Of a stretch of 64,000 nt of DNA, positions 1-64,000 are shown piece after piece. The translations under genes and the position numbers were made by a program. The notes below the pieces were generated by a model. It was not told where the DNA came from and ran no database searches. It saw only the letters and a list, made by a program, of their open reading frames with translations. The DNA is from Candidatus Lachnoclostridium pullistercoris (lineage in GTDB: Bacteria; Bacillota; Clostridia; Lachnospirales; Lachnospiraceae), in contig DWWL01000049.1 in NCBI GenBank assembly GCA_019119775.1, positions 1-64,000 of the forward strand, read 5' to 3'. How positions within the stretch are numbered: position 1 is the first letter of the stretch; each line of letters starts with the position of its first letter.

Positions 1-33
1 ATACAAGGATATCAATGATTGGAGGAGTGAGTT

Positions 34-480
34 ATGTTGATGCCTAGTATTTTTGGAGAGAATTTATTTGATGATTGGATGGATTTTCCGTTTGAGAGAG
101 AGTTCTTTGGAAAGAATCCGCTGTACGGAAAAAACGCAAAGAATATTATGAAGACCGATGTGCGGGAGCTGGATGACCGTTATGAGCTGGACATTGATCT
201 GCCGGGCTTTAAGAAAGATGAAGTTACCGCAGAGCTGAAGGACGGCTACCTGATCATCTCCGCAGCCAAAGGGCTGGACAAGGATGAGAAGGACAAAGAA
301 GGCCGCATGATCCGCCAGGAGCGCTACGCAGGAAGCTGCAGCAGGAGCTTCTATGTGGGCGAAGGCATTACGGAGCAGGACATTAAAGGCAAGTTTGAGG
401 ACGGCATTCTGAAATTGTCCGTGCCGAAGAAAGAGGCCAAGAAAGTGGAAGAAAAGAAGACCATCGCCATCGAAGGCTGA
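34..480 (+). CDS. Hsp20/alpha-crystallin family small heat shock protein
   Basis: ORF with alpha-crystallin domain pattern (DVRELDDRYELDIDLPGFKKDEV..., GILKLSVPKKE). Confidence 0.95.
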   Translation: MLMPSIFGENLFDDWMDFPFEREFFGKNPLYGKNAKNIMKTDVRELDDRYELDIDLPGFKKDEVTAELKDGYLIISAAKGLDKDEKDKEGRMIRQERYAGSCSRSFYVGEGITEQDIKGKFEDGILKLSVPKKEAKKVEEKKTIAIEG

Positions 481-503
481 TGGATGTACAATCCTCTTTT
501 TGG

Positions 504-529
504 GGGACCGGGTTTCCGGTCCCTTTTTT
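504..529 (+). terminator. intrinsic terminator after hsp20
   Basis: GGGACCGGgtttCCGGTCCC followed by TTTTTT. Confidence 0.85.
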
Positions 530-696
530 ATTTAGCAGGATTCTTTCTTAAGCGCATAATCCAATAAACTTTTTTATTCATAAAAGAAATCTGGCTTTTT
601 CTTTAGGCCAAAACTTGCTATAATAAAGAAAAGCTGTGGAGAGCGCCGGAGAAGGAGCGTCTTTATGGGTTTAATAAAAAACAGGAGGGCGAAAAA

Positions 697-1713
697 ATGA
701 GAATTTTAGTAACGGGCGGTGCCGGATATATCGGGAGCCATACATGTCTGGAGCTGCTGAATCAGGGACATGAGGTAGTGGTGGCCGACAACCTCTGCAA
801 TTCCTGCGAGGAATCCTTAAACCGTGTCAAAGAGCTGACGGGAAAGGATCTGACATTTTATAAAGTAGATATGCTGGATAAGGAAGGTCTGGACCGGATG
901 TTTGATCAGGAAAAGATCGACGCTGTGATTCATTTCGCCGGCTTAAAGGCGGTGGGCGAATCCGTTGCCAAGCCCCTTGAATATTACCACAACAACATTA
1001 CGGGCACGCTGAATCTTTGCGACTCCATGAGAAACCACGGAGTGAAGAAGATCATTTTCAGCTCCTCCGCTACTGTCTACGGAGATCCGGCCTTTGTTCC
1101 GATCACCGAAGACTGCCCGAAGGGAAAGATCACCAATCCCTACGGTCAGACAAAGAGCATGCTGGAGCAGGTGCTGACGGATCTTCATGTGGCAGATCCG
1201 GAGTGGAATGTGATCCTGCTGCGCTACTTTAACCCTGTAGGTGCTCACGAGAGCGGCCGGATCGGCGAAGATCCCACCGGCATCCCCAACAACCTGACGC
1301 CCTACATCACCCAGGTGGCCGTAGGCAAGCTGAAGGAAGTAAACGTATTTGGAAATGACTACGATACGCCTGATGGAACCGGCGTGAGAGACTACATCCA
1401 CGTAATGGATCTGGCGGTAGGTCATGTGAAGGCTCTGAAGAAATTTGAAGACAAGCCGGATGTTTACATCTACAATCTGGGAACCGGCCGGGGCTACAGC
1501 GTGCTGGAGATGATCCACGCGTTCTCAAAGGCAGTGGGCCATGACATTCCTTACGTGATCAAGCCCAGAAGACCCGGCGACATTGCCACCTGCTATGCAG
1601 ACGCCACCAAGGCGAAAAACGAGCTGGGCTGGACAGCGGAGAGAGGCATTGACGAGATGTGCCGGGATGCCTGGAGATGGCAGTCCCAGAATCCCAACGG
1701 ATACAGAAGCTGA
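697..1713 (+). CDS. galE: UDP-glucose 4-epimerase
   Basis: MRILVTGGAGYIGSHT Rossmann motif, YGQTKSMLE catalytic YxxxK; RBS aggaggg upstream. Confidence 0.95.
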   Translation: MRILVTGGAGYIGSHTCLELLNQGHEVVVADNLCNSCEESLNRVKELTGKDLTFYKVDMLDKEGLDRMFDQEKIDAVIHFAGLKAVGESVAKPLEYYHNNITGTLNLCDSMRNHGVKKIIFSSSATVYGDPAFVPITEDCPKGKITNPYGQTKSMLEQVLTDLHVADPEWNVILLRYFNPVGAHESGRIGEDPTGIPNNLTPYITQVAVGKLKEVNVFGNDYDTPDGTGVRDYIHVMDLAVGHVKALKKFEDKPDVYIYNLGTGRGYSVLEMIHAFSKAVGHDIPYVIKPRRPGDIATCYADATKAKNELGWTAERGIDEMCRDAWRWQSQNPNGYRS

Positions 1714-1735
1714 AAATAAAAGAAGAATGAACGCA

Positions 1736-1770
1736 CGGGCGGCCGGAAATGATTTTCGGCCGCCCGTTTG
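1736..1770 (+). terminator. intrinsic terminator after galE
   Basis: CGGGCGGCCG / CGGCCGCCCG hairpin followed by a short T-rich tract. Confidence 0.7.
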
Positions 1771-1952
1771 TGCTCTCCGCCGGGCGATGCTCCCAGGTAG
1801 GCATCCAATCCGCCCGGGCCGCCGTTTAATCCAGGCAGGATTCCGCCCAGGCAGCCATTTGCCGTCTTTCCGTTTTCCCGCATTGATTTTCTGACGGGCT
1901 ATGGTAAAATGAATAGGAAAAGGAGAAAAATTTTTTCAATGGAAGGTACGGC

Positions 1953-2282
1953 GTGGATCAGCTGAACCATTTCCTGCTGGGAACGGCGGTGGTCTGCGTG
2001 GTGCTGAACTGGATTCTGCACAGCCGGGTGTGCTATGTCGTGGGCATGGCGGCTCTGATCCTGTGCTATTTCCGGATGTTTTCCAAAAATCTGGGAAAAC
2101 GGATGCGGGAAAATGAGGCGTTCCGGAATGGGATCTATTTTATACGCCAGAAACTGACGCCCAGCGATTACCGCATTTACCGGTGCCCGAACTGCGGGCA
2201 GAAGATCCGGATTCCCAAAGGGAAAGGCCGGGTCAGTATTCATTGCCCCAAATGTGGGAATGATTTTATCAGAAAAAGCTGA
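1953..2282 (+). CDS. small membrane protein with C-terminal zinc ribbon (CPNCGQ..CPKCG)
   Basis: hydrophobic N-terminus plus two CxxC pairs. Confidence 0.7.
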   Translation: MDQLNHFLLGTAVVCVVLNWILHSRVCYVVGMAALILCYFRMFSKNLGKRMRENEAFRNGIYFIRQKLTPSDYRIYRCPNCGQKIRIPKGKGRVSIHCPKCGNDFIRKS

Positions 2283-2315
2283 ACAGCCGCGGCTGTCTGG
2301 CCGCCGGCGCAAAAT

Positions 2316-3248
2316 ATGAAGAAAAAGAGGTTACGAATGAATCTGGAATTTAAGCCCATACAAGCCGAAGATATTATCAGAATCAGCGAATTTGTCGGAC
2401 TCAGACCCAATAAGACCTGCGACAGCGTGGCACTGGACAGTTTTCTGTGGAGAGAATACTATTACGTGCAGTTTGCCATCAGCGAAGGCAGGGCGGTGCA
2501 GCTGCTCATGGAGAGAAACGGGGAGCCGTACAGCGCCATGCCTCTGTGCAGGGAGGAGGACCTGGAACATTTCTTCTATCAGATGGTGGAATATTTCAAC
2601 CAGGTCTTAAAAAAACCGCTGCATATTTATCTGGCGGATGAGGAGGCTGTCCGTAAGCTGAACCTGGATCCGGCCCGCTTTGAGGTGAAGGAACAGGAAG
2701 ATTTAAAGGACTATCTCTACGACGGAGAGGCCCTGAGGACTCTGGCGGGGAAGAAGCTCCACAAGAAGAAAAACAATTACAATGCCTTTGTGAAAGCCTA
2801 TGACGGGCGCATTGAATACCGGAAACTGTGCTGTTCCGACAGAGACGACATCTGGAAATTCCTGGATGCCTGGAGACTGCAGAAGGGCGAGGATGTGGAA
2901 GAACATCTGGACTATGAAGTTCACGGCATTCATGACATTTTAAAGCACTGCTCCGTCATGCCGGTGGAGATGGGCGGAGTTTTCGTGGACGGAAAGATGG
3001 AAGCGTTTACCATCGGCAGCTTCAATCCTCTGGAAAATATGGCGGTGATTCACATTGAGAAGGCCAATCCGGAGATGCGCGGGCTGTACCAGTACATCAA
3101 CCGGGAATTTTTGATCCACGCTTACCCGAACGCCGCTCTGGTGAACCGGGAGGACGACATGGGACTGGAAGGTCTGAGGAAGGCGAAAATGTCCTACAAT
3201 CCCATTGGTTTTGCGAGAAAATACAGCGTGAAACAGATTATGGAGTAA
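2316..3248 (+). CDS. DUF2156 / phosphatidylglycerol lysyltransferase-domain protein
   Basis: LEFKPIQAEDI...KKLHKKKNNYNAF... GNAT-like pattern typical of DUF2156. Confidence 0.75.
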   Translation: MKKKRLRMNLEFKPIQAEDIIRISEFVGLRPNKTCDSVALDSFLWREYYYVQFAISEGRAVQLLMERNGEPYSAMPLCREEDLEHFFYQMVEYFNQVLKKPLHIYLADEEAVRKLNLDPARFEVKEQEDLKDYLYDGEALRTLAGKKLHKKKNNYNAFVKAYDGRIEYRKLCCSDRDDIWKFLDAWRLQKGEDVEEHLDYEVHGIHDILKHCSVMPVEMGGVFVDGKMEAFTIGSFNPLENMAVIHIEKANPEMRGLYQYINREFLIHAYPNAALVNREDDMGLEGLRKAKMSYNPIGFARKYSVKQIME

Positions 3249-3252
3249 AAAA

Positions 3253-4440
3253 GTGAGATATTTAGAGCAGGGAGAAAACTGGAAGACCAGGAAACTCTGG
3301 GAGGAGGCATTTCCGGAGGATTCCAAGGAATTTGACGACTATTATTATAGAAATAAGGCAGAGCGCAGCAGGATCCTGGCGGAGGAGGAAGAAGGGGAAA
3401 TCATCTCCATGGTTCAGCTCAACCCCTACCGGGTGCAGGTGAGAAACCGGGAATATGAGCTCTCTTATATTGTGGGAGTGGCCACCCGGGCGGACAGGCG
3501 CCACCAGGGCCATATGCGGCGTCTTCTTATAAAAATGCTGACAGATATGCGGCGGGAGCGGGTTCCCTTTACCTTTCTCATGCCGGCGGCGGAGGCGATC
3601 TACCTGCCATTCGGGTTTCGGTATATATTTTCCCAGCCCCATCTGGGATGGAAGAAATCTGCGACTGCTGCCATGGAGGAAGGGGAGACGGCCCTGACCC
3701 GGGAGGAGATCCGGCTGGGGCAGGCCTTCCCGCGGGAGACTGCCGAATCGCAGGAGAGTCCGGCTCCGGAGTCAGCCGCATCGCAGAAGAGTCCGGCCGC
3801 AGGTCGGAACCGGCTTCGGGAGACTGCCGCCCGGCTGGCTGCCTGGCAGCAGAGATTCCTGGCGGAGCGGTACGAAGTTTTCACGGTCCGGGACGAGGCG
3901 TATGTCCTGGGGCTTATGGAAGAGCTTGCCAGCGAAGACGGCACCTGGACAGTTTTTAAGGACGGGGACGGAGAGATCGCGGCCATGGAGAGCTGGTGGG
4001 GGCTGAAAGAGAGAGAACAGCGATTTTTGTACGCCCTGGACGGACTGACGGAGGAGATCCGGCCGGCTTCGCCGGCCATCATGGCCCGGATTACCTGCCT
4101 GGAGGAGTTTCTGACGTCCATCTCTCTCACCCCGCAGGCGTCGGAAGAGCAGCTTCTGGTGCGTCTGACGGTAAAAGATCCTTTAATCCCGGAAAATGAC
4201 GGGGAATTTCTGTGGAAACTGGACCGGAGCGCATCGGAGGTTCAGAAAACAGAGGGAAAGGGCTGTCTTTCTGAAGCGGACATCTGCCCGCGGAATGGGG
4301 CGGCTCCGGATCTGGACCTTGCTCTTGGGATTGAGGATCTGGCCCAGTGGCTTTTCGGCTTTAAAAAGCCGGAGGGACTGCCGGAGAAGGCAGAATGGAT
4401 CCGGCCGTTAAAAGGAGTGTTCTTAGACGAAGTGGTGTGA
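3253..4440 (+). CDS. GNAT family N-acetyltransferase (Eis-like, two-domain)
   Basis: VGVATRADRRHQGHMRRLLIKML acetyl-CoA binding motif; adjacent to the DUF2156 gene. Confidence 0.8.
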   Translation: MRYLEQGENWKTRKLWEEAFPEDSKEFDDYYYRNKAERSRILAEEEEGEIISMVQLNPYRVQVRNREYELSYIVGVATRADRRHQGHMRRLLIKMLTDMRRERVPFTFLMPAAEAIYLPFGFRYIFSQPHLGWKKSATAAMEEGETALTREEIRLGQAFPRETAESQESPAPESAASQKSPAAGRNRLRETAARLAAWQQRFLAERYEVFTVRDEAYVLGLMEELASEDGTWTVFKDGDGEIAAMESWWGLKEREQRFLYALDGLTEEIRPASPAIMARITCLEEFLTSISLTPQASEEQLLVRLTVKDPLIPENDGEFLWKLDRSASEVQKTEGKGCLSEADICPRNGAAPDLDLALGIEDLAQWLFGFKKPEGLPEKAEWIRPLKGVFLDEVV

Positions 4441-4471
4441 CAGGCAGGAGTGCGCAGAAAGGGGAGATCAT

Positions 4472-5194
4472 ATGGAAGCGGAGAAACAGCTGAAACAGTG
4501 GATTGAGGAGAGCAGCAATATAGTTTTTTTCGGCGGAGCGGGAGTGTCCACGGAGAGCGGAATCCCGGACTTCAGGAGTCAGGACGGGCTCTACCATCAG
4601 CAGTACGACTATCCGCCGGAGCAGATCTTAAGCCACACGTTTTATATGAAAAATCCGGAAGAATTTTACCGGTTTTACCGGAACAAGATGCTGGCGCCCG
4701 GCGCGAAGCCCAACAAAGCCCATCTGGCGCTGGCGAAGCTGGAGCGGGAGGGGCGGCTGAAGGCTGTGATCACCCAGAATATCGACGGTCTTCACCAGGC
4801 GGCCGGCAGCCGGGAAGTGCTGGAGCTGCACGGCTCCGTGCACCGCAATCACTGCCTGCGCTGCGGGAAGTTTTACGGCCTGGAAGCCATAGAAAATTCT
4901 TCCGGCATTCCCAGGTGCAGCTGCGGCGGCATGATAAAGCCGGATGTGGTGCTGTATGAAGAAGGCTTGGATATGGATGTGCTGAACCGGGCGGTCGGAT
5001 ACATAAGCAGGGCGGACCTGCTGATCGTGGGGGGAACATCTCTCACCGTCTATCCGGCGGCTGGACTGATCGACTACTACCGCGGGCATAAGCTGGTGCT
5101 GATCAACCGGGACGCCACGGCTCTTGACAGCCGGGCGGATCTGGTGATCAGCGGAAAAATCGGCGAGGTGCTGGGGGAGGCATGCGGACTTTGA
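4472..5194 (+). CDS. cobB: NAD-dependent protein deacylase (Sir2 family)
   Basis: GAGVSTESGIPDFRS, TQNIDGLHQAAG, CxxC...CxC zinc motif. Confidence 0.92.
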   Translation: MEAEKQLKQWIEESSNIVFFGGAGVSTESGIPDFRSQDGLYHQQYDYPPEQILSHTFYMKNPEEFYRFYRNKMLAPGAKPNKAHLALAKLEREGRLKAVITQNIDGLHQAAGSREVLELHGSVHRNHCLRCGKFYGLEAIENSSGIPRCSCGGMIKPDVVLYEEGLDMDVLNRAVGYISRADLLIVGGTSLTVYPAAGLIDYYRGHKLVLINRDATALDSRADLVISGKIGEVLGEACGL

Positions 5195-5251
5195 GCTGCG
5201 CAGGCAGGATGAGCCGCGGGAACGAAAAAACAGATTGAGGAGGAGGAACAG

Positions 5252-6259
5252 ATGTACGAGGCGTCAAAAGACAGATATCAGGAGATGAAATACCGCAGAT
5301 GCGGCCGCAGCGGCCTGCTGCTGCCGGAGGTGTCTTTCGGGCTGTGGCAGAATTTCGGCCTGGAAAAAACACTGGAGGAACAGAAAGAGATCCTGTTTAC
5401 CGCGTTTGATGCGGGAGTCACCCATTTTGACCTGGCAAATAACTACGGCCATCCGGCAAACGGCATGGCGGAAGAGAATTTCGGCCGCGTTCTGCGGGAG
5501 GAATTTAAACCCTACCGGGATGAGATGGTGATCTCCACAAAAGCGGGCTATGACATGTGGGAAGGCCCTTATGGAAACTGGGGTTCCAGAAAATATCTGA
5601 TCGCCAGCCTGGACCAGAGCTTAAAGCGGATGGGGCTGGACTACGTGGACATTTTCTACCACCACCGCCCGGATCCGGAGACGCCTCTGGAGGAAACCAT
5701 GGGCGCGCTCAGCGACATTGTGCGCCAGGGAAAAGCGCTGTACGCAGGCATTTCCAATTACGGCCCGGAAGAGACGGAGAAGGCGGTGGAGATCCTGAGA
5801 AGAAACGGCACTCCCTGTCTGATCCACCAGGTGCGCTACAATATGTTTGAGCGGGCTCCGGAGGAGGGACTGTTCCCCGTTCTCCGGAAAGAAGGCGTAG
5901 GCTGCATCTGTTTCAGCCCGCTGGCTCAGGGAGCTCTCACGGGAAAATATTTAAAGGGAATCTCGTCCGGCACCAGAGCGGCGAAAGCCGGTTCCACCTT
6001 AAAAGAGCGCTACCTTTCCCCGGAGAAGCTGCACATAGTGGAACAGCTCTCCGAAGTGGCAGAGGAGCGGGGCCAGACGATGGCCCAGCTGGCGCTCTCC
6101 TGGGTGCTTCGCAGGCGGGAGGTGACTTCCGTGCTGGTGGGAGCCAGCCGCCCTGAGCAGCTGAAGGAAAATCTGGCGGTTATTTCCGCATCTCCCATCA
6201 CGGAGGACGAGGAGATCCGCATCACTGGCATACTGGAGGGAACATGGGAGAACATCTGA
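5252..6259 (+). CDS. aldo/keto reductase (YghZ-like)
   Basis: FDLANNYGHPANGMAEENFG, DYVDIFYHHRPDPETPLEET. Confidence 0.9.
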   Translation: MYEASKDRYQEMKYRRCGRSGLLLPEVSFGLWQNFGLEKTLEEQKEILFTAFDAGVTHFDLANNYGHPANGMAEENFGRVLREEFKPYRDEMVISTKAGYDMWEGPYGNWGSRKYLIASLDQSLKRMGLDYVDIFYHHRPDPETPLEETMGALSDIVRQGKALYAGISNYGPEETEKAVEILRRNGTPCLIHQVRYNMFERAPEEGLFPVLRKEGVGCICFSPLAQGALTGKYLKGISSGTRAAKAGSTLKERYLSPEKLHIVEQLSEVAEERGQTMAQLALSWVLRRREVTSVLVGASRPEQLKENLAVISASPITEDEEIRITGILEGTWENI

Positions 6260-6459
6260 AGTATGAAGTAGGGGATATTGTAAAGCTGAAAAAACCCCAT
6301 CCCTGCGGGAGCAGGGAGTGGAAGATCCTGCGGGTCGGAGCAGATTTCCGTCTGGAATGCTTAGGCTGCGGCCACCAGGTGATGATGGCCAGGCCGCTTG
6401 TGGAAAAGAGCACGAGAGGGCTCAGAAAGCCGGAGGAGGGCCAGCCCGGGGAGAAATAG
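6244..6459 (+). CDS. DUF951 domain-containing protein
   Basis: YEVGDIVKLKKPHPCGSREWKILRVGADFRLECLGCGHQVM; overlaps the upstream gene by 16 nt. Confidence 0.85.
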   Translation: MGEHLKYEVGDIVKLKKPHPCGSREWKILRVGADFRLECLGCGHQVMMARPLVEKSTRGLRKPEEGQPGEK

Positions 6460-6574
6460 CCGGGGCTGCAGACAGCCTGCGCAAGAAAAAGTCCTCAGCC
6501 GGGAAAAGGGTGAGGCCGGCGGCAGAAATCGCGCAGAGAGACAGAAAAAATCGCGCAGAAAACAGAAAAACCCC

Positions 6575-6603
6575 TTGATTCTGCGGAGTTTTTCTGGTAT
6601 TAT
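6575..6603 (+). promoter_or_regulatory. sigmaA-type promoter of the rpsF operon
   Basis: TTGATT-N17-TATTAT. Confidence 0.7.
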
Positions 6604-6680
6604 AGTTACCCGTGACAACCAAAAATCCTTGCTCCTGGACTGAAAGCAGGGGCCAAAGACCACAAGGAGGTAAAAGAAAC

Positions 6681-6968
6681 ATGAACAAGTACGAGTTAGC
6701 AGTTGTTCTGAGCGCTAAACTTGAGGATGAAGAGAGAGCAGCCGCCATCGAGAAGGTAAAAGGCTACATCACCCGTTTCGGCGGCACCGTTACCAACGTA
6801 GACGAGTGGGGCAAGAGAAAGCTCGCTTACGAGATTCAGAAGATGAAAGAGGCTTATTATTACTTCATCCAGTTTGATGGCGATTCCGTATGCCCGAACG
6901 AGGTAGAAGCTCACGTTCGCATCATGGAGCCGGTTATCAGATACTTATGCGTGAGACAGGATGCGTAA
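6681..6968 (+). CDS. rpsF: 30S ribosomal protein S6
   Basis: MNKYELAVVLSAKLEDEERAA...; RBS AAGGAGG; start trimmed from the given ORF. Confidence 0.95.
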   Translation: MNKYELAVVLSAKLEDEERAAAIEKVKGYITRFGGTVTNVDEWGKRKLAYEIQKMKEAYYYFIQFDGDSVCPNEVEAHVRIMEPVIRYLCVRQDA

Positions 6969-6989
6969 TAGATAAGAGAGAGTGATCGT

Positions 6990-7463
6990 ATGAATAGAGT
7001 CATCTTAATGGGAAGGCTTACCAGAGACCCGGAAGTGAGATATTCCCAGGGCGAGCGTGCCATGGCGATTGCCAGATATACGCTGGCTGTGGACCGCAGA
7101 GGCCGCAGAAGCCAGAGCCAGGACGGTTCTGAGCAGACGGCGGACTTTATTCCCTGCGTGGCGTTTGACCGCGCCGGAGAGTTTGCGGAGAAGTACTTCC
7201 ATCAGGGCATGAGAGTGCTGGTGTCCGGACGGATCCAGACTGGAAGCTACATTAACAGAGACGGTCAGAAGGTTTATACCACAGAAGTAATCGTAGACGA
7301 TCAGGAGTTTGCAGACAGCAAGGGAGCGGCCGCTGACATGAGCGGATACCGTTCTGCTGCCCCTGCGCCGGCCCCCCAGAGACCGACGCCGTCCAGCGCA
7401 ATCGGCGATGGATTTATGAATATTCCTGACGGAGTGGAGGACGAAGGTCTTCCGTTTAACTAA
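6990..7463 (+). CDS. ssb: single-stranded DNA-binding protein
   Basis: MNRVILMGRLTRDPEVRYS OB fold; acidic tail GVEDEGLPFN; between rpsF and rpsR. Confidence 0.95.
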   Translation: MNRVILMGRLTRDPEVRYSQGERAMAIARYTLAVDRRGRRSQSQDGSEQTADFIPCVAFDRAGEFAEKYFHQGMRVLVSGRIQTGSYINRDGQKVYTTEVIVDDQEFADSKGAAADMSGYRSAAPAPAPQRPTPSSAIGDGFMNIPDGVEDEGLPFN

Positions 7464-7485
7464 ATATTCGAGGAGGTAACGCAAA

Positions 7486-7752
7486 ATGGCTTTCAATAAG
7501 AATGATAAGGCTGATGGTTCTAAAGTGAGAAGAGGCGGTATGCGCAGAAGAAAAAAAGTGTGCGTATTCTGCGGTGAGAAGAACGGAGTCATCGACTACA
7601 AGGACGTAAATAAGTTAAAGAGATACGTTTCCGAGAGAGGAAAGATCCTTCCCAGAAGAATTACCGGAAACTGCGCAAAGCACCAGAGAGCTCTGACGGT
7701 TGCGATCAAGAGAGCACGTCATCTGTCCCTGATGCCCTACACCTGCGAGTAA
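7486..7752 (+). CDS. rpsR: 30S ribosomal protein S18
   Basis: [49 protein letters not shown]. Confidence 0.95.
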
Positions 7753-7773
7753 TCGCGTATTTGAGGACGATCT

Positions 7774-7806
7774 GGTCCGCGGCCGTAAGGCCGCGGGCCT
7801 TTTTTT
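7774..7806 (+). terminator. intrinsic terminator after rpsR
   Basis: CCGCGGCCgtaaGGCCGCGG + T7. Confidence 0.9.
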
Positions 7807-7942
7807 ATATAATTTTTTCATATAACAGGAAAAAATTTTTTGAAGAAGAAAAAGAGGGAAATGTTCGCATAATACGTACATTTGTGCGGGGCAGAGACAT
7901 GCCCCAGGGGCCTCCGGGACCGTCTGGTACACAAAAAAGTGC

Positions 7943-7972
7943 TTGACATTTCTGAAATTGTCTGTTTATAAT
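7943..7972 (+). promoter_or_regulatory. promoter of the dpp-type operon
   Basis: TTGACA-N18-TATAAT. Confidence 0.75.
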
Positions 7973-8008
7973 ATATCAAACAATTTAACAACGGACTGAG
8001 CAGATCAA

Positions 8009-8047
8009 CGGCGATATAGGGAGAAGTATGTATCGCCGCTTTTTTTC
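8009..8047 (+). terminator. terminator-like hairpin in the dpp leader
   Basis: CGGCGATA / TATCGCCG stem followed by a T-run, upstream of the start codon. Confidence 0.75.
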
Positions 8048-8154
8048 TACAGAGTGTTTTTAATATTGTAAAGCGAAATTGCAGTGCATTATTAAAGTAA
8101 AAATCCGGTCCGGAGGAGAATTATTTGCAATTATGGAAAATGAGGGAAGGAGAG

Positions 8155-9858
8155 ATGACTATGAAAAAAAGACGATTGGTAGCCCTTGCGACTGCAGCCG
8201 TCATGACGCTGTCCCTGGCAGCCTGCGGAGGCGGCGGTTCTTCCACCACAGATACGACTGCGGCGGGAGGCGCAGCGGAGGAGAGCTCCGGAGCTGTTAT
8301 GACGCCGGATGCCGGTGCGGAGGGCCAGACACTGGCTGGTTCCATCAAAATCGGCGACACAGAGGCTGAGCCGGTGGACGGCGGCACCCTGGTGGTTTCC
8401 ATGCCGTCAGCACCCAGAACTATGGATCCGGCCCAGTACACCACCGTATACGAGAGCGCGGTTATGAACAGCGTGCTGGATACTCTGTTTGTCTGGAACG
8501 AAGATTATACAGATGTGATTCCGAACCTGGTTACGGACTACACCATCAGCGATGACGGGCTGAGCTACAACATGACTCTGAGAGATGACGTTTATTTCCA
8601 GGACGGCCAGTACGTAAAGGGACGCAAGATGACGTCAGAGGATGTAAAGTATTCTCTGGAGAGAAGCAAGGAAGAGTCCCCCACCGACCGTGTATGCCGT
8701 GATTTCTTCGACTATGTGGAAGTGGTAAGCGATACGGAATTCATCATCCACATGACTTCCCCCGCCGGACCGTTCCTCAACCAGCTGGCTGAGGTCGGCG
8801 CCGCCATCGTTCCGAAAGAGGAAGTAGAAGGCTGGGGCGATGAGTTCGGTTCCCATATCGTCGGCAGCGGCCCCTTCACTCTGGAAGAGGTTGTGACGGA
8901 CGAGAAAGTTGTCTTAAAGAAGAACCCCAATTACTGGGGTGAAGCTCCTCATGTGGACGGCGTGGAGTTCCGAATCGTGACAGACTCCAACCAGGCGATC
9001 AACGCCGTTCAGACCGGAGAGGTGGACATCGCCATGTATCTGCAGGGCGAGGCCATCAAGAGAGCTCAGGATGCAGGCATGCTGCTTCAGATCCCCGGCT
9101 CCGGAATCACCTACATGAGATTTAACCTCCAGCAGGGACCCACGGCAGACCCGAAGGTCCGCGAGGCTCTGACCATGGCTGTGGATGTGGATTCCATGGT
9201 GGCAGGCATTTACCAGTACGGCGAGGGCACGAGAGCTTACCAGCCGCTCACCGCTTACTCCTGGGCTTACAAGGCAGAGAACAACGATCTGGTTCCCGCT
9301 TATGATCCGGAAGGCGCAAAGGCTCTTCTGGCAGAGGCAGGATATCCCGATGGATTTGATATGACACTCTATATCTCCAGCTCCTCCTCCCGTGAGAAGA
9401 TGGCTCAGATGCTTCAGTACTACTGGGGTGAGATTGGAGTCAACCTGGAGATCGTTACCTCCACCATGGCTGAGTGGTCCGCTTCTGTAGTGGATTCCTG
9501 GCAGTCTGATGTGGTGAACAGCTACGCGGTAAGCTGGAACAGCAACCCCGATCCTTACGGATATCTGGATAAGTTCTTCAACACCCAGACGATCCACGCG
9601 TCCTCCAACGCCGGCGGCTACAGCAACGAAGAGATCGATGCGAAGCTGGTAGAGGCATTCTCCCTGACCGATCAGGAAGAGAGGACCGCTATCTACGATG
9701 AGATCATGAAGCAGGTTATGGGCGAGTACACCGGTCTTTACTACGCATATGAGTGCAGGAACTGGGCAGTTTCCGACAGAGTAAACGACGCGGTTCTCCG
9801 TGCGGACAGCCAGATGCTTGTGACCACACCGTTCAATAATATCTGGCTGGCACAGTAA
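8155..9858 (+). CDS. peptide ABC transporter substrate-binding lipoprotein (DppA/OppA family)
   Basis: lipobox LSLAAC; SBP family 5 pattern. Confidence 0.93.
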   Translation: MTMKKRRLVALATAAVMTLSLAACGGGGSSTTDTTAAGGAAEESSGAVMTPDAGAEGQTLAGSIKIGDTEAEPVDGGTLVVSMPSAPRTMDPAQYTTVYESAVMNSVLDTLFVWNEDYTDVIPNLVTDYTISDDGLSYNMTLRDDVYFQDGQYVKGRKMTSEDVKYSLERSKEESPTDRVCRDFFDYVEVVSDTEFIIHMTSPAGPFLNQLAEVGAAIVPKEEVEGWGDEFGSHIVGSGPFTLEEVVTDEKVVLKKNPNYWGEAPHVDGVEFRIVTDSNQAINAVQTGEVDIAMYLQGEAIKRAQDAGMLLQIPGSGITYMRFNLQQGPTADPKVREALTMAVDVDSMVAGIYQYGEGTRAYQPLTAYSWAYKAENNDLVPAYDPEGAKALLAEAGYPDGFDMTLYISSSSSREKMAQMLQYYWGEIGVNLEIVTSTMAEWSASVVDSWQSDVVNSYAVSWNSNPDPYGYLDKFFNTQTIHASSNAGGYSNEEIDAKLVEAFSLTDQEERTAIYDEIMKQVMGEYTGLYYAYECRNWAVSDRVNDAVLRADSQMLVTTPFNNIWLAQ

Positions 9859-9883
9859 CCAGATTCATACAGACATCAATGTG

Positions 9884-9945
9884 AGAGAAGAACGCAGAGA
9901 GGCAGAGAGAAGGATACATGCTCCTGCCGTCTCTGCTTCTCTTTT
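9884..9945 (+). terminator. intrinsic terminator-like hairpin between substrate-binding protein and permease genes
   Basis: AGAGAAG..GCAGAGA..GGCAG / CTGCC..TCTCTGC..TTCTCT followed by TTTT. Confidence 0.7.
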
Positions 9946-9972
9946 ATATCTGTCAGAAGAGAGGAATTTTTT

Positions 9973-10917
9973 ATGGTAAAACTGATTTTGAAGAGGATCC
10001 TGCAGATGATCCCTACACTGCTGATCGTAGTGACCATCACCTTCTGCCTGACCAGAATGCTTCCCGGAGATCCGGCGGTGGCCATCCTGGGAATTGAGGC
10101 TACGGATGAGGACATTGCGGCCTTAAGAGAAGAGATGAACCTGGATAAAAGTCTGCCGGAGCAGTACGTTCTCTATCTGGATGACCTTGCTCACGGTGAC
10201 TTCGGATATTCTTACAGCTACAGACAGGATGTGCTGGGACTGATCATTTCCCGTATCCCCAACACCATCTCCCTGACGCTGGTGGCGTTAGCCATAGCGG
10301 CGATCATAGGAACTGCGGCTGGAATCATAGCTGCGGTCAAGCAGAACACAATCGTAGACTACATAGTAATGCTTCTGGCCCTGGTGGGCGTGTCGATGCC
10401 TAACTTCTGGCTGGCCCTGATGCTGGTCCTGAAGTTCTCGGTGGAAATGAACCTGCTGCCGGTAATGGGAATGGGTGATATGAGCAAAGGCATCGGGGAT
10501 GTGGTTATTCATATGATACTGCCCTGTGTCTGCCTTGCGTCAACCCCCATGGCTACCTTCGCCAGAACTATTCGTTCCAGTATGGTGGAAACGCTGAGCA
10601 GCGATTATGTCCGCTGCCTGCGGGCCAGAGGCGTGAGAGAGTGGAAGGTGATCTGCCTCCACAGCCTGAAGAATGCCCTTCCGCCCCTGGTAACGGTGCT
10701 GGGACTTCAGATTGCCGGTACCTTTACGGGAGCCATCATCACAGAGGGAATTTTCTCCTGGCCCGGCATGGGAACCATGATCAATACGGCCATCAACAAC
10801 AGGGACTATTCCCTGATTCAGGGTGCCGTGCTGTTTTCCGCCATTATGTTCGTGTTCTGTAATATGCTGGTGGATATTGCGTATATGATACTGAACCCGA
10901 AGGTCAAAGGAGCGTGA
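9973..10917 (+). CDS. peptide ABC transporter permease (DppB family)
   Basis: multi-TM, MLPGDPAVAILG, conserved EAA-region. Confidence 0.93.
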   Translation: MVKLILKRILQMIPTLLIVVTITFCLTRMLPGDPAVAILGIEATDEDIAALREEMNLDKSLPEQYVLYLDDLAHGDFGYSYSYRQDVLGLIISRIPNTISLTLVALAIAAIIGTAAGIIAAVKQNTIVDYIVMLLALVGVSMPNFWLALMLVLKFSVEMNLLPVMGMGDMSKGIGDVVIHMILPCVCLASTPMATFARTIRSSMVETLSSDYVRCLRARGVREWKVICLHSLKNALPPLVTVLGLQIAGTFTGAIITEGIFSWPGMGTMINTAINNRDYSLIQGAVLFSAIMFVFCNMLVDIAYMILNPKVKGA

Positions 10918-11828
10918 GAAATATGCCGGAGAAGAAAACACAGGATATGCTTGGCCGCGAGGCCAATATGGCCATCCTCAAAAAAGAGCGGAAGGCCAAC
11001 AATGCTTGGAATAAATTAAAACGGAACCGGTCAGCCGTCATCGGCTTTATCATTGTATGCGTGATGGTATTTCTGGCCGTGTTTGCCCCTGTACTGGCCC
11101 CCTATGATCCCAACGCCATAGCGCCGGCGATCCCCTACAAGGGAATCGGATTTGAGGGCCATCTGCTGGGAACCGATGATCTGGGAAGAGACATTCTGTC
11201 CCGTATCCTTTACGGAGCGAGAGTTTCCCTGATCGTAGCGGTGGGCGCCACCATCGTGGGCGCCATCATCGGAGTTCTCATCGGACTGCTGGCCGGATAT
11301 TTCGGCGGCTGGCTGGATGTGGTGCTTATGAGATTTATGGACGGTATGTTTTCCTACCCGTTCATTCTGCTGGCTATGATCCTGATCACTGTGCTGGGAA
11401 ACGGCGTCTGGAATGTAATTCTGGCTATCGGTATCGCCAACGTCCCAAGTTTTGCCCGAGTCACCAGGGGACAGGTGGTGATCGTGAAGGAGGAAGAATA
11501 CTGCAATGCCTGCCGGGTGGTAGGCGTGTCGGATGTCCGTCTGCTGTTTCTGCACATCCTTCCCAACTGCGTGTCCCAGATCATTGTGTACGCGACTCTG
11601 CGCGTGGCCAGCGCCATCATCTCTGAGGCGTCTTTGAGCTTCCTGGGACTGGGCATCGCCCTTCCGACAGCTTCCTGGGGAAGTATTTTGAGAGTAGGCC
11701 GTGAATGCCTGACGACGGCGCCCCACGTGGCGACGACAGCCGGCCTCTTTATTCTTGTGACGGTAATCGGATTCAATCTGCTGGGCGACGGTATCCGGGA
11801 TATCATGGATCCGAAGATGAAACAGTAG
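10914..11828 (+). CDS. peptide ABC transporter permease (DppC family)
   Basis: LLGTDDLGRDILSRILYGARVSL motif. Confidence 0.93.
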   Translation: MRNMPEKKTQDMLGREANMAILKKERKANNAWNKLKRNRSAVIGFIIVCVMVFLAVFAPVLAPYDPNAIAPAIPYKGIGFEGHLLGTDDLGRDILSRILYGARVSLIVAVGATIVGAIIGVLIGLLAGYFGGWLDVVLMRFMDGMFSYPFILLAMILITVLGNGVWNVILAIGIANVPSFARVTRGQVVIVKEEEYCNACRVVGVSDVRLLFLHILPNCVSQIIVYATLRVASAIISEASLSFLGLGIALPTASWGSILRVGRECLTTAPHVATTAGLFILVTVIGFNLLGDGIRDIMDPKMKQ

Positions 11829-11839
11829 GAGGGACGTCT

Positions 11840-12862
11840 ATGAGCGAAAACAACGATGTAATCTTAAAAGTAGAGGGACTGAAAACATATTTCTATCAGG
11901 CCAGCGGCGTGACGAAGGCCGTGGACGGCGTCAGCTTTACCTTAAAGGAAGGCCAGACCATGGGAATCGTGGGAGAGTCCGGATCAGGCAAGAGCGTGAC
12001 CAGCTCCTCTGTCATGCGTCTGATGCCTTCCAAGACGGCAAAGATCGTGGAAGGAGATATCACCTTTGAGGGCGTGGATCTGCTGAAGCTCTCCAAAAAG
12101 GATCTGCTGAAGTTCCGCGGAAATGAGTGCTGCATGATCTTCCAGAACCCCATGACGTCTCTGGACCCGGTGTTCAAGATCGGCCACCAGATGGTGGAAA
12201 TGATCCGGGAGCATCATAAAGTGAGCAAAAAAGAAGCCTGGAACCAGGCGGTGGAAGCCCTGAAGCTGGTGGGAATCCCGGAAGCGGAGAAACGTATGGA
12301 GGCTTATCCCCATGAGCTGTCCGGAGGTATGTGCCAGCGTGTGATCATCGCCATGGCCGTCTGCGGCAATCCAAAGCTGATCATCGCCGACGAGCCCACC
12401 ACCGCTCTGGATGTGACGGTGCAGGCGCAGGTGCTGGAGCTTTTGAAGGATCTGCAGAAGAAGATGAACACAGCCATCCTGCTGATCACCCACAACCTGG
12501 GCGTGGTCTGGGAGATGTGCGACACGGTAATGGTAATGTACGCCGGAAATACGGTAGAGTACGCGGACACCAAGACTCTGTACCAGGAGCCGCTCCACCC
12601 CTATACCTGGGGCCTGCTGGACTCCATGCCGAAGTTAAGCAGTTCTTCCAAAGAGGCGCTGGTGACGATCCCCGGAACGCCGCCTGACCTGCGTCTGACC
12701 GGCTACTGCTGCAATTTCTACAACCGCTGCCCCTATGTGACGGACGCCTGCCGGGAGTCGGTGCCGCCGCTGGTGGAGGTAAAGCCGGGGCATTTTGTGG
12801 CCTGCCACAGACAGAACGGAGTCAATCAGTTAAAGAGAGGCGAGGTGAACGGCGATGAGTGA
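11840..12862 (+). CDS. peptide ABC transporter ATP-binding protein (DppD family)
   Basis: GESGSGKS Walker A, LSGGMCQRV, oligopeptide C-terminal Cys-rich extension; start trimmed to MSENNDV. Confidence 0.93.
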   Translation: MSENNDVILKVEGLKTYFYQASGVTKAVDGVSFTLKEGQTMGIVGESGSGKSVTSSSVMRLMPSKTAKIVEGDITFEGVDLLKLSKKDLLKFRGNECCMIFQNPMTSLDPVFKIGHQMVEMIREHHKVSKKEAWNQAVEALKLVGIPEAEKRMEAYPHELSGGMCQRVIIAMAVCGNPKLIIADEPTTALDVTVQAQVLELLKDLQKKMNTAILLITHNLGVVWEMCDTVMVMYAGNTVEYADTKTLYQEPLHPYTWGLLDSMPKLSSSSKEALVTIPGTPPDLRLTGYCCNFYNRCPYVTDACRESVPPLVEVKPGHFVACHRQNGVNQLKRGEVNGDE

Positions 12863-13832
12863 TAAAAAAGTGATCATGAAGGTGGAAAACTTAAGCAAGG
12901 AGTTCGTGATCCACGGGAAAAAGATCATGGAGCCGAAAAAAATGCTCCACGCCCTGAGCGACGTCTCCTTTGAGATCTACGAGGGCGAGACCCTGGGAAT
13001 TATCGGCGAGTCCGGCTGCGGCAAATCCACTCTGGGCCGCTGCCTGGTACAGCTGCACAAGCCCACATCGGGCACGATCCTCTATGAGGGCGAGGACCTG
13101 TGGAAGATGACCGGGGAGAAGAAGCGGGAGACGAGAAGAAACATTCAGATGATCTTCCAGGATCCCTATTCCTCCCTGGATCCGAGAAAAACGGCTTCTT
13201 ATTCCATTGAGGAGGCCATGAAGGTGCACGGCCTGGGCGAGAATGCCAGAGAGCGCCATCAGCGGGCTCTGGACGCTCTTCAGGAGGTGGGACTGGACAT
13301 CCAGCATATGGAGCGCTATCCCCACGAGTTCTCCGGCGGCCAGAGACAGAGGGTGAATATCGCGAGAGCCCTCTCCATCTCCCCCAAGGTGATCGTGTGC
13401 GACGAGCCTGTGTCGGCTCTGGACGTGTCCATCCAGGCGCAGGTAATCAATCTGTTCAAGAAGATCCAGCAGGAGAGAAAACTGACCTATGTTTTCATCT
13501 CTCATGACCTGGGCATCATCAAATACATCAGCGACCGGATCATCATCATGTATCTGGGACGGATCATGGAAACTTATACGGCGGAGGGAATTTACGCCAA
13601 TCCCCTTCACCCCTACACGAGAGCTCTTCTGTCTGCCATTCCGCCGGAGAGTCCTTTTGAGAAAAAAGAGAGAATGCCGCTGCACGGAGATATCCCCAGC
13701 CCCATCGGCGATCAGGTGGGCTGTCCTCTGGCGGGCCGCTGCCCCAACTGCACGGAGCGGTGCAAGAAGGAGATTCCCAAGCTGGTGGATGTGGGCGACC
13801 ACCACATGGTGGCCTGTTTCCTGTACGAGTAA
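12855..13832 (+). CDS. peptide ABC transporter ATP-binding protein (DppF family)
   Basis: GESGCGKST, FSGGQRQRVNIARAL. Confidence 0.93.
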   Translation: MSDKKVIMKVENLSKEFVIHGKKIMEPKKMLHALSDVSFEIYEGETLGIIGESGCGKSTLGRCLVQLHKPTSGTILYEGEDLWKMTGEKKRETRRNIQMIFQDPYSSLDPRKTASYSIEEAMKVHGLGENARERHQRALDALQEVGLDIQHMERYPHEFSGGQRQRVNIARALSISPKVIVCDEPVSALDVSIQAQVINLFKKIQQERKLTYVFISHDLGIIKYISDRIIIMYLGRIMETYTAEGIYANPLHPYTRALLSAIPPESPFEKKERMPLHGDIPSPIGDQVGCPLAGRCPNCTERCKKEIPKLVDVGDHHMVACFLYE

Positions 13833-13935
13833 AGGACGCTGTGCTGGATGAGGCAGCCTGCCCGGCCAGGGCAGGAATACCGGAACGGACAGAGGCATAA
13901 AAGGAACAGAGACATAAATAGAGGAGGCGTTTTTC

Positions 13936-15297
13936 ATGAACAGAGCAGAGCAGCTGGCACAGATGACAGCAAAGCACAGAGAACGGATTTTTGAGACGGC
14001 GGACTACATATGGAAGCATCCGGAGACGGGATACCGGGAGTGGAAGACTTCCGCCTACATGGAGAAACAGTTCAGGGAACTGGGCTATGAACCGGTGCTG
14101 GCAGGAAATATTCCCGGATTTTACGCGGATCTGGATACGGGAAGGCCGGGGCCGAAGCTGGCGATTCTGGGAGAGCTGGATTCTCTGATCGTGAGAAATC
14201 ATCCCGACGCGGACCCGGAGACGGCGGCAGTGCACGCCTGCGGCCACAACGCCCAGTGCGCCACTCTGGTGGGTGTGGCGGCGGCCATGAAGGAGCCGGG
14301 AGCGCTGGACGGCATGTGCGGCTCCATCCGCTTTATCGCCGTTCCGGCGGAGGAACTGATTGAGCTGGGCTACCGGGAAGAGCTGAGGAAAAAAGGCGTG
14401 ATCCGCTACTACGGAGGAAAAGTGGAGTTTATCTACCGCGGATATCTGGACGGAGTGGACATGGCCATGATGATCCATTCCGGAAGCCTGCCGGAAGGCA
14501 GGGCGTTAAACATCAATGCCGGATGCAACGGCTGCGTGACGAAAAACATTCTCTTTAAAGGCGTGTCGGCCCATGCCGGCGGCGCCCCGGAGAGGGGAGT
14601 CAACGCTCTGTACGCGGCCACCTGCGGCTTAAACGCGGTGAATGCCATCCGGGAGACGTTTGTGGACGATGAGCACATCCGTTTCCATCCCATCATCACG
14701 GAGGCGGGACTGGCGGTGAACGCCATTCCGGAGGCTGCGAAGGTGGAGAGCTACGTGAGAGGAGCCTCCTACGAGAGTATTTATAAATATAACCGGAAAG
14801 TAAATCTGGCGCTGGCGGGCGCTGCGGCGTCCATCGGCTGCCGCCTGGAACTGGAAGACCGGCCGGGATATTTCCCGCTGAACAACGATGCCAACATGGC
14901 GGACGTGGCTGCGGAGGCCATGGAGGCGGTGGCAGGTCCCGGCACAGTGGAGAGAACTGACAGCTGGGGCACCGGCTGCACGGATATGGGCGATGTGTCG
15001 GCGATCATGCCGGCGGTTCATCCCCACGCCTCCGGCGCGGTGGGAACGGGCCACGGATGTGATTATTACATTCAGGACAAAGAGCTGGCCTGCTTAAGAC
15101 CTGCCCAGTGCCTGGCAGTGGCTGCGGATCTGCTGCTCTCCCACGACGGAGAGAGGGCCAAGAAGGTCATCGCCGAGGCGAAGCCGCGCTTCCAGTCCAA
15201 GGAAGAGTATCTGGCCGCCATTGACAGGCTGGAGATGAGCAAAGAGGCGGTTGCCTACAATGAGGACGGGACCGTCACGCTGGATTTCTGCCGGTAG
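13936..15297 (+). CDS. M20 family amidohydrolase/peptidase (AbgB-like)
   Basis: AILGELDSL, VHACGHNAQCATLVG, VPAEE metal and catalytic motifs. Confidence 0.85.
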   Translation: MNRAEQLAQMTAKHRERIFETADYIWKHPETGYREWKTSAYMEKQFRELGYEPVLAGNIPGFYADLDTGRPGPKLAILGELDSLIVRNHPDADPETAAVHACGHNAQCATLVGVAAAMKEPGALDGMCGSIRFIAVPAEELIELGYREELRKKGVIRYYGGKVEFIYRGYLDGVDMAMMIHSGSLPEGRALNINAGCNGCVTKNILFKGVSAHAGGAPERGVNALYAATCGLNAVNAIRETFVDDEHIRFHPIITEAGLAVNAIPEAAKVESYVRGASYESIYKYNRKVNLALAGAAASIGCRLELEDRPGYFPLNNDANMADVAAEAMEAVAGPGTVERTDSWGTGCTDMGDVSAIMPAVHPHASGAVGTGHGCDYYIQDKELACLRPAQCLAVAADLLLSHDGERAKKVIAEAKPRFQSKEEYLAAIDRLEMSKEAVAYNEDGTVTLDFCR

Positions 15298-15375
15298 AGA
15301 AAAAGGGGCCGCCGGCGGTTTGAGCAGGCGGCCCTGTTGAAAATAGGAGAAACTGACGGTTTAAGGGGAACCGAA

Positions 15376-16176
15376 ATGGAAAAGAAGATTGCATTTTTTG
15401 ATATTGACGGAACACTGATCAACGTGCCGGAAGGGCTGATGAGCCCGACGGCAGAGACGATCTCTGCGTTAAAGAGGTTTCAGGAACAGGGGAATCTGAT
15501 TTTTATCGCCACGTCCCGCGGGGAACTGCCTTTTGAGGCGGAGGAGCTCCAGTTTGACGGCTTCATCGGCGAGGACGGACACTACATCGTTTATGACGGC
15601 CAGGTGCTGTTCGACGATCTGTTCACGGCGGACGAGGTGCGGCGGCAGATGGAAGTCTATAAGCAGTTTGACGGCCGCTGCATGTATTCGGGGCATCACA
15701 GCAGCTGGTGCGACTGCTGGGAGGACGAATACATCCAGAGGCACCGGAAGGCATTTTCCCGCACCACGGACAAGCCGGCTAACTTAATCGAGCACCTGGA
15801 TGCGGATGCCATGGAAGTCATCGCCTGCTGCGTGATGTTTAAAAATGTGGAGGATCTGCGGGGAGCTTACGAGGCCCTGAAGGATGATTTTACCATGGTC
15901 ACGTACGAGACAGGAATCATCCGCATGGACGTTTACCGCAAAGGATTTAAAAAGGGCACGGCGGTCCGTCATATGTATGAAAAGCTGGGCATCCCCAGGG
16001 AAAACACCTATGCTTTCGGCGACGGAATCAATGACATGGAGATGCTGCAGCTGGTGGGCCACGGCATCGCCATGGGAAACGCCATTGAAGAGCTGAAAGC
16101 GGTCGCCGAGGAAGTGACCGGTTCTGTGATGGAGAACGGGATCGCCGGCTACTTTAAAAAATATCTGCTGAAATGA
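15376..16176 (+). CDS. Cof-type HAD-IIB hydrolase
   Basis: FFDIDGTLIN, FGDGINDMEML; start trimmed to MEKKIAFFDIDG. Confidence 0.9.
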   Translation: MEKKIAFFDIDGTLINVPEGLMSPTAETISALKRFQEQGNLIFIATSRGELPFEAEELQFDGFIGEDGHYIVYDGQVLFDDLFTADEVRRQMEVYKQFDGRCMYSGHHSSWCDCWEDEYIQRHRKAFSRTTDKPANLIEHLDADAMEVIACCVMFKNVEDLRGAYEALKDDFTMVTYETGIIRMDVYRKGFKKGTAVRHMYEKLGIPRENTYAFGDGINDMEMLQLVGHGIAMGNAIEELKAVAEEVTGSVMENGIAGYFKKYLLK

Positions 16177-16278
16177 GCGCCGGCCGCGGCGGGAAAAAGA
16201 ACGGCCTGCAGGCGGCAGTCAGAATTGACAGCGGTGCGGCTCTGACATAAAATGAAAGAAAAAGAGGAGGAGAGAGAC

Positions 16279-17424
16279 ATGCTTTGCATCAGAAACGGAA
16301 TCATTCATGATATGGTGAATCCTGAGGCATACGAGGGAGATATTCTGATCGACGGGGGAAAGATCGCCGCGATTGGAAAGAACCTGGATGTCCCGGAAGG
16401 CGCCGAGATCTACGATGCGGACGGAAAGAATGTGTATCCCGGGTTTGTGGATGCCCACAGCCATCTTGGGCTGGACGGATACGGCATTGGCTTTGAGGGG
16501 CAGGACTACAACGAGAGAAACGATATCTGCACGCCCCAGTTAAGAGGCATTGACAGCTTCAACCCTATGGATCCGTCGGTGGCCATGGCGGCAAAGGGCG
16601 GCGTCACCTGTGTGGGAACCGGCCCCGGAAGCTCCAACGTGCTGGGCGGAACTTTCTTCGCAGTAAAGACAGCGGGCCGCTGTGTGGACGATATGATCGT
16701 GAGAAATCCCATCGCCATGAAGTGTGCTTTCGGCGAGAACCCGAAGCGCTGCTACAAGGACGTGAACAACTATGCCCGCATGTCCACAGCGTCCAAATTA
16801 AGAGAGATGCTGTTTAAGGCGCAGGATTACAAGGCGAGAAAAGAGGCAGCTGGGGACGATCCCTTGAAGAAGCCGGCGTTTGACATGAAGATGGAGGCTC
16901 TGATCCCGGTGCTGGAGAAGAAGATCCCCCTGAAAGCTCACGCCCATCAGGCCAACGACATTCTCACTGCCATCCGGATCGCGAAGGAGTTTGACGTGAA
17001 GATGACGCTGGAGCACTGCACGGAAGGCCATCTGATCGTGGATGAGATGGTAAAATCCGGCTTCCCCTGCGCGGTGGGACCGTCCTTCGGAAACGCGACG
17101 AAGGTGGAGTTGAAGAACAAGACCTGGGCGACTCCCGGAATCCTGGCGGCGGCCGGCTGTCAGGTGTCCATCATCACGGATGCTCCTGTGACGCCTCAGC
17201 AGTATCTGCCTCTGTGCGCCGGATTTGCGGTGAAGGCCGGCATGGATCCCTACGAGGCGCTGAAGGCAATCACCATCAATCCGGCCAGACATCTGGGCGT
17301 GGACGACCGGGTAGGCTCCCTGGAAGTTGGAAAAGACGGCGACGTGGTGGTATTTGAGGGATCACCCATGGAGATCTCTTCCAAAGCGGCGCTTGTAGTG
17401 ATCAATGGAGAAAAAATAAGCTGA
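16279..17424 (+). CDS. amidohydrolase family protein
   Basis: VYPGFVDAHSHLGLDGYG, KAHAHQANDI, ITDAPV. Confidence 0.88.
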   Translation: MLCIRNGIIHDMVNPEAYEGDILIDGGKIAAIGKNLDVPEGAEIYDADGKNVYPGFVDAHSHLGLDGYGIGFEGQDYNERNDICTPQLRGIDSFNPMDPSVAMAAKGGVTCVGTGPGSSNVLGGTFFAVKTAGRCVDDMIVRNPIAMKCAFGENPKRCYKDVNNYARMSTASKLREMLFKAQDYKARKEAAGDDPLKKPAFDMKMEALIPVLEKKIPLKAHAHQANDILTAIRIAKEFDVKMTLEHCTEGHLIVDEMVKSGFPCAVGPSFGNATKVELKNKTWATPGILAAAGCQVSIITDAPVTPQQYLPLCAGFAVKAGMDPYEALKAITINPARHLGVDDRVGSLEVGKDGDVVVFEGSPMEISSKAALVVINGEKIS

Positions 17425-17443
17425 AGAAGGAGTGGGGTGCGGG

Positions 17444-18112
17444 ATGAAAAACTTTGTAGTGACCATTGCGAGAGGATTTGGCTCCGGCGGAAGACAGATT
17501 GCGGCAAAGCTGGCGGATGAACTTCACATTCACAGCTACGACAACCGGATTCTGAAGCTGGCCGCCCAGTACAGCGGCTATCCGGAGCATTATTTCAAGG
17601 AGGCGGACGAGACGCTGCAGGGAAATCTGATAGAGAAGCAGCTTCTGGCCCTTCCGAAAAAGTTTCATACCAGCGGTCATTTGTCCCGCTTTGTGTCGGA
17701 TGACCGGCTGTTTGATTTCCAGAAGACCATTATTGAGAGACTGGCGGATTCAGAGAACTGCATTATCGTGGGAAAATGTGCAGACTACATTTTGAAAGAC
17801 TATGACAATGTGGTGAGCGTCTATGTGGAGGCTCCGAGAGCTTACTGCCTGCAGCGGGTGCTGGAGCGGATGGACGATATTACGCTGGAGGAGGCGGATG
17901 AGCTGATCACCCGCACGGATAAGTACCGGGCAGACTATTATAAGTACTATACCGGCGGCAACTACTGGACAAATCCTGTCAACTACGACATCACCATCAA
18001 CAATGCACGGCTGGGAGATGAAAAGAGCGTGCAGCTGATTATCGACTGCATGCGCATCAAGTTCGGTGAAGAGTGGTATCAGGACTACATGAAGTCCATT
18101 GGAAAGCTGTGA
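17444..18112 (+). CDS. cytidylate kinase-like family protein
   Basis: VVTIARGFGSGGRQIAAKLADEL P-loop variant. Confidence 0.85.
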   Translation: MKNFVVTIARGFGSGGRQIAAKLADELHIHSYDNRILKLAAQYSGYPEHYFKEADETLQGNLIEKQLLALPKKFHTSGHLSRFVSDDRLFDFQKTIIERLADSENCIIVGKCADYILKDYDNVVSVYVEAPRAYCLQRVLERMDDITLEEADELITRTDKYRADYYKYYTGGNYWTNPVNYDITINNARLGDEKSVQLIIDCMRIKFGEEWYQDYMKSIGKL

Positions 18113-18150
18113 CAAACGGCGGTGCGGTATCCTGAAAGGAGGATTGGAAT

Positions 18151-18858
18151 ATGAACGTGAATGGAAATGAGTATTATCCGGCGGCGGAAGAACGTCAGGC
18201 GGAGACTCTGGGGCGCTACACGGCGAAGACCTTCGGGTGGATGTTCGCGGGCCTTTTAATGACCTTTGCGGTGGCCATGTTCGGCTACGTGACGGGCTAT
18301 GTGTTTTACCTGTTTATGATTCCTTACTTCCCCATGATTCTTCTTCTGGCTGAGGTGGGTGTCGTGATCTACCTGTCTGCCAGGATAGAGAAGATGTCCG
18401 TGGGAACGGCGAGAGCCATGTTTTTCGTCTATGCGGCCTTAAACGGCGTTGTATTTTCCTCGCTGTTTCTGATCTACCAGCTGACCAGCCTGGTGCTGGC
18501 ATTCGGGGCGTGCAGCCTGTTTTTCGGCATTATGGCGGCGCTGGGCTACACCACCAACGCGGATTTCAGCCGGCTTAGGCCCTTTATGCTGGGCGGACTG
18601 ATCTTTCTGGCGGCGTTCTGGATTCTGTCCATCTTCATCAACCTGAGCCAGTTTGAGACGGCGGTGTGCGCACTTGGAATTTTCCTGTTCCTGGTGATCA
18701 CAGCCTATGACACCAAAAAGATCCGCCTGTATCATCAGGTCTATTCCGGACGGCCGGAGATTGCGGCGAAGGCATCGATCTTTGCGGCGCTGGAGCTGTA
18801 TCTGGATTTTATCAATCTGTTTTTATATCTGATCCGGATAACGGGAAAGAGAAAATAG
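18151..18858 (+). CDS. Bax inhibitor-1/YccA family membrane protein
   Basis: seven-TM pattern, FLFLVITAYDTKKI signature. Confidence 0.9.
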   Translation: MNVNGNEYYPAAEERQAETLGRYTAKTFGWMFAGLLMTFAVAMFGYVTGYVFYLFMIPYFPMILLLAEVGVVIYLSARIEKMSVGTARAMFFVYAALNGVVFSSLFLIYQLTSLVLAFGACSLFFGIMAALGYTTNADFSRLRPFMLGGLIFLAAFWILSIFINLSQFETAVCALGIFLFLVITAYDTKKIRLYHQVYSGRPEIAAKASIFAALELYLDFINLFLYLIRITGKRK

Positions 18859-18871
18859 AGAGAACAAAAGG

Positions 18872-18898
18872 AAGAGCCATGAGAGATCATGGCTCTTC
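18872..18898. terminator. bidirectional terminator between convergent genes
   Basis: AAGAGCCATGA / TCATGGCTCTT. Confidence 0.75.
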
Positions 18899-19813
18899 TG
18901 TCAGATAGGGGTGATGTGCCCAGTAGTCTATGGAAAGCTGGATAAAGTCGTTGGCGGCCCGCATCTGGTAGGCGCCTTTTTTATATACGGCGGCCAGTTC
19001 CCAGGACGGCCGGGAAGGCAGATAAAAATAAGCGATATCCGGGTCCGGAGCCGCGTAGGTGGCAGGGATGATGGTGCAGCCGATGCGGCGCTTGGCGATG
19101 GAGCGCAGGGTGTAGTTGCTGGCGGACTCAAACAGAATGTCCGGGGCGTATCCGGCCTCCTTAAAGAGCGGGTTGATCAGGCTGCGCATGGTGGAGCCTT
19201 TCCTCATCAGTACAAAACGGTCATTTTTAAAGTACTCCAGGCTGATGGTGGTGAAAGGCTCTCCCGGAGCGGCTGCCTGGGCTGCCATGGGATGGTTCCC
19301 GGGGATGGCCAGCACCAGATCTTCGGAGAGGATGTGGACGTACTCGTAGACGGACCGGTCCCGCTCCGTGATGGTGATAAAACCGAGATCCAGATATCCC
19401 TTGGAGATGCGGGACAGCTGCTCGCTCACGCCGATCTCCAGCGGCTCAATGGTGATCCGGGGATACCGGGAGTAAAATGCCGGGTATATGCTCATAAACA
19501 TGGGAATGCCCCGCTCCGGAGTCAGGCCGATGCGGAGAGTTCCCGTTTTGTTGTCGGCCATGTCGTTGAGAATATTGTAGGCTTCATGCTTCAGCCGAAG
19601 GATCTTCCTGGCGTAGGAGACGTAGACGTGGCCGGCCTCTGTCAGCCGGAAATCATTTTTGGAGCGGTGGAACAGCTGGATTCCCAGCTCCGATTCCAGC
19701 TTTAAAAGCTGCTGGTTCAAGCCGGACTGAGTGATAAACAGGCGCTCCGCCGCCCGCGTGATGCTGTTTTCCTCGGCGATCATGACAATATACTCCAGCT
19801 GTTTCAGATCCAT
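18887..19813 (-). CDS. LysR family transcriptional regulator
   Basis: MDLKQLEYIVMIAEENSITRAAERLFITQSGLNQQLLKLE HTH; start trimmed. Confidence 0.93.
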   Translation of the reverse strand: MDLKQLEYIVMIAEENSITRAAERLFITQSGLNQQLLKLESELGIQLFHRSKNDFRLTEAGHVYVSYARKILRLKHEAYNILNDMADNKTGTLRIGLTPERGIPMFMSIYPAFYSRYPRITIEPLEIGVSEQLSRISKGYLDLGFITITERDRSVYEYVHILSEDLVLAIPGNHPMAAQAAAPGEPFTTISLEYFKNDRFVLMRKGSTMRSLINPLFKEAGYAPDILFESASNYTLRSIAKRRIGCTIIPATYAAPDPDIAYFYLPSRPSWELAAVYKKGAYQMRAANDFIQLSIDYWAHHPYLTEEP

Positions 19814-20027
19814 AATTCCTTCCCCCTTATTCACTTCTTACTATTTTAAGGGAAGATGAGGAGAAAAACAAGGCGGTATTTTCCCGCGGCCGGAGATGCT
19901 TTTTACGGTGCATATATGCAAATAAAATGTATAAATATTTCCTCCTGGAATAAAAAACAGGCCAAAACTATATAATATTTATAAAATATTGTAGGAAAAA
20001 CGGAGAAAAATTGTTGATAAATCACTA

Positions 20028-20056
20028 TTTACAAATTCATAAATATACAGTATAGT
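20028..20056 (+). promoter_or_regulatory. promoter of the amino-acid ABC operon
   Basis: TTTACA-N17-TATAGT. Confidence 0.65.
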
Positions 20057-20109
20057 GTTTAAAAGACAAAAAACAGCGAAGAGATTTATGTATGAGGAGG
20101 ATATGAATT

Positions 20110-20937
20110 ATGAAGAAAGCGATTGCATTGGCGGCTATCGGACTGGCACTTGTTTCTGCAGCGGGATGCAGCGGCGGAAAAGAAGAGAATAAACTGGAAA
20201 CGATCAAGGAGAAGGGCGTGCTGGTGATGGCTACCAGCCCGGATTTTGCCCCCATGGAGTTCCAGGACGTAAGCTCCGGCGAGACGAAGTATCTGGGATC
20301 TGAGATCGAACTTGGAAAATATATCGCAGAGCAGATGGGAGTGGAGCTGCAGCTGGAGGCCATGGATTTCTCCGCAGTTGAGGCGGCGATCAGCACCGGC
20401 AAGGTGGACATCGCGATCTCCGGTTTTGCGAAGACTCCGGACAGAGAGGAAAACATGGGCCTGTCCCACTACTACAAGGCAGAGAGCTCAGACGGAAAGG
20501 ACCAGGGACTTCTGGTGCTGAAGGACAAAGCGGATCAGTTCAAGACGGCGGAGGATTTCAGCGGCAAGAAGGTAGCGGCTCAGAACGGAGCGCTGCAGCA
20601 GAACCTGGTGACGGAACAGCTTCCGGATGCTGAGATGGAAGTAATCACCAGCATCAACGACGGCATCATGATGCTGACCACGGGAAAAGTGGATGCTGTG
20701 GCTGTAGCGGATTCTGTAGGCGAGGCTTATGTGGAGAACTATCCGGAGCTGGCAATGTCCGATTTCTATTTTGAGTATGAGTCCCAGGGCAACGTGGTTG
20801 CAGTGACCAAGGGACAGGATGAGCTGCTGGCAGAGGTCAACCGCATTATCGACGAGGTGAACGAGAAGGGCCTTTACAAGCAGTGGTGGGATGAAGCAGT
20901 AGAGCAGGCAAACGCTCTCGGCCTGACCCAGCAGTAA
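20110..20937 (+). CDS. polar amino-acid ABC transporter substrate-binding lipoprotein
   Basis: lipobox VSAAGC; SBP family 3 pattern. Confidence 0.93.
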
Positions 20938-20955
20938 TAAAAGGAGGATATTTCT

Positions 20956-21636
20956 GTGATTGACAACATTATAAAAGTATGGAACGGGTACTGGAACCTG
21001 TTCCTCACAGGCTTGGGATACACCCTGCTCCTCAGCTTTATCACCGTGCTGGCGGGCTGTATCATCGGATTCTTCCTGGCGCTCATGAGGATGAGCAAGT
21101 GGAAGATCGGCAACGTGAAGCCGCTGTCCGCGGTTGTGGGAGTTTTCGTGGAGATCGTCCGCGGCACCCCCCTTCTGCTCCAGCTGTACTTCTTCTACTT
21201 CCTGCTCCCGGATCTTCTCTACTTCTGGGAGCCCAGCAAATTTACATGTATCACCATCGCTCTCTGCTTAAACTCTGCAGCTTATGTGTCGGAGATCATC
21301 CGTGCCGGCATTCAGGCAGTGGATAGGGGACAGACGGAGGCAGCCCGCAGCCTTGGCTTAAACAGCCATCAGGCTATGGTGCATGTGGTGATGCCCCAGG
21401 CGGTGAAGAATATTCTTCCGGCTCTGTGCAACGAGTTTGTTACCATGATCAAGGAGACGTCCCTGGCGTCCACATTCTTTGTGGGCGAGCTGATGACTCA
21501 GTACAAGTCCATTTCCGGCGCTCTGTACCTGACCATTGAGCCCCTGATCATCGTCGGCGTCATCTACTTCGTGGTGACGTTCAGCCTGTCAAAATGTGTG
21601 CTGGCAATGGAAAGGAGGATGAGAGCAGGTGACTGA
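20956..21636 (+). CDS. amino-acid ABC transporter permease (His/Glu/Gln family)
   Basis: [40 protein letters not shown]. Confidence 0.93.
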
Positions 21637-22372
21637 CAATAAAGAACTGTTAAAGGTAGAAAATTTACATAAAAAATTCGGCGATCTCCATGTGCTGAAG
21701 GGGGTGAGCGAGACAGTCTCCCAGGGGGAGGTTGTCTCCATCATCGGACCGTCCGGCGGCGGAAAGAGTACATTTCTCCGCTGCCTGAACCTTCTGGAGA
21801 TCCCGGATGAGGGCAAGATCTATTTTGAGGGAGTGGACATCACGGACAAGAGCGTGAACATCAACATCCATCGTCAGAAGATGGGAATGGTGTTCCAGCA
21901 CTTCAACGTGTTCCCCAACATGACGGTGGGCAAGAACATTACCATGGCCCCCGTTCTTTTAGGAAAGAAGTCTCAGAAAGAGGCGGACGAGATGGCCAAG
22001 GAGCTGTTAAGCCGCGTGGGGCTTCTGGATAAGATCAATGAGTATCCGAAGCGTCTTTCCGGCGGACAGAAACAGCGTCTGGCCATCGTGCGCGCCCTGG
22101 CTATGGAGCCGGACGTGATGCTGTTTGACGAGCCCACCTCCGCTCTGGACCCGGAGATGGTAGGCGAGGTGCTGGCGGTAATCAAGGAGCTGGTAAAGAC
22201 GGGAATGACCACGGTGATCGTGACTCACGAGATGGGCTTTGCCAGAGAGGTTTCTGACCGGGTGTTCTTCATGGACGGCGGCATCATCGCGGAGAAGGGA
22301 ACGCCGGAAGAGATCTTTGGAAATCCCCAGAATCCCAGAACGAAGGAATTCCTGGGAAAAGTGCTGTATTAA
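21629..22372 (+). CDS. amino-acid ABC transporter ATP-binding protein
   Basis: [30 protein letters not shown]. Confidence 0.94.
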
Positions 22373-22487
22373 TAATAAGGATGAGCGCTCATTTGTCAGC
22401 GCGTGACGAGAAGAAAGCTGCCGCCGGCCGCTGCCACAGAAGAAGCGGCGCCCGGCGGCAGATACTTTATAACAGGAAGGAGGAGCA

Positions 22488-23936
22488 TTGATGGATAAGA
22501 AAGAGTTTTTGGACTACATTGATGAAAAAAAAGACGTGATCACAGATGTCTCAGATAAGATTTGGGAGTACGCGGAGCTGTCCCTGATGGAGTTTAAGTC
22601 CGCGAAGCTGTACTGTGAGGTGCTGGAGAAGGAAGGATTTCAGGTGGAGACTCCTGTGGCCGGGATTGAGACGGCCTTTAAGGCGTCCTACGGCTCCGGC
22701 AGACCGGTGATCGGAATCCTGGGAGAATATGACGCCCTCAGCGGACTTTCCCAGAAAGCCGGCGCCACCGAGAGAGAGGAACTGGTTCCCAACGGCTGCG
22801 GCCACGGCTGCGGCCACAATATGCTGGGCGCCGGCGCCATGGCAGCGGCTTTTGCGGTGAAGAAATATCTGGAGAAGAAGGGAGACGGCCACGGAACCGT
22901 TATCTTCTACGGCTGCCCTGGAGAGGAAGGCGGCGCCTCCAAGGCATTTATGGCCAGAGACGGCGTGTGGAAGGAGCTGGACGCGGCGATCACCTGGCAT
23001 CCTTCAGATGTAAACCAGGTGACCAGCGGCACCTGCAACTCCTGTATCCAGACGGAATACATTTTTAAGGGAGTGGCCTCCCACGCGGCAGGCGCTCCGG
23101 AGTTCGGCCGTTCCGCTCTGGACGCGGTGGAAGTTATGAACATGGGCGTGCAGTTCTTGAGAGAGCACATGCCGGATTCTGCCAGAATCCACTACGCCAT
23201 CACCGACGCCGGCGGAAATTCTCCGAACGTGGTGCAGCCCCACGCCAGAGTGCTCTATATGGTGCGCTCTATGCTGGCAAAGGACGCTCTGGCACTGCAG
23301 GCCAGAGTGGACAAGATCGCTCAGGCGGCGGCCATGATGACAGAGACGGAAGTGAAGAAGCAGTTTATTGACGGCTGTTCCAATACGGTGCCCAACAAGG
23401 TGCTGGAGCAGCTTCTGTGGGATAATTTCAACGAGGTGGGCGTGCCGTCCTATACGCCTGAGGAATTTGACTACGCGAAGAAGATCATGGATTCCTATGA
23501 GATGAAGAGCGACAGCCTGCCTGGGGCAGCCTGCGACGAGGATGCGGACATCGCGGCGTTTGTGGATGAGAAGACGGAGCACGGCACCCGCCCCTTAAAC
23601 GACTTCCTGATTCCCTACCACTACAGCGAGAAGCAGAGAGCCGGCTCCACAGACGTGGGCGATGTCAGCTGGCTGACGCCCACCGCGCAGATCAACGTTG
23701 CCTCCTTCGTGTCGAAGGCGCCGGGCCACAGCTGGCAGAACGTCTCCTGCGGCCATACTTCCATCGGCCACAAGAGCGTGATCACCGCCGGAAAAGTTCT
23801 GGCTGCCACGGCCATGGATCTGTTTGAGAAGCCGGAGATCCTGAAGGCGGCGAAGGCGGAATTTGAGAAAAAGGCAGCGGGCGGATATTACTGCCCCGTT
23901 CCGGAAGACGCCGTTCCGGTGGTGCCTGGACAGTAG
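22488..23936 (+). CDS. M20 family amidohydrolase, AbgB-like (p-aminobenzoyl-glutamate hydrolase subunit B type)
   Basis: GILGEYDALSGLSQKAGA, NGCGHGCGHNMLGAG, GSTDVGDVSW typical of AbgB. Confidence 0.88.
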   Translation: MMDKKEFLDYIDEKKDVITDVSDKIWEYAELSLMEFKSAKLYCEVLEKEGFQVETPVAGIETAFKASYGSGRPVIGILGEYDALSGLSQKAGATEREELVPNGCGHGCGHNMLGAGAMAAAFAVKKYLEKKGDGHGTVIFYGCPGEEGGASKAFMARDGVWKELDAAITWHPSDVNQVTSGTCNSCIQTEYIFKGVASHAAGAPEFGRSALDAVEVMNMGVQFLREHMPDSARIHYAITDAGGNSPNVVQPHARVLYMVRSMLAKDALALQARVDKIAQAAAMMTETEVKKQFIDGCSNTVPNKVLEQLLWDNFNEVGVPSYTPEEFDYAKKIMDSYEMKSDSLPGAACDEDADIAAFVDEKTEHGTRPLNDFLIPYHYSEKQRAGSTDVGDVSWLTPTAQINVASFVSKAPGHSWQNVSCGHTSIGHKSVITAGKVLAATAMDLFEKPEILKAAKAEFEKKAAGGYYCPVPEDAVPVVPGQ

Positions 23937-23945
23937 AAAAATGCG

Positions 23946-23980
23946 GAGCAGACTGCCGTAAAGGCGGTCTGCTCGTTTTG
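23946..23980 (+). terminator. intrinsic terminator
   Basis: GAGCAGACTGCC / GGCGGTCTGCTC + TTTT. Confidence 0.85.
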
Positions 23981-24235
23981 ATTAGCGGGAAATTTCCCAC
24001 ATAATCGTTAAAAAAATAACACTATCAATGGGAGTTCGGGGAGATTTTTCAGCTGGAAAACCGGTTTTCCGCGCTTCATTCCGGCGGCCGGCCTTAAATT
24101 TTTTAAGATTGGTTGCAGAGGTTTCCCGTTCCGTTTAAAATAGATATAACTGCAGAACTGCCTTCAGAGAGGAGAAAAAGGTAAAAATAACCAAAAAATC
24201 CGCTGGTTCCTGTGAAATATCCACAAACCCCACAA

Positions 24236-24264
24236 TTGACATTTTTTTAACGGTAATATATAAT
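24236..24264 (+). promoter_or_regulatory. consensus promoter of adhE
   Basis: TTGACA-N17-TATAAT, exact consensus. Confidence 0.85.
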
Positions 24265-24332
24265 TAAAATCGTTAAATAAATAACGAAGAAACAAATAAC
24301 CATCATAAAAACAATCAGTAGGAGGATGAATC

Positions 24333-26945
24333 ATGGCAAAGGAAAAGACCGTACAGGTACCAGAAATCATCGACAATGTGGATGCTCTGGTTGCGAAGAT
24401 GAAGGCGATGAGAGAAGCCCAGAAAGTATTCGCAACTTATACCCAGGAGCAGGTAGACAAGATCTTTTATGAGGCAGCAAAGGCAGCGAACCAGCAGAGA
24501 ATCCCGTTGGCAAAGATGGCGGTCGAGGAGACCGGCATGGGCGTTGTGGAAGACAAGATCATCAAGAACCACTATGCAGCAGAGTACATTTACAACGCTT
24601 ACAAGAATGTGAAGACCTGCGGAGTGATCGAGGAGGACAAGGCGTTCGGAATCAAGAAGATCGCTGAGCCTCTGGGACTGATCGCTGCGGTTATTCCCAC
24701 CACGAACCCGACTTCTACTGCGATCTTTAAATGTCTGATCGCGTTAAAGACCAGAAACGCCATCATCATCTCCCCCCATCCCCGTGCAAAGAAGTGCACC
24801 ATCGCGGCGGCGAAGGTTGTGCTGGACGCGGCTGTGAAGGCAGGAGCTCCCGAGGGCATCATCGGATGGATCGACGTTCCCAGCCTGGATCTGACCAACG
24901 AGGTTATGAGAAGCTCTGACACGATCCTGGCAACCGGCGGCCCCGGCATGGTAAGAAGTGCTTACTCTTCCGGAAAACCGGCTCTGGGCGTAGGCGCCGG
25001 CAACACCCCGGTGATCATCGATGACACGGCAGATGTGAGACTGGCTGTAAACTCCATCATCCACTCCAAGACTTTCGACAACGGCATGATCTGTGCTTCC
25101 GAGCAGTCTGTGACCGTTCTGGAGCCGGTGTACGACGCGGTGAAGAAAGAGTTCCAGGCCAGAGGCTGCTACTTCTTAAAGCCGGATGAGCTGGACAAAG
25201 TGAGAAAGACTATTATCATCAACGGCGCTGTAAACGCCAAGATCGTAGGCCAGCCGGCAGCAAAGATCGCCGCTATGGCAGGCGTGACCGTTCCGGAGAC
25301 CACAAAGATCCTGATCGGCGAGGTAGAGTCTGTAGACATTTCCGAGGAGTTCGCTCATGAGAAGCTGAGCCCGGTTCTGGCAATGTACAAGGCAAAGACC
25401 TTCGACGAGGCTCTTGAGAAAGCTGAGAGACTGGTAGCTGACGGCGGTTACGGACATACGTCTTCCTTATATATCAACGTAAACGAGAAAGAGAAAATGG
25501 CTAAGCATGCGGCTGCCATGAAGACCTGCCGTATTCTGATCAATACTCCTTCTTCCCAGGGCGGTATCGGAGATCTGTACAACTTCAAGCTCACTCCGTC
25601 TCTTACCCTTGGATGCGGTTCCTGGGGCGGCAACTCCGTTTCCGAGAACGTGGGCATCAAGCATTTGCTGAACATCAAGACAGTTGCGGAGAGGAGAGAG
25701 AATATGCTGTGGTTCAGAACACCTCAGAAGGTATACTTCAAGAAAGGCTGCATGCCGGTAGCGCTCAACGAGCTGAGAGACGTGCTGGGCAAGAAGAGAG
25801 CATTCCTGGTAACAGACAGCTTCTTATATATGAATGGATATACCAAGCCGATCACTGACAAGTTAGACGAGCTGGGAATCGTTTACACCACCTTCTCCGA
25901 TGTTCAGCCTGACCCGACCCTGGCAAACGCACAGGCCGGCGCAAAGGCTATGGACGCTTTCAAGCCGGATGTGATCATCGCTTTAGGCGGCGGTTCCGCT
26001 ATGGACGCGGCAAAGATCATGTGGGTAATGTATGAGCATCCGGAAGTGGATTTCCAGGATATGGCAATGCGCTTCATGGATATCCGGAAGCGTGTATACA
26101 CCTTCCCGAAGATGGGTGAGAAGGCTTACTTCGTAGCAATCCCCACCTCCTCCGGTACCGGTTCTGAGGTAACTCCTTTCGCCGTTATCACCGATCAGGA
26201 AAGCGGAGTGAAGTACCCGCTGGCTGACTACGAGCTTCTTCCCAACATGGCAATCGTGGACACCGACAACATGATGAGCCAGCCCAAGGGCCTGACCAGC
26301 GCATCCGGTGTGGACGTTCTGACCCACGCTCTGGAGGCATATGCGTCCATTATGGCAACGGATTACACCGACGGCCTTGCGTTAAAGGCAATGAAGAACG
26401 TGTTTGACTACCTGCCCACCGCTTACAATGACGGCAGCAATGTGGAAGCCCGCCAGAAGATGGCAGACGCATCCTGTATGGCTGGTATGGCATTTGCCAA
26501 CGCTTTCCTGGGACTGTGCCACTCCATGGCTCACAAGCTGGGCGCTTACCATCACCTGCCCCACGGCGTTGCCAACGCCCTGTTAATCTCCATGATCGTG
26601 GAGTACAACTCCGCGGATGTTCCCACCAAGATGGGTACCTTCCCGCAGTATGAGTATCCCCATGCAAAGGCAAGATACGCAGAGTGCGCACGTTTCTGCG
26701 GCATTCAGGCCAAGGATGACGACGAGGCTGTGAAGAAGCTGATCGAGAAGATCGAGGACTTAAAGAAGGCAGTCGGCATTAAAGCCACCATTAAGGATTA
26801 CGGTGTGGATGAGAAGTATTTCCTGGATACCCTGGATGAGATGGTTGAGAACGCATTTGACGATCAGTGTACCGGCGCCAACCCCAGATATCCGTTGATG
26901 AGTGAGATCAAGGAGATGTACCTGAGAGCTTACTACGGCAAATAA
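24333..26945 (+). CDS. adhE: bifunctional acetaldehyde-CoA/alcohol dehydrogenase
   Basis: N-terminal aldehyde dehydrogenase plus C-terminal Fe-ADH (GGGSAMDAAK, HSMAHKLGAYHHLPHG). Confidence 0.97.
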   Translation: MAKEKTVQVPEIIDNVDALVAKMKAMREAQKVFATYTQEQVDKIFYEAAKAANQQRIPLAKMAVEETGMGVVEDKIIKNHYAAEYIYNAYKNVKTCGVIEEDKAFGIKKIAEPLGLIAAVIPTTNPTSTAIFKCLIALKTRNAIIISPHPRAKKCTIAAAKVVLDAAVKAGAPEGIIGWIDVPSLDLTNEVMRSSDTILATGGPGMVRSAYSSGKPALGVGAGNTPVIIDDTADVRLAVNSIIHSKTFDNGMICASEQSVTVLEPVYDAVKKEFQARGCYFLKPDELDKVRKTIIINGAVNAKIVGQPAAKIAAMAGVTVPETTKILIGEVESVDISEEFAHEKLSPVLAMYKAKTFDEALEKAERLVADGGYGHTSSLYINVNEKEKMAKHAAAMKTCRILINTPSSQGGIGDLYNFKLTPSLTLGCGSWGGNSVSENVGIKHLLNIKTVAERRENMLWFRTPQKVYFKKGCMPVALNELRDVLGKKRAFLVTDSFLYMNGYTKPITDKLDELGIVYTTFSDVQPDPTLANAQAGAKAMDAFKPDVIIALGGGSAMDAAKIMWVMYEHPEVDFQDMAMRFMDIRKRVYTFPKMGEKAYFVAIPTSSGTGSEVTPFAVITDQESGVKYPLADYELLPNMAIVDTDNMMSQPKGLTSASGVDVLTHALEAYASIMATDYTDGLALKAMKNVFDYLPTAYNDGSNVEARQKMADASCMAGMAFANAFLGLCHSMAHKLGAYHHLPHGVANALLISMIVEYNSADVPTKMGTFPQYEYPHAKARYAECARFCGIQAKDDDEAVKKLIEKIEDLKKAVGIKATIKDYGVDEKYFLDTLDEMVENAFDDQCTGANPRYPLMSEIKEMYLRAYYGK

Positions 26946-26973
26946 ATAAGGGAGAAGGAAAGGAGAACGCAAT

Positions 26974-27726
26974 ATGAAAACAGATAACGTATTGGCAACC
27001 CGCCCCCACAAAGTGATCTACCGGGACGGAGACAAGGTCTGGAAGGTATTTGACGCAAACTATCCGAAGACGGATGTACTGAATGAGGCTTTAAACCAGG
27101 CGAGAGTGGAGGAAACGGGACTTCCCATTCCGAGAGTGCACGGAGTAACGGTAAACGAAGAAGGAAAATGGGCGATCATCTCTGACTATATCGAGGGCGA
27201 GACTCTGGCGGAGAAGATGGCAAAGGATCCGGAGAACGTGGAGAAGTACATGAAGCAGTTTGTGGAGATCCAGCTGGAGATCCATGACAAGACGGCTCCG
27301 CTGCTCAACAAGATGAAAGACAAGATGAGCGTGCGCATCAACAGCTTAAAGGCAGTGAACGCTACCACCCGCTACGAGCTGAGCACCCGTCTGGAGAGCA
27401 TGCCCAAGCACAAGAAAGTGCTTCACGGAGACTACAACCCCACCAACGTGGTGATCGATAAGGACGGAAAATACTACATCCTTGACTGGTCCCATGCGAC
27501 CCAGGGCAACGCCTCCTCAGACGCCGCCACCACCTACCTGCTTCTGACCCTTCAGGATCCGAAGCTGGCGGAGATGTACATGAACATGTTCTGCGACATG
27601 AGCGATACTGCAAAGCAGTACGTGCAGAGATGGCTTCCCATCGTGGCTGCTTCCCGCCTGACGAAGGCAATTCCGGAAGAGAAAGAGCTTCTGGAGAAGT
27701 GGCTGGATGTTGTAGAGTACGAATAA
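26974..27726 (+). CDS. aminoglycoside phosphotransferase/choline kinase-like protein
   Basis: VLHGDYNPTNVVIDKDGKYYILDWSHA kinase catalytic motifs. Confidence 0.85.
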   Translation: MKTDNVLATRPHKVIYRDGDKVWKVFDANYPKTDVLNEALNQARVEETGLPIPRVHGVTVNEEGKWAIISDYIEGETLAEKMAKDPENVEKYMKQFVEIQLEIHDKTAPLLNKMKDKMSVRINSLKAVNATTRYELSTRLESMPKHKKVLHGDYNPTNVVIDKDGKYYILDWSHATQGNASSDAATTYLLLTLQDPKLAEMYMNMFCDMSDTAKQYVQRWLPIVAASRLTKAIPEEKELLEKWLDVVEYE

Positions 27727-27749
27727 AGAAACAGAATATGAATATACGA

Positions 27750-27780
27750 AAACAGGTCCTCTGTCCGAGGACCTGTTTTT
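27750..27780. terminator. intrinsic terminator (bidirectional possible)
   Basis: AAACAGGTCCTC tgtcc GAGGACCTGTTTTT. Confidence 0.88.
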
Positions 27781-27781
27781 G

Positions 27782-28108
27782 TCATATGGACAAATGCTTT
27801 TTCAAAGCATGGATCGTATCCAGAAGGAAACGCTGTTCATTTTCGCTTAGATTCTCAACGGCCCGGCAAAGTTCCTGAAAGGCTTCTGTCTGGGGCTGTT
27901 TTGGTGTGAAGGTATCTTTTCCCACAAGAGTGTCCAGAGAAACATCGAGGGCATCGGCGATCAGTATGGCATTGCCTATTGTGGGACTCTTTTTTCCATT
28001 GATGTAGTCGGACATAAGGGAAGTCTGGATTCCTGTCATCCTACATAAGTCGGCCTGCCTTAATTTTTTTTCATTCAGCAATTTTTTTAAAATTTCCTGA
28101 AAGTTCAT
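27782..28108 (-). CDS. XRE family transcriptional regulator
   Basis: KKLRQADLCRMTGIQTSLMSDYINGKKSPTIGNAILIADALDVSLDTL HTH_3. Confidence 0.9.
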   Translation of the reverse strand: MNFQEILKKLLNEKKLRQADLCRMTGIQTSLMSDYINGKKSPTIGNAILIADALDVSLDTLVGKDTFTPKQPQTEAFQELCRAVENLSENEQRFLLDTIHALKKHLSI

Positions 28109-28160
28109 AATATCCCCCTATTAAATATTAACATTTGTGAGTATTATCGTCAATATTTTA

Positions 28161-28188
28161 TTGACAAAATCACTAAAGTGAATATAAT
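28161..28188 (+). promoter_or_regulatory. promoter with embedded palindrome, divergent from XRE gene
   Basis: TTGACA-N16-TATAAT with TCACTAAAGTGA between the boxes. Confidence 0.65.
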
Positions 28189-28226
28189 ATATAATATAAG
28201 CTCACAAAAGATAGTAAAAAGGGGAG

Positions 28227-28583
28227 ATGAGTATGAAATACCCGAAAATATGGTCTGAAATGAAAGCGGCGGGGATTTCTTTGCCGGCTATGTCTTCCAG
28301 TTTAGGGATTCAAAACGAAATTTTTCGGGATAAGCTGCTTGGAAGAAAAGAATTTACCCTGGCGGAAGTGGAACAGATTGGGGATATTTTAAAATGTTCG
28401 CTGGACTATCTGGTGGATCATGAACGGAAAACAGAAAGTATTCTGAAGATGGGATGTGGACTTGAGAACAAAATCAAAGAAATGGAAAATGTCCGATATA
28501 AGCGTAAAGTTTATATAAAAATCAGGAAAAGGGGGAGATGGATTAAGTACAATATCGTAGATACGGGAAAAGAAAGAAGATGA
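28227..28583 (+). CDS. XRE-like HTH protein with short basic C-terminal extension
   Basis: FTLAEVEQIGDILKCSLDYLVDHE HTH_3-like tail. Confidence 0.6.
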   Translation: MSMKYPKIWSEMKAAGISLPAMSSSLGIQNEIFRDKLLGRKEFTLAEVEQIGDILKCSLDYLVDHERKTESILKMGCGLENKIKEMENVRYKRKVYIKIRKRGRWIKYNIVDTGKERR

Positions 28584-28606
28584 AGAATAAACAGGAAAAG
28601 GGGGTG

Positions 28607-28633
28607 CTGCTGAAAAATCAGCGGAATTTTTTT
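28607..28633 (+). terminator. terminator-like hairpin between HTH gene and permease operon
   Basis: CTGCTG aaaaat CAGCGG followed by AATTTTTTT. Confidence 0.5.
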
Positions 28634-28796
28634 ACATCAATAGTTAAGCTGATTAATTATAATGCAGGTGTATATTGTAGCAGCTTTTCAATAAGAAAAA
28701 TACGCACTGGCTTTATCTCTGGGGGTTGGATGATAGAGCTGGAAAAAGAAAAGCTGCCGTCATTTCGAGAGATCGGAATTATTTGAGGAGGTATTT

Positions 28797-30152
28797 ATGG
28801 AGCAGACAAATACAGCAAAACAAAGTTCAACAAAACAACTGAAGCAGGTTCTGGGGTTTGGGGATCTGATGGGCGCGGCAGTGGGACAGATTATTGGTGC
28901 AGGAATTATGACTCTTCTGGGGTCTGCCATAGCCATGACCGGACGGTCAGTTCCTCTCGCATTTTTGATTGCCGCGGGTATCACAGTATTTCAGTATCTT
29001 CCGCTGATTTTGATCAGCGGCACGGTCCGGCTCAGAGGCGGAAATTATACTATGGTGGCGATGCTTGCAGGCAAACGTTTTGCCGGTGCTTACAGTATTA
29101 TTTTTGTATTCAGCAATCTGAGCCTGTCCATGTACGCATTGTCGTTTTCTGATTATTTTCTGTCTCTGTTTGGCTGGAGCGGAGGATATAATCAGCAGAT
29201 CGTGGCGTTTGTAGTACTGACGCTGTTTTTTGTGCTGAATTGTATGGGGATTGATAAATTTGCAAAAGTGCAGAACATTATCGTTGTCCTGCTGGTAGTT
29301 GCCCTGGGAGCCTTTGCCGTATTCGGCATCGGAGAGATCAAGCCGGGATATATGGATCCGGATTCCTGGATGACAGGCGGAGTGACAGGGCTTTTGCAGG
29401 CGGGAGGTCTTCTCACCTTTGCAGTAGGAGGCGGCAGCTGTGTGGTAAATCTTTCGGGAGAGGCGAAGCATCCTACAAGGGATATTCCGATCGTTATGAT
29501 CGTATCAACACTCTGTGTGGCAGTTCTGTATGGTTTTATATCCGTGATCGCGGCCGGAGTATTCCCGGTGGAACAGGTGGCTGGAGAAAACCTTTCTCTG
29601 GTGGCAAAAGAAATTCTCTCAGCACCTCTGTATATTTTCTTTATGGTATGCGGTGCAGGATTTGCTTTAATATCCACTCTGAACTCGCAGTTTGCGTGGG
29701 CACCGAAGCCTACCATGCAGGCGTGTGACGATGGGTGGCTGCCGGCCGGATTGGCTAAGCTGTCCAAATGGAATACACCCATTATTATTTTGACGATTCT
29801 GTATGTGCTGGGATCTGTGTGTATTCTTACGGGGCTGAGCGTATCTGTTCTGGGCAACATGAGTCTGGTGGCGAGCGGTGTTCTGACCCTGATGATTAAT
29901 GCGAAAGTTTACAAACTTCCGGAGGTAGTGCCGGATGAATGGGCCGTCTCGAAATTCAGAGTGGGAAAAGGCGCCCTCCGTCTGGTGACGGTTTTGGGGT
30001 CAGCAGCTTCGCTGCTTTCTGTTTATCTGAATGCGACAACGCTTTCCACAGGACTTTTGCTGCTGAACGTGGTGGTAATCGCGGCGGCATTCATTTTTGC
30101 GGCCCTGCGCGGGAAACAGGCGCATGTTGAAATCAGTTATGAGAAGGCATAA
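28797..30152 (+). CDS. APC family amino-acid permease
   Basis: LKQVLGFGDLMGAAVGQIIGAGIMTLLGSAIAMTGRSVPLAF. Confidence 0.88.
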   Translation: MEQTNTAKQSSTKQLKQVLGFGDLMGAAVGQIIGAGIMTLLGSAIAMTGRSVPLAFLIAAGITVFQYLPLILISGTVRLRGGNYTMVAMLAGKRFAGAYSIIFVFSNLSLSMYALSFSDYFLSLFGWSGGYNQQIVAFVVLTLFFVLNCMGIDKFAKVQNIIVVLLVVALGAFAVFGIGEIKPGYMDPDSWMTGGVTGLLQAGGLLTFAVGGGSCVVNLSGEAKHPTRDIPIVMIVSTLCVAVLYGFISVIAAGVFPVEQVAGENLSLVAKEILSAPLYIFFMVCGAGFALISTLNSQFAWAPKPTMQACDDGWLPAGLAKLSKWNTPIIILTILYVLGSVCILTGLSVSVLGNMSLVASGVLTLMINAKVYKLPEVVPDEWAVSKFRVGKGALRLVTVLGSAASLLSVYLNATTLSTGLLLLNVVVIAAAFIFAALRGKQAHVEISYEKA

Positions 30153-30166
30153 AGTGAGGCAGGCGG

Positions 30167-31396
30167 ATGTTATCCATGGAAATCATTAAGCTGGCAGTTG
30201 TTTTTGCTATTATTATTGCCGTAATGTGGATGAAGAAGCCCATGTGGGCCGCTGTAGTGGCAGCTTCGGTCGGAGCAGTGATCCTTTACGGGCTGAGTCC
30301 TGAGCGGACTGCTGGAGCGGTCTGGACGGGAGCTACCAGCTGGGCTACGTTAGAAACTCTGCTTGTGTTCTATTCGATTACATTTCTTCAGAGAATGATG
30401 GAGAAGAGAAAGAATCTCAGCAATGCCCAGACGGCTCTCAATGGAATCTTTAACAATAATCGGGTAAACGCGTCCATTGTGCCCTTTCTTTTGGGAATGC
30501 TGCCGGCTGCCAGTACGGTTCTGATCTGCGGCCCTATCGTGCGGGCCAGTGTGAAAGATTCCCTGAATACGGAAGAAAAAGCATGCGTTACTTCCTATTA
30601 TCGGCATATTTCGGAGAGCTTTCTCCCTACCTATACCAGTATATTCATTGCTATCACCATCACCGGCGGAAGGGTGAATGCGGCACAGTTTCTCGCTGCC
30701 ATGGCGCCGATGGTCATATCTCTTATGGGGATCGGGTGGCTGGTCTATCTGAGAAAAGTGCCGAAGGATACTGGGATGGTGCCGGATCATCCGAAGAGCT
30801 ATTACTGGAAATTGCTGGCGCAGAGCGTGTGGGCAATCGGGCTGACAATCCTGCTGATTCTTTTTGCGGGATTGCCGGTGTGGGGAGCGGTATGGATCTG
30901 TATTGCCATTAATGTGTTTGTGAATCACTTTACGGCCGGAGAATTAATTCCTTTTTTGCGGACAGCTTTTGAAGGGCGTTTGCTTTTGTCCACCTGGCTG
31001 ATCATGATATTTAAGGAGATCCTGACGGAAACAGGGGTGATTTCCGCTCTGCCCCAGATGTTTGCAGCTTTGGCGATTCCGGAATTTTTGATTTTTACTT
31101 TGATCTTTCTGTTTGGGACGATTGTGGCAGGGACACAGGCGATGATTGTTTTGTGCATGCCGATGGCCATGGAGGCTGTGGCGCCCGGCCATACGGGCCT
31201 TGCACTGTTCGTGCTGCTGATGTGCGTAACCTATGCGGCAATGCAGCTGTCTCCTACGCATATCTGCCTGATCATGTGTGCGGAAGATTATAAGGTATCT
31301 TTAGGAGCCATGATAAAAAAGACGGTTCCTCTGGTGGGGATATTTATTGCAGTGGCAATAGTTTATTACGGCCTGCTCAGTCTGGCAGGTTTTTAA
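30167..31396 (+). CDS. DUF401 family membrane transporter-like protein
   Basis: multi-TM with LGMLPAASTVLICGPIV and QLSPTHICLIMCAEDYK signatures. Confidence 0.75.
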   Translation: MLSMEIIKLAVVFAIIIAVMWMKKPMWAAVVAASVGAVILYGLSPERTAGAVWTGATSWATLETLLVFYSITFLQRMMEKRKNLSNAQTALNGIFNNNRVNASIVPFLLGMLPAASTVLICGPIVRASVKDSLNTEEKACVTSYYRHISESFLPTYTSIFIAITITGGRVNAAQFLAAMAPMVISLMGIGWLVYLRKVPKDTGMVPDHPKSYYWKLLAQSVWAIGLTILLILFAGLPVWGAVWICIAINVFVNHFTAGELIPFLRTAFEGRLLLSTWLIMIFKEILTETGVISALPQMFAALAIPEFLIFTLIFLFGTIVAGTQAMIVLCMPMAMEAVAPGHTGLALFVLLMCVTYAAMQLSPTHICLIMCAEDYKVSLGAMIKKTVPLVGIFIAVAIVYYGLLSLAGF

Positions 31397-31422
31397 CACA
31401 AATGAAAGGAAGGTATTAGTTT

Positions 31423-32646
31423 ATGAAGTACGATTTCACGTCAATTATGGATCGAAGAGGAAAAGATGCCATCGCAGTGGATGGTCTGGGATGCAACCCC
31501 GGTTTTGCTCCGGATAAGCCGGAGGAGGGATTTGATATTATTCCCATGTGGGTGGCTGATATGAATTTTCCTACGGTACCCACGATACCGGAGGCCATTA
31601 TAGAGCGGACCAAGCATCCGGCATACGGCTATTTTTCACCGCGGAAAGAGTACTTTGATTCTATTATCCGGTGGCATGAAACCAGAAACGGAGTGACTGG
31701 ACTTACGAGAGAATGTATTGGCTATGAGAACGGCGTTCTGGGCGGTGTGATCAGCGCCATGGGTGTGCTCTGTTCTAAAGGCGGCAGCGTGCTGATCCAC
31801 AGACCCACTTATATCGGATTTACCAACTGCCTGAAGAACAACGGATATGACATTGTACATACAGATCTGGTAAAAGATAAAGATGGTGTGTGGAGAATGG
31901 ATTATGAAGACATGGAAAAGAAGATCGTGGAGCATAAGATCCATGCGGCAATCTTTTGTTCACCTCATAATCCATGCGGCCGTGTGTGGGAGAGATGGGA
32001 AATTGAAAAGGCCATGGAAGTTTATAAGAAACATGACGTGATAGTGATTTCTGACGAAATCTGGTCAGACATCATCACTGCAGGGCACAAGCACATTCCT
32101 ACTCAGAGCGTTTCAGAAGACGCCAGGATGCGCACCATCGCTCTGTATGCCCCGTCCAAAACTTTTAATCTGGCCGGTCTGATCGGAAGCTATCACATTA
32201 TTTACAACCCCTATCTCAGGGACCGGGTGGAAAAAGAATCATCCCTGCCCCATTATAATGATATGAATGTTCTTTCCATGCACGCGCTGATCGGTGCCTA
32301 CAAGCCGGAAGGGTATGAATGGGTGGACGAACTGTGCCAGGTTATTACGGGAAATATTGATTTTGCATGTCAATATATTAAAGAGCATTTCCCGGGAGTG
32401 GAGGTATCCCGGCCGGAAGGAACCTATATGCTGTTTTTGGACTGTACGGAATGGTGCAGGACACACGGAAAAACCATTGACTGGGTGGAGAAAGCAGGCT
32501 GGAATGTGGGAGTTGCCTGGCAGGATGGACGGATGTTCCACGGACCCTGCCACATCCGGATGAATCTGGCTCTCCCGCTGTCCAGAGTTCAGGAAGCGTT
32601 TGAACGTCTGGACCGGTATGTATTTAACAGGGAAGATGAAGAATAG
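31423..32646 (+). CDS. PatB/MalY family PLP-dependent aminotransferase / cystathionine beta-lyase
   Basis: IIPMWVADMNF, FCSPHNPCGRVW, SDEIWSDI, APSKTFNLAGL. Confidence 0.92.
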   Translation: MKYDFTSIMDRRGKDAIAVDGLGCNPGFAPDKPEEGFDIIPMWVADMNFPTVPTIPEAIIERTKHPAYGYFSPRKEYFDSIIRWHETRNGVTGLTRECIGYENGVLGGVISAMGVLCSKGGSVLIHRPTYIGFTNCLKNNGYDIVHTDLVKDKDGVWRMDYEDMEKKIVEHKIHAAIFCSPHNPCGRVWERWEIEKAMEVYKKHDVIVISDEIWSDIITAGHKHIPTQSVSEDARMRTIALYAPSKTFNLAGLIGSYHIIYNPYLRDRVEKESSLPHYNDMNVLSMHALIGAYKPEGYEWVDELCQVITGNIDFACQYIKEHFPGVEVSRPEGTYMLFLDCTEWCRTHGKTIDWVEKAGWNVGVAWQDGRMFHGPCHIRMNLALPLSRVQEAFERLDRYVFNREDEE

Positions 32647-32659
32647 AAGATGGTAGAAA

Positions 32660-32698
32660 AGAGACTGTCCTGAATAATGTTTTTAGGACAGTCTCTTT
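32660..32698. terminator. intrinsic terminator between convergent genes
   Basis: AGAGACTGTCCT / AGGACAGTCTCT + TTT. Confidence 0.85.
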
Positions 32699-32809
32699 GT
32701 ATCAATGAAATATTTCCTGCTTGAAATGGTTTCCCATGACTGGCGGCAATTAATTTATTTACATAAGTACAAATATTTTTCTCAAACAATGACTCGATGA
32801 TCGAGAGAA

Positions 32810-33337
32810 TCATTTTAATCTGTAATAGCAAATGTTCTTTCCGGCACCCTCTCGTTTCAATTCTCCGGCGGCCACCAATTTCCGCAGCGCCCCCTCAATG
32901 GAGCTGATACTGAGTGAAGGGCAGAGTTCCCGGATGTCCTGCTTCGTAAATCGGCCGATTTTTTCCATGGTAGCCCGGCACACGGTCTCCAATGCAGGGA
33001 GTTTAGTTTCCACCAGAGCAAAGCGATCTTCAAAGTCTTTGTAAGCAGAGAGAATGGTTCCCAGCAGATACTTGATAAATGGAACCACATCTTCAATACC
33101 TTCGTGCCACCCGATCTGCGTCTGGCCCAGGGCATCATAATAGAGGTCCTTGTTTTTGGTGATCTTGGCTTCCAGCGAGATATACTTACCCACATAAAAT
33201 CCGCTGCGGCAGAGCAGCAGCGCAGTCAGCAGACGGCTCATTCTGCCGTTGCCATCGCTGAAGGGGTGAATACAGAGAAAGTCGTGGATGAACACGGGGA
33301 TGACGAGCAGCGGTTCCACTTCCATGTTGCCGATCAC
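32810..33337 (-). pseudogene. 5'-truncated Fic family protein (C-terminal half, Fic motif retained)
   Basis: HPFSDGNGRMSR motif; conserved frame continues upstream (ITPEALDRICEEYNR) only to about 33390, where the flavin reductase gene ends. Confidence 0.7.
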
Positions 33338-33378
33338 CCGATTGTATTCCTCGCAGATCCTGTCCAGGGCCTCCGGCG

Positions 33379-33885
33379 TTATTCCTTCACCAGCACCTTC
33401 TCGATGGCGCCGATGTACATGGTGTGGTAGTCCCGGTCGCTGTACCAGCGGCTGTCGTTTTCCTTCACGTCGAAGCCGTCGGGGGAGAGAAAGGAGTGGT
33501 ACTGCTTGCGGCAGACAAAGATCAGCTTCGCCTCCTCAAAGGCCGCCGCGCCGCCGGCGTCGAAAGGAGTCAGGCCGGCTTCCCGGATCTTGTCTCTGTC
33601 CCGGCCGGATACGGTTCCGCATAAGTTTAAGGCCGGCCGGAAGGCTTCATCGAAGATGGAGATGGTGAAAAGATCTTCCCGGTCCACAAACTCCTTGGTG
33701 TAGCGGGACTGGCGGATATAGGCGGTGACGGAGGGCTTTCCCCACATGATTCCCATGGCGCCCCAGCTGGCGGTCATGGTGTTGCAGCGGTCTGCCGGAC
33801 CGGCGGTGATCAGCATCCACTCTTTTCCGATGGCGGTAAATGGATTGAGGTTCAGTTCTTCCGGTTTTACTTCTTTAAATGACAT
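33379..33885 (-). CDS. flavin reductase family protein
   Basis: EWMLITAGPADRCNTMTASWGAMGIMWGKPSVTAYIRQSRYT. Confidence 0.88.
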   Translation of the reverse strand: MSFKEVKPEELNLNPFTAIGKEWMLITAGPADRCNTMTASWGAMGIMWGKPSVTAYIRQSRYTKEFVDREDLFTISIFDEAFRPALNLCGTVSGRDRDKIREAGLTPFDAGGAAAFEEAKLIFVCRKQYHSFLSPDGFDVKENDSRWYSDRDYHTMYIGAIEKVLVKE

Positions 33886-34030
33886 AATAAAGACTCCTTT
33901 AAAATTTTCTGAGATTTTACAGCATCCTACGGCTAAATATTAACATCTGCAGGCGGCGCCGTCAATCTTCCGCCCGTCCGGCTCTGTCGCATCCTGTCGC
34001 CCATTTCCCACTGTTTGGCCGCTATTTTGC

Positions 34031-34059
34031 TTGACAAACGGTGGGCCATTGACTATTAT
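34031..34059 (+). promoter_or_regulatory. promoter of the fatty-acid synthesis operon
   Basis: TTGACA-N17-TATTAT. Confidence 0.8.
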
Positions 34060-34062
34060 TAT

Positions 34063-34075
34063 TTTGAATATCAAA
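34063..34075. promoter_or_regulatory. FabT-like palindrome at the predicted start site of the fab operon
   Basis: TTTGA-ATA-TCAAA a few bp after the -10. Confidence 0.5.
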
Positions 34076-34120
34076 CTTTTAACTGAAAACGCTTATTTTA
34101 ACGGGAAAAATGCTATGGTA

Positions 34121-35077
34121 ATGAGAATATTGGGAACCGGCGCTTATGTGCCGGAACGAATTGTGACAAATGATGATCTGGCTCAGATCGTGGAAACCAG
34201 CGATGAGTGGATCAGCACCAGGACAGGAATCCGGCAGCGGAGGATCTCCCAGGGAGAGGGGACCAGCTTTATGGCAGCTGAGGCGGCAAAAAAGGCGCTT
34301 GAGCAGTCAGGCGTAAAGCCGGAAGAGCTGGATCTGATCCTTCTGGGGACGTCCACCCCGGATAACTGCTTTCCCAGCGGAGCCTGTGAGGTCCAGGGAG
34401 CGGTTGGAGCGGCAAATGCGGTGGCATATGACATCAGCGCAGCCTGCTCCGGCTTTATTTTTGCCCTGAATACGGCTCAGGCATTCTTCGAGGCGGGAAT
34501 TTACAAAACGGCCCTGATCATCGGCTGCGATGTGCTCAGCAAGATCGTGGACTGGGAGGACCGGAGCACCTGCGTGCTGTTCGGCGACGGAGCCGGAGCC
34601 GTGGTGGCCAGAGCGGAGGAGGGAAAAGCCTTTTCCATGGTCATGGGTTCTGACGGCAGCCGGGCGTCCTCCATGGAGTGTCCTTCCAGGACCAATGACA
34701 ATTTCCTTACGGGAAAGAAGCCCCAGGCGGGATTTACCACCATGGACGGCCAGGAGATTTTCCGCTTCGCGGTGAAGAAGGTGCCGGAGTGCACGGAGGA
34801 ACTGCTGGAGAAAAACGGCGTCGGCCGGGAGGAAATCAAGTATTTTGTGCTGCATCAGGCCAATTACCGGATTGTGGAGGCCATCGCCAAGAGAATGAAG
34901 CTGCCTCTTGAGCGCTTCCCCATGAATATCGAACGGTACGGCAATACGTCCGGGGCCACCATCCCGATTCTTCTGGATGAGTTAAACCGGGAAGGAAAGC
35001 TCCTGCGGGGAGACAAGATTGTCCTGGCGGGCTTTGGAGCGGGCCTTACCTGGGGAGCGAGCCTGCTTGAGTGGTAA
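34121..35077 (+). CDS. fabH: beta-ketoacyl-ACP synthase III
   Basis: MRILGTGAYVPERIVTNDDLAQ, ACSGFIFAL, HQANYRI; ATG at 34115 also possible. Confidence 0.95.
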   Translation: MRILGTGAYVPERIVTNDDLAQIVETSDEWISTRTGIRQRRISQGEGTSFMAAEAAKKALEQSGVKPEELDLILLGTSTPDNCFPSGACEVQGAVGAANAVAYDISAACSGFIFALNTAQAFFEAGIYKTALIIGCDVLSKIVDWEDRSTCVLFGDGAGAVVARAEEGKAFSMVMGSDGSRASSMECPSRTNDNFLTGKKPQAGFTTMDGQEIFRFAVKKVPECTEELLEKNGVGREEIKYFVLHQANYRIVEAIAKRMKLPLERFPMNIERYGNTSGATIPILLDELNREGKLLRGDKIVLAGFGAGLTWGASLLEW

Positions 35078-35203
35078 CGGGGTGCCCGGTCGGCAGAAAA
35101 CCTGTTTCTTTATGAAAAAAAGGATAGAAAACGGTACGGCCGTTTGCTATAATAGATTATTGAAATACAAAAAAACAAAATAAACCAAAAGGAGATTAAA
35201 ACC

Positions 35204-35437
35204 ATGTTAGAGAAAATGAAAGAGATGATCGCAGAGCAGTTAGGAGTAGACGCAGACAGCGTAACTGAGGCTTCTTCCTTCAAAGAGGACCTGGGAGCAG
35301 ATTCCCTGGATTTATTTGAGCTGGTAATGGCACTGGAGGATGAGTACTCTGTAGAGATTCCGGCTGAGGAGCTGGAGAAGCTGACCACTGTTGGCGCCGT
35401 TATGGATTACTTAAAGGCAAAGGGTGTAGAGGATTAA
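35204..35437 (+). CDS. acpP: acyl carrier protein
   Basis: [17 protein letters not shown] phosphopantetheine site. Confidence 0.95.
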
Positions 35438-36366
35438 TGAAAACCAGAATTACAGAACTTCTCGGAATTGAACATCCGATCATCCAGGGCGGTATGGCCT
35501 GGGTGGCGGAATATCATCTGGCATCTGCCGTGTCCGAGGCAGGCGGACTTGGCCTGATCGGCGGTGCCAACGCTCCCGGCGAGGTTGTCCGGGATTATAT
35601 CCGCAAGACAAAAGAGCGCACAAGCAAGCCGTTCGGCGTCAACGTTATGCTTATGAGCCCTCATGCGGATGATGTGGCGAAGGTTGTTGTGGAAGAGGGC
35701 GTGAAGGTCGTCACCACAGGAGCCGGAAACCCGGGCAAGTACATGGATATGTGGAAATCTGCGGGAATCAAGGTGATCCCGGTGGTTGCCAGCGTGGCTC
35801 TGGCCAAGATGATGGAGAGGGCCGGCGCCGACGCCGTGGTGGCTGAGGGAACTGAGTCCGGCGGCCATATCGGAGAGGCGACCACCATGACTCTGGTGCC
35901 CCAGGTTGTGGACGCTGTGAACATCCCGGTGATCGCGGCCGGCGGAATCGCCGACGGCAGAGGAATCGCGGCGGCATTTATGCTGGGCGCTGAGGCTGTG
36001 CAGATCGGAACACGGTTTGTAGTGGCCAAGGAGTCCATTGTCCATGAAAACTACAAGCAGAGGATCATCAAGGCAAAAGATATTGACTCCACCGTGACCG
36101 GCAGAAGCCACGGCCATCCGGTGCGCTGCCTGAGAAATCAGATGACCAGGGAGTACAACAAACTGGAGAGCGAAGGAAAGTCCTTCGAGGAGCTGGAGTA
36201 CCTGACCCTCGGCACCTTGAGAAAGGCTGTGCAGGAGGGAGATGTGACCCACGGAACCGTTATGGCGGGTCAGATTGCGGGAATGATCAACAAGGAGCAG
36301 ACCTGCAAGGAAATGATTGATGAAATGATGGCGCAGGCAGAAGCGCTTTTAAAAGGAGCCAGATAA
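35437..36366 (+). CDS. fabK: enoyl-ACP reductase II
   Basis: GIEHPIIQGGMAWVAEYHLASAVSEAGGLGLIGGAN; fab operon position. Confidence 0.93.
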   Translation: MKTRITELLGIEHPIIQGGMAWVAEYHLASAVSEAGGLGLIGGANAPGEVVRDYIRKTKERTSKPFGVNVMLMSPHADDVAKVVVEEGVKVVTTGAGNPGKYMDMWKSAGIKVIPVVASVALAKMMERAGADAVVAEGTESGGHIGEATTMTLVPQVVDAVNIPVIAAGGIADGRGIAAAFMLGAEAVQIGTRFVVAKESIVHENYKQRIIKAKDIDSTVTGRSHGHPVRCLRNQMTREYNKLESEGKSFEELEYLTLGTLRKAVQEGDVTHGTVMAGQIAGMINKEQTCKEMIDEMMAQAEALLKGAR

Positions 36367-36371
36367 GAAAT

Positions 36372-37295
36372 ATGAGTAAGATTGCATTTATTTTCCCGGG
36401 CCAGGGCGCGCAGAAAGCCGGGATGGGTAAAGATTTTTATGAGGAAACCAGCACCGGCAGAGAAGTGTTTGACCGGGCCAGCGAGCTTTTGGGATTTTCC
36501 ATGCCGGAGCTCTGCTTTACGGAAAACGACAGACTGGATATCACGGAGTACACGCAGGCGGCTATGGTGACTGCCAGTATTGCGATGATGAAGGTGCTGA
36601 TGGAGGAAACCGGCATCCGTCCGGATGTGGCAGCGGGCTTAAGCCTGGGAGAATACTGCGCTCTTTACGCAGCAGGCGTGATGAGCGCAGATGATGCAAT
36701 CACCACCGTGAGAAGAAGAGGCATCCTGATGCAGGAGGCCGTTCCGGTGGGCGTCGGCGCTATGGCGGCAGTGCTGGCTATGGCGGCGGAAAAGATTGAG
36801 GATGTCATAAAGGACATTCCGGACGTATGGATCGCCAATTACAACTGCCCGGGGCAGATTGTGATTTCGGGAAAGAAAGAGGCAGTGGAGCTTGCCTGTG
36901 AAAAGCTCAAGGAAGCCGGGGCAAAGAGAACGGTGATGCTAAACGTCAGCGGACCTTTCCACTCCGGAATGCTTACGGAAGCAGGAAAGAAGCTGGGAGA
37001 ATTTCTGGAGAATGTGGAGATTTCTGATCCGCAGATTCCCTATGTGGCAAATGTGACAGCTTCTTATGTGACGGACAAGGCAGAGGTAAAAGACCTTCTT
37101 GCCAGACAGGTTTCCTCGTCTGTGCGCTGGGAGCAGAGCGTGAGAGCGATGCTGGCGGACGGCGTGGACACCTTTATTGAAATCGGACCGGGCAAGACCC
37201 TGGCCGGATTTATGAGGAAGATCACAAGAGACGTAAAAGTCGTAAATATAGAGACGCTGGACGATGTGAAGGCGTTAAAGGAGAACGGTCTGTAA
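36372..37295 (+). CDS. fabD: malonyl-CoA ACP transacylase
   Basis: FPGQGAQKAGMGKD, GLSLGEYCAL. Confidence 0.95.
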   Translation: MSKIAFIFPGQGAQKAGMGKDFYEETSTGREVFDRASELLGFSMPELCFTENDRLDITEYTQAAMVTASIAMMKVLMEETGIRPDVAAGLSLGEYCALYAAGVMSADDAITTVRRRGILMQEAVPVGVGAMAAVLAMAAEKIEDVIKDIPDVWIANYNCPGQIVISGKKEAVELACEKLKEAGAKRTVMLNVSGPFHSGMLTEAGKKLGEFLENVEISDPQIPYVANVTASYVTDKAEVKDLLARQVSSSVRWEQSVRAMLADGVDTFIEIGPGKTLAGFMRKITRDVKVVNIETLDDVKALKENGL

Positions 37296-37322
37296 AGACC
37301 AGGGGTTTTAGGAGGTAGTATA

Positions 37323-38063
37323 ATGCTGGAGAACAAGGTGGCGCTCGTTACAGGCGCCAGCCGCGGCATCGGACGGGCCATCGCTGAGAGGCTGGCAAAG
37401 GACGGAGCCACGGTGATCGTCAATTACAACGGCTCCAAGGACAAGGCAGAGGCCGTGGTAAAGGAGATCGAAGAGGCAGGCGGAAAGGCAGAGGCATACC
37501 AGTGCAGCGTGGCGGATTTTGCCGGCGTGGAGGAGATGATGAACTACGTCATCAAGACCTACGGACGGATCGACATCCTGGTAAACAACGCCGGGATCAC
37601 CAGAGACGGACTTCTCATGAAGATGTCCGAGGAGGACTTTGACGCGGTGATCGCCACGAACTTAAAGGGCGCGTTCAACTGCATGCGCCATGTGGCCCGC
37701 CAGATGATCAGACAGAGAGGCGGACGGATCATCAACATCTCCTCCATTTCCGGAGTGATGGGAAATGCAGGACAGATGAACTACGCCGCGTCCAAGGCCG
37801 GAGTGATCGGCATGACAAAGACAGCGGCCAGAGAGCTGGCCAGCCGGGGCATCACGGTGAACGCCATCGCCCCCGGATTTATCACCACGGACATGACGGA
37901 CGTGCTGTCCGATTCCGTGAAGGAGAGCCTGCTGGCCCAGATCCCCATGAAAGCCATGGGAGAGCCGGCGGATATTGCGGGAACGGCGGCATTTCTGGCC
38001 TCCGACGACGCAAAGTACATTACGGGACAGGTTATCAATGTAAACGGCGGCATGGCCATGTAA
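37323..38063 (+). CDS. fabG: 3-oxoacyl-ACP reductase
   Basis: [26 protein letters not shown]. Confidence 0.95.
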
Positions 38064-38094
38064 GCCGGGCATTGAGGTTTGAAGGAGAAGTTTT

Positions 38095-39336
38095 ATGAAG
38101 AGAAGAGTAGTAGTGACCGGAATGGGAGCTATCACCCCCATCGGCAACGACGTGGAGACGTTTTGGAACAGTCTGAAGAACGGAACGGTGGGCATCGGGC
38201 CGATCGACACCTTTGACACCACGGACTTCAAGGCCAAGCTGGCTGCCCAGGTCAAGAATTTTGACCCGAAGCAGTACATGGACAACAAAGCGGCCAGAAG
38301 AATGGAGCGCTTTTCCCAGTTTGCAGTGGCTGCGGCCAAAGAGGCGCTGGAAGATGCGGGCATTGACATGACGAAGGAAGATCCCTACCGGGTAGGCGTC
38401 AGCGTAGGTTCCGGCATCGGCGGACTGGACGCCATCGAGAGAGAGACAAAGAAGATGATCGAGAAGGGACCGAGCCGGATCAATCCCCTGCTGGTGCCCC
38501 TGATGATCAGCAATATGGCTGCCGGAAATATCGGCATCCAGTTTGGATTAAAAGGCAAGAACATCAACGTGGTGACAGCCTGCGCCACGGGAACCCACTC
38601 CATCGGCGAGGCGTTCCGCTCCATCCAGTACGGTGAGGCGGACGTGATGGTGGCCGGCGGTTCCGAGGCCAGCATCACCCCCATCGGCATTGCAGGCTTT
38701 GCAGCGCTGACGGCTCTCAGCACGTCTGAGGACCCGAAGCGTGCGTCTATCCCCTTTGACAAGGAGAGAAACGGATTTGTCATGGGCGAGGGAGCCGGAA
38801 TTGTAGTTCTGGAGTCCTTAGAGCACGCTCAGGCAAGAGGCGCGAAGATCTACGCGGAGCTGGGCGGCTACGGAGCCACCTGCGATGCTTACCACATCAC
38901 CTCCCCGGCGGAGGACGGCAGCGGCGCGGCCAAAGCCATGGAAGTGGCGATCGCCGACGCGGGTCTGACCCCTGCTGACGTGGACTATGTAAACGCTCAC
39001 GGCACCAGCACCCACCACAACGACCTGTTTGAGACGAAGGCCATCAAGCTGGCTCTGGGAGAGCACGCCTACGAGGTAAAGGTGAACTCCACCAAGTCCA
39101 TGATCGGCCATCTGCTGGGAGCAGCAGGCGGCGTGGAGTTTATCGCCTGCGTGAAATCCATCGAGGACGGCTTCGTTCATGTGACGGCCGGTCTGGAGAA
39201 GGACGACGAGGAGTGCGATCTGGACTACGTAAAGGGACAGGGAGTGGCTATGGATGTGAACTGCGCCATCTCCAATTCTCTGGGATTCGGAGGCCACAAC
39301 GCCACTCTGCTGGTGAGAAAATTCGTGGAGGAGTAA
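38095..39336 (+). CDS. fabF: beta-ketoacyl-ACP synthase II
   Basis: VVTGMGAITPIG, VTACATGTHSIGEAF. Confidence 0.95.
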   Translation: MKRRVVVTGMGAITPIGNDVETFWNSLKNGTVGIGPIDTFDTTDFKAKLAAQVKNFDPKQYMDNKAARRMERFSQFAVAAAKEALEDAGIDMTKEDPYRVGVSVGSGIGGLDAIERETKKMIEKGPSRINPLLVPLMISNMAAGNIGIQFGLKGKNINVVTACATGTHSIGEAFRSIQYGEADVMVAGGSEASITPIGIAGFAALTALSTSEDPKRASIPFDKERNGFVMGEGAGIVVLESLEHAQARGAKIYAELGGYGATCDAYHITSPAEDGSGAAKAMEVAIADAGLTPADVDYVNAHGTSTHHNDLFETKAIKLALGEHAYEVKVNSTKSMIGHLLGAAGGVEFIACVKSIEDGFVHVTAGLEKDDEECDLDYVKGQGVAMDVNCAISNSLGFGGHNATLLVRKFVEE

Positions 39337-39339
39337 GCT

Positions 39340-39804
39340 ATGGAAATCAAAGAAATCATTCAGCTGATTGAAGCGGTGTCAGAGAATTCGCTCACCAGCT
39401 TTGAGTTAGAGCAGGGAGATACAAAAATCTCCATCAAGAAGAAGGGACCGAAGGTAGTGCGGGTGGCCGGAACGGCCGGAAACGCTGCCGGCACGGCGGA
39501 GGAGATCGTCACCGTTCTGGACAGCCAGGCAGAGCCTGCAGCTGAGCCGAAGAAGGCGGACATCCACTCTGACAAGGTAGTCACCTCTCCTCTGGTGGGA
39601 ACCTTCTACAGCGCGTCCTCCCCGGACGCGGAGCCTTTCGTGAAGGAAGGAGATACGGTAAAGAAGGGTCAGGTTCTGGGCATTATCGAGGCCATGAAGC
39701 TGATGAACGAGATCGAGAGCGAATACGACGGCGTGATCGAGGCTGTCTTAGTGGGCAACGAGGAAGTTGTGGAGTACGGCCAGCCGCTGTTCCGCATCCG
39801 CTGA
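39340..39804 (+). CDS. accB: biotin carboxyl carrier protein of acetyl-CoA carboxylase
   Basis: VLGIIEAMKLMNEIE biotinylation site. Confidence 0.95.
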   Translation: MEIKEIIQLIEAVSENSLTSFELEQGDTKISIKKKGPKVVRVAGTAGNAAGTAEEIVTVLDSQAEPAAEPKKADIHSDKVVTSPLVGTFYSASSPDAEPFVKEGDTVKKGQVLGIIEAMKLMNEIESEYDGVIEAVLVGNEEVVEYGQPLFRIR

Positions 39805-39838
39805 CGGGAAAACTGAATCAGAAACTGAAGTTGGTACG

Positions 39839-39869
39839 AAAAAACGGGATCTGTCTGGGTCCCGTTTTC
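39839..39869 (+). terminator. intrinsic terminator-like hairpin between accB and fabZ
   Basis: AAAACGGGATC / GGTCCCGTTTTC. Confidence 0.65.
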
Positions 39870-39984
39870 AAAACCGGCAGATAAAGGGGGACCGGGTCTT
39901 CTGACTTTCCGGCCTTCAGTCATGGGTGCCTGCGCAGGACACAGCGGTGCGGCCCGGACCTGCCGGATATAAGGAGAAGAAAAT

Positions 39985-40407
39985 ATGCTGGGAATTAAGG
40001 AAATTGAGGAGATCATTCCTCACAGACACCCGTTTTTGCTGGTGGACTGCATTGAAGAGCTGGAGCCGGGAGTGCGCGCCGTGGGCTACAAGGCCGTGAC
40101 CTTCCATGAGGATTTCTTCCGGGGACATTTTCCCCAGGAGCCGGTGATGCCGGGCGTGCTGATCGTGGAAGCCCTGGCTCAGACGGGAGCGGTGGCGATC
40201 TTAAGCGTGCCGGAGAACAAGGGCAAAGTGGCTTATTTCGGTGCCATCAACAACGCAAAGTTTAAAAAGAAGGTAGTTCCGGGCGACAAGCTGAAGCTGG
40301 AGTGCGAGATCATCAAGCAGAAGGGCCCGGTGGGAGTAGGCAAGGCCATCGCCACTGTGGACGGAAAAGTAGCTGTGGCGGCAGAGCTTACATTTATGAT
40401 TGGTTAA
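39985..40407 (+). CDS. fabZ: 3-hydroxyacyl-ACP dehydratase
   Basis: [33 protein letters not shown]. Confidence 0.95.
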
Positions 40408-40417
40408 GGGGAGTCCT

Positions 40418-41773
40418 ATGTTTAGTAAGATTTTAGTAGCAAACAGAGGCGAGATCGCAGTGCGCATCATCCGCGCCTGCCGGGAAATGGGAATCAAGAC
40501 GGTAGCGGTCTATTCGGAGGCAGATAAAGATTCTCTTCACACACTGCTGGCAGATGAGGCCATCTGCATCGGACCGGCTCCGTCCAGCGAAAGCTATCTG
40601 AATATGGAGCGAATCATTGCCGCCACTGTGGCCATGAAGGCTGAGGCGATCCATCCCGGTTTCGGCTTTCTCTCTGAGAATGCCAGATTTGCGGAGCTGT
40701 GCGAAAAGTGCAACATCGTCTTTATCGGCCCGTCCGCGGAGATCATCAACAAGATGGGCAATAAGTCCGAGGCCAGAAAGACCATGATGGAGGCTGGCGT
40801 TCCGGTGGTGCCCGGCACGAAGGAGCCGGTGTACGACGCGGCGAAGGGACTGGAGTTGGCAAAGCAGATCGGTTTTCCGGTGATGATTAAGGCATCCTCC
40901 GGCGGCGGCGGAAAGGGCATGAGGATCTCCTGGGGCGAGGAGGATTTTGAGTCCAATTTCAACAACGCTCAGATGGAATCGGTCAAGGGCTTTTCCGACG
41001 ATACCATGTACATTGAGAAATATATTGAGAAGCCCCGCCATATCGAGTTCCAGATCATGGCGGACAAGTACGGAAATGTGGTGCATCTGGGAGAGAGGGA
41101 CTGCTCCATCCAGAGACGTCATCAGAAAGTGCTGGAGGAATCTCCCTGCGACGCCATTTCCGATGAGCTGAGAAAGAAGATGGGAGAAACCGCTGTGCGG
41201 GCGGCGAAGGCCGTCGGCTATGAGAACGCGGGCACCATCGAATTCCTGCTGGACAAGAACAAAAACTTCTATTTTATGGAAATGAACACCCGTATCCAGG
41301 TGGAGCATCCGGTGACGGAGGCGGTGACGGATTTTGACCTGATCAAAGAACAGATCAACATCGCGGCCGGGGAGAAACTGAGTTTTACCCAGGACGATGT
41401 GGTGATCCGGGGCCATGCCATTGAGTGCCGCATCAACGCGGAGAATCCGGAGAGAAACTTTATGCCCTGTCCCGGCCTGATCACCAACGTGCACATTCCG
41501 GGCGGAAAAGGCGTGCGGGTGGATACCCACATTTACAACAACTACAAGGTGCCGCCGAACTATGATTCCATGCTGTTAAAGCTGATCGTTCACTCCAAAG
41601 ACCGGGCTACGGCCATCGCCAAGATGCGCAGCGCCCTGGGCGAGCTGGTCATTGAAGGCATCGACACCAATCTGGATTTTCAGTATGAGATCTTAAACAA
41701 CGAGGCGTTCCAGGAAGGGGATACGGATACCGGCTTTATTCCCCGCTATTTCCCGGACTACTGCAAAGAATAG
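40418..41773 (+). CDS. accC: acetyl-CoA carboxylase biotin carboxylase subunit
   Basis: [29 protein letters not shown]-grasp GGGGKGMR; start trimmed. Confidence 0.95.
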
Positions 41774-41798
41774 AAAAAGGATTGGGTGAATCATTATT

Positions 41799-43496
41799 AT
41801 GCTGAAAAATATGTTTAAGAAAACATATACGCTGCTGGACACGAAATATAAAAAGTCCGACGAGCCCAGCGTTCCCCAGGGACTCTGGAGAAGGTGCAAC
41901 AAGTGCGGACAGCCCATTTATGTGGACGACGTAAAGGCAAACTATTACGTATGCCCCAAATGCCACGGATATTTCCGTGTCCACGCGTACCGCCGCATCG
42001 AGATGGTTGTGGACGAGGGAACGTTTGAGGAGTGGAATAAGGAAATGCCCTTTGAGAACCCCTTAAATTTCCCGGGCTATGAGAAGAAGGTGAAGGCTGC
42101 TAGAGAGAAAACGAAGTTAGACGAGGCGGTTGTCACTGGAAAAGGAAAGATCAATGGAAATGACGCCGTGGTGGCTGTCTGCGATGCTCGTTTTATCATG
42201 AGCAGCATGGGCCATGTGGTGGGTGAGAAGATCACCCAGGCCGTGGAGCGGGCGACGGCGGAGAAGCTGCCGGTGATCATCTTTGCCTGCTCCGGCGGGG
42301 CCAGAATGCAGGAGGGAATCGTTTCTCTGATGCAGATGGCGAAGACGGCTGCTGCTTTGAAGCGTCACCATGAGGCGGGCCAGCTGTTTATCAGCGTGCT
42401 CACCGACCCCACCACGGGAGGAGTAACCGCCAGCTTTGCCATGCTGGGTGATATCATCCTGGCAGAACCGAACGCCCTCATCGGGTTTGCCGGTCCCAGA
42501 GTGATCGAGCAGACCATTGGACAGAAGCTGCCGGAAGGCTTCCAGCGGGCGGAGTTTCTGCTGGAGCACGGCTTTGTAGATAAGATCGTGGAGAGGGCAC
42601 AGTTAAAGGACACGCTGGCTCAGATTCTCTCCATGCACAAAATGCCTTCCAACCCGGCCAGAAGACTGGCTCCGGAGGGAGAGGCGGCGGAGAGTTTCCA
42701 CAAAAGGATGTCAGACCGGGATCCCTGGGAGACGGTGCAGCTTTCCAGAAACGCGGACCGGCCTACGGCCCTGGACTATATCCACGAGCTGTTTGATGAC
42801 TTTATGGAGTTCCACGGGGACCGCTGCTTTAAGGATGACGGCGCCATTGTGGGCGGAATCGCCACGTTTAAGGGCGTTCCGGTGACGGTGATCGGCCAGC
42901 AGAAGGGCAAGAATACCAAGGAGAACTTAAAGAGAAACTTTGGCATGCCTTCCCCTGAAGGGTACAGGAAGGCTCTGCGCCTGATGAAGCAGGCGGAGAC
43001 ATTCGGCCGGCCGGTGATCTGCTTTGTGGATACGCCGGGCGCGTTCTGCGGAATCGAGGCGGAGGAGAGAGGCCAGGGGGAGGCCATCGCCAGAAACCTG
43101 TTCGAGATGTCTGACCTGAAAGTGCCGGTGGTGTCCATCGTGATCGGCGAGGGCGGCAGCGGTGGAGCGCTTGCCATGGCAGTGGCGAATGAAGTCTGGA
43201 TGATGGAGAACTCCATCTATTCCGTGCTTTCTCCGGAAGGCTTTGCCTCCATTCTGTGGAAGGACAGCAAGAAGGCGCCGGAGGCTTCCAGGGTTATGAA
43301 AGTCACGGCCAGAGATCTTTACAAGATGAAAATAATTGAGCGGGTGATTGTTGAGAAGGAACCGGCATCATCCAAAAATATCGCTGTGATCGCCGCGGAG
43401 ATGCGGCGCGGTCTGGAGGAGTTTTTATCCAGTCATGTGGAGATGACCGGAGAAGAGCTGGCTGCGGAGCGGTATGAGCGATTCAGGAGAATGTGA
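41799..43496 (+). CDS. accDA: fused acetyl-CoA carboxylase carboxyltransferase beta-alpha (AccD-AccA)
   Basis: N-terminal zinc finger CNKCGQ..CPKC plus CT-beta (residues ~1-290), then complete CT-alpha from [16 protein letters not shown] to C-terminus in one uninterrupted ORF. Confidence 0.92.
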
Positions 43497-44590
43497 TGGA
43501 GAAATTAAAGCCGTTAGTGATAGGTGATTTGACAGCAAGAGTGCCGATTATCCAGGGAGGAATGGGCGTGGGGATCAGCCTCCACTCTCTGGCGGGGGCA
43601 GTGGCGAAGGCCGGAGGCATCGGCCTGATTTCCACGGCGCAGATCGGTTTCAAGGAACCGGATTTTCGTCAGAAGCCGCTGGAAGCTAATTTGAGAGCCA
43701 TCGGAAAAGAGCTTGGGAAGGCCAGGGAGATCGCTCCCGACGGCGTGCTGGGCTTCAACATCATGGTAGCCACCCACGACTACGGGCTGTACGTAAAAGA
43801 AGCGCTGAAAGCCGGAGCGGATATCATCGTATCCGGAGCCGGACTTCCGGTGGACCTGCCGGGAATGACAGAGGGATTTAAGACAAAGATTGCTCCCATC
43901 GTGTCCACGGCCAAATCGGCCAGTGTGATCTGCAAGCTGTGGGACCGCAAATACAAGAGAGTGCCGGATCTGGTGGTGATTGAGGGACCGCTGGCCGGCG
44001 GCCACCTGGGATTTTCCAGGGAGGAGCTTCACCGGCTGGGAGTGGATACTGAGGATGTGCCCGCCACCTACCGCAGGGAGGAATATGAGGCGGAGATCCG
44101 CAGGATCCTGGATGTGATCCGGGGCTTTGAGGACAAGTACGGGGTGAAGATTCCCGTGGCTTTGGCCGGGGGAATCTACGACCGGAGCGATGTGGTGCAC
44201 GCCATGGAGCTGGGAGTGGACGCCGTGCAGGTAGCCACCCGCTTTGTCACCACAGAGGAGTGCGACGCGCCTTACGCCTACAAGCAGGCGTATATCAACG
44301 CGAAAAAAGAGGATATTGTGATCACCAAGAGTCCGGTGGGAATGCCGGGGCGGGCGATTATGAATCCGTTTCTGGAGAACGTGGGGAAGACTCCCTTCAA
44401 ACTGGAGTGGTGCTACCAGTGTCTGGAGCACTGCGACCGGAAGACCATTCCCTACTGCATCACAAAGGCCCTCATCGACGCGGCAGAGGGAGATACGGAA
44501 AACGCCCTTCTCTTCTGCGGCAGCAACGCTTACCGGGCGGAGAAGATCGAGACAGTTCCGGATGTGATGAGGGAGCTGTGCGGGGAGTGA
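43496..44590 (+). CDS. nitronate monooxygenase / FabK-like family protein
   Basis: VPIIQGGMGVGISLHSLAGAVAKAGGIGLISTAQIG; start overlaps accDA stop. Confidence 0.88.
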   Translation: MEKLKPLVIGDLTARVPIIQGGMGVGISLHSLAGAVAKAGGIGLISTAQIGFKEPDFRQKPLEANLRAIGKELGKAREIAPDGVLGFNIMVATHDYGLYVKEALKAGADIIVSGAGLPVDLPGMTEGFKTKIAPIVSTAKSASVICKLWDRKYKRVPDLVVIEGPLAGGHLGFSREELHRLGVDTEDVPATYRREEYEAEIRRILDVIRGFEDKYGVKIPVALAGGIYDRSDVVHAMELGVDAVQVATRFVTTEECDAPYAYKQAYINAKKEDIVITKSPVGMPGRAIMNPFLENVGKTPFKLEWCYQCLEHCDRKTIPYCITKALIDAAEGDTENALLFCGSNAYRAEKIETVPDVMRELCGE

Positions 44591-44660
44591 GAAAACGGCT
44601 TTCGCCGAGATTCCCAAAAAGCCAGCTTTTTAAACAGAATAATTGTGCATTTTTCTCAGG

Positions 44661-44689
44661 AGAACCGACATTTGTCGGTTCTTTTGTTT
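44661..44689 (+). terminator. intrinsic terminator
   Basis: AGAACCGACatttGTCGGTTCTTTTGTTT. Confidence 0.85.
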
Positions 44690-44730
44690 GCTCTTCCGCA
44701 TATCTAAATTGTGAAAAAAAGAGGTTGAAA

Positions 44731-46356
44731 ATGAAACAGGACAGACCAAATATTTTACTGATCACCTGTGATCAGCTGCGCAGCGACTTTGTGGGGTGCT
44801 GCGGAGGCAGTTTTATGAAGACGCCGAACATAGACCGTCTGGCGGAGGAAGGCTGCGTATTTGAAAATGCCTACTCGCCCAATCCGGTCTGCATTCCGGC
44901 CCGCCACAATCTGCTCACCGGACTTCCGGCCAGATACCACGGCTTTGACGACAATTACTTTGGGGCGGAGGCGAAAGCCTGCCCCTACTACCTGCCCACG
45001 TTTCCCCAGGTGCTGAACGACGGGGGATATGAAACGATCGCCATCGGGAAAATGCACTTTCAGCCGGAGAGGCGGGCAGTGGGTTTTGACTATTTTCTGA
45101 ACATGGATGAGCTCCCCAGAATCCGGGAGGAGGACGACTATGCCATGTATCTGAAGGAGAAAGGCTACGGTCATCTGCAGAGTGTCCACGGTGTGCGGAC
45201 ATGCCTGTACATGCAGCCGCAGCGCTCGTTAGTGCCTCCGGAGCACCACGGCTCCGCCTGGGTGGCGGACCGGGCAATCGAGTATCTGGAGGCTACAAAA
45301 GGACGGACGCCTTTCCTTCTGTGGGCGGGATTTATCCATCCCCATCCGCCGTTTGACATTCCGGAAGGCTGGGAGGATCTGTACACGGGAAAAATTCCCG
45401 CGCCGGCCCAGTCGAAGACGCCTCTTTCCGCGCTGGCGGAGGAAAACAAGCAGCTGGGCTGCGCCTTCGATGACAAAGTGAAAACCAGGATTCGGGAGCT
45501 GTACGCTTCGGCGGTGAGCTTTGCAGATTATCAAATTGGAAGGATCCTGGATACTCTGGACAGACTGGGGCTTGCGGAGAACACCCTGGTGGTATTTACC
45601 AGCGATCACGGGGAAATGCTGGGCGATCTGGACACTTACCAGAAATTCCTGCCCTATGACGCATCCGCCAAGATCCCCATGGTGGTTCGCTATCCGGGTC
45701 ATGTGAAGCCTGGGGAGAGAAGGAGCTATTTTGTGGATCTGAACGATCTGCTTCCCACTTTCCTGGACGAGGCTGGACTGGAGTATCCGGCGGATTACGA
45801 CCTGCCGGGCGAGTCTATTTTTGTGGGCGACGGCAGAAAGAACCGGAAATACCAGTACACGGAGCACCAGAGAGACAACAAGAGGTGGTGCTGCCTGCGG
45901 GATGAGCGGTACAAATACGTGTACTACTATGGAGATGACGAGCAGCTTTTTGATATGAAAGAGGATCCGGCAGAGACGGTGAACCTGTTGTGGGGAGAGG
46001 AGATTTCTCCTGAGATCACGGAGGTGAGAGATCGGCTGAAGACGGCTCTTCTGGCATACGAGCGGCGATACGGGCTGAAGGGATATGCCGGGGCGCAAGG
46101 GTTCCGGAAAATGGAGCGGTACAAGGCGAAGCCCTATTATGAGACGAACTTCCCCATTTTCCCGTCCATGGCTCTGGAGGAGGAACGGGCGCAGTTTGAC
46201 GATTACAGCGATGAGATCCTGGTGGCGGTGAAGGATGAGCCGTCGGTCCGGCTGTCCCAGAATCACACGGAGGAGATCCTGAAGGAATACGGAGGCTATT
46301 CGGAGGAAAAATTCCGTGAGCTGGAGGAGAAGGCGAAAAAAGCGGGCTGCTGGTAA
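44731..46356 (+). CDS. Cys-type sulfatase family protein
   Basis: RPNILLITCDQLRSD; C-x-P-x-R (CIPARHNLLTG) sulfatase signature; start trimmed from the given ORF (RBS gaggttgaaaATG). Confidence 0.92.
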   Translation: MKQDRPNILLITCDQLRSDFVGCCGGSFMKTPNIDRLAEEGCVFENAYSPNPVCIPARHNLLTGLPARYHGFDDNYFGAEAKACPYYLPTFPQVLNDGGYETIAIGKMHFQPERRAVGFDYFLNMDELPRIREEDDYAMYLKEKGYGHLQSVHGVRTCLYMQPQRSLVPPEHHGSAWVADRAIEYLEATKGRTPFLLWAGFIHPHPPFDIPEGWEDLYTGKIPAPAQSKTPLSALAEENKQLGCAFDDKVKTRIRELYASAVSFADYQIGRILDTLDRLGLAENTLVVFTSDHGEMLGDLDTYQKFLPYDASAKIPMVVRYPGHVKPGERRSYFVDLNDLLPTFLDEAGLEYPADYDLPGESIFVGDGRKNRKYQYTEHQRDNKRWCCLRDERYKYVYYYGDDEQLFDMKEDPAETVNLLWGEEISPEITEVRDRLKTALLAYERRYGLKGYAGAQGFRKMERYKAKPYYETNFPIFPSMALEEERAQFDDYSDEILVAVKDEPSVRLSQNHTEEILKEYGGYSEEKFRELEEKAKKAGCW

Positions 46357-46456
46357 GAGCTGGAAGAGAAGCCGGCCGGAAAAGCAGGCTGCCGCGAAAA
46401 GCTAAAAGAGAAACAGGCCGAAGAAACAGCCGCAAAAGAATGAAAAAACAGAAAAA

Positions 46457-46478
46457 GGGTCCGCTTTTGCGCGGACCC
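46457..46478 (-). terminator. terminator-like hairpin
   Basis: GGGTCCGC ttttgc GCGGACCC with a T-run on the minus-strand 3' side. Confidence 0.6.
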
Positions 46479-46495
46479 GGGCGAAAACAGCCGCA

Positions 46496-46526
46496 GAAAA
46501 AGTCCCGGTCACCAGCCGGGACTTTT
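46496..46526. terminator. bidirectional intrinsic terminator
   Basis: AAAAAGTCCCGG tcaccag CCGGGACTTTTT. Confidence 0.88.
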
Positions 46527-46529
46527 TGA

Positions 46530-47702
46530 TTATGCCTGATATACAATTTCTCCGCCCAGTACAGTCATCTGGCAGTCCATGACTGTCTCCAGATTCTTTG
46601 TGGGATCCTCGGCAAATACAGCCAGGTTGGCTCTCTTGCCGGTTTCGATGGAGCCGTGGGTCTTGTCCACGCCGCACATCTCGGCTGCGACGATGGTTCC
46701 TGCTCTTAAGGCATCCCATACGTCCATGCCTGCGTTGGTCATGAGGATCATTTCATAAGCGGTCTTGTCATGAGGATTGAAGGGAGTTCCGGCGTCAGTT
46801 CCCAGAACGATCTTCACGCCTGCCTTGTAGGCATTGCGGAAGGTGCTTAAATGATCTTCAAAGGTGGCGTTTACCTTGCGGACTGCGTACTCCGGAATGC
46901 CGGCTGCGGTGCCGTTCACCTTGATCCAGTACATGGCGGCCAGAGTGGGAACGTAGAATACGTTGTGCTCCTTCATCCAGTCAAAGCACCAGTCGTCCAT
47001 ATAGAAGCCGTGCTCGATGGAATCCACGCCTGCGCGCAGAGCGTTCTTGATGCCGGTCATGCCCTGGGAATGGGTGCAGGACTTGGCGCCTACCTTGTGG
47101 CCCTCGGCGATGGCTGCTCTCAGCTCATCCTCGTCCAGCTGGGGAGATCCGGGCTCTACGCCCTCGGTCATTACGCCGCCGGTTCCCATAACCTTGATCC
47201 AGTCAGCGCCGGCGCGAAGCTGTTCTCTGGCTGCCTTCTTGCAGTCGTCTACGCCGTCAGCCTCACGGCCCATCTGCCAGCCGTGTCCGCCGGTCATGCA
47301 GATACATTTTCCGGAAACCTGCATATCGGGAGCTACGATTTCCCCCTTCTTTGCCGCGTTTCGGATGTCAATGTCAATATAATCCATACCGCCTACGTCA
47401 CGGATAAAGGTAACGCCGGTGTTTAAATGCTGACGCAGGTGCTTTAACGCCAGCATGGTGATCTGCGCGTCGCTGCGGTTATAATTTACAGCCGGATCCG
47501 GCGGCATGCACATGTGGGTATGGCAGTTGAACAGACCGGGCATCACGTATTTTCCGCCCAGATCGATCACCTGTGCGTCTCCGGCCTCTGCGTCATTTCC
47601 GACTGCGGTGATAACGCCGTCCTCAACCAGGACAGAGCCTTCCGTCACGGCTTTGTTTACCACATCCACGATGTGACAGTTGGTGAATAATTTCTTGCTC
47701 AT
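46530..47702 (-). CDS. metal-dependent amidohydrolase (imidazolonepropionase/prolidase-like)
   Basis: GLFNCHTHMCMPPD, SCTHSQGMTGI, DSIEHG, LGTDAGTPF; start trimmed to MSKKLFT. Confidence 0.9.
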   Translation of the reverse strand: MSKKLFTNCHIVDVVNKAVTEGSVLVEDGVITAVGNDAEAGDAQVIDLGGKYVMPGLFNCHTHMCMPPDPAVNYNRSDAQITMLALKHLRQHLNTGVTFIRDVGGMDYIDIDIRNAAKKGEIVAPDMQVSGKCICMTGGHGWQMGREADGVDDCKKAAREQLRAGADWIKVMGTGGVMTEGVEPGSPQLDEDELRAAIAEGHKVGAKSCTHSQGMTGIKNALRAGVDSIEHGFYMDDWCFDWMKEHNVFYVPTLAAMYWIKVNGTAAGIPEYAVRKVNATFEDHLSTFRNAYKAGVKIVLGTDAGTPFNPHDKTAYEMILMTNAGMDVWDALRAGTIVAAEMCGVDKTHGSIETGKRANLAVFAEDPTKNLETVMDCQMTVLGGEIVYQA

Positions 47703-47724
47703 GATGACATTCCTCCTTTTTTGA

Positions 47725-48063
47725 TCATTCATATAAAATGACTGCGGAAATCAACATATCCTCGCTGCCCGTATTTTCAATACTATGCCAGTCGCCCGGT
47801 TTCATGGAGCCGGCCTGGCCCGCGTGAATAGGTTCTGACTTGCCGTTTACAGTAAAGATCCCCTCGCCCTTCAGCACATAGTAGATTTCCAGGTTTCCCA
47901 CATGCTGGTGGGAGCCGATGGAGCTGCCAGGATGGAGAGTCACGGACATGATGGATTTGGCGCGGCCCTCAAGCTGCTCGTCCTCCATGGCGATGCGCAG
48001 GACTCCTGTGCCCTTGCCGCCGGCCCGGTTCTCAAAGGGAATCACTTTCTCGGTGTAGATCAT
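47725..48063 (-). CDS. cupin domain protein
   Basis: GSSIGSHQHVGNLEIYYVLKGEG, MKPGDWHSIENTG. Confidence 0.9.
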   Translation of the reverse strand: MIYTEKVIPFENRAGGKGTGVLRIAMEDEQLEGRAKSIMSVTLHPGSSIGSHQHVGNLEIYYVLKGEGIFTVNGKSEPIHAGQAGSMKPGDWHSIENTGSEDMLISAVILYE

Positions 48064-48094
48064 CGTTTCAGCCTCCTCATGTTGATTTGTACTA

Positions 48095-48123
48095 ATCATA
48101 CAAAAATTAAACGGAAAAATCAA
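48095..48123 (-). promoter_or_regulatory. promoter of the cupin-amidohydrolase operon (minus strand)
   Basis: TTGATT-N17-TATGAT on the minus strand. Confidence 0.65.
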
Positions 48124-48154
48124 CACATTGACGTATTAAAACGTAAAAAAATAT

Positions 48155-48302
48155 AACAGTTCAGACGGCGGGTAAATAGAGGGGAAAACTGACGTCAAGC
48201 TTGCTTGTAAGTAAGTTTTCTCCTCTATTTACACATCGGATGAACATCCGATGCTTCTTGTCCGGCCTATTGGACGGGCAAGAAGATGCCGTCTGAACTG
48301 TT
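48155..48302. repeat. 148-bp cloverleaf-forming intergenic element (candidate MITE-like element or structured RNA)
   Basis: 15-bp perfect terminal inverted repeat AACAGTTCAGACGGC/GCCGTCTGAACTGTT enclosing three further hairpins (19, 9 and about 13 bp). Confidence 0.8.
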
Positions 48303-48425
48303 GCAAAAAATACAGCAGCCCGGCGGGCACCTGGAACAGCCATAAAACGATCCGCCGGCGCGGGAAAGCATATTTTCGGCGGGTTTCCGCATAGGATAGA
48401 CCAAAACGGCAGGAAGGTGAGGACA

Positions 48426-49067
48426 GTGCTGAATTTTTTGTGGGCGGGGATGATGGCAGTGGGAGTGATCTGGGCGGCTTTCTGCGGAACGCTGCCGGAG
48501 GTGACGGAGGCGGTGATCAGCTCCGCAAAGGAGGCGGTGACGCTGAGCATCACCATGCTGGGGATCATGGCTTTCTGGAGCGGAATCATGGAGATCGGAA
48601 ACGGCGCCGGGCTGATCGATGCCCTGACGGGAAAACTGGGGCCGGTGCTGGATTTCCTCTTTCCCGCTCTGGATGAGGATCACCCAGCGCGGAAGCGGAT
48701 TGCCGCCAATCTCATCGCCAACACTCTGGGACTTTCCTGGGCGGCAACACCCGCCGGGCTGAGGGCCATGAAGGAGCTTGAGAAGCTGGAGGATGACAGG
48801 CGGGCCGGGCGATGCCGGGGAATTATCCGGGAGAAGGGGATGGCCGGAAATGAGATGTGCACTTTTCTGATTATCAACATTTCTTCCCTGCAGCTGATCC
48901 CCGTAAACGTCATTGCCTACCGCAGCCAGTACGGGAGCGTAAATCCGGCCGCCATCACAGGACCGGCGATCCTGGCCACGGCGGCGAGCACCGCGGCGGC
49001 GGTAATATTCTGCCGGATGATGGACCGGTCCGGCCGCAGGAGGACATCAGGTGGGACTGGGGGATAG
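48426..49067 (+). CDS. spmA: nucleoside recognition domain protein, SpmA-like
   Basis: MLGIMAFWSGIMEIGNGAGLIDALTGKLGPVLDFLFP, ANTLGLSWAATPAGLRAMKEL; GTG start. Confidence 0.85.
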   Translation: MLNFLWAGMMAVGVIWAAFCGTLPEVTEAVISSAKEAVTLSITMLGIMAFWSGIMEIGNGAGLIDALTGKLGPVLDFLFPALDEDHPARKRIAANLIANTLGLSWAATPAGLRAMKELEKLEDDRRAGRCRGIIREKGMAGNEMCTFLIINISSLQLIPVNVIAYRSQYGSVNPAAITGPAILATAASTAAAVIFCRMMDRSGRRRTSGGTGG

Positions 49068-49169
49068 GGGCAGTCCGTCCCCCGCAAACTTCTCCTTGAC
49101 CGCCGGATTCCTCTGTGCTACAATAGCTACGCTAAAATTTCGTGTGGATTTTTCAGTTTTACGGCTTTT

Positions 49170-49213
49170 TTCGCCACACAATCACTATTTTTGTGATTGT
49201 GCGGCGTTTTTTT
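49170..49213 (+). terminator. intrinsic terminator
   Basis: CGCCACACAATCAC / GTGATTGTGCGGCG + T7. Confidence 0.8.
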
Positions 49214-49216
49214 GTG

Positions 49217-49274
49217 CGGCAGGAAATTTTGTTCCCTGCTGAACAAAGGCGCTCCCCGGGGGCCGCACTGCGGC
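49217..49274. repeat. post-terminator intergenic repeat, copy A
   Basis: GCAGGAAATTTTGTTCCCTGCTGAACAAAGGCGCTCCCCGGGGGCCGCACTGCGGC; homologous to 63590-63654. Confidence 0.75.
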
Positions 49275-49328
49275 GGAAAGGGGAATTCTGGCGGGAAAAG
49301 AAGATCAAAGAAAGGCGGATGATAAAAG

Positions 49329-50663
49329 ATGAATGAGACATTTATGAAAGAAAAACCGGTGTTTCCGCTGATTTTGTCCATGGCCCTGCCTATGATTATC
49401 TCCATGCTGGTGAATTCTCTGTATAATATTGTAGACAGCTTTTTCGTGGCACAGATCAGTGAGGACGCCATGACGGCCCTGTCGCTGGTATATCCGGTGC
49501 AGAACCTGATCAACGCGGCCGCCATCGGATTCGGCGTGGGAATCAATGCGGTGATCGCCCTCCATCTGGGAGCCGGAGCGAAGAAGAAGGCGGACGCAGC
49601 TGCATTTCACGGGCTGATCCTCTCGGCGGTCCACGGGGTGATCGCCATGGCGGTGAGCATTCTGATCATGCCCTCGTTTCTCAGGATGTTCACCTCGTCG
49701 GAGACGGTGATCGACCTGGGCGTGCGCTATTCCAACATCGCCTTCTCCTTCTCCCTGATTATCATGCTGGGGCTGTTTTTTGAGAAGCTCTTCCAGTCTG
49801 TGGGAATGATGAAGGAGACGATGATCAGCCTGCTCAGCGGGTGCATCACCAATATCATTCTGGACCCGGTGCTTATTTTTGGAATCGGATTTTTCCCGGA
49901 AATGGGAATCGAGGGCGCAGCCCTGGCCACAGGAATCGGACAGGTGGTGACGCTGGTGATCTACCTGGTGCTGTACGCGGTACGGCCCATGTCAGTGCGG
50001 ATCAGGAAGAAAGAATTTGTCTGGGATGGAAAAATGGCGCTCCGCCTGTACGCGATCGGAATTCCGGCCACGCTGAATCTGGCGCTGTCCTCCCTGCTGG
50101 TTTCCTGCTTAAACGCCATGCTGGCGGTCTACTCCCAGAGCTACGTGGTGATTCTGGGCATCTACTATAAGCTGCAGACCTTCCTCTATCTGCCGGCCAA
50201 CGGCATCGTTCAGGGAATCCGCCCTATTATCGGCTACAACTATGGAGCGGGAGAATATAAGCGGGTGAAGAGCATTTACCGGATCACTCTGGGCTTAAGC
50301 GGCCTGATCATGGCTTTTGGAACCATCATCTGCATGACGGCGGCGGGACCGTTGATCGGGCTGTTCACGGAGAATCCGGAGACGGTCCAGGCGGGCGGAA
50401 CGGCCCTGCGCATCATCAGCGCCGGATTCATCATTTCTTCCGTGTCAGTCACCACATCGGGAGCGCTGGAGGGCCTGGGAAAAGGAACCCAGTCTCTGGT
50501 AATCTCCCTCTGCCGCTACGTGGTGGTGATTCTGCCGGCTGCCTTTTTCTTAAGCCGGATCCTGGGCCCCAACGGTGTATTTCACGCCTTCTGGGTCACA
50601 GAGACAGTGACAGCGGCGGCAGCCTTTCTCGTATACCGGAAATCAGTGAAGCTGACGGCCTGA
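49329..50663 (+). CDS. MATE family efflux transporter
   Basis: multi-TM; SMLVNSLYNIVDSFFVAQISEDAMTALSLVYPVQNL. Confidence 0.92.
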   Translation: MNETFMKEKPVFPLILSMALPMIISMLVNSLYNIVDSFFVAQISEDAMTALSLVYPVQNLINAAAIGFGVGINAVIALHLGAGAKKKADAAAFHGLILSAVHGVIAMAVSILIMPSFLRMFTSSETVIDLGVRYSNIAFSFSLIIMLGLFFEKLFQSVGMMKETMISLLSGCITNIILDPVLIFGIGFFPEMGIEGAALATGIGQVVTLVIYLVLYAVRPMSVRIRKKEFVWDGKMALRLYAIGIPATLNLALSSLLVSCLNAMLAVYSQSYVVILGIYYKLQTFLYLPANGIVQGIRPIIGYNYGAGEYKRVKSIYRITLGLSGLIMAFGTIICMTAAGPLIGLFTENPETVQAGGTALRIISAGFIISSVSVTTSGALEGLGKGTQSLVISLCRYVVVILPAAFFLSRILGPNGVFHAFWVTETVTAAAAFLVYRKSVKLTA

Positions 50664-50692
50664 CGGCCGCCAGCTTCTTTCATAAGCGCATA

Positions 50693-51874
50693 TTATTCGT
50701 TCAGATAATCCAGAGCGTACTGGGCGTAGAACGCGACTGAGTTCTGGAGACAGTCCTCGTCGATCTTGAAATTGCCGGAATGATGGGGCTCGTCCGTTCC
50801 CTTCTCCGGATCGCCGATCCCCACCAGCGCCAGCAGGGAATCAGGAACCTGGTGCATCATATAGGAGAAATCCTCCCCGCCCATCATGGGATCGATATGG
50901 CCGATTCCCTCTTCTCCCAGCAGCTTCTTCACGGCCGCCGTGCCTCTGGCGGAGGCTTTTTCCGGATTGTTGCAGGGCAGCATGGCGTCGTAAACGTATT
51001 TTTCCGTCACCTGGCAGCGGTAGGCGTCCGCAGTCTGCTCAACGACCCGGTGCATGGCCTGGGGAATGTCGTGGAGGAACTCCTGCACGTTGTAGCAGCG
51101 CATGGTGCCCTCGAACATGGCCTCGGAGGCGATGACGTTGAAGCGGGTGCCGCTTTCGATGTGGCCGACGGTGATCACCACCGGATCGTCGGCGGGAAAT
51201 TCCCGGCTGACGATGTGCTGAAGGTTTACTACGGCCGCGGCTGCCGCAAGGCCGGCGTCCACGCCCTGATGCGGTCTGGCCCCGTGGCCCGGCTTTCCTG
51301 AGAGACGGTAGCGGAACCAGTTGGCAGCCGCCATGCGGGGGCCGGCCTCCACGGAAATTGTCCCGCTCTTTACTCCGCTCCAGAGATGGATCGCCATGGC
51401 AGCGTCCACGCCGTCCAGGCACCCGGCCTTCACCGTGTCGTCAGCCCCGGAGCCCAGCTCCTCCGCCGGCTGGAAGATCAGGCGGACAGTTCCGCGGATC
51501 TGATCCCTGCATTCCATTAAAACTTTGGCTGCCCCCAGAAGAGAGGCGGTGTGGCCGTCGTGGCCGCAGGCGTGCATGACGCCGTCCACCTGGGATTTGT
51601 AGGGACAGTCATTTAACTCCTGGACGTTCAGCGCGTCCATATCGGCCCGCAGGGCGATGGTTCTGCCCGGCTGACTGCCGTGAATGTCGCAGATGACGGC
51701 GGTGCCGAAGGAGCCGATCACCCTGGGCTCAAGTCCCATGCTCTTTAATTCTTCGATCACTTTTTTTGAGGTACCTATTTCTTTTCCGCCCAGCTCGGGA
51801 TGCTGATGAAAATATCTCCGCAGCCCGATGACGTAATCTCTGTATTTGATGGCCAGTTCCATTGTCTTTTCCAT
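50693..51874 (-). CDS. M20 family metallo-amidohydrolase, subtype A copy 1
   Basis: RRYFHQHPELGGKE, ALRADMDAL, MHACGHDGHTASLLGAAK, GGEDFSYM. Confidence 0.92.
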   Translation of the reverse strand: MEKTMELAIKYRDYVIGLRRYFHQHPELGGKEIGTSKKVIEELKSMGLEPRVIGSFGTAVICDIHGSQPGRTIALRADMDALNVQELNDCPYKSQVDGVMHACGHDGHTASLLGAAKVLMECRDQIRGTVRLIFQPAEELGSGADDTVKAGCLDGVDAAMAIHLWSGVKSGTISVEAGPRMAAANWFRYRLSGKPGHGARPHQGVDAGLAAAAAVVNLQHIVSREFPADDPVVITVGHIESGTRFNVIASEAMFEGTMRCYNVQEFLHDIPQAMHRVVEQTADAYRCQVTEKYVYDAMLPCNNPEKASARGTAAVKKLLGEEGIGHIDPMMGGEDFSYMMHQVPDSLLALVGIGDPEKGTDEPHHSGNFKIDEDCLQNSVAFYAQYALDYLNE

Positions 51875-51911
51875 AACGGATTTCCCCCTTGTGTAAAGCT
51901 ATATTTTGAAT

Positions 51912-51940
51912 TATAGGATCGCAGGGGAGGGATTTCAAGA
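51912..51940 (-). promoter_or_regulatory. promoter of M20 A1
   Basis: minus strand TTGAAA-N17-TATAAT. Confidence 0.65.
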
Positions 51941-52041
51941 AAAATTTGGCTGTTTTTGAAAGAATACAGAAGTTTTCCTTGTCGTGAGCTGTATTTTTCG
52001 GTATGATAAGGATAAATGAAATGGCAAGGGAGGCCAGGAGT

Positions 52042-53229
52042 ATGAATTTTAGAGAAGAAGCTGAAAAAAATGAACAGTGGATCGTGGAGCAGAGAAGATT
52101 TTTCCACCAGTGTCCGGAATTATCTGAAAAAGAGGTCAATACCACGAAGGAGATTGGAAAGAGACTGGAGGAAATGGGGCTCACGCCTCATTATTATGAC
52201 GGATACACCGGTCTGACCGCGGACATCAAAGGCGGAAAAGCCGGAGCCGGGACCAAGACCGTGGCTCTGCGGGCCGATATCGACGGTCTTCCGGTGGAGG
52301 AGCACACCGGCCTTTCTTTCTGCAGCAGAAATGACGGCGTGATGCACGCCTGCGGCCATGACTGCCATATTTCCATGCTGCTGGGCGGCGTGAAAATGCT
52401 CATGGACCACAGGGACGAGCTGCAGGGAACGGTGAGGATCCTGTTCCAGCCGGCAGAGGAAGTGGCCATGGGAGCGAAGTACATGATCGAGCACGGCGCT
52501 CTGGAAGGGGTGGACGCCATCTACGGAGCCCATATCTGGGGCGGTTTTGAAGCTCCCTACTTAAACTTTGAGTCCGGCCCCCGCATGGCCAGCTGCGACG
52601 AGTTCCGCATCGAGGTCAACGGCCTGTCCGCCCACGGCTCCGCACCCCACGCGGGAGTGGATGCTCTGACGACAGCGGTCCACATCGTGTCGGAAGCTCA
52701 GGAGATCGTGTCCCGCTACAATGACCCGTTAAATCCCCTGGTGGTGACGTTCGGAACCATCAACGGCGGCCAGAGGTTCAACATTATCCCCAACAAGGTA
52801 GTGATGACCGGTACGGTCCGCACTCTGTCCGCAGAGATGAGAAAGAAGACGGAAGAGCTGCTGCGCAGCATTGTGGAGCATGTGACGGCGATCCACGGCG
52901 CTACGGGAACGCTGGAGATGCAGTATCTGACCGGCGTGGTGGTCAATGACGACGAGGATCTGAACCAGATTGCGGAGAAAGCGGCGGTGAAGCTGTACGG
53001 AGAGGGCTGCTTAAAGCATCTGGAGAAGATGATGGGCAGCGAGGACTTCTCCTTCTTTATGGATGAGGTTCCCGGCGTTTACGGTTTCCTGGGAAGCTAT
53101 GACCCGGAGAAGGGCTACACCGCATCCAACCACAACGACTGCTATACGGTGGATGAGGAGCTGTTAAAGAGAGGCGCCGCCATGTACGCACAGTTTGCGT
53201 TTGACTATCTGGAGGCAAAGGCAGAATAG
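52042..53229 (+). CDS. M20 family metallo-amidohydrolase, subtype B copy 1
   Basis: QRRFFHQCPELSEKE, ALRADIDGLPVEEHTG, MHACGHDCHISMLLGG; start trimmed. Confidence 0.92.
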   Translation: MNFREEAEKNEQWIVEQRRFFHQCPELSEKEVNTTKEIGKRLEEMGLTPHYYDGYTGLTADIKGGKAGAGTKTVALRADIDGLPVEEHTGLSFCSRNDGVMHACGHDCHISMLLGGVKMLMDHRDELQGTVRILFQPAEEVAMGAKYMIEHGALEGVDAIYGAHIWGGFEAPYLNFESGPRMASCDEFRIEVNGLSAHGSAPHAGVDALTTAVHIVSEAQEIVSRYNDPLNPLVVTFGTINGGQRFNIIPNKVVMTGTVRTLSAEMRKKTEELLRSIVEHVTAIHGATGTLEMQYLTGVVVNDDEDLNQIAEKAAVKLYGEGCLKHLEKMMGSEDFSFFMDEVPGVYGFLGSYDPEKGYTASNHNDCYTVDEELLKRGAAMYAQFAFDYLEAKAE

Positions 53230-53279
53230 ATATCTTGAGGCGAAAGCAGAATAAATATCTGCAGACAGGGGCAGAATAA
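53206..53279 (+). repeat. 25-bp tandem triplication of the M20 B1 gene 3' end including its stop codon
   Basis: TATCTGGAGGCAAAGGCAGAATAG / TATCTTGAGGCGAAAGCAGAATAA / TATCTGCAGACAGGGGCAGAATAA. Confidence 0.85.
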
Positions 53280-53320
53280 AAATTAACCGCGGGAGCAAGA
53301 CAGATACCCCGCACAGATAA

Positions 53321-53357
53321 AGGCAGGTTCCGCTGTGAAAAGGAGCCTGCCTTTTGT
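53321..53357 (+). terminator. intrinsic terminator
   Basis: AAAGGCAGGTTCC / GGAGCCTGCCTTTT. Confidence 0.75.
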
Positions 53358-53421
53358 TGACATGTTTTCCGGGTTCCTGCTATAATGGCCTTCAATATGC
53401 GGAAAAGAGAGGAAACAAACC

Positions 53422-54228
53422 GTGAGTAATAAAAGTATTTTTGTCATTCTGAAGGGAATGGCTGTGGGAGGGACCATGCTGGTCCCCGGCGTGAGCGGCG
53501 GGTCCATGGCCATGATCCTGGGCATTTATGACCGGCTGGTATCTTCTGTCAGCTCATTTATGAAGCATCGGCGGGAGAGCCTGATCTTTTTAGGGGAGTT
53601 CTGCCTGGGCGGCGGCCTGGGAATGATCCTGTTTGCCAGACCTCTTTTGGGGCTGATTGAGCGGTTTCCCATGCCTATGATGTATTTTTTCCTGGGAGCG
53701 GTGGCGGGAGGCGTGCCCCTGATCCTGCGGGAGGCGGATGTGAAAAAATTTTCATGGAAGATCCCGGTCTACATCCTGGCTGGCCTGCTGGCGGTCATGG
53801 CGGTGGGACTGATCCCGGAAGGAACGTTTCAGTCAGAGATGTCCGGCGGCTTATCCAGCGTGCTGCTTCTGCTGGCGGCCGGCGCGGCAGCCGCTGTGGC
53901 TTTAGTCCTTCCCGGAATCAGCGTGTCGTATCTGTTCCTGGTCATGGGAATCTATGATGAGCTGATGAGGGCGATCGGCAGCCTGTACCTGCCGTTTTTA
54001 GTTCCCCTGGGGGCGGGCATCCTGCTGGGAGTTATCCTGACCACGAAGGTACTGGAGGAGGCGATGGTGAGGCATCCCCAGCCCACGTATTTGATCATCC
54101 TGGGATTTGTATTCGGGTCGATGGCGGAAGTATTTCCGGGGATTCCCCAGGGAGGAGAGCTTTTCGTCAGCCTGGCTGCCCTGGCAGCCGGCTTCGGGGC
54201 AATTTTCTTTCTGTCCGGAAAAGAGTAA
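53422..54228 (+). CDS. DUF368 domain-containing membrane protein
   Basis: GTMLVPGVSGGSMAMILGIYDRLV, VLPGISVSYLFLVMGIYDEL. Confidence 0.9.
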   Translation: MSNKSIFVILKGMAVGGTMLVPGVSGGSMAMILGIYDRLVSSVSSFMKHRRESLIFLGEFCLGGGLGMILFARPLLGLIERFPMPMMYFFLGAVAGGVPLILREADVKKFSWKIPVYILAGLLAVMAVGLIPEGTFQSEMSGGLSSVLLLLAAGAAAAVALVLPGISVSYLFLVMGIYDELMRAIGSLYLPFLVPLGAGILLGVILTTKVLEEAMVRHPQPTYLIILGFVFGSMAEVFPGIPQGGELFVSLAALAAGFGAIFFLSGKE

Positions 54229-54297
54229 AAAAAGACTGGTCCTTCGGGAAGAAACCGCAGAAAACCTGCGGCCTCTTTCCGGGACCAGTCTTTTTTA
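54228..54297. terminator. long bidirectional terminator between convergent genes
   Basis: AAAAAAGACTGGTCC ... GGGACCAGTCTTTTTT with inner CCGCAG/CTGCGG stem. Confidence 0.85.
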
Positions 54298-54356
54298 TTT
54301 AACGGGAAACTTCGTTCCCTGTTAAATAAAAACGCTCCGAGGAGCAGGATTCTTTC
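54298..54356. repeat. post-terminator intergenic repeat, copy B
   Basis: TTTAACGGGAAACTTCGTTCCCTGTTAAATAAAAACGCTCCGAGGAGC...; similar to copies A and C. Confidence 0.65.
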
Positions 54357-54377
54357 CTGACAGGAACCTGGGGACGA

Positions 54378-55556
54378 TCACTCGTTCAGGTAGTCGATGG
54401 CGTACTGAGCATAGAGGGCAGCCGCGCCGGGAAGAGCGTCCTCATCCACGTTGAAGCGTCCGGAGTGGTTGGGCTCGCAGCAGCCTTTCTCCTCATTGCC
54501 GGTTCCTACGTTGATGAACAGAGAGTCTTTTACCTTGTCCATCATGAAGGAATAGTCCTCGCCTCCCATGCTGGGAGCCACGTGGGCAAGTCCTTCCTCG
54601 CCGAAGAGCTTCTTTACGGTAGCCTGTCCGCGCAGAGTCGGAGCTTCCGGATTGTAGCAGGGCATGGTGAGAGCGTCGTGCTTTTCCACTACCAGCTCGC
54701 AGCGGTAAGCGTCGGCAACGCCTTTTACCACACGCTCCATGGAAGCGGGAACTGCGCGGAAGATCTCCGGGTCGTAGCAGCGGACGGTGCCTTCCAGCAC
54801 AGCCTCAGCGGCGATGACATTGAAGCGGGTGCCGGCTTCGATCTTTCCGATGGTGATGACTAACGGCTTGTCAGCCGGGAACTCACGGCTCACTATGTGC
54901 TGCAGATCCAGAGCTGCGGCGCAGGCGGCCAGTCCGGCGTCAATGCCCTGGTGAGGCTGCGCGCCGTGTCCGGGCTTGCCGATGAAGCGGTACTTGAACC
55001 AGGTGGCGGCAGCCAGTCTGGGTCCGGCTTCCACAGAGAAGGTTCCGGCTTTGATGGAGGGATTTACATGGGTTCCCATGGTGGCATCCACTCCGTCCAG
55101 GCAGCCGGCCTCGATCATGGCTTTTGCGCCGTAGGCCGTTTCCTCAGCCGGCTGGAACAGCAGGCGGACGGTGCCGTTAAAATCATCCCGGCAGGCGTTT
55201 AAGATCTTTGCCGCGCCCAGAAGAGTGGAAGTATGGCAGTCATGGCCGCAGGCGTGCATCATGCCGTCCACAGTGGACTTGTAGGGAACGTCATTTAATT
55301 CCTGTACGCTCAGAGCGTCCATATCGGCTCTCAGGGCGATGGTTTTGCCCGGGCCCTTTCCCTTGATATCGCACATTACGCCGGTGCCGCTGGTGCAGAC
55401 CATCTTCGGCTCCAGTCCCATTTTCTCCAGTTCTTCATAGATTCTCTTGCTGGTATTTACTTCATGCTCGCTGGCTTCCGGATGGCAGTGGAAGTGACGG
55501 CGCATTTCCACGATGTAGTCCTTATTTTCCATAGCAAGCTGCAGTGTTTTCTCCAT
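54378..55556 (-). CDS. M20 family metallo-amidohydrolase, subtype A copy 2
   Basis: MRRHFHCHPEASEHEVNTSKRI, ALRADMDALSVQELNDVPYKS, MHACGHDCHTSTLLGAAK; start trimmed. Confidence 0.92.
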   Translation of the reverse strand: MEKTLQLAMENKDYIVEMRRHFHCHPEASEHEVNTSKRIYEELEKMGLEPKMVCTSGTGVMCDIKGKGPGKTIALRADMDALSVQELNDVPYKSTVDGMMHACGHDCHTSTLLGAAKILNACRDDFNGTVRLLFQPAEETAYGAKAMIEAGCLDGVDATMGTHVNPSIKAGTFSVEAGPRLAAATWFKYRFIGKPGHGAQPHQGIDAGLAACAAALDLQHIVSREFPADKPLVITIGKIEAGTRFNVIAAEAVLEGTVRCYDPEIFRAVPASMERVVKGVADAYRCELVVEKHDALTMPCYNPEAPTLRGQATVKKLFGEEGLAHVAPSMGGEDYSFMMDKVKDSLFINVGTGNEEKGCCEPNHSGRFNVDEDALPGAAALYAQYAIDYLNE

Positions 55557-55892
55557 AGTACAAAATCTCCTTTCTTTCATACGTTATAGTAATAACGAAT
55601 TAATGTTGATTATAGGATGTTACATGGGGAAAAGCAATAGGGGAATACAGATATTTTATTTTTTCTTTTCAAAAATTTAAGATTTATGTAGACTTTTTTT
55701 ATAAAAAAAGTTATAATGACTTAATCATGCTGATGAAAAAGAGACAAAGAAAGACAATTCTGCTCTCATATTGACAGCCGGCCTGATCCGGCAGTCATCA
55801 AAATAGAGGGATGTGCGCCCGGCCCAAGACGGAGCGTGCATTGACTTCAGGCGGAAAACCGCCGGAAGCCATGTTGAAAGGAGGAAATTTCT

Positions 55893-57146
55893 ATGGAACA
55901 ACTTCAGGCGTTTATTGTTGCGTCGCCGATTTTCGCCATGCTGATCCTGTGTATCGTATATGCTCTTGGTGATACCATCGGTACACTGACCAAAGCATGG
56001 ATTCCGTCTGTGTTCGTGGTGGCTGTCCTGTTCCTTCTGGGATACTGGACGTTCTTCCCGAAGGACATCGTGACGCTGGCCGGCTTCGGAGCACCTCTTG
56101 GCGGTACTCTGGCAATCATGATCTGCATTACCCACATGGGTACTTCCATCAGTCTGGAAGAGCTGAAAAAGCAGTGGAAGATCATCGTTGTGTGTCTGGC
56201 AGGTCTGGCAGGCATGGTGGCGGCATGTATGATCATCTGCCCCATCTTCGTTGACTTTAACTACATCGTTGCAGGTCTTCCGCCTCTGACCGGAGGCATC
56301 GTGGCAGCGACCATGATGCAGGAGGCAGCCCAGAATCTGGGACTGGAGAAAGCGGCTGTGCTGGCGATCTGTATGTACGTATGCCAGGGCTTCGCGGGCT
56401 ATCCTCTCACGGCTGTGATGCTGAAGAAAGAAGGCCGCAACCTGCTGAAGGACTACAGAAGCGGAAAAGTGAAAAAGGTTGCAAAAGCCGGAGCAATCGA
56501 TGAAGTGAACGGAAAGTTCGCCGTGGAAGAGAAGAAGAAAAAGAAACTCATCCCGGAGATTCCAAATAAGTACTACTCCACCGCAGTTTCTCTGACCACC
56601 ATCATGATCGTGGCCCTGCTGTCCTCTCTGATCAGCACCTGGACCGGCACGTTCATGGGCGTATATGCCATCAACCAGGCGGTAATCGCTCTGATCCTCG
56701 GCATCGCTGCCACAGAGCTTGGCTTCCTGCGTCCCAACGTTCTGAAGGAGAACGGATGCTTTAACTTCCTGATGTTCGTTCTGATGATGTACGTATTCGG
56801 CGGATTAAACAGCGCAACTCCTGAGCTTCTTCTGGAGATCCTTGGACCGCTGGTATTCATCATCGTTGTAGGTGTGGCAGGCATGTGCATCTGCTCCACC
56901 ATCGTTGGAAAGATTCTGAAAGTAAGTCCTTACATGGCAATTGCTACCAGCCTTACAGCTCTTTACGGCTTCCCGCCGAACTACGTTCTGACGGATGAGG
57001 CTTCCAAGGCTCTGGCTGATAATGATGACGAAAAAGAATACTTAATGGATAACATGCTTCCGCAGATGATCGTAGGCGGATTCGTGACGGTAACGATCAC
57101 ATCCGTTATCATCGCCAGCATCTTTATCCCGCTGCTTCGCGCGTAA
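55893..57146 (+). CDS. multi-TM transporter-like protein (GltS-like appearance)
   Basis: about 10 hydrophobic segments, GLPPLTGGIVAATMMQEAA; between two M20 genes. Confidence 0.6.
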   Translation: MEQLQAFIVASPIFAMLILCIVYALGDTIGTLTKAWIPSVFVVAVLFLLGYWTFFPKDIVTLAGFGAPLGGTLAIMICITHMGTSISLEELKKQWKIIVVCLAGLAGMVAACMIICPIFVDFNYIVAGLPPLTGGIVAATMMQEAAQNLGLEKAAVLAICMYVCQGFAGYPLTAVMLKKEGRNLLKDYRSGKVKKVAKAGAIDEVNGKFAVEEKKKKKLIPEIPNKYYSTAVSLTTIMIVALLSSLISTWTGTFMGVYAINQAVIALILGIAATELGFLRPNVLKENGCFNFLMFVLMMYVFGGLNSATPELLLEILGPLVFIIVVGVAGMCICSTIVGKILKVSPYMAIATSLTALYGFPPNYVLTDEASKALADNDDEKEYLMDNMLPQMIVGGFVTVTITSVIIASIFIPLLRA

Positions 57147-57199
57147 ACATTTCAAAAATCTTGGGTAGTATCTGAAAGCCGAGCAGAGAAAAGAAAAAA

Positions 57200-57240
57200 G
57201 CACCCTGCCGAAAAGGTATCTTGCCGGCGGGGTGTTTTTT
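57200..57240 (+). terminator. intrinsic terminator
   Basis: CACCCTGCCG / CGGCGGGGTG + TTTTTT. Confidence 0.85.
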
Positions 57241-57290
57241 GTATATAATGTGAATATGAAAGATATTTTCAGAAAGGACGGGGATTTTTT

Positions 57291-58478
57291 ATGAATTTTA
57301 AGGAATTAGCAGATCAAAATGAACAATGGATCATTGATCAGAGAAGATTTTTCCATCAGTGCCCGGAGGTTTCCTTTGAGGAGAAGAATACGACGAAGGA
57401 GATCGGAAAACGCCTGGAGGAGATGGGACTGACCCCTCACTATTATGAAGACTATACCGGCCTCTGGGCGATGATCGAGGGCGGAAAAGCCGGGGCAGGC
57501 ACGAAAACGGTGGCCCTGCGGGCTGACATCGACGCTCTGCCGGTGGAGGAGCACACGGGACTTTCCTTCTGCAGCAAGAATCCCGGGGTGATGCACGCCT
57601 GCGGCCACGACTGCCATATCGCCATGCTTCTCGGCGGCATCAAGATGCTGATGGAGAAGAAAGATGAGTTAAAGGGAAATGTGAAGATCATTTTCCAGGC
57701 GGCGGAGGAGTCCTGCTACGGAGCCAGATATTATATTGAGCATGGTTTCCTGGATGACGTGGACGCCATCTACGGAGCTCACATCTGGGGAGATTTCGAC
57801 GCGCCGTACATGAACTTTGAGTCCGGTCCCCGTATGGCCAGCGCAGATAATTTTACCATTGAAGTGGAAGGCGTGTCGGCTCACGGCTCCGCTCCTCACC
57901 AGGGAATTGACGCAATCCTGGCGGCGGCCCACATGATCACAGAGATCCAGGCTATCGTATCCAGGATGAATGATCCTTTAAATCCCCTGGTAGTGACCAT
58001 CGGCGAGATCCACGGCGGCCAGAGGTTCAACATCATTGCCAACAAGGTAGTGATGGAGGGAACCACCAGAACCCATTCCGCGGAGATGAGAGGAAAGACG
58101 GAGGGACTGTTGAGAAATATTGTGGAGCACGTGGCGGAGTCCTTCGGAGCGAAGGCTACCTTAAAATTTGACTATTATCCGGGCCCGGTGATCAATGATC
58201 ACGAGGATCTGAACCGGATCGCAAACGCCGCCGCAGTGAAGCTCTACGGCGAGGGCTGCTTAAAGAGCCTGCCGAAGATGATGGGCAGCGAGGACTTTGC
58301 CATGTTCATGGAGAAGGTGCCGGGCATCTTCGGATTCATCGGCAGCCGCAATGAAAAGCTGGGTTACACGGCGAAGAACCACAACGACCATTACACGGTG
58401 GATGAGAGCGTGCTGAAGCGGGGAGCTGCCATGTACGCCCAGTTTGCTTATGATTATCTGGAAGAGAAGGCAGAATAA
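57291..58478 (+). CDS. M20 family metallo-amidohydrolase, subtype B copy 2
   Basis: MNFKELADQNEQWIIDQRRFFHQCPEVSFEE, highly similar to 52042-53229. Confidence 0.92.
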   Translation: MNFKELADQNEQWIIDQRRFFHQCPEVSFEEKNTTKEIGKRLEEMGLTPHYYEDYTGLWAMIEGGKAGAGTKTVALRADIDALPVEEHTGLSFCSKNPGVMHACGHDCHIAMLLGGIKMLMEKKDELKGNVKIIFQAAEESCYGARYYIEHGFLDDVDAIYGAHIWGDFDAPYMNFESGPRMASADNFTIEVEGVSAHGSAPHQGIDAILAAAHMITEIQAIVSRMNDPLNPLVVTIGEIHGGQRFNIIANKVVMEGTTRTHSAEMRGKTEGLLRNIVEHVAESFGAKATLKFDYYPGPVINDHEDLNRIANAAAVKLYGEGCLKSLPKMMGSEDFAMFMEKVPGIFGFIGSRNEKLGYTAKNHNDHYTVDESVLKRGAAMYAQFAYDYLEEKAE

Positions 58479-58501
58479 CGGCCGGACAGGAGGCTCAGGC
58501 G

Positions 58502-59386
58502 ATGGGAGAATTTGTGATTACCTGCTGTTCTACAGCGGATATGGACAGGAAGTTTTTTGAGGACAGAGGGATCCCCTTTGCCTGTTTTCACTGCCTGATG
58601 GACGGAAAAGAATATCAGGACGATCTGGGAAAGAGCATGGCGCCGGAAGAATTTTACCGGCGGGTGGCCGCCGGGGCCATGCCCACCACGGCCCAGATCA
58701 ATGTGGAAGAGTATGAAGAACTGTTCCGGCCGGTGCTGGAGGAGGGGAAGGATGTGCTCCACATCACCCTCTCCAGCGGGATTTCCGGCTCCATCAATTC
58801 GGCCAGGCTGGCGAAGGAGCAGCTGGAGGAGGAATTTCCGGAGAGAAAGATCCTGGTGGAGGACTCTCTGGGGGCTTCTTCCGGATACGGGATGCTGGTG
58901 ATGCTGGCAGACGATATGAGAAAAAAAGGAGCCGGCCTGGAGGAGACAGCTGCCTGGGTGAGGGAGCACCGCTTAAATATCCACCACTGGTTTTTCTCCA
59001 CGGATCTGACCAGCTTCATCCGGGGCGGAAGGATCTCAAAGACCGCCGGCCTGTTCGGCACGGCCCTCGGGATCTGCCCGCTGATGAATGTGGACGGAGA
59101 GGGGAAACTGGTTCCCAGGGAGAAGTACCGGGGGAAGAAAAAAGTGATCCAGGCCATGGTGGAGAAGATGAAGCAGCACGCCAGAGATGGGAAAAATTAT
59201 AATGGCAGGTGCATGATTTCCCATTCCGCCTGCTATGAGGATGCCAGAGCGGTGGCAGATCTGGTGGAGCGGGAGTTTCCCATGCTTGCTGCGCCGGTGG
59301 AGATCCATTCCATCGGGATGGTGATCGGCAGCCACACAGGCCCGGGGACAGTGGCTCTGTTCTTTGAGGGCGATAAACGAAAATGA
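58502..59386 (+). CDS. DegV family fatty-acid binding protein
   Basis: TLSSGISGSINSARLA, LVEDSLGASSGYGMLV, FSTDLTSFIRGGRISKTAG. Confidence 0.92.
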   Translation: MGEFVITCCSTADMDRKFFEDRGIPFACFHCLMDGKEYQDDLGKSMAPEEFYRRVAAGAMPTTAQINVEEYEELFRPVLEEGKDVLHITLSSGISGSINSARLAKEQLEEEFPERKILVEDSLGASSGYGMLVMLADDMRKKGAGLEETAAWVREHRLNIHHWFFSTDLTSFIRGGRISKTAGLFGTALGICPLMNVDGEGKLVPREKYRGKKKVIQAMVEKMKQHARDGKNYNGRCMISHSACYEDARAVADLVEREFPMLAAPVEIHSIGMVIGSHTGPGTVALFFEGDKRK

Positions 59387-59402
59387 GCGCGGCGATGTTT
59401 TT

Positions 59403-59458
59403 GAGGCGCTGAATGTGCCGCGAATTTGATATTTCGAGGTGCTGAATGTGCCGTAAAT
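59403..59458. repeat. 33-bp-period tandem direct repeat (2 copies)
   Basis: GAGGCGCTGAATGTGCCGCGAAT / GAGGTGCTGAATGTGCCGTAAAT. Confidence 0.85.
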
Positions 59459-59459
59459 C

Positions 59460-59491
59460 AAATGCCCCGCAGCTTTGGCTGCGGGGCATTT
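59460..59491. terminator. intrinsic terminator between convergent genes
   Basis: AAATGCCCCGCAG ctttgg CTGCGGGGCATTT. Confidence 0.88.
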
Positions 59492-59521
59492 GATTTCCCT
59501 GCGGTGAGCAGGGCATTTCAG

Positions 59522-60085
59522 TTACTCTGTAATCAGAGTTTCGTACTCATTCTGGAATGTGACGCCGTCGGCAAATACGGTGCCGTTTTCCTGAATGGTC
59601 AGGGAGCGGACTCCCAGGTTTTCCGTGATGGTGTTGCCGATGGCAGCGGTGATCAGCTGCTTGTCAATGTTATCCCCGTCCGGAATATCAGACAGATTGA
59701 GAACTGCGGATGCGGTGACAGTGGCGCCTGCCTCTGCTCCGGGGCCTGCGGAGGAGCCGTCCTCCTCGCCCTCCGTCTCATAGGAGAGAACCTGACAGTC
59801 TTCCGGAAGAACGCCGTACTCTACCAGCTTTGCCACCAGGGACTCGGCATCCAGGGTGGACAGTCCTTCCATAGCCTGCTTCAAGCCGGTTCTTTCCTCA
59901 TCCGGCACGTAGATGGACGCGATCTCCAGCACCTCAGTGGTGGGATCCGGTACTTTATCCTCAGCGCTGCCTGTGGACTGCTGCTCCAGAACAGCTGCCG
60001 GATCCGTTTCTTTCTGAGTGGGGGAGCAGGCGGCCATGGATACGGCCAGCAGAGCACCTGTTATGCAAAGTGCAATTTTTTTCAT
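59522..60085 (-). CDS. hypothetical lipoprotein
   Basis: signal/lipobox LLAVSMAAC; acidic secreted body. Confidence 0.75.
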   Translation of the reverse strand: MKKIALCITGALLAVSMAACSPTQKETDPAAVLEQQSTGSAEDKVPDPTTEVLEIASIYVPDEERTGLKQAMEGLSTLDAESLVAKLVEYGVLPEDCQVLSYETEGEEDGSSAGPGAEAGATVTASAVLNLSDIPDGDNIDKQLITAAIGNTITENLGVRSLTIQENGTVFADGVTFQNEYETLITE

Positions 60086-60103
60086 AAATGTAATGCCTCC
60101 TTT

Positions 60104-60580
60104 TTATGCCCCGCCTGATTGCTGCGGGGGATTTGAACCATTGGGCTGGAAACTGCCGAACCAGCTGGTCAGCTTTTCCAGCGCTTTTACCAGCGCGTCC
60201 ATCTCCTCAGGAGTCAGGGCGGAACGGATTCCGTCGATCATTTCCTGGTGGAAACGGGCGTGATGGGCGTAGGCTTTTCTGCCTTTTTCTGAGAGGGAAA
60301 TGTAGACGACCCGGCGGTCGCTGCGGCCCCGCTCGCGGGTGACGTAGCCTTTTTTAACCAGTCCGTTCATGGCAATGGTCAGCGTGCCGACCGTGACAGA
60401 GAGCTCTCTGGCGATGGTAGACATATTTTTGGGGCTGCCTGTGCCGATCGCCTCAATGACGTGCATGTCATTGCTTGTAATGTCAGGGAATTCCCCCGAG
60501 GCCACTGCTTTCTGTTCAATATCCATGATGTCCCGAAACAGATTGACGAATACGTCGTTCAGCGTTTGATAGCTATCCAC
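60104..60580 (-). CDS. MarR family transcriptional regulator
   Basis: STIARELSVTVGTLTIAMNGLVKKGYVTRERGRSDRRVVYISLSEKG. Confidence 0.92.
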   Translation of the reverse strand: MDSYQTLNDVFVNLFRDIMDIEQKAVASGEFPDITSNDMHVIEAIGTGSPKNMSTIARELSVTVGTLTIAMNGLVKKGYVTRERGRSDRRVVYISLSEKGRKAYAHHARFHQEMIDGIRSALTPEEMDALVKALEKLTSWFGSFQPNGSNPPQQSGGA

Positions 60581-60734
60581 TTTTTTCCCCTTTTTTAGAC
60601 ATGAACCATTCTGTATCTAAAAGTCTCCAACTGATTATACATGATTTTTTTTCTCATTACAACTGTGTAAAAGTTAGGAAATTCTTACTTTTTTCTGGCG
60701 AAGGGCACTGTCTGGCCGTCTGCGCGGCCTCCTC

Positions 60735-61256
60735 CTACAGGGAGGCGAGAAAAACAGCGGCTGCGGTTCCGGCCGCGGTGGCGATGAGGGCGCCGGCCAG
60801 AGTATACCTGGTCCTGGTGACGCCGACGGAGCCGAAATAGAGGCTCATGCAGTAAAATACGGTTTCTGTGCAGCTCATGAGGATGGAGGCGGACATGCCG
60901 GTGAAGGAATCGGCGCCGAATTCCCGGAACAGATCCAGAAGAAGGCCGGTGGCGGCAGAGTTGGAGATCAGCCGGACAATGAGCAGAGGAACCAGAGGCG
61001 GCGGAATGCGGAGAAAGGAGGCGGGAACTGTGAGAAGTTCTCCCAGAAAATCCAGAAAGCCGGAGGCGCGCAGCACGCCCACCGCCGTCATCAGGCCCAC
61101 CAGAGTGGGAAGGATGCCGGCTACTGTGCGGATGCCGTCGGCGGCTCCTTTTAAGAAGTCGTCGAATACAGGCCGGCGGGACAGGATTCCAAAGCCGATC
61201 ATATAGAACAGGATAAAGGGCACCAGGATATTGGAGAGATAAGTGAGAATGGACAT
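60735..61256 (-). CDS. spmB: spore maturation protein B-like
   Basis: VPFILFYMIGFGILSRRPVFDDFLKGAADGIRTVAGILPTLVGLMTAVGVLRASG. Confidence 0.88.
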   Translation of the reverse strand: MSILTYLSNILVPFILFYMIGFGILSRRPVFDDFLKGAADGIRTVAGILPTLVGLMTAVGVLRASGFLDFLGELLTVPASFLRIPPPLVPLLIVRLISNSAATGLLLDLFREFGADSFTGMSASILMSCTETVFYCMSLYFGSVGVTRTRYTLAGALIATAAGTAAAVFLASL

Positions 61257-61341
61257 GAAAACACCGGGGAAACCTTTTTATAAAGATATTCCCCGGCGTG
61301 AAAAATATGAGCGGGAGTTTCTCCGCCTGTCTCTTTAAAAT

Positions 61342-63180
61342 TTATGCTGCCTTCTGCGTCAGCGGAGCCGTCACCAGCCAGGAGCGGAAATAGGTGCGGA
61401 TCAGAGAGAATGGAGCAGGCCCCATATCTAATAGGAAGGTATGGAAGGCTTGGGCGTCAAAGTCAGCCCCCAGGGTCTCCTCCGCCTGTTCCCTCATCTC
61501 CTGGATCTCCATCCAGCCCACGTAGTACTCCAGGTAGTTGGACGGGTTATCCACCATAGCTTCAAACATGCGGTCCACCGTCTCCTGGTCGGTGATTCCG
61601 TAGGTTTCTTCCAGGAAAGCGGCTGTCTGGTCCCTGGTCCAGCCGTAATAGTTGATGTTCAGATCCAGCAGGGCATGGATCCCCAGAGTGACCGCCTGGT
61701 TGTGCATGAGCAGATCCTGAAGTTCAGGGGAGAGGCCGTTGTCAAAAAAGTAGGACTGAAATTCGGCGTAGGTGGCCCAGCCTTCCGTGTAGGCGGGGAA
61801 GGAGAGCAGGTGGCGCACCGGATCATCGCAGACAGAGGAAAAATAAACTGTCTGATAGAGATGGCCGGGATACCCCTCGTGGGCCAGAGTGGTGTAGAGG
61901 GGCGTGGACGCGTACTGCTCGCTGCCGTTGATGTAGATCACATTGTCCTGAAAACGGTCCATGGGCGGCGTCAGGTAAAAGGCGGGGCTCAGGGAGAGTT
62001 CCAGGGCTTCCGGTACATTTTTTACAGTGTAGGAGCAGGCGGGGAGCTGCGGAAAATCCTCTTCAATCTGCAACTGGAGAGAGTTAAGAATCTCAGAGGC
62101 TTCCGTTTCCCTGAAAGAGCAGGTAAGCATCTCCGAGTAAAGTTCCGGCGTCAGTCCTTCTGCCACCGCCGCGGCGTCAGAGCTGATGCGGTCTGTGACG
62201 GCGTCGGTCAGCTCATCCACAGAGGAGTAGGAGGTGCCTGTGGCTGCCTGCACCAGGTACTCATAATATTCCCGGCCCTGGGGATAGCCGCACATGCCGA
62301 TCTCATTGGTCCCGGTGCCCTTTAAGCTGCTTAAGGTCTCGATAAGAGTCTGATAGGCGGGGATAAAATGTTCCGCGATGAGGGCGGTGTGCCGGCTCTG
62401 CCACTCCTTTTTCTCCTCCTCGGAGACGTCCGTCAGCCCGGCCAGCTTTTCATCAAAGGTTTCCGTGAGAAAATTTTCCTGGGGCGGAATCAGGTAGCTC
62501 TCGCAGGACTGGATCAGGTGTTCAATGGTGGTGTCGCTGTAGTACAGGCCGGCGGCTGATTTTTCCTTTTCAAACTCTGCCAGTTCCCCGTAGTAGACGT
62601 CGATCTGGGAGAGCATCCACAGGTAATCTTCCACGTCGCCTCCGTCGTAGAAGGGGTATTCCGCCAGCAGGATGGGCAGCTGGGCCTGGACGCCGATGGT
62701 GGGGGCAAGAGGCCGGCTGTAGAGCTCAAGCCCATCGCTCATCAGGGCTGTTTCCAGGTAAGAGTCCAGTACGGACCAGGTCAGCTGCTGTTCATCAGTC
62801 AGCAGAGAGCGGTCAAACTGGCGCAATTCTTCCTGCACAGCCCTGGTGTCGGCCATGTCTGCCTGGAGAGCCTCCAGCGAGCCTTCGCCGAAGGCGGAGG
62901 CGGCTTTTTCGATCCCGTAGGCGGACGGGTCGGCCAGACTGTAGTGGAGAGAAATGGCGTCGGAGGCAATCTCTTTCCGAAACAGTTCTTCTGTAAATTC
63001 ATCAAAGGCATTTCTGGCCTGAACGGAGGCTTCCGTATAGACTTCGTAGTCCTGACCGGCCGGAGCGGATGTCTCTGTGATGTCCGGCACTCCGCGGCAG
63101 CCGGACGCCAGAAGCGCAGCCGCGAGAAAAACGGCGGCGCTGCTCCTCAGACGGCGGCCTCTGGAATGAATATGATTCAT
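61342..63180 (-). CDS. DUF885 family lipoprotein (M32-like metallopeptidase)
   Basis: lipobox LLASGC; TLAHEGYPGHLYQ (HExxH-like) motif; start trimmed to MNHIHSRG. Confidence 0.9.
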   Translation of the reverse strand: MNHIHSRGRRLRSSAAVFLAAALLASGCRGVPDITETSAPAGQDYEVYTEASVQARNAFDEFTEELFRKEIASDAISLHYSLADPSAYGIEKAASAFGEGSLEALQADMADTRAVQEELRQFDRSLLTDEQQLTWSVLDSYLETALMSDGLELYSRPLAPTIGVQAQLPILLAEYPFYDGGDVEDYLWMLSQIDVYYGELAEFEKEKSAAGLYYSDTTIEHLIQSCESYLIPPQENFLTETFDEKLAGLTDVSEEEKKEWQSRHTALIAEHFIPAYQTLIETLSSLKGTGTNEIGMCGYPQGREYYEYLVQAATGTSYSSVDELTDAVTDRISSDAAAVAEGLTPELYSEMLTCSFRETEASEILNSLQLQIEEDFPQLPACSYTVKNVPEALELSLSPAFYLTPPMDRFQDNVIYINGSEQYASTPLYTTLAHEGYPGHLYQTVYFSSVCDDPVRHLLSFPAYTEGWATYAEFQSYFFDNGLSPELQDLLMHNQAVTLGIHALLDLNINYYGWTRDQTAAFLEETYGITDQETVDRMFEAMVDNPSNYLEYYVGWMEIQEMREQAEETLGADFDAQAFHTFLLDMGPAPFSLIRTYFRSWLVTAPLTQKAA

Positions 63181-63294
63181 GATGGTTCCTCCTGGTTTTT
63201 TCCTAATTATAATATATATTGAAGAAGATGACAAATCATAACCGTTTCCCGCCGGTCCCAGGCTTGACAAAGAGGGGGGAAACGATTAAACTAA

Positions 63295-63592
63295 AACTGT
63301 ATTTTTCCAGAAAAATAGAGGAAAATGCTGGGAAGAGAAGAGTAGGCGGCAAAAGCCATGACAGAGAATCCCGGAAGCTGAGAAGGGAGCATGGAAGGAC
63401 TGCTGAACATGGCCTCGGAGCAGAGCGGGTGAGGGAATGGACCTGAGCCTGCGACGGGAGCGCCCGTTACCGCGCAGACTGTGGGATAAGCAGCAGTTGT
63501 CAAGGTCCGCGCCGTGAGGGGCGGATGAATTAAAGTGGTAACACGGGATCATGTCTCGTCTTTAAGAAGATTAAAGACGGGGCTTTTTTTTA
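63295..63592 (+). ncRNA. T-box riboswitch upstream of metG
   Basis: AGAGTAGG stem I motif, AUG specifier candidate at 63437-63439 (GGGAATGGACCTGAG), T-box core AAAGTGGTAACACGGG, terminator CTCGTCTTTAA/TTAAAGACGGGG + T8. Confidence 0.88.
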
Positions 63593-63654
63593 ACAGGAAA
63601 CACTGTTCCCTGTTAAGCAAGAAGGCTCCGCGGGGACCGCACTGCGGCAGCGCA
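63590..63654. repeat. post-terminator intergenic repeat, copy C
   Basis: TTAACAGGAAACACTGTTCCCTGTTAAGCAAGAAGGCTCCGCGGGGACCGCACTGCGGCAG. Confidence 0.75.
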
Positions 63655-63692
63655 CATTTTTATCAATGCAGAGGGAAAAGGAGGAGTTGGAC

Positions 63693-64000
63693 ATGTGCCA
63701 GAATTGTAAGAAACCGTATTATATTACAACGGCCATCGCTTATACGTCAGGCAAGCCCCACATCGGCAACACCTATGAGATCGTGCTGGCGGACAGCATT
63801 GCCCGCTATAAGAGAGAACAGGGCTATGATGTGAGATTCCAGACAGGAACGGATGAGCACGGCCAGAAGATCGAGCTGAAGGCTGAGGAAGCCGGCGTGA
63901 CGCCAAAGGAGTTTGTGGACGGCGTGGCCGGAGAGATCAAGAGAATCTGGGATCTGATGAATACGTCCTATGACAAGTTTATCCGCACTACGGACGAATA
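63693..64000 (+). CDS. metG: methionyl-tRNA synthetase, truncated by window end
   Basis: YYITTAIAYTSGKPHIGNTYEIVLADSIARYKREQGYDVRFQTGTDEHGQKIE. Confidence 0.95.
   Translation, partial: MCQNCKKPYYITTAIAYTSGKPHIGNTYEIVLADSIARYKREQGYDVRFQTGTDEHGQKIELKAEEAGVTPKEFVDGVAGEIKRIWDLMNTSYDKFIRTTDE

Follow-up and report, generated by a model that had tools for sequence, protein, structure and literature searches.

A cloverleaf-forming intergenic element of Candidatus Lachnoclostridium pullistercoris is very probably a MITE copy with IS66-type ends

The window, the whole 64,000-nucleotide stretch of DNA analyzed here, contains an intergenic element of about 150 bp that folds into a four-stem cloverleaf, and the question raised by this locus is whether the structure belongs to an RNA, to a DNA target, or to a mobile element. 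An earlier note had listed all three as candidate roles. The four helices that it described (P1 to P4) are all present in the window sequence exactly where it had placed them: P1 is a perfect 15-bp stem, P2 has 19 bp with one G.U pair, and P3 and P4 were confirmed as well. Its bounds, 48155 to 48302, hold for the helices but not for the extent, since the true element is 2 bp longer on each side (48153 to 48304). The element is very probably a copy of a ∼152-bp MITE that has IS66-type ends and would be mobilized in trans by an IS66-type transposase. The features are as follows.

48153 to 48304, plus strand: complete MITE copy, 152 bp, from genomic copies and flanks aligned
48145 to 48152, no strand: left 8-bp target-site duplication AAAAAAAT, 6 of 8 bases identical to the right copy, with a family-wide 8-bp peak
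48305 to 48312, no strand: right 8-bp target-site duplication AAAAAATA, from flank comparison and the family-wide 8-bp peak
48153 to 48169, plus strand: left terminal inverted repeat, the 5′ arm of P1, family consensus GTAACAGTTCAGACGGC, from copy comparison
48288 to 48304, minus strand: right terminal inverted repeat, the 3′ arm of P1, from copy comparison
48172 to 48232, plus strand: P2 hairpin, whose arms covary between subfamilies and whose tip CAAGCTTGCTTGTAAG is almost invariant, from fold and alignment
48234 to 48253, plus strand: P3 hairpin CATCGGATG-AA-CATCCGATG, from fold and alignment
48254 to 48285, plus strand: P4 hairpin, from fold and alignment

The minimum free energy (MFE) of the plus strand was −89.1 kcal/mol compared to −37 kcal/mol in shuffled sequences (z = −13.1; 0 of 200). 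The minus strand folded almost equally well (−77.3 kcal/mol; z = −12.8), as DNA palindromes would be expected to do. A search for dispersed copies and empty sites, proposed in the earlier note, was successful on both counts. The element's own genome (G000) contains 13 full or nearly full copies, 88 to 100% identical and in both orientations, and with the truncated or internally deleted ones there are ∼20 scattered copies altogether. At least 14 copies, ∼80% identical, occur in the congener G005, and two further genomes (G008 and G027) have a single diverged copy each. The family is thus short (152 to 153 bp with both ends), noncoding, multicopy, and dispersed, as expected of a MITE. The strand of the nearest long open reading frames (ORFs) on either side differs among the copies, and comparison of these ORFs revealed no constant gene context. 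Contigs C31, C39, C60, C64, C79, and C81 are among those of G000 that start or end in or beside element copies. The repeat breaks the assembly, so the true copy number may be higher. The element was unmatched in the plasmids and phages searched, and a pattern search of viral contigs found no cloverleaf copy; the 33 lone end-motif matches in the viral contigs were judged to be due to chance.

The ends of the element became clear when the copies were aligned with their flanks. Intact copies begin with GTAACAGTTCAG, finish with CTGAACTGTTAC, and are flanked on both sides by an 8-bp target-site duplication. The start of the element is GTAACAGTTCAGACGGC and its end is the reverse complement, and the terminal inverted repeats of intact copies, another MITE property, are 17 bp long; the P1 stem is this pair of repeats. 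The GTAACAGTTCAG motif, searched on both strands, gave 16 matches in G000, 16 in G004, and 144 in G005, compared to zero for a reversed-letter control in the same three genomes. To assess the duplication, 20 copies from G000 and G004 were chosen by their ends and length only, ignoring any duplication. The 8-bp flanks were exact in 10 of them, and the mean match was 0.91 at 8 bp compared to 0.20 to 0.41 at 4 to 7 and 9 to 11 bp. The target-site duplication thus has a fixed length, 8 bp, as in MITEs. The target is AT-rich, and insertion duplicates 8 bp of it. The family ends are GT...AC, and the terminal dinucleotides of the window copy have decayed to AT...GC; its duplication bases match at 6 of 8 positions (AAAAAAAT versus AAAAAATA). 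Given the decayed ends and the imperfect duplication, the window copy probably inserted long ago.

The decayed end bases of the window copy, and nothing else, would suit a chance or decayed palindrome, an outcome for which the earlier note had allowed. The element is multicopy, and the dispersed copies, the z score of −13, and the duplications rule this out. A second explanation, a palindrome of the REP/BIME type that a Y1 (HUH) transposase mobilizes, would account for an element that is short, palindromic, intergenic, and multicopy. However, it is hardly conceivable in view of the consistent 8-bp target duplications and the long terminal inverted repeats; HUH Y1 transposition is not known to make target duplications.

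Insertion can be followed at individual sites. First, the closest congener (G002) has an empty orthologous site: a short spacer with no element separates a cupin gene and a membrane-protein gene that are 89% and 84% identical, respectively, to those of the window. The earlier note had placed the element probably outside the cupin transcript; these results are compatible with that remark, and the putative-promoter stretch is conserved in the congener without the element. Second, three copies in G005 (L034, L037, and L042) are nested inside a second MITE family that shares the first 12 end bases, and excising the MITE together with one 8-bp copy restores 150 to 155 of the second MITE's 155 bp. 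Of the roles put forward at the outset, it is the non-autonomous mobile element that the results bear out, through copies, terminal inverted repeats, 8-bp duplications, an orthologous site that lacks the element, nested insertions that can be reversed, and insertion sequences (IS) elsewhere that have the same ends. Mobility can be read from these sequences; the mobilizer and any use of the cloverleaf are inferences. Related MITEs that share the first 12 bases are present in congeners and in other genera. The second family of G005 (155 bp, GCCGTGCGCC type) has GTAACAGTTCAG ends and more than 100 end matches, and a third, in G004 (186 bp, GCCATG type), has GTAACAGTTCAG ends too.

The ends point to a candidate mobilizer. 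IS66 elements have GTAAGC or GTAACC ends, and the published ends GTAAGCGTCC and GTAACCGTCC agree with the MITE-type ends (PMC12888890); IS66 elements make 8-bp duplications (PMC3281130). The MITE family consensus, GTAACAG, starts with GTAA as IS66 ends do (the window copy has decayed to AT/GC here), and its 8-bp duplication length agrees with that of IS66 control elements. An IS66-type DDE transposase was found neither in the element's own genome, an 89% complete draft, nor in eight congeners. Draft assemblies often lack multicopy IS. When divergent IS66 transposases were used to scan genome contigs, three IS with the MITE's own ends were found in other genera. L305 is 1,812 bp long, with ends GTAACAGTTCAGCC, an exact 8-bp duplication AATTTTTT, and one 494-amino-acid ORF that matches Pfam DDE_Tnp_IS66 at 65.7 bits. 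L302, from Roseburia inulinivorans DSM 16841, is an 1,829-bp IS with MITE-type ends whose flanks no longer match, and L307, from Candidatus Blautia faecipullorum, has MITE-type ends, one of them diverged. All three score above the Pfam DDE_Tnp_IS66 cutoff and below the NCBIfam IS66 equivalog cutoff and therefore belong to a divergent IS66 branch. The L305-type branch was rare among the 299 genomes of the family searched, and end-motif copies number 6, 27, and 45 in the L302, L305, and L307 genomes, respectively.

These IS resemble the MITE in the first 12 terminal bases, GTAACAGTTCAG, and in the 8-bp duplication. In contrast, the MITE is only ∼152 bp long, lacks an ORF of its own, and has an interior unlike that of the IS, from which it shows no obvious derivation. 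An IS66-type DDE transposase from an autonomous element with like ends would cut the MITE and move it in trans. Because no autonomous element was found in G000 or the eight congeners, we infer such mobilization by an L305-type transposase from the shared ends and duplication length; the mobilizer may have been lost, may be unassembled, or may be of another kind. Other partners fit less well. Classic IS66 elements (ends GTAAGCGTC) were rejected as a direct partner on account of mismatched ends. The divergent IS66 clade A1, a sister clade with ends GTTACTGTTCAC, makes exact 8-bp duplications as well, so that the duplication length fits, but its end bases differ. End motifs standing alone in the G004 and G005 genomes were considered as possible sites of an autonomous copy, and those read were MITEs, remnants, or motifs beside unrelated genes. 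IS66 is absent from a review of prokaryotic MITEs (PMC10969869).

An alternative is an independent structured noncoding RNA that belongs or is closely related to Rfam family RF01699 (Clostridiales-1), with copies that multiply as RNA genes and are retained for what the RNA does. This explanation draws on a borderline match. The window copy scores 48.5 bits against the RF01699 gathering score of 48, over the full length, with the same order of helices and a GCUUGC hairpin tip. The earlier note had recognized no known RNA family; the score qualifies that statement, but membership fails on inspection. A 93% identical sister copy did not match RF01699, nor did the other copies when coarser filters were used. 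RF01699 is present in 52 of 145 relatives, often in 15 or more copies. Its ends are TGATG...GGGTCAAAAGG, and it has an additional hairpin that the Rfam model does not cover. Exact 5-bp duplications flank 6 of the 13 RF01699 loci that have recognizable TGATG-like ends, and none of the 13 has an exact duplication at 3, 4, or 6 to 10 bp. Loci L077, L079, L087, L088, L089, and L097 combine TGATG...CATCA ends, 5-bp duplications, and the extra outer hairpin.

The window element has neither these outer ends nor this duplication length and is not a member of RF01699, because the ends of RF01699 differ and its duplications are 5 bp long. The two share a closing stem and three hairpins in equal order, a GCTTGC tip on the long hairpin, and many dispersed copies in Lachnospiraceae. 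They differ in the TGATG...GGGTCAAAAGG ends, the extra terminal hairpin, and the 5-bp duplications of RF01699, and there is no clear sequence homology. The 5-bp duplications and other ends mean that RF01699 has a different mobilizer. Since it has TGATG-like ends and 5-bp duplications, RF01699 itself looks like a MITE family in its own right that was wrongly filed as a small RNA. It was classed in 2010 as "probably RNA, not cis-regulatory" (Weinberg et al. 2010, PMC2864571), and the literature searched contained no paper connecting either RF01699 or a cloverleaf repeat of Lachnospiraceae with transposition.

The interior of the element was then aligned for 12 members from four genomes. The covariation check suggested for the helices was positive: 97.4% of the cells stay paired, and 26 of the 45 pairs show two-sided change, compared to 9.8 in shuffles (0 of 500) and 2 to 8 with the partners slid. 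P2 is the main carrier of covariation. This means that P2-P3-P4 pairing is maintained between lineages by compensatory change, which a minimal MITE model leaves unexplained. Such covariation would favor the RNA explanation, as would the P2 tip (GCTTGC or GCTCGC), which permits a CUYG-type tetraloop. However, selection on one RNA strand should favor G.U changes, and among one-step changes counted across four families with fixed orientation, there were 42 G.U compared to 31 A.C wobbles (P = 0.24), so that no RNA strand is clearly preferred. RNA function is unsupported because single changes show no strand preference. Furthermore, in one copy (L013), the P2 tip has the opposite orientation to that in L002 with respect to P3 and P4, as if recombination between the P2 arms had flipped it, and the distribution of the copies is accounted for by mobility. 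Given also the unmatched sister copy, the varying gene context, and the 5-bp duplications at RF01699 loci, which make the similar Rfam family MITE-like, the independent structured RNA of the earlier note is highly improbable.

Compensatory change could instead reflect a folded single strand or cruciform that serves as the substrate of a recombinase, transposase, or replication protein, the cloverleaf being needed for mobility. The four-helix shape recurs in MITE families of different sequence (G000, G005a, G005b, and G004), those with identical first 12 bases (G005b, 155 bp; G004, 186 bp) also having a closing stem and three hairpins, and RF01699 has a similar shape with other ends. Against this, ∼30-bp elements consisting of ends only (L070, L075, L195, and L180) still have matching duplications, although they may be later deletions, and 8-bp staggered duplications are ordinary in double-stranded DDE transposition. 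We consider a required cloverleaf unlikely. The cruciform DNA target named earlier gained no positive support, although the covariation shows that the palindromes are kept. A broader possibility, which we regard as fairly unlikely, is that unrelated Lachnospiraceae MITE families (the 8-bp IS66 type and the 5-bp RF01699 type) converged on or share a GCTTGC-tipped cloverleaf interior because a folded single strand, DNA or RNA, serves the element. Its service, if this is true, could be, e.g., copy control, protection, or transposase access.

For a MITE mobilized by an IS66-type transposase, the three inner hairpins would be unnecessary for the mobility seen, as ∼30-bp two-end remnants keep their duplications. 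Interior complementarity may be kept because a folded single strand aids the element or host or because the palindromes mend by template switching, and such self-repair may by itself suffice as an alternative explanation of the maintained pairing. Copies left behind decay as they acquire point mutations, flipped hairpins, and internal deletions. The last have produced 30- to 60-bp remnants in which the two ends and the duplication survive (L058, L070, L075, L195, and L180). L059, L070, L075, L180, and L195 are 29- to 31-bp palindromes with little beyond the two ends and with largely matching 8-bp flanks; these are either deletion remnants or minimal mobile units.

Similar elements are known elsewhere. 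The Correia elements (CREE/nemis) of Neisseria are also short, palindromic, and non-autonomous, with possible effects on neighboring genes, but they mostly form a single long hairpin instead of a cloverleaf, and their ends, target duplication, and mobilizer differ from those of the window MITE. RUP, BOX, and SPRITE of Streptococcus pneumoniae are likewise MITE-like repeats found between the genes of a Gram-positive host and show nested insertions, but they have other ends and another partner IS, which for RUP is of the IS630 type with a TA duplication. The present reading accounts for the cloverleaf, striking as it is, without invoking any new class of RNA, and it provides a transposase-MITE pair that can be tested for a group dominant among gut bacteria. 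It also carries a warning: at least one Rfam small RNA family (RF01699) behaves like a mobile element, and compensatory change in palindromic mobile DNA alone is no proof of RNA function.

Two minor observations concern the element's sequence. The stretch ATGCCGTCTGAA at 48286 to 48297 is identical to the 12-mer DNA uptake sequence of Neisseria; the match is probably a coincidence, as most sister copies have ATGCCCGTCTGAA. In G005, four copies (L055, L060, L068, and L072) have 16- to 19-bp inserts (CAGCGTGCCCCCTAGGGTA and AAGTGCCCTGTGGGTA) at A^TG within P2 or P3.
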